Shown here piece after piece: positions 1 through 64,000 of a stretch of DNA of 64,000 nt. A model generated the notes under the pieces. That model searched no databases, was not told where the DNA came from, and saw nothing but the letters and a program-made list of their open reading frames with translations. The position numbers were made by a program, and so were the translations under genes. Each line of letters opens with the position of its first letter. Within the stretch, counting starts at the first letter, position 1. This DNA comes from Parasedimentitalea maritima (GTDB lineage Bacteria; Pseudomonadota; Alphaproteobacteria; Rhodobacterales; Rhodobacteraceae). Where the stretch lies: assembly GCF_005771405.1 (NCBI RefSeq), contig NZ_VAUA01000011.1, positions 124,001 to 188,000 of the forward strand. The letters run 5' to 3'.

Positions 1-1
1 C

Positions 2-526
2 ATCGTGCGGATGTTGGCGACGGAGTTTGATCCTGCACAGCTCCTTTACCCCAGTGAACGCCGCGACGACATTGACCGCTGGAATACGCTGATCCACTCC
101 CGTGTAAACAATGGTGTCTATCGCGCGGGGTTTGCCCGTAAACAGCAAGCCTATAACTCCGCCGTATTGGAGTTATTTGAGACGCTGGATCAGATCGAAG
201 ACCATTTGGGGCGCCAGACTTGTTTAGCTGGAGATCATGTCACCGAGGCAGACCTGCGCCTGTTCCCAACATTGGCCCGGTTTGACGTGGCCTACCACTA
301 TGCGTTCAAGTGCAATATCCGCAAACTCTCGGACTACCCAAACTTGTGGGACTATGCCCGAGCGTTCTATGCCCTGCCCGGTGTCGCAGCAACGGTCTGG
401 CAAGAGATCTACAAACAGGGCTATTTTTCCCAGTCCGAATTGCGCAATCCACTGGGCATAGTCCCAATGGGACCAGAGGTGGATTGGACCGCACCAAGCC
501 AAAGACAGCTGTCTCTGCATCGCTGA
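2..526 (+). CDS. Glutathionyl-hydroquinone reductase (omega-type GST), C-terminal part
   Basis: The 5' end lies outside the window, so only about the last 175 residues are visible. They form the all-alpha C-terminal domain of the YqjG/ECM4 family of omega-class glutathione transferases, which reduce glutathionyl-hydroquinones in the cytoplasm. The family segments NNGVYRAGFA, the LAGDHVTEADLRLFPTL region and the LGIVPMGP tail are present. The reading frame is open from base 2, and the GTG at base 5 is internal, because the family has an IVRM-type segment here. The catalytic Cys of the N-terminal thioredoxin fold is not visible. The next gene starts 41 nt downstream on the same strand. Confidence 0.9.
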   Translation: MVRMLATEFDPAQLLYPSERRDDIDRWNTLIHSRVNNGVYRAGFARKQQAYNSAVLELFETLDQIEDHLGRQTCLAGDHVTEADLRLFPTLARFDVAYHYAFKCNIRKLSDYPNLWDYARAFYALPGVAATVWQEIYKQGYFSQSELRNPLGIVPMGPEVDWTAPSQRQLSLHR

Positions 527-567
527 TCGCGCTGGCAAAGGTGATGCCAAACGCCTAGGTTGCGCTT

Positions 568-2340
568 ATGACATTAGATCAAATCATACTGTTTTCGCTT
601 TTTGCTGCTGTTTTTTCCCTGCTGGTTTGGGGGCGCTACCGATATGATCTGGTCGCCTTTGCCGCGCTGATGGCAGGTGTTGTCTTGGGCGTGGTGCCCA
701 CCCAAGATGCGTTTTCAGGCTTTGGCCATCCCGCCACGCTAGTAGTGGCATTGGTGTTGGTCGTCTCAGCTGGATTGGTGCGATCTGGCGCGGTGTTTTT
801 GATCACCCGCACACTGGTAGACGCCACACGCGGACTGGGCAGTCACATTGCCCTTATGGGCGGCATTGGGGCCGTGTTGTCAGCCTTTATGAACAACGTG
901 GCGGCATTGGCCCTGCTAATGCCGGTTGATATTCAGACGGCGCGCAAGGCAGGCCGTGCGCCGGGCCTTAGCCTGATGCCCCTGTCCTTTGCCACCATTT
1001 TAGGTGGCATGGTCACCCTGATCGGTACGCCTCCAAACATCATCATTGCCTCAATCCGCGCCGAAACACAGGGGGAGCCTTTTGGCATGTTTGACTTTGC
1101 CCCGGTTGGAGGCATTGCGGCTCTTGCCGGACTGGCCTTTGTAGCGCTTGTTGGATGGCGACTAGTCCCCACCCGCGACGACGCCGGATCATCTGAATCG
1201 CAGCTGGCGCAGTATATCGCCGAACTAACCGTGCCTGAAGGCTCGCCCCATATCGGCAAACTCTTGCGGGATTTGAACGATGAGGCCGAGAAGGCCGATG
1301 TTGCCATACTGGGCCTGATCCGTGACGGTCGTCGCCGCTATGGCCTGGCAGCCGGATCTTTGTTGCAGGCCGGCGACGCAATACTGCTAGAGGCAACACC
1401 CGAAGCACTGGACGAATTTCGCACTGCGCTCTCATTGGATTTTTCGGACCAAGCCCGTCAGGAAAAACTAACAGCAGACGGCGAAGGCCTGGAAGTTATT
1501 GAGGTGGTAGTGCCCGAAACCGCCCGCATCGCTGGCCGCTCGGCACAGTCGATGGGGTTGGCCTGGCGGCAAAGCACGGTGTTGATGGGGCTGTCGCGTC
1601 AAGGTCGCCAGCTGACCAAACATATCCGCCAAACTGAAATTGAAGCTGGCGACATTCTGCTATTGCTCTGTCCACGCGACCGGGCCGCAGACGTGACCGA
1701 CTGGCTGGGATGCCTGCCTTTGGCCACCCGTGGGCTGGCTGTCACCGCCAATGACAAGACCTGGTTGGCGATTGGCATGTTTGCGGCTGCGGTGATGGCA
1801 GCGTCCTTTGGATTACTGTATCTACCAGTGGCGCTTGGATTGGTTGTCGTGGGCTATGTCTTGACCAAGATCCTGCCAGTGGCAGAAATCTATGACCATA
1901 TTGAATGGCCAGTGGTGGTCTTGCTAGGGTCGATGATCCCGCTGGGGTCTGCCTTGGAAAGTTCGGGCGGGACCTCGCTGATTGCTGATGCGCTGCTTTC
2001 GCTAACACAGGGTCTTCCCGCCTGGGCTATTCTAACCGTGTTGATGGTGGTCACCATGACGCTGTCGGACGTGTTGAACAATACAGCGACCACCATTGTC
2101 GCTGCCCCGGTTGGCATCCAGATGGCCAACAGCTTGCAAGTCTCAGCTGATCCGTTTCTGATGGCCGTGGCCGTAGCGGCCTCGGCGGCCTTTCTCACCC
2201 CGATCGGGCATAAGAACAACACACTGATACTGGGGCCCGGGGGGTATCAGTTTGGCGACTATTGGCGCATTGGCCTGCCGCTGGAGGTGTTGATCGTAGC
2301 TACCTCAATCCCGGCAATACTGGTGTTTTGGCCGATGTAG
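568..2340 (+). CDS. SLC13-family permease with two TrkA-C (RCK_C) domains
   Basis: This 590-residue polytopic inner-membrane transporter belongs to the SLC13/DASS (ArsB/CitT-like) superfamily. Hydrophobic helices fill residues 1-200 and 395-590. A soluble insert at about 205-385 carries two TrkA-C-like modules, which in related carriers bind regulatory ligands. The signature TLIGTPPNIIIAS and a second hairpin with LSDVLNNTATT match the paired re-entrant anion and cation sites of the family. The substrate cannot be read from sequence; sulfate, dicarboxylates and other anions are possible. A second protein of the same architecture lies at 3376-5172 on the other strand. The start has only a weak AGGT ribosome site. 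Confidence 0.9.
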   Translation: MTLDQIILFSLFAAVFSLLVWGRYRYDLVAFAALMAGVVLGVVPTQDAFSGFGHPATLVVALVLVVSAGLVRSGAVFLITRTLVDATRGLGSHIALMGGIGAVLSAFMNNVAALALLMPVDIQTARKAGRAPGLSLMPLSFATILGGMVTLIGTPPNIIIASIRAETQGEPFGMFDFAPVGGIAALAGLAFVALVGWRLVPTRDDAGSSESQLAQYIAELTVPEGSPHIGKLLRDLNDEAEKADVAILGLIRDGRRRYGLAAGSLLQAGDAILLEATPEALDEFRTALSLDFSDQARQEKLTADGEGLEVIEVVVPETARIAGRSAQSMGLAWRQSTVLMGLSRQGRQLTKHIRQTEIEAGDILLLLCPRDRAADVTDWLGCLPLATRGLAVTANDKTWLAIGMFAAAVMAASFGLLYLPVALGLVVVGYVLTKILPVAEIYDHIEWPVVVLLGSMIPLGSALESSGGTSLIADALLSLTQGLPAWAILTVLMVVTMTLSDVLNNTATTIVAAPVGIQMANSLQVSADPFLMAVAVAASAAFLTPIGHKNNTLILGPGGYQFGDYWRIGLPLEVLIVATSIPAILVFWPM

Positions 2341-2514
2341 GTGCGACGCTCATCAGAAATTCGAGTTTCCGTTCCATTGCCATAGAAAAATGGGCACTGA
2401 TTGTAGATGAGCAGAATAGTCAGGGCAGTGCCTTCCTTGGGGAAGGTCTGGCATGGCCCGGCCTGACAGCCTGGCCAAATTGGCAGATCTAGACTTGTAT
2501 CAAGCTGATACGCT

Positions 2515-3273
2515 CTAGTGTGATAGCTTCAAACCCATCAACACTGTCCCATCATCGGCCAGCATTTTTAGCAAAGGCCCCTGTCGTTCGAGTTGAGTGA
2601 CGTTGGCTAGTGCCGCTAAAAACTCTTGCTCCTGCTCGTCCACCCTCGGCACACAGGCCATCATGGTTCCCGCCATATTGTCAGGGAAACTGACCTCGGT
2701 CCCCTGCAGATCCGCCTGCCCGATAAACCGGTTACACCCACCTGAAGCGGAAAACTGTCCGCCTTCGGAAAAACTCAACCCGGGGTCGCGTCCCTTGTCC
2801 ACAAGCGCACCGTTCAACTCAACCAAAGTCCATTGGGTATTGTCCATCTGTAAATCCCCCTGCACCGCTGCGCTGGCAGCGACGGGTTTGACAATCAAAT
2901 CCGCAGTGTCGCCGGCCCCACGGGTCAGGACTGGATAAGAGGTATCGCTGATAAACAGCAGTTTTCCATCCAATGTGATCCGGGCAGAAACCGAATAAGT
3001 GTTGCGCTCGTCGATCTCACTGTCTGAAAAGTTCAACGTGTACTCCATTGGAACGCCGATCAGATCATGTTCCTGCGCGGTCAGTAATGTCGAAGGTGCA
3101 TCCGCCAGCGAAACATCGCGAAGTTCAACCAGCAGCTTGGCCCCCTCTGGTACCGCAATACGCTGCAGATAGGTGACGCTACCCTCGACTGTACCTGCCT
3201 TGGCCATTGAAGCACCTGCAATTGCGGTTGAGGCCGCAACGACCAAAGTCATAAAACCTGTTTTGAAATCCAT
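2515..3273 (-). CDS. YbaY-like plus META-domain envelope protein
   Basis: This is a 252-residue exported protein. A signal peptide (hydrophobic stretch, then a SMAKA-type cleavage site near residue 27) is followed by a YbaY/YscW-like beta domain at about 30-130. A C-terminal META/HslJ-like domain follows at about 145-250 (NTQWTLVEL, SGGCNRFIG and a MMACV segment). The start at 3273 is preferred over the in-frame codon at 3309. A GAGG lies eight bases upstream of 3273, and the start places the signal peptide at the N-terminus. There is no lipobox Cys, so it is probably periplasmic. META proteins are linked to heat or novobiocin resistance in E. coli; no precise role is claimed here. Confidence 0.85.
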   Translation of the reverse strand: MDFKTGFMTLVVAASTAIAGASMAKAGTVEGSVTYLQRIAVPEGAKLLVELRDVSLADAPSTLLTAQEHDLIGVPMEYTLNFSDSEIDERNTYSVSARITLDGKLLFISDTSYPVLTRGAGDTADLIVKPVAASAAVQGDLQMDNTQWTLVELNGALVDKGRDPGLSFSEGGQFSASGGCNRFIGQADLQGTEVSFPDNMAGTMMACVPRVDEQEQEFLAALANVTQLERQGPLLKMLADDGTVLMGLKLSH

Positions 3274-3375
3274 TTTCTGTGCCTCATCGGAAACTTGTTC
3301 CAAAGACATCTAAGGATTGATTCAGAGATTTCACCGCCCCTTCAACCAGATCAGCAAAAATACGCCGCGCAAATC

Positions 3376-5172
3376 CTAGTTCAGTGGCCAGAACACTGGG
3401 ATCAGAGCAGAGGCCAGCAATCCAACGGTCAGGTTCAGAGGAATACCCACCCGCATAAAATCGGTGAACCGATAGCCACCGGGGCCATAGACCATCATAT
3501 TGGTCTGATAGCTGATCGGCGTGGCAAAGGTTGCGCTGGCGGCGACCATCACTGCAATCACCAGTGGCCGCGGATCAACTCCAAGCGAGAGAGCCAAGCC
3601 AATCGCCACTGGTGTCAACACCACCGCCACCGCATGGTTGATCAGTTCGGACAGGACAGAGGTCAGCAAATAGATTGCCCAGACAATGAAAAAGGGCGGC
3701 AGGTCGCCTATCAGTGGCGCCATGGCGTGCACAATCAGATCAATCGCACCCGATGTTTCAAGCGCCGTTGCCACCGCCAACATTGCAAAAATCAAAGCCA
3801 GCAAGCGGCCATCAATAAACGAAAAGGCCTCGTCACTGTCGATGCAACGGGTCAGGAACACTGTTGCCATCGCCAGCACCGCCAGTAACAAGATAGGAGC
3901 AACGCCAAAGGCAGCTAGGATCACGATGCCAGCAATCGCACCAATCGCAATAGGCGCATGGCTGCGGCGAAAAGCGCGCGCCGATGGTTTGGTCACATCA
4001 ACCATGTCCATATCAGCGGCCAATCGCTGAATGTCTTCGGATGAGCCTTCAAGGAGCAGGGTATCACCAACTCGCACGACCAGGTCGTCCAGCTGCTGGC
4101 CGATATTCTGATTGCGTCGGTGCACAGCCAGCACATAAACCCCGTAACGACGACGCAGACGCATAGCGCCCAGCGAGCGACCGACCATGCGGCACCCCGG
4201 CGTGATCAGCACCTCAACGGTCGAGGTTTCAACAGCCGATACCTGATCAACCCGCTTTAGCTCTTTGTTACGCTGCAGGCTGAGCAATTCGGTCATCTGG
4301 GTACGCAGCACCACCCGGTCGCCAACCTGTAACTCTACCCCCTGCAGCTCGCGCCGCAACGAGGCATCGCCACGGATCACATCGACCAAGCGCACGCCAG
4401 CGCGTTTGAACAATTGTACCCCGGTGACTTCACGGCCAATCAGGTTGCTTTCCGGTGGGATTACAGCCTCGGTAAAGAATTTCATCTTATGTTTGCCCGA
4501 CAACATGGTGGCCATGCTGGACCGGTCAGGCAGTAGATGCGGTGCTACGTAACGTAAGTAGATCGCGCCCCAGATCACCAGAATCACAGCCAGGGGTGTG
4601 ATCTCAAAGATCGTAAAGGGTCTGAGCCCCTGCGCCCGTGCAACGCCGTCAACCAACAGGTTGGTCGAGGTGCCGATCAGTGTCAAAGTGCCGCCCAAAA
4701 TAGCGGCATAACTTAGCGGGATCAGCATTTTGCTGGCAGAAATATTAAGTTTGCGGGACAGCTGCACAAACACCGGGATCATCACTACCACCACGGGGGT
4801 GTTGTTCACAAAGGCAGAGGCCACCACCACAAAGAGCATCAGAGCGCCAATGGCCACAGCCGGACGCGCATCCGCCTGCGCTTCGGCCAGTTGGGTGAAC
4901 CATTCAAGCGCACCGGTACGCACCAGGGCCCCCATGACGATAAACATGGCCACAATGGTCCAGGGCGCCGGATTAGACAGCACATGTAAGGCTTCATCAT
5001 AGGGCAACACCCCAAGAGAAAGCATTGCAGCAGCACCGCCAATCGCAACCACTTCGGCTGGGTAAGACTCGCGCATGAACAGGATGAACATCACTGCGAC
5101 AACAACAAGCGTCACAACCGCACTGCCGGTTTCAGAAAAAGCCAGAAATTCCATCACACCGCCCGCTGTCAT
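3376..5172 (-). CDS. SLC13-family permease with two TrkA-C domains (second copy)
   Basis: This 598-residue membrane transporter has the same layout as the protein at 568-2340: N-terminal helices, a soluble double TrkA-C insert at about 215-390, then C-terminal helices. The motifs GTLTLIGTSTNLLVDG and a C-terminal LSELINHAVAVV correspond to the duplicated DASS signature. A Ser/Thr replaces the Pro-Asn pair seen in the first copy, so substrate preference may differ. The two are old paralogues, not a recent duplication. Starts at 5172 and at the Met seven codons in (5154, with GGCGG upstream) are both possible. The substrate is unknown. Confidence 0.9.
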   Translation of the reverse strand: MTAGGVMEFLAFSETGSAVVTLVVVAVMFILFMRESYPAEVVAIGGAAAMLSLGVLPYDEALHVLSNPAPWTIVAMFIVMGALVRTGALEWFTQLAEAQADARPAVAIGALMLFVVVASAFVNNTPVVVVMIPVFVQLSRKLNISASKMLIPLSYAAILGGTLTLIGTSTNLLVDGVARAQGLRPFTIFEITPLAVILVIWGAIYLRYVAPHLLPDRSSMATMLSGKHKMKFFTEAVIPPESNLIGREVTGVQLFKRAGVRLVDVIRGDASLRRELQGVELQVGDRVVLRTQMTELLSLQRNKELKRVDQVSAVETSTVEVLITPGCRMVGRSLGAMRLRRRYGVYVLAVHRRNQNIGQQLDDLVVRVGDTLLLEGSSEDIQRLAADMDMVDVTKPSARAFRRSHAPIAIGAIAGIVILAAFGVAPILLLAVLAMATVFLTRCIDSDEAFSFIDGRLLALIFAMLAVATALETSGAIDLIVHAMAPLIGDLPPFFIVWAIYLLTSVLSELINHAVAVVLTPVAIGLALSLGVDPRPLVIAVMVAASATFATPISYQTNMMVYGPGGYRFTDFMRVGIPLNLTVGLLASALIPVFWPLN

Positions 5173-5239
5173 AAATATGTCATATCCTGCCTCCCTTTGG
5201 CATCAGCTGCAAGCTCCGCCACGGGCAGGAAATCTCAAA

Positions 5240-6052
5240 TCAAGGTGTCGATTGCTGCAGTAAACCACCGATCCGGATCATGCGGATCTCTTTGGCGGCG
5301 CCGGTGCGATCATCAGTATTGATGAAGACACCTGAAAGGGTAGCTTCTCCGGTTGCCGGGGTAAAACGACTTTTCGGCATACCAGTAATAAAACGGCGCA
5401 TGGGTTCAGTTTTCTCCATGCCAATCACCGAGTTGTAATCACCACACATCCCCGCGTCGGTCAGATAGCCAGTGCCACCTTCAAGGATCTGTGCGTCGCC
5501 AGTTGGCACATGGGTATGGGTCCCGACCACCAAGGATGCCTTGCCATTGCAGAAATGGCCCATCGCCATTTTCTCGGATGTGGCTTCGCAGTGCATATCC
5601 ACGATCACTGCCTGCGCCAATCCGCCACGAGGATGTGCCTTGAGCACATTCTCAACAGCTGAAAACGGATCATCAAAGGCGCGTTTCATAAACACCTGCC
5701 CCAAGGCCTGCAGTACCAGAACCTTGCGCCCCCCCGGTGCATTAAACAACCGGTAGCCTTTGCCCGGTGCACCTTTGGCATAGTTCAAAGGCCGGATGAT
5801 GCGCGGCTCTTTCTCGATGAACTGCAGCATGTCCTTTTGATCAAAGGCATGGTCACCCAATGTCAGGCAATCAATGCCAGCGTCCAGCAAGAGCTTGGCG
5901 TGTTCGCTACTGAGGCCCATGCCGTTGCTGGTGTTTTCACCATTGACTACAACAAAATCGAGCCGCCATTCGTCACGCAGACGAGGCAGGTTTTCGGTGA
6001 CAGCCTTGCGCCCAGCGCGGCCCATCACATCGCCTAAAAACAGAATTCTCAT
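5240..6052 (-). CDS. YmdB-family metallophosphoesterase
   Basis: This 270-residue cytoplasmic protein belongs to the TIGR00282/YmdB group of dimetal phosphodiesterases; Bacillus YmdB hydrolyses 2',3'- and 3',5'-cyclic nucleotides. Visible family blocks are ILFLGDVMGRAGR at the N-terminus, VVNGENTSNGMGL, TLGDHAFDQ, VDMHCEATSEKMAMG and VGTHTHVPTGD, which supply the Asp/Glu/Asn/His metal ligands. An AAGGA ribosome site precedes the ATG. It follows the 5-formyl-THF cyclo-ligase gene on the same strand after a 200-nt palindrome-rich spacer, so it may have its own transcript. Confidence 0.93.
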   Translation of the reverse strand: MRILFLGDVMGRAGRKAVTENLPRLRDEWRLDFVVVNGENTSNGMGLSSEHAKLLLDAGIDCLTLGDHAFDQKDMLQFIEKEPRIIRPLNYAKGAPGKGYRLFNAPGGRKVLVLQALGQVFMKRAFDDPFSAVENVLKAHPRGGLAQAVIVDMHCEATSEKMAMGHFCNGKASLVVGTHTHVPTGDAQILEGGTGYLTDAGMCGDYNSVIGMEKTEPMRRFITGMPKSRFTPATGEATLSGVFINTDDRTGAAKEIRMIRIGGLLQQSTP

Positions 6053-6172
6053 AAACCAGTCCTTAGGCTGTCGCGGGGGGCAAGGACAACCCCTTACAAT
6101 CTTCGTCCTTAAATCGCTACTTTTTGTTGCTTTGTTTCCCTAGTTTTCAAAGGGAACCTTTGCCCTTTTGTT

Positions 6173-6228
6173 GCGCCACGCATCTGCGTGGCGCTCGGCC
6201 CACCGCAAGGCGGGCCTCCGACAGGAGG
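6173..6228. repeat. Array of three abutting palindromes (REP-like)
   Basis: Three GC-rich hairpins lie back to back between the cyclo-ligase and YmdB genes. 6173-6194 is a perfect 10-bp stem around TC. 6197-6216 is GGCCC/GGGCC with inner pairs and a GCAA loop. 6215-6228 is CCTCC/GGAGG with a GACA loop. A weaker AAAGGG/CCCTTT hairpin sits at about 6149-6168. The array could end transcription of the mgtE-cyclo-ligase unit, or be a member of a dispersed repeat family. I cannot count copies elsewhere in the genome. I looked for a 6S RNA here and cannot support one. Confidence 0.6.
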
Positions 6229-6253
6229 ACAACGACGGGCGGGAGAGCCTCGT

Positions 6254-6823
6254 TCAGCGAGAGAACTGCAGCACCCGGCTTTCGGTAATCACCATATCCA
6301 GCGGCTGATCTGTTGGTTCCAGCGGCAATGCCTCGGCCTCTTGCGCATCAAAGGCAAAGCCAATGGCAAGCGTCGACCGTTTTGCCCGCAGACCTTCCAG
6401 CGTACGATCATAAAACCCGCCACCATAGCCAAGGCGCCCACCCTGAGCATCAAATGCAACCAGCGGTACAATCAGGATTTCGGGGTCGAAAAAGTCGTCC
6501 ACTTCCGGAACCTTTGCACCAAACGGACCATCACGCAGCGGCACATCGGGTATCCAGCGACTAAACTTCAAGGGCAGACCTGCCCCTTGAATCACAGGTA
6601 CCCCGACAGCTCCGTGTGCACTGGCTTCCGCCATCGCCGGGAGAGGGTCAATTTCGGTCCGGATTGGCATGTAACCAGATAACGATACACCACGATATCC
6701 CGCCAGCACCTCCGACAAATGCCCTGCCACCCCCGGTTTATGCATCCCATAGGCTACCTTACGGCGTGCAAAGGCCGCCTTGCGCGCTTGATCTTTGATC
6801 GCGGCGAGATCTGCATTCGTCAT
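6254..6823 (-). CDS. 5-formyltetrahydrofolate cyclo-ligase
   Basis: This 189-residue cytoplasmic enzyme converts 5-formyl-THF and ATP to 5,10-methenyl-THF, returning a storage or inhibitory folate to one-carbon metabolism. The family signatures are an N-terminal basic helix, YMPIRTEIDPLP and the C-terminal nucleotide/Mg block RLGYGGGFYDRTL. Its ATG overlaps the mgtE stop by four bases (ATGA), so the two are translationally coupled. It is homologous to E. coli ygfA/fau. Confidence 0.95.
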   Translation of the reverse strand: MTNADLAAIKDQARKAAFARRKVAYGMHKPGVAGHLSEVLAGYRGVSLSGYMPIRTEIDPLPAMAEASAHGAVGVPVIQGAGLPLKFSRWIPDVPLRDGPFGAKVPEVDDFFDPEILIVPLVAFDAQGGRLGYGGGFYDRTLEGLRAKRSTLAIGFAFDAQEAEALPLEPTDQPLDMVITESRVLQFSR

Positions 6824-8208
6824 AGCAATACCTTTGAAGCCAGTCCCAGGAAAATAAAGAATCCCATAACATCCGTTGTGGTGGTTACAAAAGTGCCAGA
6901 GGCCAGTGCCGGGTCAATACCCATCTTGTCCAGTGTCACCGGCACCACCGTTCCCGCAAAACCGGCAATAATCATGTTAAACACCAGGGCCGTACCGATC
7001 ACGCCCCCCAACATTGCAGACTCAAACCAAAGCATTCCAACCACACCCAGAACAGTCGCAAAACACAGTCCGTTCAACAGCCCGACCATCAGCTCGCGCC
7101 GGATCACCCGCCAGACGTTTGATCCTGTCAAATCCTTGGTTGCCAGTGCCCGCACCGCCACAGTGAGCGATTGGGTTCCGGCATTGCCCCCCATCGAAGC
7201 CACAATGGGCATCAAGATGGCCAGTGACACCAATTCCGAAATCGTGGCCTCAAACTGCGAAATCACCAGCGAAGCACAGATAGCGGTAAACAGGTTCACG
7301 CCCAGCCAGGGCAGCCTTTTTTTCGAGGTCTCACCTACACTGTCAGACAGCGCGCTTTCCCCTACCCCGGCGAGGCGCAGAATGTCTTCTTCATGTTCTT
7401 CGTCCAAAACCACCATGGCGTCGTCAATAGTGATGACGCCCACCAGCCGATCATTGGCGTCTACCACTGGTGCCGAAATCAAGTGGTACTGGTTGAAGGC
7501 ATATGCGACGTCTTCTTCGTCCTGATCTGCAGGAATGATCTGAAACACTTCTTCCTGCAAGTCGACCAGCGGCACCTCGCGGCGCGCGCCCATCAATTTG
7601 CCTAGCGTCACATTTCCGATCGGCTTCATGCGCGGATCAATCAACACCACATGATAGAACTGCTCTGGCAGATCATCGGTTTCACGCAAGAAGTCGATTG
7701 TCTTGCCGACATTCCAGTGCTCAGGTGCCATCACAACTTCGCGCTGCATCAGACGCCCTGCGGAATTTTCCGGGTAGGACAGCGACTGTTCAACCGCAAC
7801 CCGATCAACGTCTTCCAGCACCTCGAGGATGGCTTCTTGTTGCGGTTCTTCCAGATCTTCGACCAGATCCACCACATCGTCTGTTTCCAGATCGCGCACC
7901 GCTTCGGCCAGAACCTGCGGGTTGAGGATCGGCAACACTTCTTCGCGAACGGATTCTTCCAGCTCGGTCAGGATCTCGCCGTCGAATTCGCGGCCATAGA
8001 GTTGGATCAGCAGGGCACGGTCATGGGCGTTGATCTGTTCAAGCAGGTCAGCGATGTCAGCCGCGTGCAGGGGCTCCATCAGCTGGGTCAGCTGGTCCTT
8101 GTCCTGCACGTCAACTGCATAAAGGATTGCCGCAACGGCCTTGCGGTCCAGCTCATAGGCATCGTCGCGGTGCAGATCGCCGCTGTCCTGATCGCTGCCT
8201 GTGCTCAT
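6820..8208 (-). CDS. mgtE: Magnesium transporter MgtE
   Basis: This 462-residue Mg2+ channel/transporter has the standard three-part build. A helical acidic MgtE_N domain (about 30-140) and a CBS pair (about 145-265) together form the cytoplasmic Mg-sensing gate. Five membrane helices follow (about 285-462) with the PIVASMGGNAGTQSL pore segment. A GGAGG ribosome site stands just upstream of the ATG. It is first in a unit with the cyclo-ligase. No M-box riboswitch is visible in the 134 bases separating it from the divergent guaD. Confidence 0.95.
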   Translation of the reverse strand: MSTGSDQDSGDLHRDDAYELDRKAVAAILYAVDVQDKDQLTQLMEPLHAADIADLLEQINAHDRALLIQLYGREFDGEILTELEESVREEVLPILNPQVLAEAVRDLETDDVVDLVEDLEEPQQEAILEVLEDVDRVAVEQSLSYPENSAGRLMQREVVMAPEHWNVGKTIDFLRETDDLPEQFYHVVLIDPRMKPIGNVTLGKLMGARREVPLVDLQEEVFQIIPADQDEEDVAYAFNQYHLISAPVVDANDRLVGVITIDDAMVVLDEEHEEDILRLAGVGESALSDSVGETSKKRLPWLGVNLFTAICASLVISQFEATISELVSLAILMPIVASMGGNAGTQSLTVAVRALATKDLTGSNVWRVIRRELMVGLLNGLCFATVLGVVGMLWFESAMLGGVIGTALVFNMIIAGFAGTVVPVTLDKMGIDPALASGTFVTTTTDVMGFFIFLGLASKVLL

Positions 8209-8342
8209 GGGCTGACCTCCGCTTGATTCATTGCAAACTAGAAGAAGCAGCTACCAGAAAACAATGACAATGGCATAATTTACTGCAACTGCGGCGGCCG
8301 CTATCCTGCAGAACGCAGTTTGGCAACAAAAGGACGGGTATC

Positions 8343-9632
8343 ATGACCGCAGAAATTATCCTGAAAGGGCAAGTTCTGGCCTTTGATCGCTCTCCCTTTG
8401 GCGAAGGCGCACCACAGGACGCCGCTAAGGTGACTGAGGCTGTGGCGCTCCGGGATGGCAAAATCACGGGCACTGGAACATTGGAAGACATGCGCACCTT
8501 GCAGCCCACATCAAAAGTGGTGGATCACAGTGATAAACTGATTACGGCAGGCTTTGTGGATGCCCATGTCCACTATCCGCAAACCGCGATGATCGCCAGC
8601 TGGGGTAAGCGGCTGATCGATTGGCTGAACTCTTACACCTTCCCGGAAGAGATGCGGTTTGGCGACCGCGCCTATGCGGATGAGATCGCCAACCGTTATC
8701 TTGACCTGACAGTTGCCAATGGCACCACCACGGTTTGCAGTTTCTGCACCATCCATCCCGAAAGCGTTGATGCAATTTTCACCGCTGCACAGGCGCGTGG
8801 TCAGCGGATTGTAGCGGGCAAGACCTGCATGGATCGCAACGCTCCCGAAGGGCTGCGTGACACGGCACAGACAGGCTATGACGACAGTAAAGCCCTGCTG
8901 CAAAAGTGGCATGGGGTTGACCGTCTGTCTTATGCCATCACCCCGCGGTTCTCGCCGACCTCTACTCCAGAACAGCTACAGGCTATGGGGGCGCTTTGGG
9001 CCGAACACACCGATTGTCTGATGCAGACCCACCTGAGCGAGCAAACCGACGAGATCGAATGGGTCAAATCCCTTTTCCCTCAAGCCCGCGACTACTTGGA
9101 CACCTATGAGGAGTTTGGCCTGCTGGGCGCGCGTGGCCTGTACGGTCATGCGATCTATCTGGAAGACCGTGAACGCGACCGCCTGCGCGAACATGGCGCC
9201 TCGCTGATCCATTGCCCGACCTCAAATACCTTCATCGGGTCCGGCCTGTTTGACATGGCAGGCCTGATGGCCGAAGGCCACCGAATTGGACTGGCCACCG
9301 ACACTGGCGGCGGGTCATCATTTTCGATGTTGCGCACCATGGCGGCGGCCTATGAGATTGGCCAGCTGCGCGGCACTCCATTGCACGCAGCGCAATTGAT
9401 GTGGTTGGCGACCCAAGGGTCCGCCGCATCGCTGCGGATGGACGATAAGGTTGGCAATATCGCTGTCGGCATGGAGGCAGATCTGGTGGTACTGGATCTG
9501 GCCTCGACCCCAGCGATCTCCCAACGTTCAGACCGTGCCAGCGATCTGTGGGAAGCCATTTTTCCAACGATCATGATGGGCGATGACCGCGCGATCGCCG
9601 AGGTCTGGATTGCTGGCAAGCAGGCCAGCTAG
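8343..9632 (+). CDS. guaD: Guanine deaminase
   Basis: This 429-residue amidohydrolase-superfamily enzyme hydrolyses guanine to xanthine and ammonia in purine catabolism. Metal ligands are visible: HVHYPQ (HxH), MQTHLSEQTDE, GLYGHAIYL and LATDTGGGSS (the catalytic Asp). The guanine-deaminase-specific WLNSYTFPEE segment and CPTSN block are present. An AGGA site lies upstream of the start. It is divergent from mgtE. Another purine deaminase, for 8-oxoguanine, lies 0.5 kb downstream on the opposite strand. Confidence 0.95.
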   Translation: MTAEIILKGQVLAFDRSPFGEGAPQDAAKVTEAVALRDGKITGTGTLEDMRTLQPTSKVVDHSDKLITAGFVDAHVHYPQTAMIASWGKRLIDWLNSYTFPEEMRFGDRAYADEIANRYLDLTVANGTTTVCSFCTIHPESVDAIFTAAQARGQRIVAGKTCMDRNAPEGLRDTAQTGYDDSKALLQKWHGVDRLSYAITPRFSPTSTPEQLQAMGALWAEHTDCLMQTHLSEQTDEIEWVKSLFPQARDYLDTYEEFGLLGARGLYGHAIYLEDRERDRLREHGASLIHCPTSNTFIGSGLFDMAGLMAEGHRIGLATDTGGGSSFSMLRTMAAAYEIGQLRGTPLHAAQLMWLATQGSAASLRMDDKVGNIAVGMEADLVVLDLASTPAISQRSDRASDLWEAIFPTIMMGDDRAIAEVWIAGKQAS

Positions 9633-9653
9633 GCCTCATCAAAAGACAGTTCG

Positions 9654-9688
9654 ATCGGCTGCGCATGAAAAATTCAGGCGCAGCCGAT
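9654..9688. terminator. Hairpin between convergent guaD and CAP-domain genes
   Basis: A perfect 11-bp inverted repeat (9654-9664 and 9678-9688, ATCGGCTGCGC arms) lies in the 58-nt gap between two convergent genes. Position and stem strength suggest a bidirectional terminator. The run of T is poor on both sides, so efficiency is uncertain. Confidence 0.55.
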
Positions 9689-9690
9689 GT

Positions 9691-10131
9691 TCAGCAACCC
9701 GGTCGGGCCAGCACCATCACCCAAATATGGCCTGTGCCGCGCGCAAGCGCAAATTCACTGACTTGGGTGTTTAGCATATTTTTTCGGTGACCACGCGATT
9801 TGGTCCAGCTGTCCATGACCTGAGCCAAAGATCTCTGACCCGACGCGATATTTTCTGCAGCGGCGCACCAGCCATACCCGGCGCGTGTCAAACGGGTCCC
9901 GATGGTTGAGCCATTGCTACCTGTATGAGAGAAAAAGCCGTTGCGTACCATGTCCTCAACGTGGGCTTGGGCGGCCTTCTCCAGCTGTGTGGAATACTTC
10001 AGGTCTGCTGCATTTTGATCTGAACGAAGGGTGTTGATGCTGCGTGTCGCGGCGGTGCGATCCACATCTGCCGCAAATACAGGCAGTGCCCAAAGCAAAA
10101 TGCCAATTGTCAGCACCAACACATGTTTCAT
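9691..10131 (-). CDS. CAP-domain (SCP/PR-1) exported protein
   Basis: This 146-residue protein has a signal peptide ending near VFAAD (about residue 20), then a single CAP domain. The conserved His-Glu cavity is visible as HVEDMVRNGFFSHTG, AAENIASG and SRGHRKNMLN, with a C-terminal HIWVMVLARPGC strand. Bacterial CAP proteins are secreted or periplasmic; their biochemical role is mostly unknown. It begins 4 nt after the 8-oxoguanine deaminase stop, so the two probably share a transcript. No functional link is evident. Confidence 0.88.
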   Translation of the reverse strand: MKHVLVLTIGILLWALPVFAADVDRTAATRSINTLRSDQNAADLKYSTQLEKAAQAHVEDMVRNGFFSHTGSNGSTIGTRLTRAGYGWCAAAENIASGQRSLAQVMDSWTKSRGHRKNMLNTQVSEFALARGTGHIWVMVLARPGC

Positions 10132-10135
10132 AGTT

Positions 10136-11473
10136 TCATCCCTGCATCAGGTTCTGCGCAAGGGTACCGTGGCGCTGTAGCAACTTCGGCAGGTCCAGTG
10201 TGGTGATCTCGCCGCTGCGCACGATTTGGCGGCCTTCGACAAACAGGTGTTTCACCTGCGTTGGTCCCGAAAGCAACAGCGCAGCTGGATCCCAGCTACC
10301 GCTGGAGGCCACTCCGGTGGTATCCCACACCGCTATGTCAGCACGTTTTCCCGCAGCCAAGCGTCCGCAATCAGGACGCCCCAAGATATCAGCGCCACCT
10401 CGCGTTGCAATTTCCAACGCTTCATAACCACTCATCGCATCTGCCCCATTGGCGACACGCTGCAGCAACATGGTCTGGCGTGCCTCACCAATCAGATTGG
10501 CGGAATCATTGCTGGCCGACCCATCCACACCCAGCCCAACTGGAACACCCGCATCACGCATCTGCCGTACGGGGGCGATGCCGCTGCCAAGACGGCAGTT
10601 GGAACAGGGGCAATGTGAAACACCGGTACGGGTGCGCGCGAACAGATCAATTTCGGTCACGTCGAGTTTTACACAATGGGCGTGCCAGACATCATCACCA
10701 GTCCAGCCCAGATCTTCGGCGTATTGACCGGGACGGCAACCAAACTGCGCCTCGGAATAGGCGATATCTTCCTCGTTCTCAGCCAGGTGAGTGTGCAACA
10801 TCACCCCTTTGTCACGGGCCAACAACGCCGTATCGCGCATCAGCTCGCGGCTGACCGAAAACGGCGAACAAGGTGCCAGCCCTACCCGGCACATTGAACC
10901 CTCTGCCGGATCATGGAATGCATCCACCACCCGGATCATATCTTTCAAAATGGCCTCTTCCCGCTCGACCAGTGCATCCGGTGGCAAGCCACCATCACTT
11001 TCACCAATGCTCATGGCGCCCCGGGTGGGCTGAAAGCGCAAGCCGACCTCGGCAGCGGCATGAATGGTATCTTCCAGCCGCGAACCATTTGGATAGAGAT
11101 ACAGGTGATCCGAACTGAGCGTGCAGCCAGACAACGCCAGCTCAACCAGTCCCAGTTGCGCCGAAACAAACATCTCATCCGGGCCAAAACGTCCCCAGAT
11201 CGGGTAAAGCCGTTGCAGCCAGCCAAACAGCAATGCGTCCTGCGCTCCGGGCACCGCGCGAGTCAGGTTTTGATACAGGTGATGGTGGGTATTGACCAAG
11301 CCCGGCGTTACAACGCAGCCGCGTCCGGAGACAACGTCGCCCGTCGTTTGCAAGCCCTGCCCAACGGCAGCGACAACACCATCGCGGATCAGCAGGTCGG
11401 CGCCCTGTAACACACGTGCCTCGTCATCCATCGTAAGGATGGTATCGGCGTTTTGAATCAGAATTTCAGGCAT
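10136..11473 (-). CDS. 8-oxoguanine deaminase (ATZ/TRZ-type amidohydrolase)
   Basis: This 445-residue amidohydrolase carries NTHHHLYQNLTR (HxH), HTHLAENEED, WHAHCVKL and GLGVDGSASND, the metal and catalytic set of the superfamily. The SHCPCSNCRLGSG and TRGAMSIGESDGGLPP segments match the 8-oxoguanine deaminase group (Pseudomonas PA0142 type), which turns 8-oxoguanine into urate. Hydroxy-s-triazine hydrolases are the nearest alternative. A GAGGGG ribosome site precedes the start and abuts a leader hairpin (11481-11518). Confidence 0.85.
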   Translation of the reverse strand: MPEILIQNADTILTMDDEARVLQGADLLIRDGVVAAVGQGLQTTGDVVSGRGCVVTPGLVNTHHHLYQNLTRAVPGAQDALLFGWLQRLYPIWGRFGPDEMFVSAQLGLVELALSGCTLSSDHLYLYPNGSRLEDTIHAAAEVGLRFQPTRGAMSIGESDGGLPPDALVEREEAILKDMIRVVDAFHDPAEGSMCRVGLAPCSPFSVSRELMRDTALLARDKGVMLHTHLAENEEDIAYSEAQFGCRPGQYAEDLGWTGDDVWHAHCVKLDVTEIDLFARTRTGVSHCPCSNCRLGSGIAPVRQMRDAGVPVGLGVDGSASNDSANLIGEARQTMLLQRVANGADAMSGYEALEIATRGGADILGRPDCGRLAAGKRADIAVWDTTGVASSGSWDPAALLLSGPTQVKHLFVEGRQIVRSGEITTLDLPKLLQRHGTLAQNLMQG

Positions 11474-11480
11474 AGGCCCC

Positions 11481-11518
11481 TCACACTTCGTTTAGGCCCG
11501 CTTCGGTGCGAAGTGTGA
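11481..11518 (-). promoter_or_regulatory. Leader inverted repeat touching the 8-oxoguanine deaminase ribosome site
   Basis: A perfect 10-bp inverted repeat (TCACACTTCG at 11481-11490, its complement at 11509-11518) lies between hisN and the deaminase gene. In the minus-strand transcript the 3' arm ends on the bases that open the GAGGGG ribosome site. It could be a hisN terminator, an operator, or a leader hairpin limiting translation. Sequence alone does not decide. Confidence 0.5.
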
Positions 11519-11583
11519 TATAGGCCGACAGAAGGGGCAAAGGACTCGGCGCTTGGCAAAGCTAGCGCAGTGTCCGGATGTGC

Positions 11584-12381
11584 TCAAGCGTCTTTCAGCA
11601 GTTCTAATGCAGCGGCGTGTATTTGCGCATTTGCTGCTGCCAACACCTGTCCGCCCTGATGTGCGGGACCGCCCTGCCAATTGGTGACAATGCCGCCCGC
11701 GGCCTGGATCACCGCTATTGGACCCTGGATATCATAAGCATTTAGCCCGGCCTCAATCACCAGATCCACCTGCCCTGCAGCAAGCAAGGCATAGGCATAA
11801 CAATCCATGCCATAGCGGGTTAGCTTGACCTGCGCTGACACGCGTTCAAAGCACGCACGTTCTTTAGCTGTGCCTACCTCAGGGAAGGTGGTGAACAGGA
11901 TCGCCTGTGCCAGATCTGAGGTTGCTCGCGTTTGCAGAGGACTCCAACCCAGGGGGCCGGTCATTTCAGCCACGTCTGGCGATCCGACGAACCGCTCGCC
12001 TGTGTAAGGTTGATCGACAATGCCCAAGAAAGGGCCGTTCGCATCGGACAGCGCTATCAGCACCCCCCAAGTTGGTGTGCCACTGATAAAACCACGGGTG
12101 CCATCGATTGGGTCCAGAACCCAAGTACGCCCAGAGGTTCCGGAGGTCTGGCCAAACTCTTCACCCCAGATGGCGTCACTAGGACGATGGTTGGAGAGCA
12201 CAGCGCGCATAGCAGTTTCAGCGTCGCGGTCGGCAATGGTTACGGGGTCGAAACCTTCACTCAGCTTGTTCTCGGCACTTAGGTCGGAACTGCGGAAGTG
12301 AGGTAGAATTGCTTTACGGGCGGCATCCGCCAGCAAATGTGCAATCTCGAGATCAGAAAACGCGGTTGAGGTCATCCCCAT
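11584..12381 (-). CDS. hisN: Histidinol-phosphatase of the inositol-monophosphatase fold
   Basis: This 265-residue Mg-dependent phosphatase has the superfamily signatures IWGEEFGQ, WVLDPIDGTRGFISG (metal ligands) and ALLAAGQVDLVIEAGLNAYDIQGP. The TRGFISGTPTWGVLIAL block is typical of the HisN subgroup, which removes phosphate from L-histidinol phosphate, the penultimate his step. Plain inositol-monophosphatase activity cannot be excluded. No other his gene is nearby. Two ATGs, at codons 1 and 3, are possible starts. Confidence 0.85.
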   Translation of the reverse strand: MGMTSTAFSDLEIAHLLADAARKAILPHFRSSDLSAENKLSEGFDPVTIADRDAETAMRAVLSNHRPSDAIWGEEFGQTSGTSGRTWVLDPIDGTRGFISGTPTWGVLIALSDANGPFLGIVDQPYTGERFVGSPDVAEMTGPLGWSPLQTRATSDLAQAILFTTFPEVGTAKERACFERVSAQVKLTRYGMDCYAYALLAAGQVDLVIEAGLNAYDIQGPIAVIQAAGGIVTNWQGGPAHQGGQVLAAANAQIHAAALELLKDA

Positions 12382-12428
12382 CGGTTGCCACTCAACCGCA
12401 TCTTTTGCAAGCCTAAAGGTAAGTCAAT

Positions 12429-12800
12429 TTAGGCGACGTCACTTAGCACACGCGCCAGTTCAAACAGACGGCGGCGCTGGTTTTCCGGGATGGCATAATA
12501 GGACCGAACAAGATCGAGTGCCTCTTTGTCCCCCATCAGGTCTGCAGGCACTGACGTTTTATCGTCGCTGGCCTTATCTTCGCCATCCAGGCCTTCAAAG
12601 AAAAAGCTAACCGGAACAGTCAGTGAGTCAGCAATATCCCACAGGCGTGAGGCGCTAACCCGATTGGCCCCAGTTTCATACTTCTGGATCTGCTGAAACT
12701 TAATACCAACCTGTTCAGCCAGTTGCTGCTGTGTCATTCCAGTCAGCCACCGGCGATGGCGGATACGCTTTCCTACATGCACGTCAACGGGATGAGCCAT
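12429..12800 (-). CDS. XRE-family helix-turn-helix regulator
   Basis: This 123-residue DNA-binding protein has an HTH at about 10-65 (KRIRHRRWLTGMTQQQLAEQVGI, broken by KFQQIQKYETG), the SinR/Cro fold. A short acidic linker and a helical tail (EALDLVRSYYAIPENQRRRLFELARVL) follow. Proteins of this exact form are widespread in Alphaproteobacteria, often as single-copy housekeeping regulators. A GAGGAGAG ribosome site lies just upstream. The target genes are not known. Confidence 0.9.
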   Translation of the reverse strand: MAHPVDVHVGKRIRHRRWLTGMTQQQLAEQVGIKFQQIQKYETGANRVSASRLWDIADSLTVPVSFFFEGLDGEDKASDDKTSVPADLMGDKEALDLVRSYYAIPENQRRRLFELARVLSDVA

Positions 12801-13145
12801 ATGTCTCTCCTCTTATAGTTAAAAGGTCTCATGTCCGGACTGCCAAAATCGAACCAGAACCAAGCGCATTTTCACGTCACGCCGCCTCTAGCCCTTCCCC
12901 ATCTAACATACCGAACCAACCACACCATTACTGTACGCCCTTCTTGGTTGAATTCAAGCCCATCGCCACCCGGTCCCCGGTGGCTTTATTCCAAATAACT
13001 GATTTAACCTGTCTTTTTTTCACGCATCTAGGGTAATTTGCCCCCCTCACTCCTCCCCAGAAATAGTGAGCTTGATTATTGTTGATTCTCATTTGACAGT
13101 ATTTGGCAAAATCCGCTTAGTAGCGGAAATACAGGGTTTTTTAAT
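12801..13145. other. 345-base intergenic region between XRE and quinone oxidoreductase genes
   Basis: The two flanking genes diverge. The region holds no convincing coding sequence. It contains a GCCACC/GGTGGC hairpin at about 12965-12983 without a good T-run, pyrimidine-rich tracts, and the rightward promoter listed separately. It presumably carries the promoters of both genes. Confidence 0.6.
13093..13127 (+). promoter_or_regulatory. Sigma-70-type promoter with an embedded palindrome
   Basis: TTGACA at 13093-13098 is followed after 18 bases by TTAGTA at 13117-13122, just upstream of the oxidoreductase ATG at 13146. The -10 forms the centre of TCCGC-TTAGTA-GCGGA (13112-13127), a dyad where a repressor would block the polymerase. 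The transcript would have a very short leader without a clear ribosome site. Confidence 0.55.
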
Positions 13146-14117
13146 ATGCACGCCTATCATATGCCTACCTTTGATGCCCAACCCAGTTTGGTGCAAATTG
13201 ACTGCCCTCCTCCACAGGAAGGTCAAATTCAGGTCCAGGTATTCGCCTGTGGGTTGAATTTTGCAGATCTACTAATGCAAAAATCAACCTATCAGGACAC
13301 ACCGGAGCCGCCGTTCACTCTTGGAATGGAAATATCGGGGGTGGTCACTGCTTTGGGAGCGCAGGTTCGAGGATTTTCACTGGGTGACCGGGTCGCGGTG
13401 TTTTGCGGTCACGGTGGTTTGGCTGAGTTCGGTGTTTTCGACGCCCGGCACGCGATCAAAATTCCAGAAAAAATGAGTTTTGAAGACGCTGCCGCGTTTC
13501 AGATTTCATATGGTACTGGTCACGTAGCACTGCATCACTGTGCCAGATTGCAGCCCAATGAAACCCTGCTCGTTACAGGTGCAGCCGGAGGCGCCGGGCT
13601 AACCGCCGTTGAGATCGGCAAACAGATGGGCGCGCGCGTGATTGCACAGGCGCGCGGCAAAGAAAAACTGGCGGTCGCGCAGGCTGCGGGCGCAGACCAC
13701 CTGATCGATGCAGATGAAGACCTGCGCGAAGTGGTCAAATCCCTTGGCGGCGCGGATGTTGTCTATGACGTTGTGGGCGGGGATCTGTGGACAGCCGCCT
13801 TTCGCGCCACCAATCCGGGCGGACGCCTGTTGCCCATTGGCTTTGCCAGTGGCGACGTACCACAGATCCCGGCCAACCATCTGCTGGTCAAGAACCTGAC
13901 GGTGATTGGCGTTTACATTGGCGGGTATCTGAAGTCCCACCCTGAAATCATCCACGCTTCGATGTCATCTTTGCTTGAATGGTATGTTCAGGGACGGCTA
14001 ACGCCGCATATTAGTCATATCCTGCCGTTGGAGCAGGTGGCCGAAGGTATGGAATTGCTGCGAAGCCGGAAATCCACCGGCAAGGTGGTGATCACAATGC
14101 CGGTTCATTCTACCTAA
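13146..14117 (+). CDS. NADPH:quinone oxidoreductase, zinc-independent MDR family
   Basis: This 323-residue cytoplasmic enzyme of the medium-chain reductase family has a GroES-like N-half (FADLLMQKSTYQ, GMEISGVVTALG) and a Rossmann half with VTGAAGGAGLTAVEIGKQMG as the NADPH site. It ends LLRSRKSTGKVVITM, typical of QOR/crotonyl-reductase-like members. It lacks the zinc-ligand cysteines of alcohol dehydrogenases. It probably reduces quinones or enones; the substrate is not determined. The promoter is close upstream, and the gene appears monocistronic. Confidence 0.9.
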   Translation: MHAYHMPTFDAQPSLVQIDCPPPQEGQIQVQVFACGLNFADLLMQKSTYQDTPEPPFTLGMEISGVVTALGAQVRGFSLGDRVAVFCGHGGLAEFGVFDARHAIKIPEKMSFEDAAAFQISYGTGHVALHHCARLQPNETLLVTGAAGGAGLTAVEIGKQMGARVIAQARGKEKLAVAQAAGADHLIDADEDLREVVKSLGGADVVYDVVGGDLWTAAFRATNPGGRLLPIGFASGDVPQIPANHLLVKNLTVIGVYIGGYLKSHPEIIHASMSSLLEWYVQGRLTPHISHILPLEQVAEGMELLRSRKSTGKVVITMPVHST

Positions 14118-14192
14118 ATAGCCAAGAGCCTTAGGGGCAGGATCTTCGCCCCCTCGGTTCCTGATTTAAGACACCAATGCAAAAGGCATCGC

Positions 14193-14229
14193 TGCCAACT
14201 GCCGTGCCAAAAATGCTGGGCAGTTGGCA
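14193..14229. terminator. Inverted repeat between convergent genes
   Basis: A perfect 11-bp repeat, TGCCAACTGCC at 14193-14203 with its complement at 14219-14229, lies between the oxidoreductase and LysR genes, which converge. A smaller GGGGC/GCCCC hairpin precedes it at about 14134-14152. T-rich sequence follows on the plus strand (GATTTTATG). It is probably a terminator for either strand. Confidence 0.5.
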
Positions 14230-14234
14230 AGATT

Positions 14235-15122
14235 TTATGCCGCATGCCATTGGGCAGGCGCCAGAGGCGTTGTCACACTGCTGAACGCTTGACGCAGATA
14301 GACCGACAACTCTGCCACAATATGTGACCCGGTTGCTTCTGCCCCATAGAGGTTGATCTTTTGCACAGGAAGCTCCGGCAAGCTGCCACCATGATCGATC
14401 TGCACCAAATGCTGTGGCTCAGTTCCATCAATCATCGTTTGAACAGCCAGGTCGGCTGCAACCGTCACCTCAATGGTTCGGTCGCTTTCAGTCTCCACGA
14501 CCATATCCCAGGCAATACCTGATTGTTCCAGCCTTTCGACCGCCTTGGGACGGAAGGTGCAAAATCGACAAAACGCCATTGGCAATGGCCGCTGTCGCCA
14601 GGCTGACCCACCCGGTGCACCAATCCAGCGTAACGGACGCTCGGCCAGCGTTTCACTGTCATCGGTGCTGGTACTCTCAGTGGTGAGGATCAGATCGCAA
14701 TCCCCCTTACTAAACTGCTCTTTCAACTGCCGGGTATTGCTGGCTACAAGTTGTACACGTACCCGTGGATAGGCGGCATTGAACCGTTGCAGAACCTGTG
14801 GGATCGCTGGGTAGACGATGTCATAAGGCACCCCCAGCATAATCTCGCCTTCATAAACCTGATCTGTCAGCCGTCCGATCACTTCGTCATTCAGTGTGAC
14901 CATCCGACGGGCATAGGCCAGCAACTGTTCCCCTGAGGCGGTCAAGGCAATGGTGCGTCCGGATCGATCCAACAGTTGGAGCCCCAAAAGTTCTTCCAGA
15001 CGCTTCAACTGCATCGACACGGCAGATTGGGTCAAATGCAGGAATCCGGCCGCGCGTGTCACACCGCCGTTATCTGCCACTGCCATGAATGATCGCAGGG
15101 TGGTGATGTCGAGATTTCGCAT
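14235..15122 (-). CDS. LysR-family transcriptional regulator beside DUF1127
   Basis: This 295-residue protein has an N-terminal winged HTH (about 3-60: LDITTLRSFMAVADNGG, AAGFLHLTQSAVSMQLKRLE) and a periplasmic-binding-like effector domain. The ATG at 15122 is preferred over the GTG at 15128 because AGGA sits nine bases upstream. It is divergent from a DUF1127 gene. A LysR/DUF1127 pair in this orientation recurs in Rhodobacterales (recollection, not checked). The effector is unknown. Confidence 0.92.
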   Translation of the reverse strand: MRNLDITTLRSFMAVADNGGVTRAAGFLHLTQSAVSMQLKRLEELLGLQLLDRSGRTIALTASGEQLLAYARRMVTLNDEVIGRLTDQVYEGEIMLGVPYDIVYPAIPQVLQRFNAAYPRVRVQLVASNTRQLKEQFSKGDCDLILTTESTSTDDSETLAERPLRWIGAPGGSAWRQRPLPMAFCRFCTFRPKAVERLEQSGIAWDMVVETESDRTIEVTVAADLAVQTMIDGTEPQHLVQIDHGGSLPELPVQKINLYGAEATGSHIVAELSVYLRQAFSSVTTPLAPAQWHAA

Positions 15123-15190
15123 TATCACAATCCTTGATGGGTGAGTTCAAAAACATTCGTTTCCAATATCAATCATACTCCGCCATATAC

Positions 15191-15205
15191 ATCAATAGAA
15201 TTGAT
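15191..15205. promoter_or_regulatory. Candidate LysR operator
   Basis: ATCAATAGAATTGAT is a 15-bp dyad (ATCAAT/ATTGAT around AGA), compatible with the T-N11-A pattern bound by LysR proteins. It lies 69 bases upstream of the LysR start and 44 upstream of the DUF1127 start, as expected for control of both divergent genes. Confidence 0.55.
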
Positions 15206-15249
15206 CAGCAGATCGCAAAACATCAAGAACGCCGGAAAGGACAAGAACA

Positions 15250-15459
15250 ATGACCTATATCGCAAACAGCTGCACCACCGCACCGAGCCGCCCCACTTTG
15301 ATTGCAGGTCTGACTGCACGTCTGGCAGTCTGGAAACAGCGCCGCGCCCTGAAGGCGCTGAACGACACTGCACTGGAAGACATTGGTTTGACCCGGCGCG
15401 AAGCCAATCTGGAAGCGAAGCGCACATTTTGGGACGCTCCTGAAACTTGGCGCTGTTAA
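15250..15459 (+). CDS. DUF1127 (YjiS-like) small protein
   Basis: This 69-residue protein has a basic C-terminal DUF1127 motif at about 28-60 (WKQRRALKALNDTALEDIGL followed by TRREA). Small DUF1127 proteins in alphaproteobacteria act in stress responses and some bind RNA, for example CcaF1 of Rhodobacter sphaeroides. An AAGGACA ribosome site precedes the ATG. A terminator follows. No CCUCCUCCC-type sRNA motif is present downstream. Confidence 0.9.
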   Translation: MTYIANSCTTAPSRPTLIAGLTARLAVWKQRRALKALNDTALEDIGLTRREANLEAKRTFWDAPETWRC

Positions 15460-15490
15460 GCTCGGCTCAACGCAGTCTGGAAAGTAAAGA

Positions 15491-15533
15491 AATGGACGGG
15501 ATGCCGAATAGGCCCCGTCCATTCACGTTTTTA
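15491..15533 (+). terminator. Rho-independent terminator after the DUF1127 gene
   Basis: The stem TGGACGGG/CCCGTCCA encloses a loop of about 13 bases, followed shortly by CACGTTTTTA. It isolates the DUF1127 gene from the downstream Bax-inhibitor gene. Confidence 0.75.
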
Positions 15534-15642
15534 TGCAATATCCGCAACGAAATACTTGAAAACAAACCCCGTTCACCCGATATTTAGCGGGAGCGCAGCC
15601 GTAAGTGGCGATGCACGAGATTTTAGACGGAGACCATGACAC

Positions 15643-16422
15643 ATGGCACAATTTGACACCATTAGATCCGCTGCCGGTGCCCGCACCGCCGAGATCGATG
15701 CGGGCCTTCGCGCCCATATGAACAAAGTCTACGGCACAATGTCCGTTGGCATGTTCATCACGTTTATCGCCGCCTGGGCTATTGCAGGCTTGGCTGTCAC
15801 CTCAGACCCGACAGGTGCAACTGCACAAATTGGTGCAGGTAAATTCCTGACACCGCTTGGTAATGCGCTCTACATGACGCCGTTGAAATACGTCATCATG
15901 TTTGCTCCTCTGGCCTTCATCTTCTTCGGCTTTGGCGCAGCCATGAACCGTATGTCCGCCGCTGGCGTGCAGACAATGTTCTATGTCTTTGCAACCCTGA
16001 TGGGCCTGTCGATCAGCTCGATCTTCCTTGTGTTCACAGGGCAGTCGATCATTCAGGTCTTCCTGATCACCTCGATCGCCTTTGCTGGTCTGTCACTGTA
16101 CGGTTACACAACCAAGAAAGACCTGTCCGCGATGGGCACCTTCCTGATGATGGGTCTGATCGGTCTGTTTGTTGCGATGATCGTCAACATGTTCATGCAG
16201 TCGACCGCGATGATGTTCGCGATTTCGGCCATCGGTGTACTGATCTTTGCGGGCCTGACTGCTTATGACACGCAGAAAGTCAAAACCACTTATCTTGAGC
16301 TGGCGCATTCCGGCGATCAGGAAATGCTGGGCAAGGCAGCCATCATGGGCGCCCTGAGCCTCTATCTGGACTTTATCAACATGTTCATGTTCCTGCTCCA
16401 GCTGTTTGGTAATCGCGAATAA
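15643..16422 (+). CDS. Bax inhibitor-1 / YbhL-family membrane protein
   Basis: This 259-residue inner-membrane protein has seven hydrophobic helices after a soluble 30-residue head (GARTAEIDAGLRAHMNKVYG). The conserved C-terminal TAYDTQKVK and ALSLYLDFINMFMFLL segments define the BI-1/YccA family. Family members are pH-gated cation (Ca2+) leak channels, or act in membrane-protease quality control. A GGAGACC ribosome site precedes the start, and a strong terminator follows the gene. Confidence 0.95.
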   Translation: MAQFDTIRSAAGARTAEIDAGLRAHMNKVYGTMSVGMFITFIAAWAIAGLAVTSDPTGATAQIGAGKFLTPLGNALYMTPLKYVIMFAPLAFIFFGFGAAMNRMSAAGVQTMFYVFATLMGLSISSIFLVFTGQSIIQVFLITSIAFAGLSLYGYTTKKDLSAMGTFLMMGLIGLFVAMIVNMFMQSTAMMFAISAIGVLIFAGLTAYDTQKVKTTYLELAHSGDQEMLGKAAIMGALSLYLDFINMFMFLLQLFGNRE

Positions 16423-16450
16423 CCGCACCACCACATACCAAATTCAGCAA

Positions 16451-16484
16451 GGGGCGGATCACAGCGATCCGCCCCTTTGCGTTT
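16451..16484 (+). terminator. Rho-independent terminator after the BI-1 gene
   Basis: A perfect 10-bp stem, GGGGCGGATC with its complement GATCCGCCCC, has an ACAGC loop and then TTTGCGTTT. It lies 28 bases after the BI-1 stop and just before the GNAT gene. Confidence 0.85.
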
Positions 16485-16503
16485 ATAAAAAGTGAGTTTT
16501 GTT

Positions 16504-16977
16504 ATGAAGATCATTGATATCCCCGCCTCGGACGCTGCGCGCTTGGTCCCCTTGTTGCAGGGCCTGCATGAACTGCATGTAACCCATCAACCCAAGCGCC
16601 ATTCGACCACCCCCTGTGCAAACGAACTCGAGTCGTGGCTCGGCGAATGGTTGGCAGGTGAAGGCATGGTTGCATTGGGTGCAGAAAGCCCTCAGAGCAG
16701 TTTACTGGGATACCTGATCTACCAGATTGAGCACCGCGAGGCCCTGCCTGTGCGTGACGCTGAAACACGGGCTGTGCTGCATCACATTGCGGTGCAGGAG
16801 GCTTGGCAGCGGATGGGGATGGGTAAGGCGCTGATGAGTGAGATGAAGACCCGCGTGAGCGCACAGAATGTCAAAGTCATTTCCACCAGCTATGCCCCCT
16901 TTAACGCCGCCTCTGCAGCCTTGATGTCAGGCATGGGGCTGGAGCCCGTACTGACCGTGGCGGAGTGGCGGGCTTGA
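16504..16977 (+). CDS. GNAT-family N-acetyltransferase
   Basis: This 157-residue GCN5-related acetyltransferase has the acetyl-CoA loop at HHIAVQEAWQRMGMGKALM (motif A, Q-x-x-G-x-G type) and a C-terminal LMSGMGLEPVLTVAEW strand. The ATG at 16504 is chosen over the GTG at 16492. The target (amine, protein or small molecule) is unknown. It begins after a terminator, so it should have its own promoter. Confidence 0.88.
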   Translation: MKIIDIPASDAARLVPLLQGLHELHVTHQPKRHSTTPCANELESWLGEWLAGEGMVALGAESPQSSLLGYLIYQIEHREALPVRDAETRAVLHHIAVQEAWQRMGMGKALMSEMKTRVSAQNVKVISTSYAPFNAASAALMSGMGLEPVLTVAEWRA

Positions 16978-17087
16978 CCCTGATTGCCCCGGTAGGACGG
17001 ACACCTTGGCTGCGCAACGTCATATCCCTACCTGAGCGTTCAATCGTATAGAGCCAAAACCGCAGGCAGCATGTAACAGGCCGCCCC

Positions 17088-17237
17088 TTAGCCCTGCCGT
17101 TCTAACACCAGGGTATCAATCGACGGTGGAGCGAGAACCTGAGCTGGCAAAGTTGGCTGTCCAAATTGCATTGCCCCAAACAGCAGCATCAATGCGGCTA
17201 AACCCAAAACATTCATCACCTTGAGAACAAATTGCAT
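17088..17237 (-). CDS. Small 49-residue membrane or exported protein
   Basis: The gene encodes 49 residues: a short basic N-terminus, one hydrophobic helix (VMNVLGLAALMLLFGAM), then a 25-residue polar tail containing PPSIDTLVLERQG. The start is set by a textbook AGGAGGT seven bases before the ATG, stronger than most in this window. I do not recognise the family. It may be a single-pass inner-membrane micropeptide or have an uncleaved signal. Confidence 0.7.
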   Translation of the reverse strand: MQFVLKVMNVLGLAALMLLFGAMQFGQPTLPAQVLAPPSIDTLVLERQG

Positions 17238-17293
17238 GTAACACCTCCTGTTCAATGACAGGTTGCGCGCCAAATAAGGCAGAACCGTGCCAA

Positions 17294-17326
17294 ATTCTTA
17301 ACACCAGGTTGCCAAGTGTTAAGAAT
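17294..17326. promoter_or_regulatory. 11-bp perfect inverted repeat upstream of the 49-residue gene
   Basis: ATTCTTAACAC at 17294-17304 has its complement at 17316-17326. It lies between a lipoprotein gene and the small-protein gene, both on the minus strand. The T-run after it is weak, so an operator is as likely as a terminator. Confidence 0.5.
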
Positions 17327-17372
17327 TCAATTGAAATTGAACGGAGCTGTAGGGTTTCAGCCGTGGCTAAAC

Positions 17373-17879
17373 CTAGCCACAGGACAGCGGTACAGCCAAT
17401 GCCACAGGTTGGGTTTTTGAGACGCCTCCGCGATAGACCTTCCCCTGATGGCGACACCCGGTGAGCTGTGGGACTGCCGCCAGTAAGGCCTTGTCAGCTC
17501 CAGGAGACAGGGATTGGGACCACATGCTTTTTGGCACCTGCCCAACCAGGAACACTTCACCATTGGCCTCGGCCAGGCTGACCAGCACCTTGCTTCCGAC
17601 CAGTTCCACAGTTTTTGCTGTTGCGGAAGGAGAGCCTCCCATAACCTGAGCCGCCAAAACGGGCTGGCTGGTTGAGGCGCTGCTAACATGGTGCAAAGGC
17701 AAACCGTTACTGGATGGAAGCGGCTGTGTCGCTGTTAAGCGTCTGTCTGCCGAAGAGGTTGAGGTTGCCAAGCCTACGGGTTCACTGCCCACCCCAGTGA
17801 ACCCTACCCCCTGCGGCGCGGGCCCACAGGCGGTAAGAGCTAAGGCAGTCAGTGAGGTCAGAACAAAAATACGCATCAT
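17373..17879 (-). CDS. Hypothetical lipoprotein
   Basis: This 168-residue protein has a lipoprotein signal (IFVLTSLTALALTAC, lipobox Cys at residue 18), then a Ser/Thr-rich linker to about 80. A compact C-terminal domain has two Cys (TGCRHQG and the final SCG) that could form a disulphide. I do not recognise the domain. GGATCTCCC precedes the double ATG start. Confidence 0.8.
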   Translation of the reverse strand: MMRIFVLTSLTALALTACGPAPQGVGFTGVGSEPVGLATSTSSADRRLTATQPLPSSNGLPLHHVSSASTSQPVLAAQVMGGSPSATAKTVELVGSKVLVSLAEANGEVFLVGQVPKSMWSQSLSPGADKALLAAVPQLTGCRHQGKVYRGGVSKTQPVALAVPLSCG

Positions 17880-17952
17880 GGGAGATCCTATACGGCTTCA
17901 ATCCAGTGCCACCATCGTACCGGATAAATACGGCGCCATTGCGACCTATGGA

Positions 17953-18438
17953 TCAGCCGAGAAACTGCCGCATTCTCACCGCTGGAAACTGGATACCCGG
18001 GGCGAGATCAATGACAATTGTCTCTTCGCTTTCAAACCCGACCGAGGCGTAAAAGGGCACTGCGGTAAGGGTCGAGGCACACTCAAGTTCGATAACCCCT
18101 GACTGTCGCGCCGTGTCAATTGTGTGGCTGAGGATGGCACGCCCAATTCCCCGGCGCAGAGCCCGGTCATCTGTGACCACATGACGGATATGCCCCTTGT
18201 CGGCCCGGATACGGTCCTGGGTCCATCCGCCTGCCCCAAGAATCTGACCTGCCTCTTCGGCCACGAAATAGGTCCCGCAGTCAATAAGTTCGGGCCGCGC
18301 GCGACTGATGATTGGTAACGCCGTCACCAGCACAGAGGGAGCATAGTCCGCTTTCAAAAGTTTGGGGTAGCTACGCGCCAGTAAGGCATCGACTGCAGGC
18401 AGATCTTCCGTGATGGAAGGTCGAACAATATAGCTCAT
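17953..18438 (-). CDS. GNAT-family N-acetyltransferase
   Basis: This 161-residue acetyltransferase carries IRHVVTDDRALRRGIGRAIL as the acetyl-CoA loop (R-x-x-G-I-G) and a C-terminal AVPFYASVGFESEE strand-helix. The N-terminal half (ITEDLPAVDALLARSYP) resembles amino-acid or polyamine acetylating members, but the substrate is unassigned. Its ribosome site (GAGG) lies immediately beyond the T-tract of the rpmG terminator. Confidence 0.9.
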   Translation of the reverse strand: MSYIVRPSITEDLPAVDALLARSYPKLLKADYAPSVLVTALPIISRARPELIDCGTYFVAEEAGQILGAGGWTQDRIRADKGHIRHVVTDDRALRRGIGRAILSHTIDTARQSGVIELECASTLTAVPFYASVGFESEETIVIDLAPGIQFPAVRMRQFLG

Positions 18439-18450
18439 ATTATGATCCTC

Positions 18451-18487
18451 AAAAACAAACAGGGCCCCGCAATTGCGAGACCCTGTT
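18451..18487 (-). terminator. Rho-independent terminator after rpmG
   Basis: A 13-bp stem with two G-U pairs (AACAGGGTCTCGC in the minus-strand RNA, loop AATT) is followed by TTGTTTTTG. It lies 25 bases after the L33 stop. The T-tract runs straight into the ribosome site of the downstream acetyltransferase. Confidence 0.85.
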
Positions 18488-18512
18488 GTCTGTCAATCCT
18501 GACAAAAAAGGC

Positions 18513-18680
18513 TTACTTGATTTTGCCTTCTTTGTACTCGACGTGCTTGCGTACAACCGGGTCATACTTACGGATGACCATCTTTTCGGTCATTGTCCGT
18601 GCGTTCTTCTTTGTCACATAGAAGTGGCCGGTGCCCGCGGTCGAGTTCAGGCGGATTTTGATTGTGGTAGGCTTCGCCAT
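18513..18680 (-). CDS. rpmG: 50S ribosomal protein L33
   Basis: The gene encodes 55 residues beginning [18 protein letters not shown] and containing [15 protein letters not shown] and a [18 protein letters not shown] end, the L33 signature. The form lacks the zinc-binding cysteines (C-minus paralogue type). Length matches the family. A short purine-rich GGAGAAGC precedes the ATG. It is transcribed alone, ending at the adjacent hairpin. Confidence 0.97.
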
Positions 18681-18789
18681 GGTGCTTCTCCTGCGTCCGA
18701 AAAGGCAGGGGCCTTCCGGTAAATATCTATTCGAGGTCGGCTTGTACCCTCCCCAGCCCCCAAGTCAATAGGATTCGCGGGGGATAATT

Positions 18790-19207
18790 GCGCAGAGGGC
18801 CTATAAGCCGGATTTTGTTCCGGGGTTGCCCCCTTCGATGACCATTCCTCTAGGGCGCGCATTGCTGCGAACCTCAAGCTGCCAACCCGACCCCTCTTGG
18901 TTAAAGCATACCTAGCGGCGATATCCCGTTGCCGGGATCAGCCCACGCGGGGGTCCTATTTGGCATTGCTCCTGGTGGGGCTTGCCGTGCCGCTCCTGTT
19001 GCCAGCAGCGCGGTGGGCTCTTACTCCACCGTTTCACCCTTACCGCGTTTTGCCAAAGGCGAACCTCTGACTCGCCGCGGCGGTCTGTTTTCTGTGGCGC
19101 TATCCGTCAAGTTGCCCTGCCCGGGCGTTACCCGGCACCACTGCCTTATGGAGTCCGGACTTTCCTCGCGGGGCATACGCCCCCCGCGGCCATCCAGCCC
19201 TCTGCGC
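18790..19207 (-). ncRNA. rnpB: RNase P RNA, class A
   Basis: This is the catalytic RNA of ribonuclease P, which matures tRNA 5' ends. In the minus-strand RNA the ends pair as P1 (GCGCAGAGGG with CCCTCTGCGC). The 5' region has the universal GAGGAAAGTCCGGACTCC. The CR-type block and the alphaproteobacterial 3' segment, including CCGGCTTATAGGCC, are in place. The length of about 418 nt fits bacterial type A. Plus-strand reading frames across it are chance. Confidence 0.96.
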
Positions 19208-19213
19208 AGCTGG

Positions 19214-19242
19214 GCACTACGCATTTACTCAGAGCGCGTCAA
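19214..19242 (-). promoter_or_regulatory. rnpB: rnpB promoter
   Basis: On the minus strand TTGACG (19237-19242) is followed by exactly 17 bases and TAGTGC (19214-19219). The RNA start lies seven bases further on, at about 19207. Spacing and position fit a sigma-70 promoter for a strongly expressed stable RNA. Confidence 0.75.
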
Positions 19243-19300
19243 GGTAATGATCTGGAGTTTTGGGGCGTTGCCCCTCTTAGCCTGCGGCCAATTCACCCCA

Positions 19301-19355
19301 GGATATTTCTAGCTAGATGAATGCGGATCCATAATTCATCTAGCTGAAAATATCC
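19301..19355. repeat. 22-bp inverted repeat, possible Roseobacter intergenic palindrome
   Basis: Arms at 19301-19322 and 19334-19355 match at 20 of 22 positions (GGATATTT..AGCTAGATGAAT and complement) around an 11-base centre. I recall similar AT-rich palindromes following genes in Roseobacter genomes, but cannot verify this. It lies between the amidase gene end and the rnpB promoter. Confidence 0.65.
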
Positions 19356-19361
19356 CGGAGC

Positions 19362-19378
19362 GCGAGGCAGAGCCTCGC
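19362..19378 (-). terminator. Hairpin after the amidase gene
   Basis: GCGAGGC/GCCTCGC form a 7-bp stem with a three-base centre, 31 bases beyond the amidase stop on the minus strand. There is no clear T-tract, so it may work together with the larger palindrome next to it. Confidence 0.5.
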
Positions 19379-19409
19379 ATAAAAAACAGCAGTGGGGCAA
19401 AAGCCAGTC

Positions 19410-20171
19410 CTAAAACTTGGCGAACTCTTGTTTGGCCAAGTTTTCAATTATTCTAAGGTCTTCGTTTTCGACATGTTTGATGTTTCGAGCCTGCGGTCTG
19501 AACCTGTCCCTGAAAGCTTGAAAAGACGCCCCCTCTAAGTCGTCTACGCCGTCAAGTTCAAGACCGAAGATGGGGTAGCCAAAGCTTTCTGCATAATCGT
19601 GCCACCAACCCAGCTCCGTGGCTTGCCCAGCGGTTTCAGCGGGCCAGACACATAGACCTAGGCGGGCAAGGCGCTTCCAGTCGAACTTGGGACCTGGATC
19701 AATCTTGCGCCCCGGTGCCATGTCTGAATGGCCAATCACGGCGTCAGCCGGGATGGACCAGCGACACATAATACCCGCCAGCAGGCCCTCAAGAGCTGCC
19801 ATTTGCGGCTCTGCAAAAGGATGGCCTCCGCGATTGTCCAGCTCTATACCAATGGAGCGCGAATTGATATCATCCTGACCGCACCACTGCCCCGCACCCG
19901 CGTGCCATGCGCGTTGGTCTTCGGCGACCATTTGCCAGCAAGCGCCATCACCGCCGATGAGGTAGTGCGCAGAGACTTCAACGGATGGGTCGCAGAGGCG
20001 CTGTAACGCGGCCGCTGCGCTGTCCATCGCAGTATAGTGGATCACGATCAGGGAGGGCGTCAGCCCATCGCGACGAATCCCGAAGTTTGGGCTGGGATGC
20101 CAAATCGCGGCTGGGGTTTCTGCCGCGCTATTCAGTTTTGCACCGCGTGTTGGAAAAGGATTGGATCCCAT
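19410..20171 (-). CDS. N-acetylmuramoyl-L-alanine amidase (AmiD-like, amidase_2)
   Basis: This 253-residue zinc amidase has the zinc-site segments LIVIHYTAMDS, RAWHAGAG and VIGHSDMAPGRKIDPGPKFDW, as in AmiD/PGRP enzymes that cut anhydromuropeptide or peptidoglycan amide bonds. A C-terminal helical tail containing FQAFRDRFRP follows, a feature of AmiD-type enzymes. No signal peptide is evident, so a cytoplasmic muropeptide-recycling (AmpD-like) role is possible. The ATG lies inside the end of the upstream lipoprotein gene (40-nt overlap in another frame), implying coupling. Confidence 0.88.
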   Translation of the reverse strand: MGSNPFPTRGAKLNSAAETPAAIWHPSPNFGIRRDGLTPSLIVIHYTAMDSAAAALQRLCDPSVEVSAHYLIGGDGACWQMVAEDQRAWHAGAGQWCGQDDINSRSIGIELDNRGGHPFAEPQMAALEGLLAGIMCRWSIPADAVIGHSDMAPGRKIDPGPKFDWKRLARLGLCVWPAETAGQATELGWWHDYAESFGYPIFGLELDGVDDLEGASFQAFRDRFRPQARNIKHVENEDLRIIENLAKQEFAKF

Positions 20172-20893
20172 TTGCAGGCATAGCCGTCACCATCCGGATC
20201 AAGCGCCAAACGGTCGCGGCGTGGACCGCCGTTTTCCAAAAATGCCTGTTGCGCCAGATCTGACGAACGGTAGCCAGCACAATTACGGGCTGATTTCGTC
20301 CGCAGATTGATGCCAGTCCGACTGTAGATACGATTTCCGAGGGGGTTCTTGGAACTAAGCGCATAGCTGACCACGTTTGGTCCAGCATCCCCGGGGCGGG
20401 AAGGCACTGCAGTGGGTTCAATCACTTGATACTGCGAACGCTGTTGCGCAAGACGATCAGCATCACTTTCGATGCTCTGACGTGAAGACACTGCTCCAAA
20501 ATCATTCTCGTCAGAAATCCCGGCATTGCTCACCACCGGTGGGGCGGGATTTGAAGGGCTGGCCTGCAGTGGAGCTTGGCCAGAGTTGCTCTGGGTTGCA
20601 GAGAGCGCAGCTGCAGTTTCGCTGGCAAAATCAGCATTGCTGTCAACCAGGCTACCTGCACTGTTCGAGCTGCCAGCACTGCGCGGGGCTGCGGCTAGAG
20701 GTGTCGTAGAAGTCTCAACAACCTGAGCTGCTGGCACCAAGGGTTCACCGATAATGGTGCTCCCGACAGCAGGCGGAGCATCAAAGGGGCTGGTGTCAAA
20801 ACCGGCTTCAGCCCCGCTATCGGGAATAGGCGGTGTACAGGCCGCCAAGGCCAGCACACTGCCCACTGAGATGAGGGAGACGAGTACACGCAT
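20132..20893 (-). CDS. Lipoprotein with C-terminal Excalibur domain
   Basis: This 253-residue protein has a lipobox (SVLALAAC, Cys about 19) and a long low-complexity Ser/Ala/Pro region to about 170. A C-terminal Excalibur calcium-binding-like domain has NCAGYRSSDLAQQAFLENGG and the LDPDGDGYACKWDP loop. Excalibur domains occur on surface proteins and nucleases, but no nuclease domain is present here. The start at 20893 is fixed by the lipoprotein signal and the AGGT upstream. It lies 40 nt after gatA. Confidence 0.87.
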   Translation of the reverse strand: MRVLVSLISVGSVLALAACTPPIPDSGAEAGFDTSPFDAPPAVGSTIIGEPLVPAAQVVETSTTPLAAAPRSAGSSNSAGSLVDSNADFASETAAALSATQSNSGQAPLQASPSNPAPPVVSNAGISDENDFGAVSSRQSIESDADRLAQQRSQYQVIEPTAVPSRPGDAGPNVVSYALSSKNPLGNRIYSRTGINLRTKSARNCAGYRSSDLAQQAFLENGGPRRDRLALDPDGDGYACKWDPILFQHAVQN

Positions 20894-20933
20894 GATTGTT
20901 ACCTGCAGTTTCTGCTCTTGTTTGCGTAAAACC

Positions 20934-22421
20934 TTACCACCATTTGCCCGGCTTGGCCACAAACCCGGCTGCAGCCTCTAGCGCATAAGCGGTGTTCAGC
21001 AGATCACCCTCTTCCCAAGGCTTGCCAATCAACTGCAGACCAAGGGGCAGTCCCTGCGCATCCAGACCAGCTGGAACCGAGATCCCCGGCAGGCCCGCCA
21101 GGTTCACGGTCACGGTGAAGACATCGTTCAGATACATCTGTACCGGATCCGCATCTGTCATCTCACCCAGACCAAAAGCTGCCGAAGGCGTAGCCGGGGT
21201 CAGGATCGCATCAACACCAGCGGCAAACACATCTTCAAAATCTTTCTTGATCAGAGTACGCACGCGGCGCGCCCGGTTGTAATAGGCGTCATAAAAGCCA
21301 GCCGACAGAACATATGTCCCGATCATCACCCGGCGCTGCACCTCGTGGCCAAAGCCTTCGGCACGGGTTTTCTCGTACATTTCGGTGATGCCATCGCCAG
21401 CTTCGAGAGTAGCGCGGTGGCCATAGCGCACCCCGTCATAACGGGCCAGGTTCGATGAAGCCTCAGCTGGGGCAATCACATAGTAGGCTGGCAGCGCGTA
21501 TTTGGTGTGCGGCAGCGAAATATCAACGATCTCAGCACCCGCAGCTTTCAGCATCGCAGTGCCATCGGCCCAAAGCTGTTCGATTTCACCCGGCATGCCG
21601 TCCATGCGGTATTCCTTGGGGATACCGATTTTCTTGCCCTTGATGTCACCAGTCAGCATCGCTTCGAAATTCGGCACCGCCAGATCAGCTGAGGTCGAAT
21701 CCTTGACGTCATGACCACACATCGCTTCGAGCATGATGGCAGCATCGCGTACCGATTTGGTCATCGGGCCCGCCTGATCCAGCGACGAGGCAAAGGCAAC
21801 AACGCCCCAGCGCGAGCAGCGGCCATAGGTCGGCTTGATGCCCACAGTGCCAGTAAAAGCAGCAGGCTGGCGAATGGATCCACCAGTATCAGTACCGGTT
21901 GCCGCCAGACACAGATCAGCAGCCACAGCCGAAGCCGAGCCACCAGAGGAGCCACCCGGTGTCAGTTCGGCATCATCATTGCCACGACGCCAAGGGCTGA
22001 CTGCATTACCATAGACCGAGGTTTCATTGGACGAGCCCATGGCGAATTCGTCCATGTTCAGCTTGCCCAGCATCACCGCGCCATTGTCGATCAGGTTCTG
22101 GCTGACGGTCGATTCATATTCGGGCTTAAAGCCTTCAAGAATGCGGCTACCGGCCTGACTGTCGACACCTTTGGTGCAGAATAGGTCTTTGATCCCAATA
22201 GGCAGACCGCACATCGCAGGCGCGTCGTCGCCTTTCAGGCGCTCATCTGCGGCCTTGGCGCGTTCCATTGCCAGCTCGGGTGTCTTGTGCACGAATGCGT
22301 TCAACGCGCCAGCAGCATCAATGGCAGTCAGGCAAGACTGCGTCAGCTCAACAGAGGTTGTTTCACCCTTACGAAGCAGGTCGCGGGCCTCGGCCAGACC
22401 CAGTTTGTTCAGATCAGTCAT
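20934..22421 (-). CDS. gatA: Asp-tRNA(Asn)/Glu-tRNA(Gln) amidotransferase subunit A
   Basis: This 495-residue amidase subunit releases ammonia from glutamine for transamidation of Glu-tRNA(Gln) or Asp-tRNA(Asn). The amidase signature [15 protein letters not shown] and an upstream [10 protein letters not shown] supply the Ser-cisSer-Lys triad. It starts 4 nt after gatC on the same strand. gatB is not in the window. A short gap then leads to the Excalibur lipoprotein, which may share the transcript. Confidence 0.97.
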
Positions 22422-22425
22422 GCTC

Positions 22426-22713
22426 TTATTCCATTACCTTAGGCACTGCAAAGAAACCCTCGCGGGCGTCGGGTGCATTGGACAATACTTTGGGCTGCTG
22501 GTTGCCATCGTTAACCACATCTTCGCGACGTTTCAGGCGCTGCGGCGTGACCGAAGTCATCGGCTCAACGCCTTCGACGTCCACCTCATTCAGCTGTTCA
22601 ATAAAGCCAAGGATGGTGTTGAACTCGTCTGCCAGCGCCGGCAGGGCGTCATCTTCAACCTTAATCCGGGCCAGTTTGGCCACTTTGGCGGCGGTGTTTT
22701 GGTCAATCGACAT
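22426..22713 (-). CDS. gatC: Asp/Glu-tRNA amidotransferase subunit C
   Basis: This 95-residue stabilising subunit of GatCAB has the family blocks [34 protein letters not shown] and a C-terminal [10 protein letters not shown]. The ATG at 22713 is chosen because GAGG stands just before it and the product then has family length. Longer in-frame starts add an atypical N-terminus. Confidence 0.95.
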
Positions 22714-22866
22714 GGGAACCTCATATACGTTGCCTTGGCATTTACCGCCCTCAAGGCGCTGCTGCAAGCCTAGGCGGAGCGGATATCGAAAATCACTTGC
22801 CTGTTCGCCCTAGCAGTGGTCACTGTGAGGCAATTGAAAGAACAATTTACAGACCGGAGCCGCCAA

Positions 22867-23277
22867 ATGAAGTTGAAGCTTCACCATATCAATCTGTCGA
22901 CCGAAAACGTGGGCCGGATGAATGATTTTTACCGAAACGTGATGGGACTGGACAAAAAGACCGAAGGCCTGCCAGTGCTGCAAAAAAACAAGGGCTATGG
23001 TGGGGATGTCTCCTTTGTAACCGATGGCGACATTCAAATGCATCTGGCGCAAAAGGATGTGAACGCAGGTTTCAATAGCGGCCAGTTCGTCAACCCAGTG
23101 TCGCATGGGCATATCGCCTATCGCACTGATGACCTCGACAGCTTTATCGCCCACCTAGAGGAACAAGGTATTCCCTATTCGAACTGGGGCCACCAAGCGG
23201 TCGAAGGCTGGAGACAGATCTTTTTCTATGACCCCGATGGCAATGTAATTGAAGTGCATCAGGTGAACGAGGATTAG
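22867..23277 (+). CDS. VOC-family (glyoxalase/bleomycin-resistance) protein
   Basis: This 136-residue single-module vicinal-oxygen-chelate protein has the beta-alpha-beta-beta-beta repeats. HHINLSTENVGRMNDFYRN provides the first metal His, SHGHIAYRTDDLD the central His, and FFYDPDGNVIEVHQ the final Glu. Members include lyases, dioxygenases and antibiotic-binding proteins; no specific activity can be assigned. The start at 22867 follows GGAG. The first structured element begins 25 nt after its stop. Confidence 0.9.
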   Translation: MKLKLHHINLSTENVGRMNDFYRNVMGLDKKTEGLPVLQKNKGYGGDVSFVTDGDIQMHLAQKDVNAGFNSGQFVNPVSHGHIAYRTDDLDSFIAHLEEQGIPYSNWGHQAVEGWRQIFFYDPDGNVIEVHQVNED

Positions 23278-23301
23278 TTTACTTAAGGGCAAGCGACTCC
23301 G

Positions 23302-23400
23302 CCCGACCTTGGGGAGATGCAGAGCGCCTTACCACGGGGAAGGTCAGGTACTACCCGGCGATGCCGGGCAAAACAATATGGTTGCGACCATTCCGGCAAC
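23302..23400 (+). ncRNA. Structured intergenic element, copy A
   Basis: Three consecutive hairpins lie between the VOC stop and the hydrolase ATG at 23419. Stem 1 is 23302-23310 with 23340-23348 (one mismatch) around a conserved loop containing GGGGAG and AGCGCCTT. Stem 2 is CCCGGC/GCCGGG at 23354-23368. Stem 3 is GTTGC/GCAAC at 23381-23400. A homologous copy with compensating changes is at 24953-25053. It could be a cis-regulatory leader, a 3' end element or a dispersed repeat. Confidence 0.6.
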
Positions 23401-23418
23401 GAAAAGAGAGACCTCAAA

Positions 23419-24111
23419 ATGAAAATCATATGGCTTGGTCATTCAAGCTTTCGCATTGAAATTGAAGATCAGGTCCTGCTGATCGACCCTTGGCTACGCG
23501 ACAACCCGACATTCCCAAATGATAGCAGAGCGCAAGCCTTGACGGGCGCCACAGCAATTCTCATGACTCACGGCCATTCAGACCATGTCGCTGATGTCCC
23601 TGAGATTGCTGCTGAAACAGGAGCACCAGTTGTTGGAGTTTACGAACTTGTAGAATGGATGGAGCAAACACCTGGAGTGTCAGGCATTGGCTTCGGTAAA
23701 GGCGGCACAATCAGATTGAACGACGTCGAAGTCACACTGCTTAACGCCCAACATTCCTCATCAGTTTTAGTGGACGGATCACGACGTTATGTAGGTGGTG
23801 AAGCTGGCTTTATGATTTCAGGGGAAGGCCACACGATCTATGTCTCAGGCGACACGGATGTGATGGCGGATATGGCGATGTTTAATGATCTTCACCAACC
23901 CGACATTGGCATTCTGGCATGTGGCGGATATTTCACAATGGATATGCGCCGTGCGGTTTACGCGTCCAAAAAATTCTTCGACTTCAAAACCGTTATTCCC
24001 TGTCACTACAAAACGTTCCCAATGCTGGAACAAAGCGCAGAGGTCTTAATCAATGGCCTTCCAGATGTGGATGTCGTTGAACCGGAAGTGATGCAGCCAT
24101 TGGAGTTTTGA
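23419..24111 (+). CDS. UPF0173 metal-dependent hydrolase (metallo-beta-lactamase fold), copy 1
   Basis: This 230-residue protein of the YtkL/UPF0173 family has MKIIWLGHSSFRIE, the THGHSDHV metal motif, YVSGDTDVMADM and the C-terminal VIPCHYKTFP His. The ligand set is intact. Substrates of the family are unknown. It aligns without gaps to the next gene, with many identical blocks. Its codons look more AT-rich than its neighbour's (by eye), suggesting separate histories and not a fresh duplication. GAGAG lies just before the ATG, directly after the structured element. Confidence 0.9.
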   Translation: MKIIWLGHSSFRIEIEDQVLLIDPWLRDNPTFPNDSRAQALTGATAILMTHGHSDHVADVPEIAAETGAPVVGVYELVEWMEQTPGVSGIGFGKGGTIRLNDVEVTLLNAQHSSSVLVDGSRRYVGGEAGFMISGEGHTIYVSGDTDVMADMAMFNDLHQPDIGILACGGYFTMDMRRAVYASKKFFDFKTVIPCHYKTFPMLEQSAEVLINGLPDVDVVEPEVMQPLEF

Positions 24112-24250
24112 GCGCCAGGACAATGCTATAGCATGGGGGAGGGTAATGCTCTTTTCCACGTGCAGATCCGGCGCTGCGCAACAATGCTGTGGAACGTAGA
24201 TTTTCTATACATAGATTACTAAGGCACAAAAAATCTTGGGAGAACTCACA

Positions 24251-24943
24251 ATGAAGATCATCTGGTTAGGCCATGGCTCTTTCCGAATTGAAACCGGCGA
24301 CAAGGTGCTGCTGATCGATCCTTGGCTGACCGGTAATCCGGTGCTGCCCGAGGTCGCCCATGACGCAGCCATTGCCGGTGCCACCCATATTCTCTTGACC
24401 CATGTGCATTTCGATCATGTGGTGGATGTGCTGCCCCTGGCCAAGAAACTCGACCTTACAGTGGTCGGCCAATACGATCTGATTGGCTATTGGTCTGAAA
24501 CCGAAGAGATCAAAACAATTGGCTTCAACAAAGGCGGCACGGTTGATCTGGGCGGGGTTAAGGTTTCGATGGTCAACGCCACGCATTCCTCGACCTTTGC
24601 TACCGAAGATGGCCCCCGTGCTGGTGGCAGCGAATGTGGCTATATGATCGCCGCGGAGGGACACATGATCTATGTATCCGGCGACACCGACATCATGGCC
24701 GACATGGATTGGATGGGCGAATACTATCAGCCCGATATTGGCATTCTATGTGCGGGCGGTCATTTCACCATGGACATGCGCGGCGCGGCCTTTGCGGCGA
24801 AGAAGTATTTTGATTTCAAAACCGTGATCCCCTGCCATTACAAAAGCTTTCCGATCCTAGAGCAAAGTGCCGAGACCCTTATCAAATCCCTGCCAAATGT
24901 CGATGTGATCGAGCCGGAAGTGATGCAGGCGATTGAGATCTGA
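24251..24943 (+). CDS. UPF0173 metal-dependent hydrolase, copy 2
   Basis: This 230-residue paralogue of the preceding gene has THVHFDHV as the HxHxDH metal motif, SGDTDIMADMDW and VIPCHYKSFP. The GGGAG ribosome site sets the ATG at 24251. The 139-nt spacer after copy 1 has an ATGCTATAGCAT palindrome but no recognisable third copy of the structured element. The second copy of that element starts 10 nt after this stop. Activity is undefined; family membership is clear. Confidence 0.92.
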   Translation: MKIIWLGHGSFRIETGDKVLLIDPWLTGNPVLPEVAHDAAIAGATHILLTHVHFDHVVDVLPLAKKLDLTVVGQYDLIGYWSETEEIKTIGFNKGGTVDLGGVKVSMVNATHSSTFATEDGPRAGGSECGYMIAAEGHMIYVSGDTDIMADMDWMGEYYQPDIGILCAGGHFTMDMRGAAFAAKKYFDFKTVIPCHYKSFPILEQSAETLIKSLPNVDVIEPEVMQAIEI

Positions 24944-24952
24944 AGAGCAGGA

Positions 24953-25053
24953 CCGCGCCTGACCTTGGGGAGTTGCAAAGCGCCTTCCCGGGGGGAAGGT
25001 CAGGCGCGGTCCGGGCATCATACCCGGACAATTGCTCGCCCCAATCCGGCAAT
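24953..25053 (+). ncRNA. Structured intergenic element, copy B
   Basis: This is the counterpart of 23302-23400. Stem 1 is a perfect 14 bp (24953-24966 with 24996-25009). Stem 2 is TCCGGG/CCCGGA at 25010-25028, and stem 3 is ATTGC/GCAAT at 25031-25053. The apical part of stem 1 (GACCTTGGGGAG, TGCA, AGCGCCTT) is almost unchanged from copy A, while stems 2 and 3 differ by compensating pairs. It lies 10 nt after one gene and 30 nt before the next ATG. Confidence 0.6.
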
Positions 25054-25083
25054 GCCTCGAAAACAATTCACTAGGAAGACAAG

Positions 25084-25455
25084 ATGCCTGAATTAACAGA
25101 CCTCGAAAAACACCAACATATATACGTTCTACTCAATGCAAAATTCTTATCCGAAAAGTCTTTTGAAATTCGCCACTTTGAAGTCGTCAACAAAATTATC
25201 AAAACGTATCTCGACGAAGGGTTTGAGGATAAGTCGATACAGGATTATTATGACAACTTTGGCCAGCGGCCAATGTACAGTGAATTCAAGATCATCAAGG
25301 ATATTGCAGACGGGTTCGTATTCGAACGAAATCGGGATTCGAGCTACCTCCAGTCATCTGATGACTTGCGCTCAGCACTAACTGACCACTGTTTCCCTCA
25401 CACAATTTCGAACTCCGTTTTAGAAGAAACCATTACTTACATCGAAAAGTCTTGA
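25084..25455 (+). CDS. Orphan hypothetical protein
   Basis: This 123-residue soluble, mostly helical protein is rich in Asp, Glu, Lys, Tyr and Phe. I do not recognise the family. The coding strand is clearly more AT-rich than the surrounding genes (by eye), suggesting recent acquisition. AGGAAGAC supports the ATG, and the structured element lies 30 nt upstream. Its last 23 bases overlap the 3' end of the convergent tag gene. Confidence 0.7.
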   Translation: MPELTDLEKHQHIYVLLNAKFLSEKSFEIRHFEVVNKIIKTYLDEGFEDKSIQDYYDNFGQRPMYSEFKIIKDIADGFVFERNRDSSYLQSSDDLRSALTDHCFPHTISNSVLEETITYIEKS

Positions 25456-26062
25456 CGCCCTCCACACGAAACCCCTCCCGCGCTTTCTGCGCCTTGTCCC
25501 GGCATACACAGCCCCTCGCGTGATCGTTCACTAACCCCATCGCCTGCATGAATGCAAAGGCGGTGGTGGGGCCGACAAACTTCCAGCCTCGTTTTTTCAG
25601 TGCTTTTGACAGCGCCACGGATTCGGGGCTGGTGGTCTGAGTCTGCGGTTCAGGCAGCGTTTCTGGGTCCGGCTCGAAGCTCCAGAAAAACGCCGCCAGT
25701 GATCCAGCCTCAGCCTCCAGCTCCAGAGCGCGTTTGGCGTTGTTGATCACCGCGTTGATCTTGCCACGATGGCGGATTATGCCCGCATTCTGCAGCAACC
25801 GCTCCACATCGTCCTCGGTGTATTTGGCCACCTTGGCGTAATCAAATCCATCAAAGGCCGCGCGAAAATTCTCGCGTTTGTTCAGAATTGTCCGCCAACT
25901 GAGGCCTGACTGAAAGCTCTCCAGACAGACCTTTTCAAACAGCCGGGTGTTATCGCCAACCGGATAACCCCATTCGTTGTCGTGATAGGGCAGGAATTCC
26001 GGCACTGACCCGCTCCAGCTACAACGGTTCAACCCATCCGGGCCGGTGGTAATATTACTCAT
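25433..26062 (-). CDS. tag: DNA-3-methyladenine glycosylase I
   Basis: This 209-residue base-excision enzyme removes 3-methyladenine from alkylated DNA. Family blocks are NRCSWSG, YHDNEWGYP, LESFQSGLSWRTILNKRENFR and the C-terminal VNDHARGCVCR. The Cys and His residues form the Tag zinc snap. An AGGA ribosome site precedes the ATG, and the gene lies 18 nt after yciI in the tetR-yciI-tag unit. Control of tag by a TetR repressor would be unusual. Confidence 0.95.
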   Translation of the reverse strand: MSNITTGPDGLNRCSWSGSVPEFLPYHDNEWGYPVGDNTRLFEKVCLESFQSGLSWRTILNKRENFRAAFDGFDYAKVAKYTEDDVERLLQNAGIIRHRGKINAVINNAKRALELEAEAGSLAAFFWSFEPDPETLPEPQTQTTSPESVALSKALKKRGWKFVGPTTAFAFMQAMGLVNDHARGCVCRDKAQKAREGFRVEGVKTFRCK

Positions 26063-26080
26063 TTCCTGCGCTTTCCTTAC

Positions 26081-26368
26081 TCAATCGACCAAAAAATCCA
26101 AACGCTTGTCTGCCCGCGAAGGCGACATCTCGATGACCTCGGCTGTAACCACATCCTCTGCAACAAAGGGATCTTCGTTCACCCGTGCCTGCAACGCCTC
26201 CGCAGTGATGTTATGTGCCAGCAATCCGCCCCCGACCATAGGCTTTAACGTTCCGGCCAGTAGAAATACGCCGTCATCGAAACCGCGCTGAATCCAGGCC
26301 TTGTGCCCCTCGAGGAATTCCCCAACCTGATCTTTGTTTTTGGAAAACCTAAGTAATACGATGAACAT
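26081..26368 (-). CDS. YciI-family protein
   Basis: This 95-residue ferredoxin-like-fold protein has MFIVLLRFSKNK, the conserved EGHKAWIQRGFDDGVFLLAGTL region (His-Asp pair, split across strands) and DPFVAEDVVTAEVIEMSP, as in YciI/YCII dimers. Some members are dehalogenases or muconolactone-like lyases; the role here is unknown. GGAGA precedes the start. It sits between tetR and tag on one transcript. Confidence 0.9.
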   Translation of the reverse strand: MFIVLLRFSKNKDQVGEFLEGHKAWIQRGFDDGVFLLAGTLKPMVGGGLLAHNITAEALQARVNEDPFVAEDVVTAEVIEMSPSRADKRLDFLVD

Positions 26369-26404
26369 TTACTAATCTCCGTAGCAGTTTTTGTTTGAAA
26401 AGCC

Positions 26405-26977
26405 TCAGGCAGCTGGTGTCAGGCTCTGCACCCAAGCCCGCATTTGATGAACTTCGGCTTTGATAAATTCAGCATCGCGAAATGCACTGGCCAAGGAGGC
26501 AACCCCCTGGCTCTGCGCGAGGAGCCGCATGGCCAAAACATCCGCATCTTCTTTCCGTCCCAGCTGCACAAACTGCTCACGCAGCCAGTCTCGAAACAGT
26601 GTGAACAGCGCATTGGCGTGGTCATGCGCCGCATGGTCTAACTTGGCCAGTTCGGACACCAAAGTGCCCACAGGGCAGCCGTGCAACACGATCTTAGATT
26701 GGTTGGTAATCAGGATCTGTATGAAACAGCCGATACGCTCTGCCGGTCCCTGCCCCTCTGCCTGCCAGTCCCGCAACATTGCGCGTGTTTTGTTCAGACG
26801 CAAATCAATCACTGCCGTCAGTATCTCATCCTTGGTTTTGAAGTGATGATAGAAATTGCCACGCGAAACCCCGACAACGGCAGCGATTTCCGCAAAAGAC
26901 GTGTGTTCAAAACCGGTCTGGTAAAACAGAAGGTCTGCCGCATCAACAATCCTATCGCGCGTGTTTGGTCTAGGCAC
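26405..26977 (-). CDS. TetR-family transcriptional regulator
   Basis: This is about 190 residues. The N-terminal HTH (RDRIVDAADLLFYQTGFEHTSF, interrupted, then VGVSRGNFYHHFKTKDEIL) and an all-helical ligand domain are visible. The GTG at 26977, preceded by AAGGA, gives the common VPRPNTRD start; an ATG at 27004 is also in frame. Two near-identical operators lie upstream at 27012-27059, fitting autorepression of tetR-yciI-tag. The inducer is unknown. Confidence 0.9.
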   Translation of the reverse strand: MPRPNTRDRIVDAADLLFYQTGFEHTSFAEIAAVVGVSRGNFYHHFKTKDEILTAVIDLRLNKTRAMLRDWQAEGQGPAERIGCFIQILITNQSKIVLHGCPVGTLVSELAKLDHAAHDHANALFTLFRDWLREQFVQLGRKEDADVLAMRLLAQSQGVASLASAFRDAEFIKAEVHQMRAWVQSLTPAA

Positions 26978-27011
26978 CTCATGTCCTTTCAAGGGTGATT
27001 CCATTTCAAGT

Positions 27012-27059
27012 TAGGACAGCCGACCTAGTTTGAAAAGCAAAAATAGGTCAAGCGTCCTA
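27012..27059. promoter_or_regulatory. Twin operator sites for the TetR regulator
   Basis: TAGGACAGCCGACCTA (27012-27027) recurs in reverse orientation as TAGGTCAAGCGTCCTA (27044-27059). Both have the form TAGGAC-N4-GACCTA, and their centres are 32 bp apart, three helical turns. They lie between the tadA 3' end and the tetR start, where a TetR dimer pair would repress its own operon. Confidence 0.75.
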
Positions 27060-27107
27060 AATGAAGGGTTTGGCTCCTAAGCGTATTCCAGGCGTCAAGG
27101 CAACATT

Positions 27108-27557
27108 TTATCGCCGAGCAGCAAAGAATTCCTTCAGCATCCGCTCAGCCTCATCCTCGGAAATACCGTCGTAAACCTCAGGGGTATGATGCGCCTGCGC
27201 ATGCGAGAACACCTTTGCGCCGTGCGCGACGCCACCGGATTTGGGGTCAGACGCGCCATAGTACACCCGGCTGATCCGCGCTGCAGCAATAGCAGCGGCA
27301 CACATGGCGCAGGGCTCCAGCGTGACATAGAGATCATAACCCGCCAGCCGTTCAGACCCACTTGCAGCACAGGCCGCACGGATGGTCAAAATCTCGGCGT
27401 GGGCAGTGGGATCGCAGTGCTCTCGGGTGCGGTTTCCTGCAATTGCAGCCACCTGCCCTCGTGGATCTATCAGCACCGCGCCGACCGGAACCTCGCCCCG
27501 ATCTGCAGCTGCGCGCGCTTCGCTAAGCGCCTGTTCCATATGAGATTTGAAAACCAT
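27108..27557 (-). CDS. tadA: tRNA-adenosine deaminase
   Basis: This 149-residue zinc deaminase converts A34 to inosine in the tRNA-Arg anticodon. The deaminase signature is PTAHAEILTIRAA with LEPCAMCAAAIAAARI, supplying the catalytic Glu and the His/Cys/Cys zinc ligands. The GVPVGAVL-type N-terminal block (EVPVGAVLI) is also present. It is divergent from the pseudouridine synthase at 27619 with about 60 bases between, so both promoters lie in that gap. Confidence 0.95.
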   Translation of the reverse strand: MVFKSHMEQALSEARAAADRGEVPVGAVLIDPRGQVAAIAGNRTREHCDPTAHAEILTIRAACAASGSERLAGYDLYVTLEPCAMCAAAIAAARISRVYYGASDPKSGGVAHGAKVFSHAQAHHTPEVYDGISEDEAERMLKEFFAARR

Positions 27558-27618
27558 GCAGCAAATTGCCTTGGAATGCGTCCTTTCGCAACCGCTCAGA
27601 ATGGTCTAAGGGCCACTA

Positions 27619-28632
27619 ATGACCCAATCTCAGACCCCTCCTCCCGGCGCCACCCCATCCGGCGACCGTATCGCCAAAGTTCTGGCCCGTGCCGGTGTTG
27701 CCTCACGCCGTGAGGCCGAGCGCATGATCCAAGCTGGTCTTGTCACCGTCAATGGCAAGTTGATTGACAGCCCAGCGTTGAATGTCACACCGCAGGACAA
27801 AATCACTGTCAACGGCAACCCCGTCGGAGATCCGGAACCCGCGAGGTTGTGGTTGTATCACAAGCCCTCAGGCTTGGTGACGACCAACAGTGATGAAAAA
27901 GGGCGCAAAACCATTTTCGATGCACTGCCCGAAGATTTACCACGGGTGATGACGGTGGGCCGGCTGGATTTGAATTCCGAAGGCTTGCTGCTGCTGACCA
28001 ACGACGGCGGCATCAAACGCCAGTTGGAGCTGCCCTCAACCGGGTGGCTGCGCAAATACCGGGTACGGATCAACGGGCGCCCGCAAGAGAAAGATTTCGA
28101 GCCACTGCGTAAGGGCATGGTTATTGACGGGGAGCGCTTTCAGCCGATGGAAGTGGCGCTAGATCGTCAGCAGGGTGCCAACGCCTGGCTGACCATTGGC
28201 ATCCGTGAAGGTAAAAACCGTGAAATCCGCCGGGCTATCGAAGATATCGGCTTCACCGTGAACCGCCTGCTGCGGGTGTCTTATGGTCCGTTCCAATTGG
28301 GTCAGCTAAAACTTGGCGCGGTTGAAGAGATCCGTCGCAAAGTGATGCGCGACCAACTGGGTCTCGCGGCTGAGCCGGAACCAGAAAAGCCCAAGAACAC
28401 AAGACGTGTGGTGCGCAAAAAGCCCAGCACGATGGCAGGCAGACCTGGTCGACCTAAGCCACCAGAAGAGGACGGACGTCCCGCTGGTCGCAGTTACTCC
28501 AACAAGGGCGCTGACAGATCCGGAGGTGGTAAACCCTCTGGTCGTACAAGCGGGAAACCCGCCGGCAAGCCATCCCGGCGCCCGGATGGACGCTCTGGTG
28601 GCAAGCCAATCGGCAAAAATCCCCGCCGCTGA
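27619..28632 (+). CDS. RluB-type 23S rRNA pseudouridine synthase
   Basis: This 337-residue protein has an S4 RNA-binding domain (about 12-65: [21 protein letters not shown]), then the RsuA/RluB catalytic domain. [18 protein letters not shown] carries the catalytic Asp, and [14 protein letters not shown] is also present. From about 255 on there is a Gly/Lys/Arg/Pro-rich disordered tail, typical of alphaproteobacterial RluB proteins and probably RNA-binding. Target uridine not proven (U2605 in E. coli RluB). An AAGGG site precedes the ATG. Confidence 0.92.
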
Positions 28633-28665
28633 TCGCGTTGCGCATCAGTTCCCCCTAGAAAGAAG

Positions 28666-28700
28666 CGCTGCTATCCCCTAGATTTCTAGGGGAAACAGCG
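28666..28700 (+). promoter_or_regulatory. Hairpin ahead of the XpaC/TelA cluster
   Basis: An 8-bp perfect stem, CCCCTAGA/TCTAGGGG, is extended outside by CGCTG/CAGCG. It lies 33 nt after the pseudouridine synthase stop and 17 nt before the small membrane ORF. There is no T-run afterwards, so it may be a Rho-independent remnant, a processing site or a leader structure of the following operon. Confidence 0.5.
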
Positions 28701-28717
28701 TCTTCGGGAGAACCCGC

Positions 28718-28792
28718 GTGCAGAAAATTGCTTTTGTGGCCCTATTGATCTTGATGCTTGGCCTAGGTACCGGCTGGATAGTGGGGATCTGA
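28718..28792 (+). CDS. Putative 24-residue membrane micropeptide
   Basis: This GTG-started frame of 24 codons encodes one hydrophobic helix (IAFVALLILMLGLGTGWIVGI). It follows GGGAG at seven-base spacing and stops four bases before the XpaC ATG. Its hydrophobicity, ribosome site and tight coupling to the operon favour a real micropeptide. Without conservation data a chance frame or leader peptide remains possible. Confidence 0.5.
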   Translation: MQKIAFVALLILMLGLGTGWIVGI

Positions 28793-28796
28793 ACCA

Positions 28797-29687
28797 ATGG
28801 CCAAAAAATATGGTGGGCAATTTAGTCCCGAATCTGCACCGGAAGCGCCCTCACCTCACAAAAACTCATATAAAAACGCCCAGTTGGATCCGATTGGACT
28901 GCGCTCAAATCTAATGTTTGTGCCACCAGCAGTCCTGCTGTTGATGTCGCTGACGGATGGGGCATCGGGGCTGGCGCTGGGGTTGGTTGGAGCTGGAGTC
29001 TGGAGTGCCGCAGCCTGGATGTTGCGGGAAGGGCTGCGCGCCGAAAGCGCCTTTAACGCCCGCCGCGTTGCCCGCCGCCCAGTTTTGCCTCGCAAATTGG
29101 CTGCCTCTCTGCTGACCGGAATTGGCGCTGCCATTGCTGCCTGGAAAGCGGAACCGGGCGTATTGATTGCTGCTGTTTATGGCTCGGCAGCCCTGGGCCT
29201 TCACCTCGCCGCCTTTGGTCTGGATCCGATGAAAGACAAAGGCGTCGAAGGCATTGATGACTTTCAGCAGTCCCGTGTCGCCCGGGTTGTGGATGATGCA
29301 GAGGATTACCTGACCGAAATGCGCGATGCTGCATTGCGCGCACAGGACCGGCAGGTCGAAGCCCGCATCGAACAGTTCCAATCCGTCGCTCGCGACCTGT
29401 TTCGTACCGTCGAGGAAGATCCGCGCGATCTAACAGCCGCGCGTAAGTATCTGACGGTCTATCTACAGGGCGCGCGCGACGCGACAATCAAGTTTGCCGA
29501 TATCTATGGCCGCAGTGGTGATACCCAAGCCCGTGTCGACTATCTATCGCTGTTGGATGACCTGGAAAAAAACTTTGCTGCCCGCAACCGCAAGATGCTG
29601 TTAGAAGACCGCAGCGATCTGACCATTGAAATTGATGTGCTGCGTGACCGTTTGCAGCGCGAAGGGGTCCATCTGGACCTGACCTAA
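28797..29687 (+). CDS. XpaC-like protein (5-bromo-4-chloroindolyl phosphate hydrolysis family)
   Basis: This 296-residue protein has a polar N-terminus, two to three hydrophobic helices at about 38-125 and a long charged helical C-half (about 150-296). That is the XpaC layout (PF10112-type). The name comes from a Bacillus phenotype, and no phosphatase site is visible. In Bacillus subtilis xpaC pairs with the TelA homologue yaaN, and here telA also follows directly. It is probably an inner-membrane partner of TelA in envelope stress or anion tolerance. Confidence 0.85.
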   Translation: MAKKYGGQFSPESAPEAPSPHKNSYKNAQLDPIGLRSNLMFVPPAVLLLMSLTDGASGLALGLVGAGVWSAAAWMLREGLRAESAFNARRVARRPVLPRKLAASLLTGIGAAIAAWKAEPGVLIAAVYGSAALGLHLAAFGLDPMKDKGVEGIDDFQQSRVARVVDDAEDYLTEMRDAALRAQDRQVEARIEQFQSVARDLFRTVEEDPRDLTAARKYLTVYLQGARDATIKFADIYGRSGDTQARVDYLSLLDDLEKNFAARNRKMLLEDRSDLTIEIDVLRDRLQREGVHLDLT

Positions 29688-29706
29688 TTAAATAAGGAAT
29701 GCCTTT

Positions 29707-30897
29707 ATGTCCGAGATTGTGAAACAAAAAGCGACTGAGGCCGAGACGTTGGTCATTGAAACCACGGCCATTGTCCTGCCCGAACCTGTGGCCGAGATCC
29801 AAACACTGGAGCAAGCTGACGCCCCCAAAAGCGAAGCGATCCGCACCCGTATGGATCAATTGGACATGACGGACAGCAATTCGATCATTGGATTTGGATC
29901 GGCGGCACAAGCGGAATTGCAAGTGATTTCGCAGGCCATGTTGGCAGATGTCCGCAACAAAGATGTTGGCCCGGCAGGCGATAGCTTGCGAGACATGGTC
30001 ACCGCTATTCGTGGGTTTTCGGTTTCGGAACTGGATGTGCGTCGAAAGCCCAGCTTGTGGGAGCGCATTATCGGCAAGGCAGCGCCTTTTGCCCAGTTCA
30101 CAGCCCGCTACGAAAGTGTTCAGGGTCAAATCGACAAGATCACAGACAACCTGTTGGGGCATGAACACACGCTGCTGAAAGACATCAAATCGCTAGACGT
30201 CTTATATACCAAGACACTCGAATTTTACGATGAACTGGGCCTGTACATCGCTGCCGGTCAGGAAAAACTGACTGAGCTGGACACCACCACCATCCCCGCC
30301 AAAGAGGCTGAGGTAAACGCCGCCGCTGAAGGCGAACAGGTGATGCAGGCGCAGGAGCTACGCGACATCCGCGCCGCGCGGGACGATCTGGAGCGCCGGG
30401 TGCATGATCTAAAACTGACCCGCCAGGTCACCATGCAGTCGCTGCCCTCAATCCGTTTGGTTCAGGAAAATGACAAGTCACTGGTCACCAAAATCAACTC
30501 AACCCTGGTGAACACCGTGCCGCTGTGGGAAACACAGTTGGCGCAGGCGGTGACCATCCAACGGAGTGCCGAGGCTGCCGCTGCGGTGCGCGAAGCCAAT
30601 GACCTGACCAACGAGCTTCTGACCGCCAACGCCGCCAACCTGCGCACCAGCAACAAGATGGTGCGCGAAGAAATGGAACGCGGCGTATTTGATATCGAAG
30701 CGGTGAAGCAAGCCAACGCAGATCTGATTGGCACCATTCAGGACAGTCTTGCGATTGCGGACCAGGGCAAAGCCCAGCGCGCCGCAGCTGAAGAAGAGCT
30801 GAAGAAGATGGAAGGTGAGTTGCGCGATACGCTTGCCGCTGCCAAGGCGCGCAAAGACGGGGTTGGTGACACAGCCGCAACTTCGGTCCCCAGCTAA
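29707..30897 (+). CDS. TelA-family toxic anion resistance protein
   Basis: This 396-residue soluble coiled-coil protein of the TelA/KlaA/YaaN family has the conserved central stretch around RYESVQGQIDKITDNLLGHEHTLLKDIKSLD (split here) and a long helical C-terminus with EMERGVFDIEAVKQANADLI. Family members associate with tellurite resistance and plasmid kil loci; the mechanism is unknown. Good ribosome site (AAGGAATG). It lies 19 nt after xpaC and 4 nt before the DUF2927 gene. Confidence 0.93.
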   Translation: MSEIVKQKATEAETLVIETTAIVLPEPVAEIQTLEQADAPKSEAIRTRMDQLDMTDSNSIIGFGSAAQAELQVISQAMLADVRNKDVGPAGDSLRDMVTAIRGFSVSELDVRRKPSLWERIIGKAAPFAQFTARYESVQGQIDKITDNLLGHEHTLLKDIKSLDVLYTKTLEFYDELGLYIAAGQEKLTELDTTTIPAKEAEVNAAAEGEQVMQAQELRDIRAARDDLERRVHDLKLTRQVTMQSLPSIRLVQENDKSLVTKINSTLVNTVPLWETQLAQAVTIQRSAEAAAAVREANDLTNELLTANAANLRTSNKMVREEMERGVFDIEAVKQANADLIGTIQDSLAIADQGKAQRAAAEEELKKMEGELRDTLAAAKARKDGVGDTAATSVPS

Positions 30898-30901
30898 GCC
30901 A

Positions 30902-31870
30902 ATGAATGCTCGGCGGCGAAATAGATGGCTACAGGCGCCACGGTTTGGAGCAGGTCTAATTGGCCTGACTGCACTGCTAGCCTGCACGCCACCGCCACCG
31001 CGGGATTCGCTGGTGCCACAATCGCGCCCGGAGGACCTTGCGCCCCCCCCACGATCATCCGAAAGCGAGCAACTGGCCCACTACTACGCGGTTTTGCAGC
31101 AGGACCTGTTGACCCGCGGCTTACTACGGCGGGATGGAGGGGGACCGGACACGCCTTATGACGCGGATAAATTGGTCAGAAACTTCGAGGCCATTGCCTT
31201 TTTTGACGAATACGCAGGCAGCGGCAGCGGCAGCGCTGGCGGGCTCAGCCGGTGGCGAGGGCCTGTTCGCCTGAAAGCAGAGTTTGGCCCGTCTGTCTCA
31301 AAGGCACAGCAGTTTGAAGATAGCCGTTTCCTTGCCGACTACGCAAATCGGCTGGCACGGATCACCGGACATCCGATCAGCACCCCAACGTCTCGCGGCA
31401 ATTTTTACGTGATCTATGCCGGCAAAGACGATAGCGATTTTGTGCGTGCCCGGGTGCAGCAGATATTGCCCGGCATCAGCGCCGAAAACCTAGAAATCTT
31501 TGCCAATCCGCCGCGTAGCTTTTACTGTCTGGTGCTAGCTGGTGGACCGCAAAACGACCCGCTGTCCTATACCCGCGGTATCGCATTGATTCGTGACGAA
31601 CACCCGGATTTGGTGCGTAAAAGCTGTGTACATGAGGAAGTTGCGCAGGGGCTGGGATTGCGCAACGACAGTCCAAGGGCACGACCATCGATCTTTAATG
31701 ATGACGATGAATTTGCCCTGCTCACCAGCCACGATGAAAAACTGCTGACCATGTTGTATGATGCGCGTCTGCAACCCGGGATGAGTGCCGAACAGGCCCG
31801 CCCCATCGCCCGCATCATAGCAAACGAATTGATGGGGGTGCCTCCAGAGGCCACGCCCCGCGCCTATTAG
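30902..31870 (+). CDS. DUF2927 lipoprotein
   Basis: This 322-residue protein has a basic N-terminus and lipobox TALLAC (Cys about 26), then a Pro-rich linker and the DUF2927 domain (about 100-310). The domain includes a putative metal-like HEEVAQGLGLRNDS block and FNDDDEFALLTSHDEKLL. The HExxx-type segment recalls metallopeptidases, but the full motif is not met. It is probably outer-membrane or periplasmic, linking the TelA complex to the envelope. The ATG lies 4 nt after the TelA stop. Confidence 0.87.
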   Translation: MNARRRNRWLQAPRFGAGLIGLTALLACTPPPPRDSLVPQSRPEDLAPPPRSSESEQLAHYYAVLQQDLLTRGLLRRDGGGPDTPYDADKLVRNFEAIAFFDEYAGSGSGSAGGLSRWRGPVRLKAEFGPSVSKAQQFEDSRFLADYANRLARITGHPISTPTSRGNFYVIYAGKDDSDFVRARVQQILPGISAENLEIFANPPRSFYCLVLAGGPQNDPLSYTRGIALIRDEHPDLVRKSCVHEEVAQGLGLRNDSPRARPSIFNDDDEFALLTSHDEKLLTMLYDARLQPGMSAEQARPIARIIANELMGVPPEATPRAY

Positions 31871-31886
31871 TAAGAGGACCTGCACA

Positions 31887-33050
31887 ATGGGAATTTTTGA
31901 TTTTCTGACCGGTGAATTCATCGATGTCATTCATTGGACCGACGACACTCGCGACACCATGGTCTGGCGCTTTGAACGCGAAGACCACGAAATCAAGTAC
32001 GGCGCCAAGCTGACTGTGCGCGAAGGTCAGGCAGCCGTTTTTGTACATGAGGGCCAGTTGGCCGATGTCTTCACCCCCGGCCTCTATATGCTTGAAACCA
32101 ACAATATGCCGGTGATGACCACGTTGCAGCATTGGGACCATGGATTTCAGTCGCCGTTCAAATCTGAGATCTATTACGTCAACACCACGCGGTTTAACGA
32201 CCTGAAATGGGGCACCAAGAACCCAATCATCTGCCGCGACCCCGAGTTTGGCCCGATCCGCTTGCGCGCCTTTGGCACCTATTCGGTCAAGGTCGCCGAC
32301 GCCGCCCGGTTCCTGACTGAGATCGTCGGCACTGATGGCGAATTCACCATGGATGAAATCTCATTCCAGGTGCGCAATATCATCGTCCAGGAATTTTCAC
32401 GCGTGGTGGCCGGGTCCGGTCTTCCAGTGCTGGACATGGCGGCCAACACGGCCGATCTGGGCAAGCTGGTTGCCGCGGAGATTTCCAGCACCATTAGCGA
32501 ATACGGGCTGTCGATCCCTGAGCTCTACATCGAAAACATCTCGCTGCCCCCTGCGGTAGAGGCGGCGATGGATAAGCGCACCCAGATGGGCATTGTCGGC
32601 GATCTGGGCCGTTACACGCAATTCTCGGCCGCCGAAGCGATGACGGCAGCAGCACAAAATCCAAACGGTGGCATGGGCGCAGGTCTTGGCATGGGGATGG
32701 GTATGGGCATGGCGCAACAGATGGCAGCTGGTCAGGCCGCAGGCCCATGGGGCGCCCGCCCTGCCCCCGCTGCGGCAGCACCGGCCGCGCAACCGGCACC
32801 GGCGGCTGCGCCAATTGCCCCCCCGCCGCCACCTGTGGAACATGTCTGGCACTTGGCTGAAAACGGCCAGACCACCGGACCGTTTTCCAAGGCCCGCCTA
32901 GGGCGCATGGCGGTTGAGGGCGGATTAACCCGCGAAACCCATGTCTGGACCCCGGGTCAGGATGGGTGGAAACGCGCCGGTGATGTCGCCGAACTGGCAC
33001 AGCTGTTCACCATCATGCCGCCGCCTCCGCCGCCTGCTCCAGGTGCTTGA
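31887..33050 (+). CDS. SPFH-domain (YdjI-like) protein with GYF_2 domain
   Basis: This 387-residue protein begins with GIFDFLTGEFIDVIHWTD, typical of YdjI/virion-core SPFH proteins, and the SPFH body runs to about 250. A Gly/Met- then Ala/Pro-rich linker (about 255-315) leads to a GYF_2 domain (about 318-380: WHLAENGQTTGPFSKARL). In Bacillus YdjI recruits PspA to the membrane with YdjG and YdjH. A YdjG-like zinc-ribbon protein is also in this operon. A membrane scaffold role is inferred. Confidence 0.92.
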   Translation: MGIFDFLTGEFIDVIHWTDDTRDTMVWRFEREDHEIKYGAKLTVREGQAAVFVHEGQLADVFTPGLYMLETNNMPVMTTLQHWDHGFQSPFKSEIYYVNTTRFNDLKWGTKNPIICRDPEFGPIRLRAFGTYSVKVADAARFLTEIVGTDGEFTMDEISFQVRNIIVQEFSRVVAGSGLPVLDMAANTADLGKLVAAEISSTISEYGLSIPELYIENISLPPAVEAAMDKRTQMGIVGDLGRYTQFSAAEAMTAAAQNPNGGMGAGLGMGMGMGMAQQMAAGQAAGPWGARPAPAAAAPAAQPAPAAAPIAPPPPPVEHVWHLAENGQTTGPFSKARLGRMAVEGGLTRETHVWTPGQDGWKRAGDVAELAQLFTIMPPPPPPAPGA

Positions 33051-33051
33051 T

Positions 33052-33486
33052 ATGAAAGTTCTGGCTGCCACAATAATTGCCGCGCTTGGCCTGTCGGCTG
33101 GCGCGGCCCTTGCTGCTGATCCGGCCGAACTACGTCATAAGAAAGCCCCTAAAGGCTACGAGATCATAACCTTTGACGCCCTGCAAAAACAGTTTCACAA
33201 CGCAGGATCAGATACTCAAGAGTTTTCGCTTCAAGCTGGTAATGAATTCCGTTTTACTTTCTTACCAGATGGGAACGTTGTATATCGCCCCATGCGCGCC
33301 CTAACCGACCTTACCGAAACCTCACGGTCATACTATCCAGCGCCCGACCTTCTGTGTATTGCGAGTACCGGGAACTGGAGCGGAATGTGCGTTAAGGTTT
33401 ACAAGAATGCCGCAGGCCAACTTTATTGCACGGGTGTTTTTGGCAACCGCGCCAAATGGAAAAAGAAATGCGAGATAGGTTCCTAG
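33052..33486 (+). CDS. Exported hypothetical protein of the TelA/SPFH cluster
   Basis: This 144-residue protein has a signal peptide (VLAATIIAALGLSAGAALA, cleavage near residue 22). The mature part has about 120 residues and three Cys, two near the end (LYCTGVF and KKKCEIGS). I do not recognise the domain; FRFTFLPDGNVVYRP suggests a beta-rich fold. It starts one base after the SPFH stop, so it is surely co-translated with the operon. Confidence 0.82.
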   Translation: MKVLAATIIAALGLSAGAALAADPAELRHKKAPKGYEIITFDALQKQFHNAGSDTQEFSLQAGNEFRFTFLPDGNVVYRPMRALTDLTETSRSYYPAPDLLCIASTGNWSGMCVKVYKNAAGQLYCTGVFGNRAKWKKKCEIGS

Positions 33487-33522
33487 CCAACCTTTCGCAG
33501 TCACTACAGGAATTACTCTACT

Positions 33523-34050
33523 ATGAACCGACGCTCCGCCGTTAAATGGATGCACTGGCTTTGCCTTGGGCTGATTGCATATTTCTATCTTGTGGAACCC
33601 GATGAAAATAAGGCCGATCCTGGATTAGGTCTGTCCACTCATGCAGGCGTTGGGCTGATCCTATCGGTAATCGTCGCCCTCTGGCTCGCCTTCTATTTGA
33701 CCAAAGGCTTGATGGGTCGCCCTGGCCCGAAGCTGCCGAGCTGGGCCAAAGGGTTTCACCACCTAAGTCACAAAACCCTGCAATATGGCGTCGCGGTGGT
33801 TGTGGCCTCAGGCGCATTGGCCGGGCTTGTCGCCCCCTTTGCCATCCGCGCTTTTGGAACTGTGCCTATTAATCCGGCTTTTGGTAGCAAATGGTTGCAC
33901 GAACTGGCCGAAGAGCTGCACGAGATAGTCTTTGACGGGTTGATCATCGTGATCCTGGCCCATGCTGCATTTCATATCTGGCGGCACTATTGGCTGAAAG
34001 ACAATGCTCTGCGTATCATGGTGCCACGCGTTTTGCACAAATACCTTTGA
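33523..34050 (+). CDS. Cytochrome b561-type membrane protein
   Basis: This 175-residue four-helix membrane protein of the bacterial cytochrome b561 family has axial-ligand candidates in VKWMHWL, LSTHAGVGL and LAHAAFHIWRHYWLKDNAL. The family moves electrons between ubiquinol and periplasmic acceptors and scavenges superoxide (CybB). It lies inside the TelA/SPFH cluster, between an exported protein and a zinc-ribbon protein, suggesting a redox input to that system (inference). Confidence 0.9.
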   Translation: MNRRSAVKWMHWLCLGLIAYFYLVEPDENKADPGLGLSTHAGVGLILSVIVALWLAFYLTKGLMGRPGPKLPSWAKGFHHLSHKTLQYGVAVVVASGALAGLVAPFAIRAFGTVPINPAFGSKWLHELAEELHEIVFDGLIIVILAHAAFHIWRHYWLKDNALRIMVPRVLHKYL

Positions 34051-34065
34051 GACAAGGGATACCCT

Positions 34066-35196
34066 GTGACCACACCTCCACCTCCTCCCGCCTCACAAGA
34101 CAGCCCTGCCACCCCGGATGAATCACATCGCTTTCCCTGCGAACAATGCGGCAGTGATTATCGCTATGATCCCAAGAACCAAACGCTGACCTGTGATCAC
34201 TGCGGTCATACGGATCAGATCAGTGATGGGCCATGGCGGGCTACAGGCCTGCGTGAGCTGGACTTTGACACTGCGATTGCACAGCAGCTGCCCGAAGCTG
34301 AGATCGAGGTGACCCGGATTTCGGCCTGTCCCAACTGTGCAGCGCAGGTTGAGTTTGATCCCAACACCCACGCCAAGGAATGCCCGTTCTGTGCGTCACC
34401 AGTGGTGGTAGACACCGGTGAAAACCGTCACATTAAGCCGAAAGGTGTGCTGCCATTTGGGGTTGATGAGCGTAGCGCTCATAAGGACATGAGCGCTTGG
34501 CTAGGCAAGTTGTGGTTTGCCCCTAACGGCCTTAAGGAATACGCACGCAAAGGCCGCAAAATGCAGGGCATCTATGTCCCCTACTGGACTTTTGATGCGG
34601 ACACCAAATCCAACTATTCTGGCCAACGCGGGACCGTATATTACGTCACCGAAACCCGGATGGTGGATGGCAAGAGCGAAAGCCACCAAGTGGCCAAAGT
34701 ACGCTGGAGGCCCGCCTCGGGCCGCGTTCAGCGTTGGTTTGACGACGTGTTGGTGCTGGCCTCAAAAAGCCTGCCAAAACGATATACAGAAGCACTGGAG
34801 CCCTGGGACCTATCCGCGATGGAACCCTATCAACCGCAGTATCTGGCCGGGTTCCGGGCCGAGGCCTACGCCGTCGAGCTACAGGACGGATACACTGAAG
34901 CGCGGGACAAAATGGATCGGGTAATCGAACGTGATGTGCGGTTCGACATTGGCGGAGATCGTCAGCGGATCCATGACATCAATACCAGTGTTTCAGAGGT
35001 TACATTCAAACACGTCCTTCTTCCAGTATGGTTGGCGGCCTATAAATACCGTGGCAAAACCTATCGGTTTGTCGTCAACGGGCAATCCGGCCGCGTGCAA
35101 GGGGAACGCCCCTATTCTGCTTGGAAAATTGCGGGGGCCGTGGTTGTTGGTCTGATCATCGCTGCAGGCATCGGATATCTGGCTGCCCAGCAGTAA
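34066..35196 (+). CDS. Double zinc-ribbon membrane protein (TFIIB-type ribbon, YdjG-like)
   Basis: This 376-residue protein has two N-terminal C4 ribbons: CEQCG with CDHCG (about 25-50), then CPNCA with CPFCA (about 88-115). A long central domain (GVLPFGVD, QGIYVPYWTFDADTKSNYSGQRG) follows, then one C-terminal helix (KIAGAVVVGLIIAAGIGYLA). This layout resembles YdjG-type partners of SPFH/PspA systems, not a helicase, though annotation pipelines often label it as replication related. GTG start after AAGGGAT. It is the last gene of the cluster. Confidence 0.88.
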   Translation: MTTPPPPPASQDSPATPDESHRFPCEQCGSDYRYDPKNQTLTCDHCGHTDQISDGPWRATGLRELDFDTAIAQQLPEAEIEVTRISACPNCAAQVEFDPNTHAKECPFCASPVVVDTGENRHIKPKGVLPFGVDERSAHKDMSAWLGKLWFAPNGLKEYARKGRKMQGIYVPYWTFDADTKSNYSGQRGTVYYVTETRMVDGKSESHQVAKVRWRPASGRVQRWFDDVLVLASKSLPKRYTEALEPWDLSAMEPYQPQYLAGFRAEAYAVELQDGYTEARDKMDRVIERDVRFDIGGDRQRIHDINTSVSEVTFKHVLLPVWLAAYKYRGKTYRFVVNGQSGRVQGERPYSAWKIAGAVVVGLIIAAGIGYLAAQQ

Positions 35197-35238
35197 GCTC
35201 TGACACCTTACCAACGGCGTGTGCCCAAGGAGAGACCT

Positions 35239-35913
35239 ATGCCGCCTACCCTGCCCGAGCTAAATTCGCTGTTTGCAGCGCGTCATTCCTGTCGCGCCTT
35301 TTTATCTGACCCAGTGCCGCGGACGGTGATTGAACAGATTATCGAAACTGCGCAAAAAGTGCCATCTTGGTGTAATGCGCAACCGTGGAAACTGACCGTT
35401 ACCAGTGGCGCACAAACAGAATCATTGCGAGGGGAGCTGCTGCGGGCCGCCGATGCAGGTGGCCATGCTCCGGATCTGGCTTTTCCGACTGGTTACTCGA
35501 ATGAATACCAAGACCGCCGTCGCACTTGCGGTTGGGCCCTCTACGAAGCTGTTGGCGTAATGAAAGGCGACCGCGAGGGGTCAGCCCGGCAAATGCGGCA
35601 AAATTTCAGCCTGTTTGATGCGCCCCATTGCGCGATCATTTCCAGCCCGGCTGAGCTAGGCCCTTATGGTGCTATGGATTGCGGCGGCTTTGTTGCTGCA
35701 TTCACTCTGGCTGCACAGGCTGCTGGTGTCGCCAGTATTCCACAAGCTGCTGTCGCTTCATTTGCGCCAATGCTGCATCAGCACCTTGGCATTGGAAAAG
35801 ACCGGATCATTCTGTGCGCGATTTCATTTGGATATGGCAACCCCAACCACGCTGCAAATTCATTCAGAACCGAACGTGCTGATTTGGACGATTTCGTAGA
35901 CTGGCAGGATTGA
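35239..35913 (+). CDS. Nitroreductase-family flavoprotein
   Basis: This 224-residue FMN enzyme has AARHSCRAFLSDPVPR at the N-terminus, VPSWCNAQPWKLTV for the flavin pocket and a C-terminal ILCAISFGYGNP. It reduces nitroaromatics, quinones or flavins with NAD(P)H; the physiological substrate is unknown. AAGGAGAG fixes the ATG at 35239. It lies 42 nt after the zinc-ribbon gene and may or may not belong to that operon. Confidence 0.92.
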   Translation: MPPTLPELNSLFAARHSCRAFLSDPVPRTVIEQIIETAQKVPSWCNAQPWKLTVTSGAQTESLRGELLRAADAGGHAPDLAFPTGYSNEYQDRRRTCGWALYEAVGVMKGDREGSARQMRQNFSLFDAPHCAIISSPAELGPYGAMDCGGFVAAFTLAAQAAGVASIPQAAVASFAPMLHQHLGIGKDRIILCAISFGYGNPNHAANSFRTERADLDDFVDWQD

Positions 35914-36042
35914 GCAACAGTAGGAGCTTTTCGTGCTGTGTGGCAGCGGTCTCGGCGCTGCACCCCGTCAATCGCTCAATATATTGCGCAATCTCCATTA
36001 GCACTGCTAGTGTGGATGGGACTCGATCTGGAGATCCCAATA

Positions 36043-36624
36043 ATGGCAGATGAATTTGATGTAGGCGGACGATTGAAAGCCATTCGGCAGCAATTTGGCT
36101 TCTCTCAAAGACAATTGGCTGACAGTGCAGGCGTGCCTCACGGGCAGATATCCATGATCGAAACCAACAGAAGTAGCCCCTCAGTGGCATCTTTGCGCAA
36201 AATATTGGGCGGATTCGGCATTACAATGTCAGAGTTTTTTGAGCCAGATTCCGTTGCAACATCGCAGATCTTCTTCACACCGGGTGAACTGCGCGATCTG
36301 ACGTCACTGCTGTATCAAGACGGTAAAGACACTCCGCAGAAGATTGCCATCAAGCAGGTTGGCGACGCCAAAGCGCATGGGTTGCAAATTCTTCAGGAAC
36401 GCTACGAAGCTGGTGCCGATACCGGCGAGACCATGATTGAACATGATGCCAACGAAGGTGGGATTGTTGTGTCCGGGGAAATCGAGATAACGGTTGGCGA
36501 CACAATCAGTATCCTAAAGGCCGGGGACGCCTATCTGTTCAACAGCCGCGAACCACACCGGTTCCGCAACATCTCTGACCGTGCAGCCGAAGTGATTTCA
36601 GCCTGTACGCCCCCCTATCTTTAG
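36043..36624 (+). CDS. XRE-cupin transcriptional regulator (PuuR-like)
   Basis: This 193-residue protein has an N-terminal HTH (about 8-62: GGRLKAIRQQFGFSQRQLADSAG, split) and a C-terminal cupin (about 110-190: EGGIVVSGEIEITVGD, NSREPHRFRN). Regulators of this type sense small metabolites such as polyamines or amino acids. The ATG at 36043 gives family length; a start at 36016 is also possible. The CoA-transferase gene begins 18 nt downstream, so it is probably the co-transcribed target. Confidence 0.92.
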   Translation: MADEFDVGGRLKAIRQQFGFSQRQLADSAGVPHGQISMIETNRSSPSVASLRKILGGFGITMSEFFEPDSVATSQIFFTPGELRDLTSLLYQDGKDTPQKIAIKQVGDAKAHGLQILQERYEAGADTGETMIEHDANEGGIVVSGEIEITVGDTISILKAGDAYLFNSREPHRFRNISDRAAEVISACTPPYL

Positions 36625-36642
36625 ATACGCAAGGAACCCAGT

Positions 36643-37749
36643 ATGAAACCGCTTGAAGGTCTGAAGGTCGTCGAACTGGCCCGAATTCTCGCTGGCCCCT
36701 GGATAGGCCAATCCCTGGCTGATCTTGGTGCCGAGGTAATCAAAGTCGAAGCTCCGCAAGGCGACGACACCCGCACCTGGGGGCCTCCGTTCATCGAACG
36801 CGACGGAGACAAGACAGCGGCCTATTTCTATTCAGCAAACCGGGGCAAAACATCAGTGGTTGCTGATTTCCGCACACCCGAGGGCCAGCAGACCGTACGC
36901 GACCTGATTGCCGATGCTGATATCCTGGTAGAGAATTTCAAAGTTGGTGGGCTGAAAAAATACGGGTTGGACTATGACAGCCTGTCAGAGCTCAATCCGC
37001 GTTTGGTCTACTGCTCGATCACCGGTTTTGGTCAGGATGGACCCTATGCAAAACGAGCTGGCTACGACTTCCTTTTGCAGGGCATGTCGGGCCTGATGTC
37101 GATCACGGGGGAGCCTAATGGGCACCCGCAAAAAGTTGGTGTTGCTGTGACAGATATCGTGACAGGGCTATACGGTACGATCGGTGTTCTTGCGGCAATC
37201 GAACAACGGCACACCACGGGCAAGGGTCAGCATATCGACATGTCCCTGCTGGACTGCGCTACGGCCATGCTGTCCAATCAAGCGATGAACTTTCTGGCCA
37301 CGGGGGCTAGCCCAGAGCGCAAAGGCAATGCCCATCCCAATATTGCACCGTATCAGGTGCTGCCGACCTCAGATGGACACATCATCATCGCCGTCGGCAA
37401 TGATGGGCAGTTTCAACGGATGTGCGGAGTGCTTGATCGACCTGATCTGGCCAGTGATCCGCGCTATTCCAGTAATTCCTTGCGGGTTGAACATCGCGAT
37501 GCACTGACCGCCAGCCTGGAAACGCAATTTCAAGGTTGGACCAGCGCAGAATTGCTGGCGGCATTTGAAGCCGCAACAGTGCCCGCAGGGCCAATCAACA
37601 CGATTGCCCAAACATTTGATGACCCACAAATCCAGTCACGCGGCATGGTGATCACGCCTGAAGGTGTTCCCGGGGTGCGTGGCCCTTGGGTTTTCTCAGA
37701 CGCGGAACTCGCAACAGAGAAGTCCGCCCCCATTCTGCCCAAGGATTAA
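36643..37749 (+). CDS. CaiB/BaiF (class III) CoA-transferase
   Basis: This 368-residue enzyme has MKPLEGLKVVELARILAGP, DLGAEVIKVEAP and a GTIGVLAAIEQRHTTGKGQH region. The catalytic Asp is in HIDMSLLD. It moves CoA between organic acids; formyl-, succinyl- or acyl-CoA partners are all possible. It is paired with the XRE-cupin regulator. The substrate could be a dicarboxylate or hydroxy acid, but nothing in the context fixes it. Confidence 0.93.
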   Translation: MKPLEGLKVVELARILAGPWIGQSLADLGAEVIKVEAPQGDDTRTWGPPFIERDGDKTAAYFYSANRGKTSVVADFRTPEGQQTVRDLIADADILVENFKVGGLKKYGLDYDSLSELNPRLVYCSITGFGQDGPYAKRAGYDFLLQGMSGLMSITGEPNGHPQKVGVAVTDIVTGLYGTIGVLAAIEQRHTTGKGQHIDMSLLDCATAMLSNQAMNFLATGASPERKGNAHPNIAPYQVLPTSDGHIIIAVGNDGQFQRMCGVLDRPDLASDPRYSSNSLRVEHRDALTASLETQFQGWTSAELLAAFEAATVPAGPINTIAQTFDDPQIQSRGMVITPEGVPGVRGPWVFSDAELATEKSAPILPKD

Positions 37750-37856
37750 CAACAAGAGGTCGGCCTTATTTCTTGAGGTCGGCTTCTGCCCCTTTTGGGT
37801 AGCGAGAAGCCAACCTTCTTATTGAAATTAGCAACCTGACTTCCGATACTAAAAAG

Positions 37857-38117
37857 ATGGCAGAGCATCATAAAGAAGGTCAGCGTAAAAGGAGAGCCAA
37901 TCTTGCAGGGCATCCCGAATGGATGGAGTATCCACGCACGCGTCCCAGAGCTTTGAAAGCCGGGGCTGATTACTTTTTCTCAGGCCGGATGTGCAAGAAC
38001 CGGCATTATAACCTGCGAAAAGTTTTGGGGTCTCGATGTGTTGAGTGTGAAAGCGAAGCACAAGACATTAGCCCAACGCTTGCCAGCTTTATGCGTGACT
38101 GGCTGTCCGAGGTATAG
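37857..38117 (+). CDS. Small zinc-motif protein (phage-like)
   Basis: This 86-residue basic protein has a candidate zinc site, CKNRH near residue 46 and CVECE near residue 60. It resembles short phage or mobile-element proteins with a C-x2-[GN]-H ... C-x2-C pattern. There is no good ribosome site. It sits alone just upstream of a tRNA gene, a usual insertion place for mobile DNA. No integrase or att repeat is visible. It could be a remnant. Confidence 0.5.
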   Translation: MAEHHKEGQRKRRANLAGHPEWMEYPRTRPRALKAGADYFFSGRMCKNRHYNLRKVLGSRCVECESEAQDISPTLASFMRDWLSEV

Positions 38118-38186
38118 CGCCATCCATTTTGGAATACTGTTTTCAAAAAAGTTCACCCGTATTTCCAAAAGAAGCCACAGGGTGAC

Positions 38187-38215
38187 TTGACCTCCATTTT
38201 CCTATGAAATAAGTG
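38187..38215 (+). promoter_or_regulatory. Promoter of the tRNA-Gly gene
   Basis: TTGACC at 38187-38192, a 17-base spacer and TAAGTG at 38210-38215 lie 12 bases before the tRNA 5' end. That leaves a 5' leader of a few bases, to be removed by RNase P. Confidence 0.6.
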
Positions 38216-38227
38216 GTGTTTAGTTGC

Positions 38228-38301
38228 GCGGGCGTTGTGTAATGGTAAGACCTCAGCCTTCCAAGCTGATGACACGGGTTCGATTCCCGTCGCCCGCTCC
38301 A
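38228..38301 (+). tRNA. tRNA-Gly (TCC)
   Basis: This is a 74-nt cloverleaf with an encoded CCA end. The acceptor GCGGGCG pairs with CGCCCGC, and the D-arm has TGGTA. The anticodon stem TCAGC/GCTGA presents loop CTTCCAA with anticodon TCC. The T-arm is CGGGTTCGATTCCCG. It reads GGA and GGG glycine codons. Confidence 0.96.
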
Positions 38302-38458
38302 ACTCCTCAATCCGCTTCATTCACACCGCAATTGAGTGTTATCTCGTGCAACTGCGCGACAACTGGCGGCTTGACGAACTGTCATTGCGAGGCCATGAAC
38401 CTAGGCCACATGCAGAGCTTTGAATGCCTGCCCGTTTTGACTGACCAGAGGATCCGAA

Positions 38459-40258
38459 ATGGCGCGATCGCAAGTAGCACCCAATGCGAAAGAAGAGCGT
38501 GAAAGCTCTAAGAAAATCAGCGTTCTGGGGGCGCTCTGGCCATTTATGAAGCCCTACCGGTTGTTGATGCTGGCGGCAACATGTGCGCTGGTACTGACCG
38601 CCAGCCTATCGCTGACACTGCCACTGGCCGTGCGGCGGGTGGTCGATAACTTCCGGGTCTCGGATACTGAACGGCTAAATCAATATTTTTTGGCTGCACT
38701 GGGTATTGCGGCGCTGTTAGCCTTGGGCACTGGATTGCGTTATGCTTTGGTGACCCGGTTGGGAGAGCGTGTAGTCGCTGACATTCGCATGGCTGTGTTT
38801 GATCGTGTTATCGGTATGAGCCCGGAGTTTTTTGAAAAGATCATGACCGGCGAAGTACTGAGCCGGATCACGACCGATACAACCCTAATCCAATCCGTAT
38901 TGGGGTCATCCGTCTCTATTGCATTGCGCAATCTGCTTTTGTTCAGCGGCGGTCTCATACTGATGCTTTTGACCTCGGCAAAACTGGCCGGATTAGTCTT
39001 GCTGATCGTACCGGCTGTGATTGTACCCATTCTGGTTCTGGGTCGCCGTTTACGGGTTATCAGCCGGGAAAATCAGGACTGGATTGCCGCCTCCTCTGGT
39101 AATGCAGGTGAAGCCCTAACCGCGGTTCAGACCGTCCAGGCATTTACCCATGAACGGGCCAGCAAAGCCCAGTTCGCCGAGATGACCGAGACATCTTATG
39201 ATGTGTCTCAGCGTCGGATCAAGACCCGCGCATATCTGACCGTGATTGTCATTTTTCTGGTGTTCTCGGGTATCGTTGGGGTGCTGTGGATGGGCGCCAT
39301 TGACGTCCGCGCAGGCCTGATGAGCGAAGGCACTCTGATTCAGTTTGTGATCTATTCTGTTCTCGTCGCCGGTTCGGTGGCAGCACTGTCAGAGATATTC
39401 AGCGAATTGCAACGAGCCGCTGGTGCGACTGAACGGTTGATCGAGCTGTTGAACGCCACAGACAATGTTATCGACCCTGCGTCTCCTAAGGTGCTAGCCA
39501 GCCCGGTGCGGGGCGAGATCACTTTCGATGATGTGTCTTTCCGCTATCCGGCGCGCCCCGAAACCCCAGCTTTGCAAGAAGTTTCGCTAACGGTAGCGCC
39601 GGGTGAAACCGTGGCTTTTGTTGGCCCGTCAGGGGCTGGTAAAACCACGATCATCCAAATGATCCAACGGTTCTACGATCCCAGCAAAGGCGCTGTGACA
39701 CTGGACGGGATTGCACTGACCGACCTTCAGCGGGACGAATTCCGCAGGGCCATTTCTCTGGTGCCACAAGATCCGGTGATCTTCGCGGCCTCAGCCAGCG
39801 AAAATATCCGCTTTGGTCGACCAGAAGCCACCGATGCCGAGGTCGAAGCGGCGGCGAAAGCGGCGGCGGCCCATGATTTCATTTCAGCCCTTCCCGATGG
39901 CTATGACAGCTATGTCGGCGAGCGCGGCGTTATGCTGTCTGGTGGTCAAAAACAGCGCATCGCAATTGCCCGCGCCATCCTGCGTGACGCTCCGGTGCTA
40001 CTGCTGGACGAGGCAACCTCGGCATTAGATGCGGAAAGTGAACGTTTGGTACAGGCTGCTGTCGATGAGCTGAGCCAGGGTCGGACCACACTGATTGTGG
40101 CACACCGTCTGGCAACGGTAAAAAAGGCCGACCGGATTGTGGTAATGGAAGAAGGCCGGATTGTTGCGACTGGCACCCATGATCAGCTGGTGGCTGAGGG
40201 TGGGTTGTACGCCCGGCTGGCACGTTTGCAGTTCACCGAAGGGCTGGCAGCGGAGTAA
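38459..40258 (+). CDS. ABC exporter, fused permease and ATPase (MsbA-type)
   Basis: This 599-residue half-transporter works as a homodimer. An ABC_membrane domain with six helices (about 30-310) precedes a nucleotide-binding domain with Walker A GPSGAGKTT, signature LSGGQKQR, Walker B LLLDEATSALD and switch His in IVAHRLATV. Candidate cargos are lipid or lipid A, drugs or peptides. GAGGATCC precedes the start. It lies about 160 nt after the tRNA, with a terminator downstream. Confidence 0.94.
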   Translation: MARSQVAPNAKEERESSKKISVLGALWPFMKPYRLLMLAATCALVLTASLSLTLPLAVRRVVDNFRVSDTERLNQYFLAALGIAALLALGTGLRYALVTRLGERVVADIRMAVFDRVIGMSPEFFEKIMTGEVLSRITTDTTLIQSVLGSSVSIALRNLLLFSGGLILMLLTSAKLAGLVLLIVPAVIVPILVLGRRLRVISRENQDWIAASSGNAGEALTAVQTVQAFTHERASKAQFAEMTETSYDVSQRRIKTRAYLTVIVIFLVFSGIVGVLWMGAIDVRAGLMSEGTLIQFVIYSVLVAGSVAALSEIFSELQRAAGATERLIELLNATDNVIDPASPKVLASPVRGEITFDDVSFRYPARPETPALQEVSLTVAPGETVAFVGPSGAGKTTIIQMIQRFYDPSKGAVTLDGIALTDLQRDEFRRAISLVPQDPVIFAASASENIRFGRPEATDAEVEAAAKAAAAHDFISALPDGYDSYVGERGVMLSGGQKQRIAIARAILRDAPVLLLDEATSALDAESERLVQAAVDELSQGRTTLIVAHRLATVKKADRIVVMEEGRIVATGTHDQLVAEGGLYARLARLQFTEGLAAE

Positions 40259-40282
40259 GTCAACACTGCAAATTACGAATTA

Positions 40283-40317
40283 GAAGCCCTAGCCCGTTCG
40301 CCGGGGCTTTTGCATTT
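40283..40317 (+). terminator. Terminator after the ABC exporter
   Basis: AAGCCC/GGGCTT stem with a GC-rich top, followed by TTGCATTTT, 25 bases after the stop codon. The remaining bases to 40591 hold no gene that I can support; they presumably carry the promoter of the acyl-CoA synthetase locus. Confidence 0.65.
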
Positions 40318-40591
40318 TGACCGAAGAGGAACGTGAATGTCTGGCTGCCCCCACAGCAGCCACCAAACATCGACGAACACACTTCCTATAGGAAGCGGCA
40401 ATCCATTTTTTTGGCACGCCCCTCACGTTGGCCCAGTAAACGGGCTTGCTGATACCAAAATTGCGCAGCGTCACAACCCTAGCTAACTTAAGGTGATCCT
40501 TGCCCTTGCTTGCACCTTTGCGATTTTGACCGCATCTTGGAACAAAGCACAAAACAAGCCCGCAACAAATGGGCATCAGGGGAGACACAAC

Positions 40592-42487
40592 ATGACATTT
40601 GCCGGGTTCGCGGATCGCGATGCGTTGGAAGCAGAGATGCCATTTGGCGAGCGGGATCTACCGGCAACACTGTACGGCCTGTTATCACGCACCGCTTCAA
40701 AGTTCCCCAATAACAGTGCTGTCAGCTATCAGATACTTTCTGGCCCCACAGACAAAGCTGAAACTCTCACCTGGAAACAGGTAAAAGACAAAACCACGCA
40801 AGCTGCCAACTTGTTCCGCTCTCTTGGGATCGGCGAAAAAGATGTGGTGGCCTATATTCTCCCCAACTGTACCGAGACAATCTTAACGCTGTTGGGCGGG
40901 GCTGTGGCTGGGATTGTCAATCCGATCAATCCACTGTTGGAGCCGGAACAGATTGCCTCGATCCTGCGCGAAACCAAAGCCAAGGTTGTGGTGACACTCA
41001 AACCTTTTCCCAAAACGAACGTCGCCCAAAAGGTGGCTGAGGCCGTACGCCATGCACCAGGCGTTAACACCGTCCTAGAAATCGATCTCAACCGCTACTT
41101 AACTCCGCCGAAATCCTGGATCGTACCGCTGATCCGCCCCAAGCTAGAGGACAAAGACAAGGTTGCGCATGCTGAATACAAGTCCTTTAACAAAGAACTG
41201 AACAAGCAGCCCACTTCGTTGACCTTTGCAGATAGTACCGAAGACAGGGTCGCGTGCTATTTCCATACCGGTGGCACCACCGGCATGCCCAAAGTGGCAC
41301 AACACAAATATTCCGGCATGATCTACAATGGCTGGCTGGGCCATACTTTGTTGTTCACCGACGAAGACAACATCATGTGTCCGCTGCCACTGTTCCACGT
41401 TTTTGCCTGCCAGGTAATTTAAATGCCGGCCATTGCTTCGGGTGCGCATGTGGTGTTTCCAACACCGCAAGGCTATCGCGGTGAAGGTGTGTTCGACAAT
41501 CTGTGGAAACTGGTGGAACGCTGGAAAATCACCTTTATCATCACGGTCCCCACCGCAATCTCCGCCAAAATGCAGCGCCCAATTGATGCAGACGTCTCGA
41601 CAGTTAAGACCGCATTTTCTGGCTCTGCCCCGTTACCGCTGGAACTATTCCGCCGCTTTGAAGACGCGACAGGCATTTCCATCGTTGAAGGCTATGGACT
41701 GACCGAGGCCACCTGTCTGGTGTCCTGCAACCCACCAGCGGGAGAGAAAAAAGTTGGCTCAATCGGCATCCCCTTTCCCTACACGGATGTGAAGATCGTC
41801 AAGGGAACAGCTGATGGCCCGATCGAGGCAACTGTGGATGAGATCGGCGAGATTTGTGTCTCCAACCCCGGCGTCTATCCGGGCAATACTTATACCGAAG
41901 CCGCAAAAAACGTGGACCTGTATTACTTCGACAAATACCTGCGCACCGGCGATTTGGGTCGAATTGACCCGGATGGGTATTTGTGGATCACCGGCCGCGC
42001 CAAAGATCTGATTATACGTGGCGGGCACAACATCGATCCCGCCGAGATCGAAGAAGCTCTGTTGGGGCACGAATCTGTGGCCTTTGCCGGCGCCATTGGA
42101 CAACCGGATGCCCATTCAGGTGAATTACCCTGTGCCTTTGTTGAACTTGTGGATGGTGCAAGTGTCAGCCCCGAGGAATTGCTCGAGTTCTGCAAGCTCC
42201 ATGTGCATGAGCGCGCCGCTATTCCTAAACATATGACAATTATGGATGAGTTGCCCAAAACGGCAGTTGGCAAAATTTTCAAACCAGATCTGCGACGTCA
42301 TGCGATTATCCGCGTTTACAACGATGCCCTGCTAAAGGCCGGTCTGGCTGCGCGCGTTGAAAACGTAGTTGATGACAAAAAGCGTGGTCTGGTGGCTCAG
42401 GTCGAGGCCAACGGCATTGATCAAGCCAAAATTTCACAGGTACTGGGGGGCTTTACACGCCCATGGGACGTGATTCCTGTAGAATAA
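40592..42487 (+). pseudogene. Acyl-CoA synthetase (AMP-binding) interrupted by one in-frame TAA
   Basis: A 632-codon frame reads as one complete acyl-CoA synthetase except for TAA at 41420-41422 (codon 277). Before the stop lie the AMP-binding loop YFHTGGTTGMPKVAQH and PLFHVFACQVI. After it lie GAHVVFPTPQGYRGEG, YGLTEATCLV, TGDLGRIDPDGYLWITGR and the catalytic-Lys tail KTAVGKIFKPDLR. Relatives have a Leu here, so TTA to TAA explains it. The ATG directly after the stop could allow reinitiation. Apart from this the sequence looks intact, so decay is recent or the base is an assembly error. Confidence 0.85.
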
Positions 42488-42510
42488 GGCTCTGAATTCA
42501 CCAACAACGA

Positions 42511-42537
42511 AAAGCGCTCTGGGGCGCTTTCTTTGTT
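42511..42537 (+). terminator. Terminator after the acyl-CoA synthetase locus
   Basis: AAAGCGC/GCGCTTT stem with loop TCTGGG, then CTTTGTTT. It begins 23 bases beyond the stop of the synthetase frame. Confidence 0.75.
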
Positions 42538-42592
42538 TCGCGTTTTTGCACAACTTGTTCTAGGCTCGAACAAACTCAGCAGGGGATCTGAG

Positions 42593-43516
42593 ATGGATTA
42601 TGAGCGATTGATAGATGCCGAGACCTGGGCATTTATCCGAAAGACAGGTGAGAGCTATGCAGATGATGCTGTTGAGCTAAGCATTGCAGAGCAACGAGAT
42701 GTGTATGACGCAATGTGCCGCGACTTTCACGTCGCACGTCCGGCGATAGTCCAGACCGAAGATCTGTTAGCAGACGGCGTACCGGTCCGGCACTACTGGG
42801 CTGGCGACCCGACCCGCACCGTCATGTATTTTCACGGTGGTGGCCTTGTCGTTGGAGGGTTGGAGAGCCATGATGACATCTGCGCCGAGATCTGTGCGCA
42901 GACCGGCTATCGGGTGATTTCAGCTGATTACCGATTGATCCCGGAGCATAAACACCCTGCCAGTTTTGACGACGCCTGGACTAGCACACAGTGGGCAGCC
43001 AACCAGTTTAACGATGGTTTGGTCTTGGTGGGCGACAGCGCTGGCGGCAATCTGGCCGCAGCCGTAGCCCAACATGCACGCGGGCGTCTTAGCGAGGTGT
43101 TGGGTCAGGTTCTCATTTACCCCGGGCTTGGCGGTGATCTTGTTTCTGGTTCGTACCACCAACATGCACAGGCCCCGATGCTAACCCGTGACGAATGCAT
43201 GTATTATCAACAGTTACGGTTTGACGGACCGGTCCCCGAGAACGACCCTACCAGTGCCCCGCTGCAGGACAGTGATTTTTCAGATCTCCCACCAACAGTG
43301 TTGATCAGTGCCGATTGTGATCCCGTGCGTGACGACGCACGCCAGTATTGTGAAAAGTTGCTGGCAGCCGGGGGCCGCGCCCACTGGATCAATGAGCCGG
43401 GTTTGATCCATGGTTTCTTGCGCGCCCGCCACACAGTCGGTCGGGCAAGAAACAGCTTTGAACGTATTTCGGCAGCGATTGAAGCGCTGGGGCAGGAAAT
43501 TTGGTCCTACGACTGA
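42593..43516 (+). CDS. Alpha/beta hydrolase of the HSL family
   Basis: This 307-residue esterase-like enzyme has the oxyanion-hole YFHGGGLVVGG, the nucleophile elbow VGDSAGGN, the catalytic Asp near ISADCDPVRDDA and the His in GLIHGFLRA. It probably hydrolyses short acyl esters or lactones. GGGGATCTGAG precedes the ATG at 42593. It is convergent with the LysR gene at 43562. Confidence 0.92.
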   Translation: MDYERLIDAETWAFIRKTGESYADDAVELSIAEQRDVYDAMCRDFHVARPAIVQTEDLLADGVPVRHYWAGDPTRTVMYFHGGGLVVGGLESHDDICAEICAQTGYRVISADYRLIPEHKHPASFDDAWTSTQWAANQFNDGLVLVGDSAGGNLAAAVAQHARGRLSEVLGQVLIYPGLGGDLVSGSYHQHAQAPMLTRDECMYYQQLRFDGPVPENDPTSAPLQDSDFSDLPPTVLISADCDPVRDDARQYCEKLLAAGGRAHWINEPGLIHGFLRARHTVGRARNSFERISAAIEALGQEIWSYD

Positions 43517-43561
43517 CCCGCCTTGTCCATAGGATGCATTCCCAGATCACAAATTGCGCGT

Positions 43562-44440
43562 TCAAACATGTGCTGCCAAATGATCAATCAACGCGCGGAT
43601 GCGAGCCGTCAGATGTCTGCTTGGGGGATAAACGGCATACAAGCCCACGACTCTGGCTTCTTCCTTTTCAAATAGGATCTTCAGTTTACCAGTCTCCAAG
43701 AATGGCAAAACGGTGTAGTATGGGATACGCCCAATTCCGAGCCCATCTGCGGCCATATTGGCAACTGCCAGCGGAGAGTTTGCACGAAAACTGCCTGATA
43801 CCGGGATCGCCTGGATGCCGCTCCCGGTCTTAAACTCCCAACTATCGTTGGTGCTGGCGAATGTCCGTAGCAGGCAATTATGTGTCGCCAGTGCGGCAGG
43901 GCTTTTTGGCTCACCATGCTGGTCTAAGTAGTCTGGGGACGCGCAGCAAACAATCCGCATGTCCAACAGTCGACGTGCAACAAGGCTCGAATCTTTCAGA
44001 TCGCCAAAGCGTACAGCGAGGTCATATCCTTCTTCGATGATAGAAACATGATGGTCTGACAAATGCAGTTCTATAAAGACTTTTGGATGCGCAGCCTGAA
44101 ATGGCTTCAACATCCGCACCAGTTGCGAAGATCCAAAGCCGGTTGGCGCTGTAATCCTGATACGCCCGGCCAGTTCAGATTGTTTTACCTGCACCAACCC
44201 TTCTAGTTCATCGAACTGCTCCAGCAACGGCACACATCGGTCGTAATATGCGCGCCCTGTTTCAGTCAGAGTGACGCTACGTGTTGTTCGATTGAATAGC
44301 TGCGCACCAAGCCGTTCTTCGAGTTGTGCCACGTATTTGCTGGCCAGCTTGGTACTGATCCCCACTCGTCTGGCCCCTTCAGTAAAGGACTGGTTTGCCG
44401 CAACCGCCGCAAAAGTCCGCATGCCTTGCACGGTATCCAT
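43562..44440 (-). CDS. LysR-family regulator divergent from a GST gene
   Basis: This is 292 residues from the ATG at 44440; a GTG at 44458 is also open. The N-terminal HTH (TFAAVAANQSFTEGARRVG with ISTKLASKYVAQLEERLG) and a LysR substrate-binding domain are visible. This HTH type matches the AaeR/DmlR-like group. It is divergent from the GST gene. Two 15-base direct repeats lie at and upstream of its start (44439-44494). Confidence 0.9.
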   Translation of the reverse strand: MDTVQGMRTFAAVAANQSFTEGARRVGISTKLASKYVAQLEERLGAQLFNRTTRSVTLTETGRAYYDRCVPLLEQFDELEGLVQVKQSELAGRIRITAPTGFGSSQLVRMLKPFQAAHPKVFIELHLSDHHVSIIEEGYDLAVRFGDLKDSSLVARRLLDMRIVCCASPDYLDQHGEPKSPAALATHNCLLRTFASTNDSWEFKTGSGIQAIPVSGSFRANSPLAVANMAADGLGIGRIPYYTVLPFLETGKLKILFEKEEARVVGLYAVYPPSRHLTARIRALIDHLAAHV

Positions 44441-44494
44441 TATCGCCACCACGTTCACAAATATTGAACAAGTAAGTATATTATCGCCACAACG
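44439..44494. promoter_or_regulatory. Direct repeats in the LysR-GST intergenic region
   Basis: ATTATCGCCACCACG (44439-44453) and ATTATCGCCACAACG (44480-44494) differ at one base and start 41 bases apart, near four helical turns. The first overlaps the LysR start. They may be binding sites for the regulator or a small local duplication. Confidence 0.5.
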
Positions 44495-44556
44495 AATTCA
44501 AGCTAGACCTATGTCATCGCCGGGGACAGGCCCTGGCACCGACAAAGGACGAACAC

Positions 44557-45189
44557 ATGTCTAACGCCATACGTATTCACGGCTTCCCTCTTTCCGGCCA
44601 CTCTCACCGTGTTGTGCTGTTTGCCAACCTTGCAGGGATCAACCACGAGGTGCTGACTGTTGACCTCGCCAATGGAGCCCACAAGAAGGACGACTTTCTG
44701 GCCAAAAACCCTGCAGGTCAGGTGCCCGTAATTGAAGATGGTGAAACCGTAATCAGCGACAGCAACGCCATCTTGGTTTACTTGGCTCGTAGATATGCCC
44801 CCTCTTACATTCCGAATGATCCAGCAGAAGAAGCTGCCGTTCAAAAATTTCTGACCCTTGCAGCGGGTGAACTGGCCTTTGGTCCAGCTGCAGCACGGTT
44901 GATTAACGTCTTCAAGGCACCCTTAGATGTCGATTTCACCCATGCGACTGCAGCCAAAGTTCTCGGAAAGCTCGAAACCCATTTGCAGGGCCGTGACTTC
45001 TTGGTTGGCGACACGCCAACAATTGCTGACGTAGCAATCTATAGCTACACCGCTCATGCCCCAGAAGGCGGGATTACTTTGGAGCCCTATCCAAATGTTC
45101 GTCGTCTGCTGGCCAATATCGAGGCCCTTGAAGGGTTTATCCCGATGCCGACTACACCAGTGGGACTACGCGCCTCCTCTGCGGCCTGA
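44557..45189 (+). CDS. Glutathione S-transferase
   Basis: This 210-residue cytoplasmic GST has an N-terminal thioredoxin fold (HGFPLSGHSHRVVLFANL, NPAGQVPVIEDGETVISDSNAI, split) and an alpha-helical C-domain with DTPTIADVAIYSY. The position of the catalytic Ser/Tyr is consistent with phi/beta-like members. It lies 64 nt upstream of a three-domain flavoprotein and is divergent from LysR, suggesting joint control for detoxification of an electrophile. Confidence 0.93.
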   Translation: MSNAIRIHGFPLSGHSHRVVLFANLAGINHEVLTVDLANGAHKKDDFLAKNPAGQVPVIEDGETVISDSNAILVYLARRYAPSYIPNDPAEEAAVQKFLTLAAGELAFGPAAARLINVFKAPLDVDFTHATAAKVLGKLETHLQGRDFLVGDTPTIADVAIYSYTAHAPEGGITLEPYPNVRRLLANIEALEGFIPMPTTPVGLRASSAA

Positions 45190-45253
45190 CCCATCTGCCC
45201 GGCCGATCTTATTTTGGCCGGGCCCCCCTTCCAGTTTCTCTATGAGGCCAGCC

Positions 45254-47323
45254 ATGACCGATCAGGCTCCATTCCCGCAATCGCCATTTCATGCTGGTGA
45301 ACAAGAGGCACAGGATCGTGTCGGCAAACGCGCCTCTATGGAGGCCTTTGGTAAAGTAGCGATCCGCCCATTCATGCCGGATCAGCACCGGACATTTTTT
45401 GAACAGCTCCCGTTTGTTGTTCTAGGCAGCGTTGATGAACAGGGGTGGCCTTGGGCCTCCATTCTGACCGGGGGCAACGGGTTTGTAAGGTCGCCCAACA
45501 GCAAGCGCCTTGACCTTGTTGCCAGGCCGATTCCCGGTGATCCATTGCAGGCCTCCCTAAAAAACGGTGCGCCCATTGGCCTGCTGGGGATCGAGATCCC
45601 CAGCCGCCGTCGCAACCGGATGAACGCGCAGGTAATTGAGAAAACCGACGGCGGCTTTTCTCTTGGTGTGACGCAGTCTTTTGGCAATTGCCCACAATAT
45701 ATCCAGACCCGAGATATTGAATTCATTCGCGATCCAGCAGCACCAACAGAGTGGTCTGCCCCCAACAAATTTACCGATTTGGACCAAGCCGCCATCGATT
45801 TCATTGAAGGCTCAGACACGTTTTTTGTGTCCAGTTTTATCAGCCCTACCAATGGCCTGACGGCTGAAGGGGTCGACGTATCACACCGTGGTGGCAGAGC
45901 GGGATTTGTCAAAGTCGACGGCAACACGCTGACCATCCCGGATTACTCCGGCAATAACTTTTTCAACACCATTGGCAACTTTTTGGTCAACCCCAAGGCA
46001 GGCCTCATCTTTCCGGACTTCGAAACCGGTGACCTGCTGATGTTGACTGGTACGGTCGAATTACTGTGGGAGGATCATCCAGAGGTCATTGCATTCAAAG
46101 GTGCTGAGCGGGGGTGGCGATTCACCCTCGACCACGGGCTGCACCTCTCTGATGCGCTGCCGTTTCGCGCACAGTTTGGGGAATGGTCACCTAATTCTCT
46201 ACTGGCCGATGACTGGGCCACGTCTGATGCACGCGCAAAGGTCGAAGAGCAGCGCAAAGCATGGCGAACTCTGCGCGTGGCCAAAATTGAAGATGAAAGC
46301 AGCGCCATCCGCTCGTTCTATCTTGAAGCCACTGACGACCAGCCGTTGCTTTCTTATGAGGCTGGGCAGTTTTTAACTATTCGCGTACGCCCTGATGGGA
46401 CTGGACCGCAAGTCCGGACATATACCCTGTCTTCAGCCCCGGCAGATCCGGCCTATAGAATTTCCGTAAAGCGCGAACCCAGCGGCATCGTGTCTAAGCA
46501 CTTGCATGACAATCTCATCGTCGGAGACACTATTGAAATCAAGGCCCCCAAAGGCGCGTTCTACATTGATGCGCTGGAAAACCGCCCGGCTGTTCTACTC
46601 GCTGGCGGTGTCGGGATCACGCCTATGATGGCAATGACCCGCCATGTCCTAAACGAGGGCGTTCGTAAACGATACCTACGCCCACTAACTGTCTTCCATG
46701 CAGCGCAGACGACAGAGCAGCGCGCATTCGCACAAGAGTTTCGCGCAGCTGAGGCTGAATCCACTGGGAAAATCCGCTATGTTTCGGTGATCGGACACCC
46801 CACCGAAGCTGAGGTTGCGGGCGAGGATTTTGATGCATCAGGGCGCATTGATGTAGATACATTACGCGCATATCTGGTGCTTGATGATTATGACTTTTTC
46901 CTTTGTGGTCCTTCGTCTTTCATGCAGGCGATGTACGACCTTTTGCGCGACCTCGGTGTTGCCGATGCTCGAATTTTCGCAGAGTCATTTGGCCCAGCAG
47001 TTCTGAGCCGAAGGGTGGATGCACAAGAGCAACTGCCAACACAACCACCGGAAGCTGAGATGGCGGTAGTTAAATTTGAAAAATCTGGCTTTGAGCAACA
47101 ATGGGAAACGGGCGATGGAACCCTGCTTGAAACAGCTGAGGCCCATGGTTTGACCCCAGATTTTTCGTGTCGGGCAGGATCTTGTGGAAGTTGTGCTGTC
47201 AAAAAACTGTCAGGTGAAGTCGCCTATCGAACGCTACCAACTGCCAAGGTCGCAACCGATGATGTTCTCATCTGTTGCGCAGTTCCGGCCCAAGGAAGCA
47301 GCACTTTGGTACTTGACCTTTAG
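45254..47323 (+). CDS. Three-domain redox protein: FMN-binding split barrel, ferredoxin-NAD(P) reductase, 2Fe-2S
   Basis: This is 689 residues. The N-terminal third (about 10-330) is a PNPOx-like flavin split barrel (PFVVLGSVDEQGWPWASIL, DLLMLTGTVELLWEDH). An FAD-binding reductase domain follows (about 350-450, RTYTLSSAPADP), then an NAD-binding domain (about 455-590, LLAGGVGITPMMAM). A plant-type 2Fe-2S domain ends the protein (about 605-689, CRAGSCGSC plus a later Cys in LICCAVP). The start at 45254 follows GAGG. It may pass NAD(P)H electrons to a flavin-bound substrate. It probably forms an operon with the GST gene. Confidence 0.92.
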   Translation: MTDQAPFPQSPFHAGEQEAQDRVGKRASMEAFGKVAIRPFMPDQHRTFFEQLPFVVLGSVDEQGWPWASILTGGNGFVRSPNSKRLDLVARPIPGDPLQASLKNGAPIGLLGIEIPSRRRNRMNAQVIEKTDGGFSLGVTQSFGNCPQYIQTRDIEFIRDPAAPTEWSAPNKFTDLDQAAIDFIEGSDTFFVSSFISPTNGLTAEGVDVSHRGGRAGFVKVDGNTLTIPDYSGNNFFNTIGNFLVNPKAGLIFPDFETGDLLMLTGTVELLWEDHPEVIAFKGAERGWRFTLDHGLHLSDALPFRAQFGEWSPNSLLADDWATSDARAKVEEQRKAWRTLRVAKIEDESSAIRSFYLEATDDQPLLSYEAGQFLTIRVRPDGTGPQVRTYTLSSAPADPAYRISVKREPSGIVSKHLHDNLIVGDTIEIKAPKGAFYIDALENRPAVLLAGGVGITPMMAMTRHVLNEGVRKRYLRPLTVFHAAQTTEQRAFAQEFRAAEAESTGKIRYVSVIGHPTEAEVAGEDFDASGRIDVDTLRAYLVLDDYDFFLCGPSSFMQAMYDLLRDLGVADARIFAESFGPAVLSRRVDAQEQLPTQPPEAEMAVVKFEKSGFEQQWETGDGTLLETAEAHGLTPDFSCRAGSCGSCAVKKLSGEVAYRTLPTAKVATDDVLICCAVPAQGSSTLVLDL

Positions 47324-47414
47324 TCTCTACAGGTGATCGTTGAGACCGTTTTAGCGATCACCTTAGGTATATGGAAAACGAAAGAAATTCAGCAAGCAAG
47401 ACAAGATGAACGTT

Positions 47415-48314
47415 TTATCTTGTTGAAATACACTGATGCATCCAGTCACAAAAAACCGACACGTTTGAGTTCACTTGGTTACTTGGCGTGACCAGAAAGT
47501 ACTGGTTTTTCGTCACCAGCGTTTGCGCGTTCAGCAGCACCAACTTGCCGTTGGCAAGCTCCTCTTCGATTAAATATGTTGGCAGCAACCCAACACCAAG
47601 CGAGGCCACTGCCCCAGCGATGATCATCGAAAACTGATCAAAGTACTTTCCGACCAGCACCGATGTTTGCGGCAAGCCCGCAAGATCAAAATAGGCTTCC
47701 CATGCTGTGGGGCGGGTGGTCATGTGCAACAAAGGGGCCGCTGCAAATTTCTCAACGGTATCCATTTGATGTCGCTTCATGAGATCTGGGGAAGAAACTG
47801 CAACCATTGTTTCCGAACAAAACGGAGCCATATCAGTATTTGGCCAGTCATCTCGGCCAAAGTGAATTGCGAGGTCGAAATGTTCAACATCCAGATCGAA
47901 AGGCTTCAATCGCGTTGACAGGTTAATTTCGATGTCCGGGTGTTGTTCGCTGAACAACGGCAAGCGTGGGATCAACCATCGGCTCGCAAAGGCTGGCAAG
48001 CAGGCCACACGCAATGCGGTTCCTTTTGCGCCACCGGCAATGGCGCGCATCATTGTGCGCCGAATGTTCTCCAAATCAATTGTCAGTTCCTTGGCCAGGC
48101 TTTCTCCGGCCTGTGTCAACACAACGCGACGCCCGACCCGACGAAAAAGCGGTGTGCCAATTGTCTGCTCCAACTCCTTAACCTGTCGACTGATCGCGCT
48201 TTGCGTCAGGTGAAGCTCCTCTGCGGCCAAGGTGAAACTACAATGTCGAGCTGCCGCTTCGAAACTGCGTAGCACAGAATGTGACGGAAGAATGCGACGG
48301 GGAGTACTGTGCAA
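47415..48314 (-). CDS. LysR-family regulator of the KamA locus (GcvA-like)
   Basis: This 299-residue protein has the GcvA/AmpR-type HTH (SVLRSFEAAARHCSFTLAAEELHLTQSAISRQVKELE, split) and a LysR substrate domain. The start is TTG at 48314, backed by AGAGG at ideal spacing. It is divergent from the KamA-ferredoxin-aminotransferase-ALDH genes across 176 bases containing a long dyad, so it very probably controls them and itself. The ligand may be lysine or a pathway intermediate (inference). Confidence 0.92.
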   Translation of the reverse strand: MHSTPRRILPSHSVLRSFEAAARHCSFTLAAEELHLTQSAISRQVKELEQTIGTPLFRRVGRRVVLTQAGESLAKELTIDLENIRRTMMRAIAGGAKGTALRVACLPAFASRWLIPRLPLFSEQHPDIEINLSTRLKPFDLDVEHFDLAIHFGRDDWPNTDMAPFCSETMVAVSSPDLMKRHQMDTVEKFAAAPLLHMTTRPTAWEAYFDLAGLPQTSVLVGKYFDQFSMIIAGAVASLGVGLLPTYLIEEELANGKLVLLNAQTLVTKNQYFLVTPSNQVNSNVSVFCDWMHQCISTR

Positions 48315-48331
48315 CAGAACCTCTTCAAGTG

Positions 48332-48379
48332 TGTAGATGTGATTTGCGTGAGAAAATTGCCGACAAATCAGCCTCTACA
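48332..48379. promoter_or_regulatory. Long dyad in the LysR-kamA divergent region
   Basis: TGTAGATGTGATTTG (48332-48346) mirrors CAAATCAGCCTCTACA (48364-48379) around a 17-base centre: TGTAGA then TGATTTG in both arms with a one-base offset. It lies 18 nt from the LysR start and about 110 nt from kamA, as expected for an autoregulatory operator. Confidence 0.65.
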
Positions 48380-48490
48380 TGAGTTTTAGGAATGTGTTGA
48401 TGAATAACCATGGTTTGTCGCCAGGGTCAACATCAACGATCAATATCGCAAACCTGAACACCAGTCCTGCTGCTCCATGAGGAACCGAAA

Positions 48491-49921
48491 ATGGCACCTA
48501 AGGAAAAATACATCCCGTCCGAAACCGAAAAAGCGTTTTTGTCGACGGTCACCAACGGGAAGTATGATCGCGAGATCATCACCGGACTAAAGAAATTTGT
48601 CGATGGTTCCGTCCCTCAGGATATGCAGGGTTTCTATTCCAAGGAAGAACTCGACGCCATCATGGAATTGGACGGCACGGATAAGGACCTCCAAGCCCGT
48701 ATGCCGGTAAAAATCACTCGGCATTACTTTGAACAGGCGCTGAAATCCAAAGCTATTCAAACCCTGGTCAAGGCAAGCCCCAAGGAAACTTACGACTTAG
48801 ATGGAGCCGAAGATCCCGGCAAGCAAATGTCCTACAGCCCGGTCGAAGGTCTGATCCACAAGTATGAGCTGGGTCTGATCTATGTGGCCTCAACCTGTTC
48901 TGCGCACTGCCGGTTCTGCTACCGCGAAGAGCTGATCGCCAAGAAAGAGATCACCCGTGAAGACGGCACAGTAGCCGCCAAAGGTTTGGCGAAGATCAAA
49001 GATATCGTTGACTATGTGCTCGAGCATAACCGACTGGTCGATGAAAACAGTGGTCGCCACCCGGAAACCAACCGCGAACGCCTGCGTGAAATCCTCATGT
49101 CCGGTGGCGACCCGATGGTTCTGGGCAACAAGAACATTGCCCAGTGGCTCGGCGCTCTGTCCGAGGCCGGCATTGAAAGCATCCGCATCGGCACCAAAGA
49201 ACTCGCTTTCTATCCTGAGCGCTTTGACGAGACGTTCTTTGCCATGCTGGACGCTTTTCACGAAGCCTATCCACAAACCAATCTTCGAATGATGGTGCAC
49301 TTTAACCACCCCGACGAATTTCTGGCAAAAGACCCTGACGGCAACTACATCGAACACGCCCAAGGTGGCCTCGAGTGGATCCCCGCCACACGTGCCTCGG
49401 TCAAAGAATTTGCCCGTCGCTCTTGGATTAACATCGACAACCAGTCGCCGATCATTGCGGGCATCAACGATGACAGTGACGCCCTGCGCATCATGCAGCG
49501 TGAGCTAAAGCGCAACGGAGTTGAAAACCACTATTTCTTCTGCGGTCGCGACATCGTTGGCCACAAGGCGTTCAACGTGCCGATCGAAAAAGCTTGGCAC
49601 ATCCTGAACGAGTCGCAAAAAGGCCTATCAGGGGTCGAAGCCCACGCGCGCCTGTCGATCACCCACTACAAGGGCAAGACCGAAGTAGCCGCTGTCACCA
49701 ACACACTTTTCCCGGGCGTCAAAGGTGGCGAAAACGGTGTGGTGATCTTCAAGCTGCTGCGCTCGGCTGCGGATGCGCCGGATCGCTGCAAGGTGACCAT
49801 TGTGGGTCGCAACGAAGAAGCCATTTGGTTCAGCGGCTATGATGATCGTGTGATCATGGATGAGGCAGAGCTTTTTTCCATGTACGACATCCAGCCGCTC
49901 ACGGCCATTGCTGCCGAGTAA
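48491..49921 (+). CDS. KamA-family radical SAM aminomutase
   Basis: This 476-residue enzyme has the radical-SAM triad Cys136, Cys140 and Cys143 ([13 protein letters not shown]), an [12 protein letters not shown]-binding region and a C-terminal [13 protein letters not shown], where the family keeps its PLP lysine. Lysine 2,3-aminomutase moves the alpha-amino group to C3 using PLP and a 5'-deoxyadenosyl radical. The YREEL after the cluster differs from the clostridial TRRR form, so specificity could be lysine or another amino acid. It is the first gene of a four-gene unit. GAGG precedes the ATG. Confidence 0.9.
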
Positions 49922-49927
49922 CCCTTT

Positions 49928-49951
49928 CGCGCCCACCCTTTTGGGGGCGCG
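49928..49951 (+). other. Hairpin between kamA and fdxA
   Basis: Stem CGCGCCC/GGGCGCG extended by two more pairs around a T-rich loop, with no T-run afterwards. It lies in the 52-nt gap. It may adjust the relative amounts of enzyme and ferredoxin message by attenuation or 3'-end protection. Confidence 0.5.
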
Positions 49952-49973
49952 CACAACTGCCAAGGTTAATCCC

Positions 49974-50312
49974 ATGACTTATGTTGTCACCGACAACTGC
50001 ATCCAATGCAAATACACGGATTGTGTCGAGGTCTGTCCCGTTGAGTGCTTCTATGAAGGCCCCAACTTCCTGGTGATCCACCCGGGTGAATGCATCGACT
50101 GCGATGACTGCGTCGACGTCTGCCCGGCAAACGCGATCTTTAACGAGGACGACCTGCCCGAGGACAAGAAGCACTTCCTCGCCCTGAACGAGGAGCTGGC
50201 ACAGATCTGGCCGCAAATCACGGACCAGAAAGACCCACTGCCCGATGCAGCCAAATGGGACGGTGTAGCAGGCAAACTGGAACACTTGGATAAATCGGTG
50301 CCAGAGGGCTGA
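49974..50312 (+). CDS. fdxA: Seven-iron ferredoxin FdxA
   Basis: This 112-residue ferredoxin of the [3Fe-4S][4Fe-4S] Azotobacter FdI type has C9, C17 and C21 plus C12 ([19 protein letters not shown]) in the first half and [12 protein letters not shown] in the second, then the long C-terminal extension of FdxA. Next to a radical SAM enzyme, it most simply supplies the electron that reduces the SAM-binding cluster. It starts 3 codons' distance before the aminotransferase gene on the other side (stop at 50312, next ATG 50315). Confidence 0.95.
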
Positions 50313-50314
50313 AC

Positions 50315-51643
50315 ATGTCTGAACAATCGAAAAGCGCCGCATTGTATGACCGCGCCAAGCAGGTCATGCCCGGTGGCTGTAGCCGCAACACAATACTGCG
50401 CAAACCGCATCCGATCTACGCCGCCAAGGGCAAAGGCTGCTTTGTCACTGACATCGAAGGCGTCAAGCGTATCGACTTTGCCAATAACGTCGCCTCGCTG
50501 ATCCACGGCCACGCCCACCCGCGCATTGTGCAGGCGGTGAACGCGCAACTGGCGAATGGCTCCGCCTTTACGCTCGGGACCGAAATTGAGGTCAGCTATG
50601 CTGAACAGATGGTGGCCCGCAGCCCGAATTTTGAAAAAATTCGCTTTGTGAATTCCGGCACCGAAGCGGTGATGAGTTGCATCAAGGCAGCCCGCGCCTA
50701 CACCGGACGCGCCAAAATCGCCAAGGTCGAAGGCTCCTATCACGGACTTTATGATTATGCCGAGGTCAGCCAGACTGCCAAGCCAGCCAGTTGGGGTGCC
50801 GCTGACGCGCCCAACAGCGTGCCAGTCGCCAAGGGCACGCCGCAATCTGCGCTTGATGATGTAGTTGTCATTCCGTTCAACGACTCAGAGCGAGCGATTG
50901 CTATTTTGGACGCGCACAAGACAGAGATCGCTGGCATCGTGATTGATCTGCTGCCCCACCGGATTGGCGTCATCCCTGCGCAACCCGCCTTTGTCGAGGC
51001 TTTGCGCAATTGGGCAACCGCCAATGGAGTACTGATGATCATCGACGAAGTGATCACTTTCCGCACCAATTTTGGCGGCGCTCAGGAAAGCTACAACATC
51101 AAATCCGACCTTACCGCGATGGGTAAGATGATTGGTGGTGGTTTCCCGGTTGGAGCCATCGCTGGTCGTGCAGATGTGATGGATGTGATGGACCCAACAA
51201 ACGGCCCAGCGGCCTTTCCACACTACGGGACATTTAACGCCAACCCGATCACCATGACCGCTGGATCAGTTACGATGGGGATGTTCGATCAATCCGCCGT
51301 AACCAACTTAAATGCGCTGGCGGACAAAGCCCGCGCCGCTCTGGCAGAGGCCATTCGCATTGCAGATGTCCCGGCCTGCGTAACCGGGCGCGGATCAATG
51401 TTCCGTATCCACATGAAAGAACAGGCGCCAACAACCTACCGCAACGCCTTTGTTGGGCCCGACGAGCAAGCCTGCATCAGTGCGTTGCTGGATCACATGT
51501 TCGATAACGGGCTGATCATGATCGAGACCTGCTCGGGGCTATTATCGACCGCAATGACCCAAGCTGAAATCGATCAATTGGCGGATACCGTCCTGAACGG
51601 TCTTCGCAAAATCAAACCACTTCTTTTGGCAACCGCGGCCTAA
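50315..51643 (+). CDS. Class III aminotransferase, glutamate-1-semialdehyde aminomutase-like
   Basis: This 442-residue PLP enzyme has NSGTEAVMSCIKAARAYTGR, IIDEVITFR and the PLP lysine in LTAMGKMIGGGFPVG. A GSA-aminomutase fold is clear, but linkage to kamA and ALDH7, not heme genes, points to a catabolic transaminase acting on a terminal amine. It could take the omega-amino group of beta-lysine to give an aldehyde (inference). Only two bases separate it from the fdxA stop. Confidence 0.9.
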   Translation: MSEQSKSAALYDRAKQVMPGGCSRNTILRKPHPIYAAKGKGCFVTDIEGVKRIDFANNVASLIHGHAHPRIVQAVNAQLANGSAFTLGTEIEVSYAEQMVARSPNFEKIRFVNSGTEAVMSCIKAARAYTGRAKIAKVEGSYHGLYDYAEVSQTAKPASWGAADAPNSVPVAKGTPQSALDDVVVIPFNDSERAIAILDAHKTEIAGIVIDLLPHRIGVIPAQPAFVEALRNWATANGVLMIIDEVITFRTNFGGAQESYNIKSDLTAMGKMIGGGFPVGAIAGRADVMDVMDPTNGPAAFPHYGTFNANPITMTAGSVTMGMFDQSAVTNLNALADKARAALAEAIRIADVPACVTGRGSMFRIHMKEQAPTTYRNAFVGPDEQACISALLDHMFDNGLIMIETCSGLLSTAMTQAEIDQLADTVLNGLRKIKPLLLATAA

Positions 51644-51686
51644 CCACCCAGCACGCCACCTCAAAGTAACAAAAAGGGTAGAAAAA

Positions 51687-53213
51687 ATGACCGTACAAGA
51701 CACAATCACCTCAAGCCATCAGGACATCATCTCGGCTTGTCAGTTGAGCCCCGAAGAGACAACTGGCGGCGCGCTGGCCGTAACCACACCTGTTGATGGC
51801 AGCGTCATCGCAAACGTTCACGTCCATTCTGTTGAAGATGCAGACGCAATGATCGCCAAAGGCGTTGAAGCGTTTAAAGCCTGGCGCAAGGTCCCTGCCC
51901 CGCGTCGCGGCGAACTGGTCCGCTTGCTGGGTGAAGAACTGCGCGCCGAGAAAGAAAACCTTGGTCGTCTGGTGACTTTGGAATGCGGCAAGATCTACCA
52001 AGAAGGTCTGGGCGAAGTTCAGGAAATGATCGACATCTGTGACTTCGCCGTTGGCTTGTCACGCCAGTTGTATGGTCTGACCATCGCATCCGAGCGCCCC
52101 GGTCACACCATGCGTGAAACTTGGCATCCAAGCGGCATTTGCGGCATTATCACCGCCTTCAACTTCCCCGTCGCCCCATGGTGCTGGAACGCTGCATTGG
52201 CTCTGGTCTGTGGTGATCCGGTTATCGCCAAGCCATCTGAGAAGACCCCACTGACCCAATTGGCCGTCCAGAAAATCTGTGACCGTGCGATGGCTAAGTT
52301 CGGCTCAGATGCGCCAGAAGGCCTGATCCAGTCCCTGATCGGTGAGCGTGAAGTAGGACAGGCTCTGACAGCTTCCAAAGATGTTGCCATCATCTCAGCA
52401 ACCGGCTCTGTTCCAATGGGCAAGGCCGTTGCTGCGGACATGTCCAAACGTCTGGGCAAAACCATTCTGGAGCTGGGCGGCAACAACGCGATGATCGTTG
52501 CGCCGTCTGCTGACCTCGACATGGCCCTTCGCGCCATCGTGTTCTCGGCTGTTGGTACCGCTGGTCAGCGCTGCACCTCGCTGCGCCGCTTGGTTGTACA
52601 CGAAGACATCTATGACGACCTGATGCCGCGCCTGATCAAAGTCTATGCTGGCCTTAAGGTTGGCAGCCCACTGGCACCCACAACTCTGGTTGGCCCGCTA
52701 ATCGACCAGGGTTCCATGAACCAGATGAACAAAGCGCTTGAACAGGCCAAGGTTGAAGGCGGCAAAGTTCACGGTGGCGGTCAGACATTGACCGCAGACT
52801 ATCCAGAAGCGGCCTACGTTTCACCTGCGATTGTTGAGATGCCTGCGCAATCCGCGATCATGCACACTGAAACCTTCGCGCCAATCCTGTATGCAGTGAA
52901 ATACTCCGATCTGGACGACGCTATCGCACTGCAAAATGCGGTCCCTCAAGGCCTGTCCTCCTGCATCTTCTCGACTGACGTTCGAGAAACAGAAGAGTTC
53001 CTGTCGGCGGTTGGCTCTGACTGTGGCATTGCCAACGTCAACATTGGCCCCTCAGGTGCTGAAATCGGTGGTGCGTTCGGTGGTGAAAAGGAAACCGGCG
53101 GCGGTCGTGAAAGTGGATCTGACGCGTGGAAATCCTACATGCGCCGTCAAACAAGCACCGTGAATTATTCCCGCGAGCTGCCTTTGGCTCAAGGGATCGT
53201 GTTTGATATCTAA
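51687..53213 (+). CDS. ALDH7-type aldehyde dehydrogenase (aminoadipate semialdehyde dehydrogenase-like)
   Basis: This 508-residue NAD-dependent enzyme has NFPVAPWCWNAALAL, the catalytic Glu block ELGGNNAMIV and the Cys in GTAGQRCTSLRRL. The ALDH7-typical end is GGAFGGEKETGGGRESGSD. Bacterial ALDH7 (AmaB/Pcd) oxidises aminoadipate semialdehyde, in equilibrium with piperideine-6-carboxylate, during lysine breakdown. Here it would oxidise the aldehyde made by the aminotransferase. AAGGG precedes the ATG, and a strong terminator closes the unit. Confidence 0.93.
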   Translation: MTVQDTITSSHQDIISACQLSPEETTGGALAVTTPVDGSVIANVHVHSVEDADAMIAKGVEAFKAWRKVPAPRRGELVRLLGEELRAEKENLGRLVTLECGKIYQEGLGEVQEMIDICDFAVGLSRQLYGLTIASERPGHTMRETWHPSGICGIITAFNFPVAPWCWNAALALVCGDPVIAKPSEKTPLTQLAVQKICDRAMAKFGSDAPEGLIQSLIGEREVGQALTASKDVAIISATGSVPMGKAVAADMSKRLGKTILELGGNNAMIVAPSADLDMALRAIVFSAVGTAGQRCTSLRRLVVHEDIYDDLMPRLIKVYAGLKVGSPLAPTTLVGPLIDQGSMNQMNKALEQAKVEGGKVHGGGQTLTADYPEAAYVSPAIVEMPAQSAIMHTETFAPILYAVKYSDLDDAIALQNAVPQGLSSCIFSTDVRETEEFLSAVGSDCGIANVNIGPSGAEIGGAFGGEKETGGGRESGSDAWKSYMRRQTSTVNYSRELPLAQGIVFDI

Positions 53214-53217
53214 ATAA

Positions 53218-53261
53218 AACTCAGGGCCGGGAGACCACTTTGGGCTCCCGGCCCTGAGTTT
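53218..53261 (+). terminator. Strong terminator ending the KamA unit
   Basis: A perfect 16-bp stem (AACTCAGGGCCGGGAG at 53218-53233 and complement at 53245-53260) with an 11-base loop. It begins five bases after the ALDH stop. The T-run is short (TTT), but the stem is the longest in the window. Confidence 0.85.
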
Positions 53262-53387
53262 CAGTTGGTAATCCACCGCACTTCATGGGTGGTTTTGAAA
53301 TTGGCTCATGTAAATAAGACAGTTTCCAGTGCACAACAGACAACAATACTGTTGCTGCAACGAGTTAGTCTGCATATTCATTGTTCA

Positions 53388-55445
53388 ATGGCCAAGCAGA
53401 CGAGGACCGTTTTGAACCGTGCAGCATTGAAGCCCCATCACCTATTTCTCTTTATTATCGTTTTCCTTTGGCTCAGCCCATTTGCGCAAGCTGAAGACAG
53501 CCTTCCCAAGCCCCCAGAGTACGTAGGCTCTGAAACCTGTACGTCCTGTCATGCAGAGGCGGCTGAAGATTGGAAGGGCTCGCATCATGCCCTTGCTTGG
53601 ACCGCCCCCAGCGATGAAACAGTTGTTGGTCTCTTCGATGGCAGGTCTTTTTCACATCAGGGCACCACCTCTCGGTTTTCCAAAGAAGATGGGCGGTTTT
53701 TAATCGACACAAGCGATGTCAAAGGCGGACCACAGCAATACGAAGTTGTTGGTGTAGCTGGGATCGAACCGCTTCAGCAGTACATCGTTGAAACTGAACC
53801 TGGGCGCCTGCAATCCTTTGATGTGGTATGGGATGTGGAGCAGAACCGCTGGTTTCATCTCTATCCTGATCAGGAACTTACAGCTGATGATGGGCTGCAT
53901 TGGAGTGGTCCATATAAGAATTGGAATGCCCGCTGTGCAGAATGCCACGCCACCGGGTTTGAAAAGAATTACGACCCCAAAACCGAGATGTATCAAAGTC
54001 GACAAGTAGAGATCGGCGTTGGGTGTGAAGCTTGTCATGGCCCGGCCCAGGCGCATGTTGAGTGGGCGGAAACAGGGGTGCCTGTGGATGTGACCAAATG
54101 GGCAGGAACCAATGATATTGGGTTGCTGATCAATTTGCCTTCGGATGACTCTGCTGAGGCTGAATTACGTGGATATTTGGCCGGAACGCAGCAGCGGCTT
54201 AGCCGGTTAAGCCAAACAGAAACACAGATCCAGCAATGTGCCGGGTGCCACTCGCGCCGTGAACCGTTTGAAGGTGGTAACCCGCTCCCCGGCACGCCGT
54301 TTCACGATGCCTATCGACTAAGCAACCTCCGGGAAGGTCTGTATCACCCGGACGGGCAGATTGAGGATGAGGTCTATGCTTATGGGTCGTTCCTGCAATC
54401 CAAGATGTATGCCAATGGCGTCACCTGTACCAATTGCCACAACCCCCATACCGCCGAGGTAAAGCTGGAAGGGAATGCCCTATGTGGGCAATGTCATTCG
54501 CCAGCCGGAAACCCGGATTTTCCGAGCCTTGCATTGAAAGAATACGACGATCCCTCGCATACGTTTCATGCCGAAGGCAGCACCGGTGCCGAATGCAAAA
54601 GCTGCCACATGATTGAGCGCACCTATATGGGCGTTGATGGTCGCCGCGATCATTCATTCCGTATCCCACGTCCAGATCTGAGCCTGCAAACACAGGCTCC
54701 GAATGCCTGCAATGACTGCCACGACGATCAGACCTACGGTTGGGCAGCGGATGCGGTTGCCAGTTGGTATCCAAATAGCGCCAAACGCGGACCGCATTTT
54801 TCGCAAATTCTGGCTAAGGGTCGCAACGACCTGCGTGGTCAGGGCGAGGCGTTAGTTGGTTTGGCAGAATATGATGCATTGCCCGCCATCGTGCGAGCCA
54901 CCGCGTTGGATATGCTTGTGCCGCTGACCAATCCGGCGTTGGCGACAAGACTGGAGCCGCTGTTGTCCAACCCCGAACCGTTGATCCGGGTTGCAGCCAT
55001 TTCCATTCAGCGCGGCGCCCCCGAGACGGAACGATCAGCCCGCCTTGTTGGCCTGTTGGGGGATCCAGTAAAGGCCGTGCGTATTGCTGCAGCGCGTGGT
55101 TTTTTGGGGATGCGGATTGCCTATATGCCCGAGAAGATGAACCAGGATCTGAATGTTGCAATGGGCGAATGGCAGACGTCACTGGCAGCCAAGGCGGATT
55201 TCCCCGAGGCGCAGCTGGTGCTGGCTGGCATTGGGCTGACCACGCGGCGGATGGATGTTGCGTTGAATGCCTTTGGCGAGGCTGTGGAAATGGATCCGCA
55301 ATTGACCCAGGCCTGGGTCATGATGATCCGCATTCATGATGCGTTGGGTGATCGGCAGGCGGCGATTGAAACAGTTCACAACGCTTTGGAAAAGAACCCG
55401 AATGATGTGCAACTCAACCTGATGCGGGCCGATATCGGCGGATAA
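53388..55445 (+). CDS. Octaheme c-type cytochrome with C-terminal HEAT/TPR-like repeats
   Basis: This is 685 residues from the ATG at 53388, with a hydrophobic export signal (HLFLFIIVFLWLSPFAQA). There are eight CxxCH heme sites: CTSCH, CAECH, CEACH, CAGCH, CTNCH, CGQCH, CKSCH and CNDCH. The last 200 residues are helical repeats (DALPAIVRATALDML, NPEPLIRVAAISI, DVALNAFGEAVEMDP) for protein contacts. It is a periplasmic electron carrier or multiheme reductase; substrate not evident. No strong ribosome site. It is the first gene of the sulfatase/phosphatase/Bat assembly. Confidence 0.9.
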   Translation: MAKQTRTVLNRAALKPHHLFLFIIVFLWLSPFAQAEDSLPKPPEYVGSETCTSCHAEAAEDWKGSHHALAWTAPSDETVVGLFDGRSFSHQGTTSRFSKEDGRFLIDTSDVKGGPQQYEVVGVAGIEPLQQYIVETEPGRLQSFDVVWDVEQNRWFHLYPDQELTADDGLHWSGPYKNWNARCAECHATGFEKNYDPKTEMYQSRQVEIGVGCEACHGPAQAHVEWAETGVPVDVTKWAGTNDIGLLINLPSDDSAEAELRGYLAGTQQRLSRLSQTETQIQQCAGCHSRREPFEGGNPLPGTPFHDAYRLSNLREGLYHPDGQIEDEVYAYGSFLQSKMYANGVTCTNCHNPHTAEVKLEGNALCGQCHSPAGNPDFPSLALKEYDDPSHTFHAEGSTGAECKSCHMIERTYMGVDGRRDHSFRIPRPDLSLQTQAPNACNDCHDDQTYGWAADAVASWYPNSAKRGPHFSQILAKGRNDLRGQGEALVGLAEYDALPAIVRATALDMLVPLTNPALATRLEPLLSNPEPLIRVAAISIQRGAPETERSARLVGLLGDPVKAVRIAAARGFLGMRIAYMPEKMNQDLNVAMGEWQTSLAAKADFPEAQLVLAGIGLTTRRMDVALNAFGEAVEMDPQLTQAWVMMIRIHDALGDRQAAIETVHNALEKNPNDVQLNLMRADIGG

Positions 55446-55681
55446 CCTGCTGGCATCAACGTCACCAAAAAAACTCCTAGACCCGAGGACCATGGAATGC
55501 TTATGTTGGGTTTGGTGGAAGGTGAGCTTTAATATTCATCCAGCAATTGCAATGTGTTGGTGATTTTGGATGAAGTGTATCCGGTTTGATTAAACATAGC
55601 TGACCTAATTCTTACGATTAATCGCTGTCCGCACGACTTGTGTTGGCAATTGCGCAAAAACCCAATTTTAGGGAGTTGAAA

Positions 55682-57268
55682 ATGATCAAAGACATTCGTG
55701 ACAAAGGGACCGGCCTTTTACTGGGCATAGGCGCGTTGACGGCTGTGGCAGCTTTGGCAGCAGCCCCGGCAATGGCGCAGGATAAGCCAAACATTCTGGT
55801 AATCTGGGGCGATGATATCGGCCAGTCCAACATCTCAGCCTACACAATGGGGCTGATGGGATACCGGACACCCAGTATCGACAGAATTGCTGCCGAAGGC
55901 ATGATCTTTACCGACTACTATGGTGAGCAGTCCTGCACGGCCGGCCGTTCGTCGTACATCATGGGCCAAAGTGTGTTCCGTACCGGCCTGTCCAAGGTTG
56001 GCCTTCCCGGCGCCAAAGAGGGCATGCGGGTTGAAGATCCGACCATTGCGGGCCTGCTAAAGGCCGAAGGGTATGTGACGGGTCAGTTTGGTAAGAACCA
56101 CCTTGGCGATCTGGATGAAATGCTGCCAACCAATCACGGCTTTGATGAGTTTTTTGGCAATCTGTACCACCTGAACGCAGAAGAAGAGCCCGAGAACGAA
56201 GACTATCCTACTGACGTGGTTCTGGCCGACGGACGCACCTTCCGCGAAGCCTTTGGGCCACGCGGCGTGATCCGCTCCGCCGCGGACGGCACCGTTGAAG
56301 ACACCGGCCCACTGACCAAGAAGCGCATGGAAACTGTGGATGATGAAACCGTCGCCGCGGCGCTGGATTTCATGCAGCGCGCGGTTGATCAGGAAAAACC
56401 GTTTTATGTCTGGTGGAACGGCACACGGATGCACTTCCGTACCCACGTAAAGGACGAGCTGCGCGGCATTTCCGGTCAGGATGAATATTCTGATGGCATG
56501 GTAGAACACGACATGCATGTTGGTCAGTTGCTGGACAAAGTGGACGAGCTGGGCATCGCCGATAATACCATCGTGCATTATTCGACCGACAACGGCGTGC
56601 ACATGAACACTTGGCCGGATGCGGGAATGACCCCATTCTTTGGTGAGAAAAACACCAACTGGGAAGGTGGCTGGCGGGTGCCGTCGATTGTGCGCTGGCC
56701 CGGAAAAATCGAAGCCGGTTCCGTTAGCAATGAAATCATGCACCACATGGACTGGTTGCCGACCTTTATGGCGGCTGCGGGCAACCCCGACATCAAGGCT
56801 CAGCTGAAAGAAGGCGGAGTTCAGGCTATTGGTCGTGAGTACAACGTTCATTTGGACGGCTACAATTTCTTGCCAGTTTTGACCGGAGAGCAAGAAGAGG
56901 GACCGCGCAAAGAGATTTTCTACTTCTCGGACGACGGAGACCTGACAGCACTGCGCTATGAAGACTGGAAGATGATTTTCCTGGAGCAAAAAGCCTACAC
57001 CACCTTGCGTGCTTGGGTTGAACCCTGGACCGAATTGCGTGTTCCGCTGATCTTTAACCTGCGTCGCGACCCATATGAGCGCGCATATCGGACGTCCAAT
57101 ACATATTGGGATTGGGTGATTGATCGCGTCTATCTGCTGGTACCTGCGCAGGCTTATGTGGGTCAGTTCCTTGCGACATTCGAAGAATTCCCACCTCGCC
57201 AAAAAGCGGCCTCTTTCTCACTGTCGCAAGTGATGGAGAAAATGACCTCCAATCTGGGCAGCAACTAA
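55682..57268 (+). CDS. Exported arylsulfatase (FGly type)
   Basis: This 528-residue periplasmic enzyme has a signal peptide ending AAAPAMAQD. The metal Asp pair is D44-D45 in WGDDIGQSN. The catalytic Cys85 lies in CTAGR, which fits the C-x-[AP]-x-R rule for conversion to formylglycine. The long acidic insert and VDDETVAAALDF are typical of type-I sulfatases acting on organic sulfates. The needed formylglycine-generating enzyme is not in this window. AGGGAG precedes the ATG. The substrate is unknown. Confidence 0.92.
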   Translation: MIKDIRDKGTGLLLGIGALTAVAALAAAPAMAQDKPNILVIWGDDIGQSNISAYTMGLMGYRTPSIDRIAAEGMIFTDYYGEQSCTAGRSSYIMGQSVFRTGLSKVGLPGAKEGMRVEDPTIAGLLKAEGYVTGQFGKNHLGDLDEMLPTNHGFDEFFGNLYHLNAEEEPENEDYPTDVVLADGRTFREAFGPRGVIRSAADGTVEDTGPLTKKRMETVDDETVAAALDFMQRAVDQEKPFYVWWNGTRMHFRTHVKDELRGISGQDEYSDGMVEHDMHVGQLLDKVDELGIADNTIVHYSTDNGVHMNTWPDAGMTPFFGEKNTNWEGGWRVPSIVRWPGKIEAGSVSNEIMHHMDWLPTFMAAAGNPDIKAQLKEGGVQAIGREYNVHLDGYNFLPVLTGEQEEGPRKEIFYFSDDGDLTALRYEDWKMIFLEQKAYTTLRAWVEPWTELRVPLIFNLRRDPYERAYRTSNTYWDWVIDRVYLLVPAQAYVGQFLATFEEFPPRQKAASFSLSQVMEKMTSNLGSN

Positions 57269-57274
57269 ACCACG

Positions 57275-57329
57275 GTGTCCCCAATTGCTTGGGGGCACTT
57301 ACGGCGCCGGGGGATCTTTCATCGGCGCC
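57275..57329 (+). terminator. Two hairpins after the sulfatase gene
   Basis: GTGTCCCC/GGGGGCAC (57275-57298) lies immediately after the stop. GGCGCCG/CGGCGCC (57303-57329) follows, leading into ATTTCATTTAT. They may stop part of the transcription before the phosphatase gene. Confidence 0.55.
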
Positions 57330-57408
57330 ATTTCATTTATCAGTTTTAAGCGCGACAGTTTCAGTCCCCCTTGGCGTGGGTCTTTCGCCGCACATAAAGA
57401 GGTTTTCT

Positions 57409-59109
57409 ATGCTGCAACAGTCTGTGAAATTCTATTCGGCCTTGATTGCTGCGGGCCTTGCGATGCCGACTGCCGGAACCGCCCAAACCACCTCTTCCCC
57501 GCCACGTTTGGTCTTACAAATTACCGTTGATCAACTGCGCGCCGATCTTATTGCACGATATTCTCAGGGATATGGTGACGGCGGTTTTAACTACCTCCTG
57601 CGCAATGGTGCTGTGTATCAGAACGCCCATCACCGTCACGCCAATACCGAAACCATTGTTGGCCATACCACACTGGCCACCGGCGCAGACCCTGCGATTC
57701 ATGGCATGGTGGCCAATCTTTGGTATGACCGCAAAGCGGGACGGCAGTACTACAATGTGCAGGACGAAGAATTCCCGCTACTGGGCGCGCATGGTGTGGA
57801 CCAAGACGACGAGATTGACCCAACCCAACGGGCGGCTACGACAGATGGACGATCGCCACGCGCGATTTTGACCACGACCGTTTCCGATGAAATCGCTGAT
57901 TTCTTTGGCCCGGATGCCAAGGTGTTTGGTGTCTCGGTCAAAGATCGTGGTGCCATTTCAATGGCGGGCCATGCCGGGACAGCCTATTGGTTTTCCAAGT
58001 CCGAAGGGCGGTTTGTCACCAGCACCTATTATCGCGATGCCTATCCAGACTGGGTAGGGGCCTGGCAGGATAAGGGATTGGTTGAATCCTATGCTGGCAC
58101 ACAATGGACACTGTCCCAACCAGCTGAGACCTACCGATTTGCCGAGCTTGATGATCAGCCCTGGGAAACGGATCTACCTGGATGGGGAACTGTGTTCCCT
58201 CATGAATACGGCCCAGCGGACAATCCGTATTTCACCACGTTTCTAACCCTTAGCCCAGCCGGCGATGCACTGACTGTGGATTTCGCCAAAACCCTGATTG
58301 ATGTCGAACAGGTCGGCGCGGATGAGGTCACCGATTATCTATCAATCAGCCTGTCATCGACGGATTACGTCGGCCATATTTTTGGCCCCTCAAGCCTGGA
58401 GTCTGAGGACAATCTAAAGCAGTTGGATGGGCAGCTTGCTGACCTACTTTCCTACGTCGATGCGCGGGTTGGGTTACGCAATACGTTGGTTATCTTATCC
58501 GCGGATCATGGCGGAGCCGAAAACCCCGGGTACCTGGAAACATTGGGGATTGAGGCGCAGATGTTCAGCTTTGATAGCCTTGATACAACACCGGGTGCGC
58601 AGCGTTTGAAGGATGCATTTGGGGTTGGCCGAGAGCTGATCCAGAATTTCTCGGCGCCCTATGTCTATCTTGATCAAACGCTAATTGCAGAACGGGGATT
58701 GGACGCAGATGAGGTGGAGCGCGCGGTGGCGCAAGAGCTTCAGCAACTACCCGGTATTGCCTTTGCCGTTTCAAGTTCTGCCCTGCGGCGTGGACAGGTG
58801 GCGGACACGTCGATCAGCCAATCGGTGCTGCGCAATTTTCACCCGGATAGATCGGGCGACATCTATGTGGTGTTTGAACCGCATTGGTTCATTGGCGATC
58901 TGGATGGGCTAAGCGTTGCAGCGGCACATGGGTCTCCGTGGAGCTATGACAGTCATGTGCCGCTGATTTTTGCTGGGCCGGGCATCAAGGCAAAAACCGT
59001 GGTGCGCCGGGTTGAAACAGTCGACATTGCCCCGACAATCACCACTTATCTTGGCACCAAGCTGCCGTCTGGCGTATCCGGCGTGCCGCTTGTTGAAGTC
59101 TTCGAATAG
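57409..59109 (+). CDS. PafA-like alkaline phosphatase / phosphodiesterase superfamily
   Basis: This 566-residue exported enzyme has signal peptide LIAAGLAMPTAGTAQ, VLQITVDQLRADLIARY at the first metal Asp, and TETIVGHTTLATGADPAIHGM with the nucleophile Thr. STDYVGHIFGP and LSADHGGAENPGYL supply the second metal site. This is the PafA-type layout of calcium-stimulated phosphomonoesterases, rather than a sulfatase, because the nucleophile is Thr, not Cys. AGAGGT precedes the ATG. It lies 35 nt before the MoxR gene. Confidence 0.9.
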   Translation: MLQQSVKFYSALIAAGLAMPTAGTAQTTSSPPRLVLQITVDQLRADLIARYSQGYGDGGFNYLLRNGAVYQNAHHRHANTETIVGHTTLATGADPAIHGMVANLWYDRKAGRQYYNVQDEEFPLLGAHGVDQDDEIDPTQRAATTDGRSPRAILTTTVSDEIADFFGPDAKVFGVSVKDRGAISMAGHAGTAYWFSKSEGRFVTSTYYRDAYPDWVGAWQDKGLVESYAGTQWTLSQPAETYRFAELDDQPWETDLPGWGTVFPHEYGPADNPYFTTFLTLSPAGDALTVDFAKTLIDVEQVGADEVTDYLSISLSSTDYVGHIFGPSSLESEDNLKQLDGQLADLLSYVDARVGLRNTLVILSADHGGAENPGYLETLGIEAQMFSFDSLDTTPGAQRLKDAFGVGRELIQNFSAPYVYLDQTLIAERGLDADEVERAVAQELQQLPGIAFAVSSSALRRGQVADTSISQSVLRNFHPDRSGDIYVVFEPHWFIGDLDGLSVAAAHGSPWSYDSHVPLIFAGPGIKAKTVVRRVETVDIAPTITTYLGTKLPSGVSGVPLVEVFE

Positions 59110-59144
59110 TTCTGCAAAACACCACACCTTTGGCGAGGTTCTAG

Positions 59145-60137
59145 ATGAACGCACATAACGATATTTTAGCCCTGCAAAACCGCATTGCCCAGTCGATCAT
59201 TGGCCAAAAAGCGGTGGTTGAGAGTTTGGTTATTGGTGTTTTGGCCAATGGTAACCTACTGGTCGAGGGCTTGCCAGGTTTAGCCAAAACACGGGCGATC
59301 AAGGCTCTTGCGAAAAATCTGGATGCTCAGTTCTCGCGCATTCAGTTCACCCCGGATCTGTTGCCGTCGGATGTAACCGGAACCGAGGTTTATACCCAGA
59401 CCGCCGAGGGTGGCAGCTTTCGGTTTGATCCGGGTCCTATCTTTGCCAACATTGTGTTGGCGGATGAAATCAACCGCGCCCCGGCCAAGGTGCAGGCCGC
59501 CTTGCTAGAGGCGATGGAAGAGCGTCAGGTGACAGTCGCTGGCACTACCCACAAAATGGAACCGCTGTTCACGGTGATGGCAACCCAGAACCCCATCGAA
59601 CAGGAGGGCACCTATCCGCTGCCCGAGGCGCAGATGGATCGCTTTCTGATGCACGTCAATATCACCTATCCACCGGTGGAAGATGAGGTTGAAGTGATCC
59701 GTTTGGTGCGAAGAGAAGAGATCGCCGCATTAGACGGCCGCAAAGGCAACAAGCCAAAGAAAGAAAAACCGCCTGCCATTTCACAAGAGGCGGTATTCAC
59801 CGCGCGGGCGGAAATTGGTCAAATCCACGTCTCGGATGAAATGGATCGTTATATGGCAGATCTGGTGCAAGCGACCCGAACGCCCGGTGCTGTTAGTGAT
59901 GATCTGGCGCGTTGGATTGAAATTGGCTCTAGCCCACGTGCGTCGCTGGCGCTGGATAAATGTAGCCGTGCCCATGCTTGGCTGCACCAGCGTGACTATG
60001 TTGATCCGCAGGATCTGCGCGCAGTGGTGCACAATGTGCTGCGCCACCGTTTGACGCTCAGTTTTGAGGCACAAGGCGATGGCAAGCAGCCTGATGACGT
60101 CGTGGATGAAATTATCAAGCTGGTGGCCCTGCCCTAA
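59145..60137 (+). CDS. MoxR-family AAA+ ATPase
   Basis: This 330-residue chaperone-type ATPase has Walker A VEGLPGLAKTRAI, Walker B IVLADEINRAPAKVQ and sensor ATQNPIEQEGTYPLPEAQMDRF. MoxR proteins remodel or load partners with VWA domains, and three such partners follow. An internal Lys/Pro-rich insert (GRKGNKPKKEKPP) precedes the lid. GAGG lies before the ATG. The DUF58 gene starts 14 nt after its stop. Confidence 0.95.
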   Translation: MNAHNDILALQNRIAQSIIGQKAVVESLVIGVLANGNLLVEGLPGLAKTRAIKALAKNLDAQFSRIQFTPDLLPSDVTGTEVYTQTAEGGSFRFDPGPIFANIVLADEINRAPAKVQAALLEAMEERQVTVAGTTHKMEPLFTVMATQNPIEQEGTYPLPEAQMDRFLMHVNITYPPVEDEVEVIRLVRREEIAALDGRKGNKPKKEKPPAISQEAVFTARAEIGQIHVSDEMDRYMADLVQATRTPGAVSDDLARWIEIGSSPRASLALDKCSRAHAWLHQRDYVDPQDLRAVVHNVLRHRLTLSFEAQGDGKQPDDVVDEIIKLVALP

Positions 60138-60151
60138 GAGACGAGGTCTGC

Positions 60152-61099
60152 ATGTCGCAGCATGACAACTCCACTCAGGATCCCCGTATCTATGTCTCTG
60201 CCGAGCAACTGCGAAGGCTGGGCCCCCGCGCCCGTTCGCTCACCCTGCTGGCTCGTCAACCTGCCCGATCAGTACTGAATGGACGACACGCCTCGCGTCT
60301 ACGAGGCCGTGGATTGGATTTCGAGGAGCTGCGTCACTACATGCCCGGCGACGATGTGCGTACCATAGACTGGAAAGTGACCGCCCGCACCGGCGAGCCT
60401 CATGTACGAGTCTATACCGAAGAACGGGACCGTCAGACACTTCTGTTGGTCGATCAAAGGGTGTCGATGTTCTTTGGCTCTCAGGTCTACATGAAATCAG
60501 TAGTTGCCGCCGAAGCTGCGGCACTTGTCGCGCAACGAGTGCTGGCACAGGGAGATCGGGTTGGTGGATTTGTATTTGGGGATGATAGCATTGCCGAACA
60601 CCGCCCCCAGCGCCGTGCTGTCGCCTTAAACCAGTTTCTTAGCTCGGTTGCCAAAGCAAATAATATGCTGAATGCAGATCTGCGCCCACAAGGCTCAATC
60701 GAACTGAACGACGTCCTTCAAAAAGCGTCTCGAATTGTTGGGAGCAATGCGCTGGTCCTTGTGTTCTCTGATTTTGACGGGCTGAACACGCAGAGCGAAC
60801 AGCTGATACGCAAACTGTCGGCAGCAAATGATCTGATCCTGTTTCCCGTCACCGATGCACTAGCAAAACAGCTACCTCCAACCATGCGGGCGGCAATTTC
60901 CGACGGCAATTTGCAGGCCGATTTTGATGCCCGAAACCCTGCCCTTCGCGCTCGGATCAAGGCGACATTTCTCGACCGAGTGAAAGATCTGGAGCATTGG
61001 TCGCAACGTTATGGATTTCCGTTGGCACCTTTGGGGACGCAGGTCCCGGCGTTAGATCAATTGATGCGATTGTTTGGCCTGCGAGGTGGCATAGGATGA
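60152..61099 (+). CDS. DUF58 protein (VWA-like), Bat operon
   Basis: This 315-residue protein has the DUF58 signature (GRHASRLRGRGLDFEELRHYMPGDDVRTIDWKVTART, split) and LLLVDQRVSMFFG, which takes the VWA metal-motif position. It is a regular partner of MoxR in Bat and related operons, probably a substrate or scaffold. Its last bases overlap the DUF4381 start (ATGA). Confidence 0.95.
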   Translation: MSQHDNSTQDPRIYVSAEQLRRLGPRARSLTLLARQPARSVLNGRHASRLRGRGLDFEELRHYMPGDDVRTIDWKVTARTGEPHVRVYTEERDRQTLLLVDQRVSMFFGSQVYMKSVVAAEAAALVAQRVLAQGDRVGGFVFGDDSIAEHRPQRRAVALNQFLSSVAKANNMLNADLRPQGSIELNDVLQKASRIVGSNALVLVFSDFDGLNTQSEQLIRKLSAANDLILFPVTDALAKQLPPTMRAAISDGNLQADFDARNPALRARIKATFLDRVKDLEHWSQRYGFPLAPLGTQVPALDQLMRLFGLRGGIG

Positions 61100-61584
61100 G
61101 CCAGCACCTAGACGGATTGAACCTGGTTGAATTGTTGGATCTGCTTGAGCCGGTTCCACAACCCATACCAATTTCCATGGCACCCCAGACGCCGGGGTGG
61201 ATTGTTTTGGCAGTGCTGACGCTCAGCTTAATGCTGTGGGCCACAAGATATCAGCTCCGACGCTACCGGTCTAACGCATACCGCAGGGCTGCCTTGGCTG
61301 AGCTGGAACTTCTGATCACAACCGGTGAAAGCCCTGCTGAAATTTCTGTTTTACTACGTCGCACAGCTTTGGCTGCCTACCCACGCGAACAGGTGGCCAG
61401 CTTGCACGGTGACAGATGGCTACGGTTTCTGGACGCACATTTCCCCGGCGATGGGTTTAGCACTGGGCCGGGCCGCCTCCTGGCGACAGCACCTTGGCGG
61501 CCCGTTGCACCTGATCCAGCGTTGACGGCATTGGCTCGCGACTGGATTTGCAAGCACCAGCGGCATAGCGGTGAACCATGCTAA
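61096..61584 (+). CDS. DUF4381 membrane protein
   Basis: This 162-residue protein has a short N-terminal segment (LVELLDLLEPVPQPIPI), one membrane helix (GWIVLAVLTLSLMLWAT) and a cytoplasmic basic helical domain with LLRRTALAAYPREQVASLHG. DUF4381 proteins sit between DUF58 and the VWA genes in Bat-like operons. Both ends overlap neighbouring genes, giving translational coupling. Confidence 0.93.
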   Translation: MSQHLDGLNLVELLDLLEPVPQPIPISMAPQTPGWIVLAVLTLSLMLWATRYQLRRYRSNAYRRAALAELELLITTGESPAEISVLLRRTALAAYPREQVASLHGDRWLRFLDAHFPGDGFSTGPGRLLATAPWRPVAPDPALTALARDWICKHQRHSGEPC

Positions 61585-62570
61585 CGCTGGCGTTTCCCTG
61601 GGCCCTGATCCTGTTGCCCCTGCCCTGGCTGGCTTGGCGTTTCATGCCCCCTTGGCGCGACCGAACATCTGCTCTGCGCGTTCCCTTTTTTCGGCGGGTA
61701 ACAGAGGCAGCAAGGTTAACTCCGGAACCAGGCTCGGTGGTGCTTGGACGAAAGCCAATTCAAATGATCGCTGCGGTTATGGTTTGGGTGTTGGTGGTGT
61801 TGGGACTTGCGCGCCCGGAACAACTGGGGGAACCAATTGTAATCACAAGCTCTGCCCGGGACATTGTGCTGGCGCTGGATATTTCCGGGTCAATGGATGA
61901 AAGAGACTTTCGGACCCCTGAAGGCCAACCCAGACAACGGCTGGATGCGGTCAAAGATGTCATGGCGCAGTTTATTGCCGAGCGGGATGCAGACCGCATG
62001 TCATTGATCATTTTTGGCTCGCGCGCCTTTGTACAGGCCCCGTTCACTGAGGATTTGGACAGCCTGATTGGATTTCTGGATCAGACTGTGGTTGGCATGG
62101 CGGGTCCACAGACCGCACTTGGTGACGCCATCGGGCTTGCAATCCGCAGTTTTGAAACCAGCAAGGTTGACCAACGGTTGGTTATCCTACTGAGCGATGG
62201 TGCAGATACCTCCAGCAGAATGACACCGGTGAATGCCGCCAGCTTTGCCGCGCAAAAGGGGGTAACAATTTCAACCATTGGTGTTGGTGATCCAGAGGCA
62301 AGTGGAGAGGGACGGGTCGACCTTGCAGCGCTGGAAGACATCGCCAAGCGAACGGGTGGTCACTACTTTTTTGCTGATGATCAGGCCGGGTTAGAACAGA
62401 TCTATGCGCAGATCGATGCACAAAACCCTCGCGAAACACAAACCCAGTCGTTTCGCCCGCGAAAAAGTCTGGCACATATCCCACTTGCAACCGCTTTGTT
62501 GCTCATCCTCATCAGCCTAATTTTTCTCCACCTGCGCAGCCTGCAGCAACACGGGGGGACCAGACTGTGA
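61578..62570 (+). CDS. VWA-domain protein BatA-like
   Basis: This 330-residue membrane-anchored protein has two N-terminal helices, a VWA domain with an intact MIDAS (DISGS at about 96-100, Thr in PQTALGD, Asp in LSDGADTSS) and a C-terminal helix (LATALLLILISLIFL). Bat proteins contribute to oxygen tolerance or envelope integrity in Bacteroides and Leptospira. Its start overlaps DUF4381 by seven bases, and the next gene begins in its stop (GTGA). Confidence 0.94.
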   Translation: MLTLAFPWALILLPLPWLAWRFMPPWRDRTSALRVPFFRRVTEAARLTPEPGSVVLGRKPIQMIAAVMVWVLVVLGLARPEQLGEPIVITSSARDIVLALDISGSMDERDFRTPEGQPRQRLDAVKDVMAQFIAERDADRMSLIIFGSRAFVQAPFTEDLDSLIGFLDQTVVGMAGPQTALGDAIGLAIRSFETSKVDQRLVILLSDGADTSSRMTPVNAASFAAQKGVTISTIGVGDPEASGEGRVDLAALEDIAKRTGGHYFFADDQAGLEQIYAQIDAQNPRETQTQSFRPRKSLAHIPLATALLLILISLIFLHLRSLQQHGGTRL

Positions 62571-64000
62571 TCGAGACGTTCAGCTACTTTCACTTCCTGC
62601 GCCCATTGTGGTTGCTGGCGCTCCCAGTGGTGACAGCCCTCTGGGTCTGGATCAGATGGCGACCACGGCAAAGCTCTAGACTTCAGGCTGACGCGATCGC
62701 GCCCCATCTGCTGACTGCATTGCAAGTCGGTGGCTCTGCCCCGCGCAAACTCCTACCCATCGACGGAGTTCTACTCGCCGCATGCCTTTTAGCATTGGCA
62801 GTGGCGGGCCCGACATGGACCCGCGAACCAAACCCGTTGCTAGAAAACTCTGCGCCGCTGGTGGTGGCTCTCAAAGTGACGGACAGTATGCTGAACGGTG
62901 ATTTGGCACCTACCCGTCTGGATCGCGCAAGGTTCAAGCTACAGGACTTGATAACTAAGCGCGCCGGTGCACGAACTGCGGTGATCGCCTATTCCGGATC
63001 AGCACACCGCGTCTCCCCACTGACCGAAGATGCCAATATATTGCGCCCCCTACTGGACGGCCTTGCACCAGAAGTCATGCCCATATCAGGCAATGATGCT
63101 GGTGCAGCTCTCGCACTGGCCGAAGAGATTTTAGACAAATCTAGCACCCCAGGTGCCATTCTATTTTTATTCGATGATTTTGACCCGTCCGACCTAGCTA
63201 GTTTTAGAAGTCAAAAGGACTCGCCGCGCTCTCCGGTAATTTTTCTGGTCACCGCGCCAAGCGGCCTTGCTTTACCTCAACTGGATCGGGTCCCCAACTC
63301 TGACGTTATTCGCTTAACAGTAGACGACAGGGACCTGAACCAAATCAACCGCCGACTAAATGCTGTTTATATCGCTGCCCTGGCGGGCGATGAACGCTTG
63401 CGCTGGCAAGATCGCGGTTGGCTGCTTGCTTGGCCAGTGGCCTTACTGGTTCTGATTTGGTTCCGTCCGGGTTGGACAATGCGATGGGCAATGTTTGCAG
63501 GCATTCTGCTTGGAGCGACGTCCCCGAAAACTGCAAATGCAGAAGGCTGGATAGATTGGTTTTTGACATCCGACCAGCAAGGCCAAATAGCATACAACAA
63601 TCTGGAGTTTTCCCGTGCCGGGGATCTGTTCATTGCCCCATATTGGAGAGGGTATGCCAAATTTAGGGCGGGTCAGTATGCTGATGCAGCACAAGTGTTT
63701 GCCACAATTGACACGCCAGAGGCAGCCTTGGCAGAAGGCATGGCACTCATTCGGAACCGACAGTATCGGCCTGCAATTGCAGCGTTTGAAGTCGCGATTG
63801 AGCGCCGCACCGATTACCCCGAAGCGGAAACGAACCTGGAAATTGCCCGAGCCATTCTGGACTATGTTGAAACAACCCGTGCGCAGTCCGACACCGGTGA
63901 AGATACCGGGATTGGCGCTGATGACATGGTGTTTGACAATGAGGCGGGTCAAGGCGCGGACAGCAGAATTGTAGCACCTAAAGAAAATGCTGCGCCCCTA
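62567..64000 (+). CDS. VWA/TPR protein BatB-BatC-like, 3' end outside window
   Basis: A GTG start overlaps the batA stop. There are 478 codons to the edge with no stop. Two N-terminal helices precede a VWA domain in which the MIDAS is degenerate (KVTDS where DxSxS is expected). A further helix (WLLAWPVALLVLIWF) and a second (MRWAMFAGILLGATSP) lead to a C-terminal TPR-like region (IAYNNLEFSRAGDLFIAPYWRGYAKFRAG, split). Acidic Asp/Glu/Gly sequence follows. Fusion of BatB and BatC into one chain is common in proteobacteria. Confidence 0.9.
   Translation, partial: MIETFSYFHFLRPLWLLALPVVTALWVWIRWRPRQSSRLQADAIAPHLLTALQVGGSAPRKLLPIDGVLLAACLLALAVAGPTWTREPNPLLENSAPLVVALKVTDSMLNGDLAPTRLDRARFKLQDLITKRAGARTAVIAYSGSAHRVSPLTEDANILRPLLDGLAPEVMPISGNDAGAALALAEEILDKSSTPGAILFLFDDFDPSDLASFRSQKDSPRSPVIFLVTAPSGLALPQLDRVPNSDVIRLTVDDRDLNQINRRLNAVYIAALAGDERLRWQDRGWLLAWPVALLVLIWFRPGWTMRWAMFAGILLGATSPKTANAEGWIDWFLTSDQQGQIAYNNLEFSRAGDLFIAPYWRGYAKFRAGQYADAAQVFATIDTPEAALAEGMALIRNRQYRPAIAAFEVAIERRTDYPEAETNLEIARAILDYVETTRAQSDTGEDTGIGADDMVFDNEAGQGADSRIVAPKENAAPL

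Follow-up and report, generated by a model that had tools for sequence, protein, structure and literature searches.

A KamA-like radical SAM enzyme as a candidate 2-aminoadipate 2,3-aminomutase in a proposed lysine catabolic operon of Parasedimentitalea maritima

Analysis of a 64,000-nucleotide stretch of Parasedimentitalea maritima DNA (the window) led us to propose, at a probability of roughly 70%, that a four-gene operon within it encodes the central section of a pathway that breaks down lysine via 2-aminoadipate and 3-aminoadipate. It is also probable, if slightly less so, that this operon and its relatives represent an undescribed mode of lysine (2-aminoadipate) degradation found in several bacterial phyla, whose link to the beta-ketoadipate pathway is a radical SAM 2-aminoadipate 2,3-aminomutase and which loses no carbon before succinyl-CoA and acetyl-CoA. 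If true, radical aminomutases would gain a new substrate, the breakdown of a common amino acid would meet aromatic degradation at 3-oxoadipate, and a function would be assigned to a protein group with a copy filed as hypothetical.

In the proposed route, 2-aminoadipate semialdehyde would come from pipecolate, or from lysine either through saccharopine or through the action of a lysine-6-dehydrogenase-like enzyme, and ALDH7 would oxidise the semialdehyde to L-2-aminoadipate. The KamA-like enzyme, using SAM and PLP and presumably reduced by FdxA as electron donor, would then transfer the C2 amino group to C3 to form 3-aminoadipate, which the HemL-like transaminase is predicted to convert to 3-oxoadipate. 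A PcaI/PcaJ-type CoA-transferase and a 3-oxoadipyl-CoA thiolase would finally yield succinyl-CoA and acetyl-CoA; these two activities are probably supplied from within the operon in many relatives and from elsewhere in the genome of the window, whose operon carries neither gene. The genes and their order, the family assignments, the conservation and the active-site substitutions are observed directly, whereas each reaction of KamA and of the aminotransferase, the electron donor and the flux are inferred.

Operon layout and the FdxA, aminotransferase and ALDH proteins

An earlier note on this DNA had described four co-directional genes with a divergent LysR regulator, and both coordinates and family scans agree with it (Table 1): all four ORFs point the same way, the kamA-fdxA-aminotransferase-ALDH gaps measure 52, 2 and 43 nt, and the aminotransferase, ALDH and regulator match Aminotran_3, Aldedh and LysR, respectively. 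The strong terminator it had claimed survives in part, as a hairpin whose outer stem spans 17 bp (-39.8 kcal/mol, z -7.4; an equally good fold in 0 of 200 shuffles). This hairpin is likely the operon terminator, although it has only a weak U-tract and does not figure among the sites listed by the terminator scan. Within the LysR-kamA gap the sigma-70 scan listed no promoter-like site, and an upstream alignment of the window with eight loci, inspected by eye, contained one partly conserved block and no discernible palindrome that might serve as a LysR binding site.

Table 1. Positions of the operon genes and flanking features in the window
Feature	Coordinates	Strand	Assignment or basis
KamA-like radical SAM/PLP aminomutase, 476 aa	48491..49921	+	proposed L-2-aminoadipate 2,3-aminomutase
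FdxA ferredoxin	49974..50312	+	NF045490 above cut-off; proposed aminomutase electron donor
HemL-like class III aminotransferase	50315..51643	+	proposed 3-aminoadipate transaminase yielding 3-oxoadipate
ALDH7 / L-piperideine-6-carboxylate (2-aminoadipate semialdehyde) dehydrogenase	51687..53213	+	NF050084
LysR regulator, divergent	47415..48314	-	top NCBIfam match GcvA, under cut-off
Strong hairpin 3' of operon, likely terminator, weak U-tract	53217..53261	+	

FdxA scored 160 bits against a cut-off of 135 for its model, with a query that began at 49977, one codon past the ATG, and covered 111 of 112 aa. The aminotransferase remained below the cut-off of the glutamate-1-semialdehyde aminomutase (HemL) model TIGR00713 (333 bits, cut-off 527), and fold matches of its predicted structure were headed by 6k8h, followed by ForI and a beta-selective aminotransferase. 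It shares its fold and 31-45% identity with the beta-amino acid transaminases 2ykx and 4ao9 and the Sphaerobacter transaminase 6k8h, whereas its set of conserved residues, taken from an alignment of the window copy with 38 of 52 listed aminotransferases, is distinct from theirs; its substrate role is a prediction. The ALDH exceeded the cut-off of the P6C dehydrogenase equivalog model NF050084 (796 bits, cut-off 730), which was passed at about cut-off level by 13 of 14 copies (the window and 13 in-locus copies, one of the set being a 101-aa piece). By this family membership the enzyme is of the 2-aminoadipate semialdehyde/P6C type, and some relatives pair the ALDH with a lysine-6-dehydrogenase-like gene; it should therefore act upstream of KamA.

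Active site of the KamA-like protein

The KamA-like protein possesses the features of the broad KamA family of radical SAM/PLP aminomutases, namely the CX3CX2C motif, the PLP-binding Lys and the substrate-carboxylate Arg, and scores far under every listed NCBIfam KamA cut-off (TIGR00238, 94 bits against 199; lysine 2,3-aminomutase TIGR03820, 80 against 525; glutamate 2,3-aminomutase TIGR04368, 82 against 650). The top fold match of its AF2 model (pLDDT 86.9) was lysine 2,3-aminomutase (LAM, AblA/KamA; 2a5h) with an E value of 2.4e-15 and a TM score of 0.55 by query length. The likeness to LAM extends to the fold, the cysteine motif, the PLP lysine and the carboxylate-binding Arg; in contrast, identity is 18-19% to 2a5h in the fold match and 22% to L103, two insertions of ~16 and ~19 residues are present (in an alignment from which L015 was excluded because its extracted frame contained a stop), and both lysine-binding Asp are replaced. 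L103, whose best model is AblA (421 bits, cut-off 525), served as the stand-in for LAM at position 330. One annotated copy of the KamA-like group, as examined, is filed as hypothetical.

For the residue comparison we used the roles and numbers of the LAM residues R134, D293, D330 and K337, of which D293 was confirmed here by counting. All three cysteines (C136, C140 and C143), R145 (LAM R134) and K396 (the PLP lysine, LAM K337) were kept in 80 of 80 sequences, and in 56 of 56 in a smaller alignment (54 of the 80 loci, the window and L082). The LAM D293 position was occupied by Arg (R353) in every one of the 80, and the D330 position (residue 389) by Ser in 77, including S389 of the window copy, and by Thr in three. 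From alignments, Arg353 can be placed tentatively in the side-chain pocket, and loss of the Asp pair to Arg353 and Ser/Thr389 suits an acidic side chain on the substrate. The D293-equivalent residue in 29 other KamA-like proteins is Arg in 17, Asp in 10 and Met in two, and since Arg is this frequent outside the group, Arg353 suggests at most an acidic side chain, not aminoadipate itself. Glutamate 2,3-aminomutase, according to an excerpt of PMC3965090, has likewise lost both LAM Asp; the substituted pair, as for a dicarboxylic substrate, is common to both groups, but it is Lys/Asn there and Arg/Ser in the KamA-like group.

Partner genes in related loci and genomes

Eighty of 114 relatives were retained for a survey of related loci, with L156/L159 (G735) treated as the same genome as L002 and counted once. 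The relatives include Zongyanglinia huanghaiensis, a cultivable marine bacterium whose copy of KamA is 95% identical. Conservation of the neighbourhood, which the earlier note had named as a check, extends to the aminotransferase (59/80) and FdxA (27/80); the ALDH was present in 13/80. The LysR gene occurred at no less than 35% identity in 45/80, a lysine-dehydrogenase-like gene in 10/80, and PcaF (3-oxoadipyl-CoA thiolase) in 22/80; PcaI and PcaJ were each found in 42/80, by models at subfamily level that also take in other 3-oxoacid transferases. In the 62 loci whose downstream flank reached 3.2 kb or more, the aminotransferase was counted in 51, PcaI in 36, PcaJ in 37, PcaF in 21, ALDH in 12 and the lysine-dehydrogenase-like gene in eight. 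The partner genes occurred in none of 29 control loci of other KamA-like families, although each of these is short (2.4-3.8 kb). The earlier note's description of the locus as self-contained holds in part only: many relatives add a CoA-transferase, a thiolase and a lysine-dehydrogenase-like gene. One genome of the same family (L160, G756) has Lrp, ALDH7, the lysine-dehydrogenase-like gene, PcaF, PcaJ, PcaI, AT3, Fdx, KamA and LysR within ~10 kb; L007 carries the same gene set, and PcaI-PcaJ-ALDH7 cluster at a second locus of the KamA genome of L137. Eighteen of 20 thiolases, a set containing two incomplete copies (283 and 210 aa), matched the 3-oxoadipyl-CoA thiolase model TIGR02430 at about cut-off level (E <= 1e-179), with 674 bits for L007 and 616 for L075 (cut-off 597). 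Records with a CoA-transferase gene next to KamA carry the labels Pseudomonadota, Flavobacteriaceae, Planctomycetota, Gemmatimonadota and Acidimicrobiia; those with a thiolase gene there are labelled Pseudomonadota, Planctomycetota and Acidimicrobiia.

Against the proposed route, the aminotransferase was absent from 21 of the 80 loci, 10 of which reach a contig end within 1.8 kb downstream. Catabolic partners were missing over 8 kb on both sides in nine loci (L034, L037, L040, L046, L061, L063, L078, L080 and L081), four of which have LysR, with a weak Lys1-like match in L046. L022 has LysR alone in 6.4 kb downstream, and L060 combines PcaI/PcaJ with a different aminotransferase.

Beyond the loci themselves, an above-cut-off ALDH was encoded elsewhere in 30/50 KamA genomes without an in-locus copy, compared with 82/396 Pseudomonadota (Fisher p 1.9e-8 for 30/50 vs 81/395, a test with no phylogenetic correction, on two genome sets of unlike composition); the 50 come from 67 such loci, the 17 on the shortest contigs having been omitted. 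In some KamA genomes the ALDH lies away from KamA, beside lysine-dehydrogenase-like or FAD amine oxidase genes. The other 20 of the 50 had no above-cut-off ALDH, which also counts against the route; 12 of them have an in-locus aminotransferase and three (G411, G442 and G444) gave partial high-scoring matches. The genome of the window contains adjacent Lys1-like and Lys9-like saccharopine dehydrogenase genes, one PcaF equivalog and one ScoAB pair, and no match above cut-off to lysine 6-aminotransferase. A candidate lysine-dehydrogenase-like gene in this genome was rejected, with 27% identity over 128 aa only and saccharopine reductase as the best solved relative of the ORF.

Alternative substrates and known pathways

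The gene names, the operon structure, the lysine-catabolism theme and the caution that KamA might act on a different amino acid, all from the earlier note, are upheld by these data, whereas its order of reactions is not. In that order KamA makes beta-lysine from lysine, the C6 amine is oxidised or transaminated to give 3-amino-6-oxohexanoate, and the ALDH forms 3-aminoadipate; a transaminase would then yield 3-oxoadipate, with the same CoA-transferase and thiolase end. The lysine-related ALDH and lysine-dehydrogenase-like genes of the loci agree with it, as does PcaF, since it too ends at 3-oxoadipate; however, the lysine-binding Asp pair is missing (Arg at LAM D293, Ser/Thr at D330), the lysine 2,3-aminomutase model gives 80 bits against 525, and the ALDH is an alpha-type P6C dehydrogenase, found in some KamA genomes apart from KamA with lysine-dehydrogenase-like or FAD amine oxidase genes. 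Active-site residues, enzyme order and neighbour genes rule out the beta-lysine route as the main reading, and we consider it quite improbable. Another acidic substrate such as glutamate, with the route degrading beta-glutamate or a related compound, is unlikely, though less so: a pocket Arg is compatible with any dicarboxylic amino acid, and the known relatives of the enzyme include glutamate 2,3-aminomutase, but the model for that aminomutase gives 82 bits against 650, the thiolase is of the C6 3-oxoadipyl type, and the ALDH7 and lysine-dehydrogenase-like genes indicate C6.

There is, lastly, a very slight chance that a beta-amino acid is the end product, as an osmolyte or secondary metabolite, and that the remaining genes are mere neighbours. 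N-acetyl-beta-lysine osmolytes exist, and the nine well-flanked loci hold KamA without catabolic partners; against this, the CoA-transferase and thiolase recur near KamA across several phylum-level labels, and, as the earlier note had observed, no acetyltransferase is present among the operon genes, a scan for AblB having found none in these or two flanking genes.

The route through 2-aminoadipate and 3-aminoadipate that we favour has parts in common with established pathways. AmaB belongs to lysine degradation via 2-aminoadipate and 2-oxoadipate, which shares the ALDH7 step to 2-aminoadipate; the known route removes the amino group, whereas the proposed one would move it to C3. The last two proposed steps resemble the beta-ketoadipate pathway (PcaIJ, PcaF) in their enzyme families, but the source of 3-oxoadipate would be an amino acid, not an aromatic ring. 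No precedent for a 2-aminoadipate aminomutase or 3-aminoadipate catabolism was apparent among the literature matches listed, which covered few subscription papers and no preprints and were available as excerpts. In such excerpts, beta-phenylalanine is transaminated to a beta-keto acid, a different route (PMC3469384, PMC6150868), and PMC9854754 has the searched term only in the title of a reference about lysine 6-aminotransferase. In known lysine degradation the step that follows 2-oxoadipate is catalysed by HglS (PMC7286885), which was not found in the genome of the window and was absent from 13 of 14 genomes examined, a count from which, with no base rate to set it against, we claim no anti-correlation. 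In L014 HglS is part of the KamA cluster, and in L141 and L147 it adjoins ALDH7 or is separated from it by a single gene; some hosts therefore have both the HglS route and the proposed KamA route.

Operon layout

The operon locus is real: four co-directional genes, spaced 52, 2 and 43 nt apart, and a LysR gene divergent from them, described accurately in the earlier note, were recovered by both ORF analysis and family searches. Its strong terminator held in part, as folding analysis gave a very stable hairpin 3′ of the ALDH gene, but the U-tract is weak and the hairpin is absent from the terminator-scan output for the window.

Genes of the KamA-like operon and its divergent regulator
Gene	Position in window (nt)	Arrangement	Basis
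LysR	47415-48314	divergent from operon	family searches
KamA-like	48491-49921	first of four co-directional genes	family searches
FdxA	49974-50312	second of four co-directional genes	family searches
Class III aminotransferase	50315-51643	third of four co-directional genes	family searches
ALDH	51687-53213	fourth of four co-directional genes	family searches

Directly 3′ of the hairpin, family search identified a multihaem cytochrome c with TPR repeats (53265-55445), followed by an ORF (55640-57268) that we take to be sulfatase-like. A 755-aa ORF at 45056-47323 combines a pyridoxamine oxidase-like domain, an FAD/NAD reductase and a 2Fe-2S ferredoxin domain.

Substrate of the KamA-like protein

The KamA-like protein gave weak scores of 80-94 bits against six NCBIfam KamA models, far below every cut-off, and the best fold match of its AF2 model (pLDDT 86.9) was lysine 2,3-aminomutase (LAM, 2a5h). 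A genome scan for relatives obtained 114, of which 80 were kept (63-95% identity). None of the cluster cysteines, R145 (the Arg that binds the carboxylate) or K396 (the PLP lysine) varies across 80 sequences, one from the window and the rest from 79 loci. Arg353 aligns with LAM D293 in the alignment to 2a5h, with which an alignment to other KamA families concurs, and Ser389 aligns with LAM D330 in the latter, where the LAM stand-in was the protein of locus L103 (best match AblA, 421 bits, cut-off 525). The LAM residue roles and numbers (D293, D330 and the R145/K396 equivalents) are general background, and D293 was confirmed by counting in the 2a5h alignment. Arg353 is present in 80/80 sequences, and residue 389 varies between Ser (77 sequences) and Thr (3).

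Glutamate 2,3-aminomutase has Lys and Asn in place of this Asp pair, according to PMC3965090, where loss of the pair has served to correct a lysine annotation; in the window protein the replacements are instead Arg and Ser. Because both LAM Asp are replaced, as in that enzyme, the substrate is unlikely to be lysine and likely to be a dicarboxylic amino acid, which speaks against KamA making beta-lysine and favors the earlier hedge that another amino acid may be used. Arg353 is no proof of aminoadipate as substrate, since 17 of 29 other KamA-like proteins share Arg at this position (Asp in 10, Met in 2). In a FastTree phylogeny the 80 sequences group together (support 0.911), the L082 protein being their sister, and we propose that the enzyme represents a new substrate group inside a known superfamily.

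The sister family (L082:1444-3021, genome G355; 33-42% identity, CSAHCRYCYR motif) also has Arg at the D293 position, and its protein had no Pfam match at E <= 1e-5 and lay under all KamA cut-offs listed. The same Arg occurs in the proteins of L083-L090, L092-L097, L099 and L101; among those scanned, L084, L086 and L101 fall under every KamA cut-off and L095 passes the broad TIGR00238 only, so proteins filed as lysine 2,3-aminomutases may include several aminomutases that act on acidic substrates.

Candidate route through 2-aminoadipate and 3-aminoadipate

The window ALDH passes the curated L-piperideine-6-carboxylate dehydrogenase model (796 bits, cut-off 730). Its product would be 2-aminoadipate, so it should act ahead of the aminomutase as supplier, not after it as previously supposed. 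The aminotransferase did not reach the HemL cut-off; its model comes closest to a transaminase from Sphaerobacter (45% identity, TM 0.94), followed by ForI and beta-selective aminotransferases, and action on a beta-amino acid is plausible.

Among the 80 KamA loci, neighboring genes encode the aminotransferase (59), LysR (45), PcaI (42), PcaJ (42), FdxA (27), PcaF (22), ALDH (13), a lysine-dehydrogenase-like (LysDH-like) protein (10) and Lrp (5). Family searches assigned PcaI and PcaJ as a CoA-transferase and PcaF as a thiolase; thiolases passed the 3-oxoadipyl-CoA thiolase model at about cut-off in 18/20 cases. The LysDH-like gene encodes saccharopine-dehydrogenase domains, and none of the three copies scanned matched an NCBIfam model at E <= 1e-30; its nearest solved relative is PDB 3abi, presumably L-lysine 6-dehydrogenase. 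In G756, a genome of the same family as the window's, the whole gene set lies inside about 10 kb. Taken together, the KamA, aminotransferase, PcaI/PcaJ, PcaF, ALDH and LysDH-like genes suggest a route in which lysine would be converted via 2-aminoadipate semialdehyde to 2-aminoadipate and then 3-aminoadipate, and the latter via 3-oxoadipate and 3-oxoadipyl-CoA to succinyl-CoA and acetyl-CoA. The locus thus most likely belongs to lysine catabolism, as the earlier note held, but via 2-aminoadipate and 3-aminoadipate rather than beta-lysine, against which Arg353/Ser389 and the predicted ALDH product argue. We propose this pathway as a new combination; the papers listed by literature searches gave no precedent for a 2-aminoadipate aminomutase or 3-aminoadipate route.

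The ALDH was found elsewhere, above cut-off, in 30 of 50 KamA genomes that do not have it in the locus and in 82/396 Pseudomonadota (Fisher p 1.9e-8 for 30/50 vs 81/395, own genome excluded, kinship uncorrected). The other 20 had none above cut-off; 12 of these carry the aminotransferase in the locus, and three (G411, G442 and G444) gave partial high-scoring matches. HglS lies inside the KamA cluster of L014, and in the L029 and L009 genomes it adjoins ALDH7 or sits one gene away, so the two ways out of 2-aminoadipate can occur together. Catabolic partners are missing from nine loci whose flanks extend 8 kb each way (L034, L037, L040, L046, L061, L063, L078, L080 and L081); four have LysR, and L046 has a weak Lys1-like match.

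The KamA records are labeled Alpha-/Gammaproteobacteria, Flavobacteriaceae, Planctomycetota, Chloroflexi, Acidimicrobiia and Gemmatimonadota, labels that need care because many are MAGs. In the genome of L037, PcaI, PcaJ and ALDH7 stand side by side apart from KamA (L137 3465-6403), which would be an independent link of 2-aminoadipate with 3-oxoadipate metabolism. A different class III aminotransferase after KamA-PcaI-PcaJ (L060:8445-9848) is a possible non-orthologous replacement. A conjugative Mesorhizobium plasmid (L133, NZ_AP023244.1 335214-338365) carries the KamA-like gene, there annotated as a hypothetical protein, together with fdxA and the aminotransferase, close to a BREX defence system.

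Possible completeness of the route in the window's genome

KamA is rare in the organism's family (4/394 genomes at E <= 1e-100, own genome counted). The window's own genome yielded no HglS, no lysine aminotransferase over cut-off and no convincing LysDH-like gene. It does hold adjacent Lys1-like and Lys9-like genes, one ScoAB pair and a further CoA-transferase within a 524-aa frame, and one PcaF equivalog, in a cluster that we take to be for phenylacetate degradation. In Roseovarius nubinhibens (Roseobacter), PMC12442348 describes a 3-oxoadipate CoA-transferase gene pair that is likewise apart from the pca cluster, and thiolysis shared among thiolases. Given this precedent, PcaF, ScoAB and the Lys1-/Lys9-like pair, the lysine route could be complete in the window's genome.
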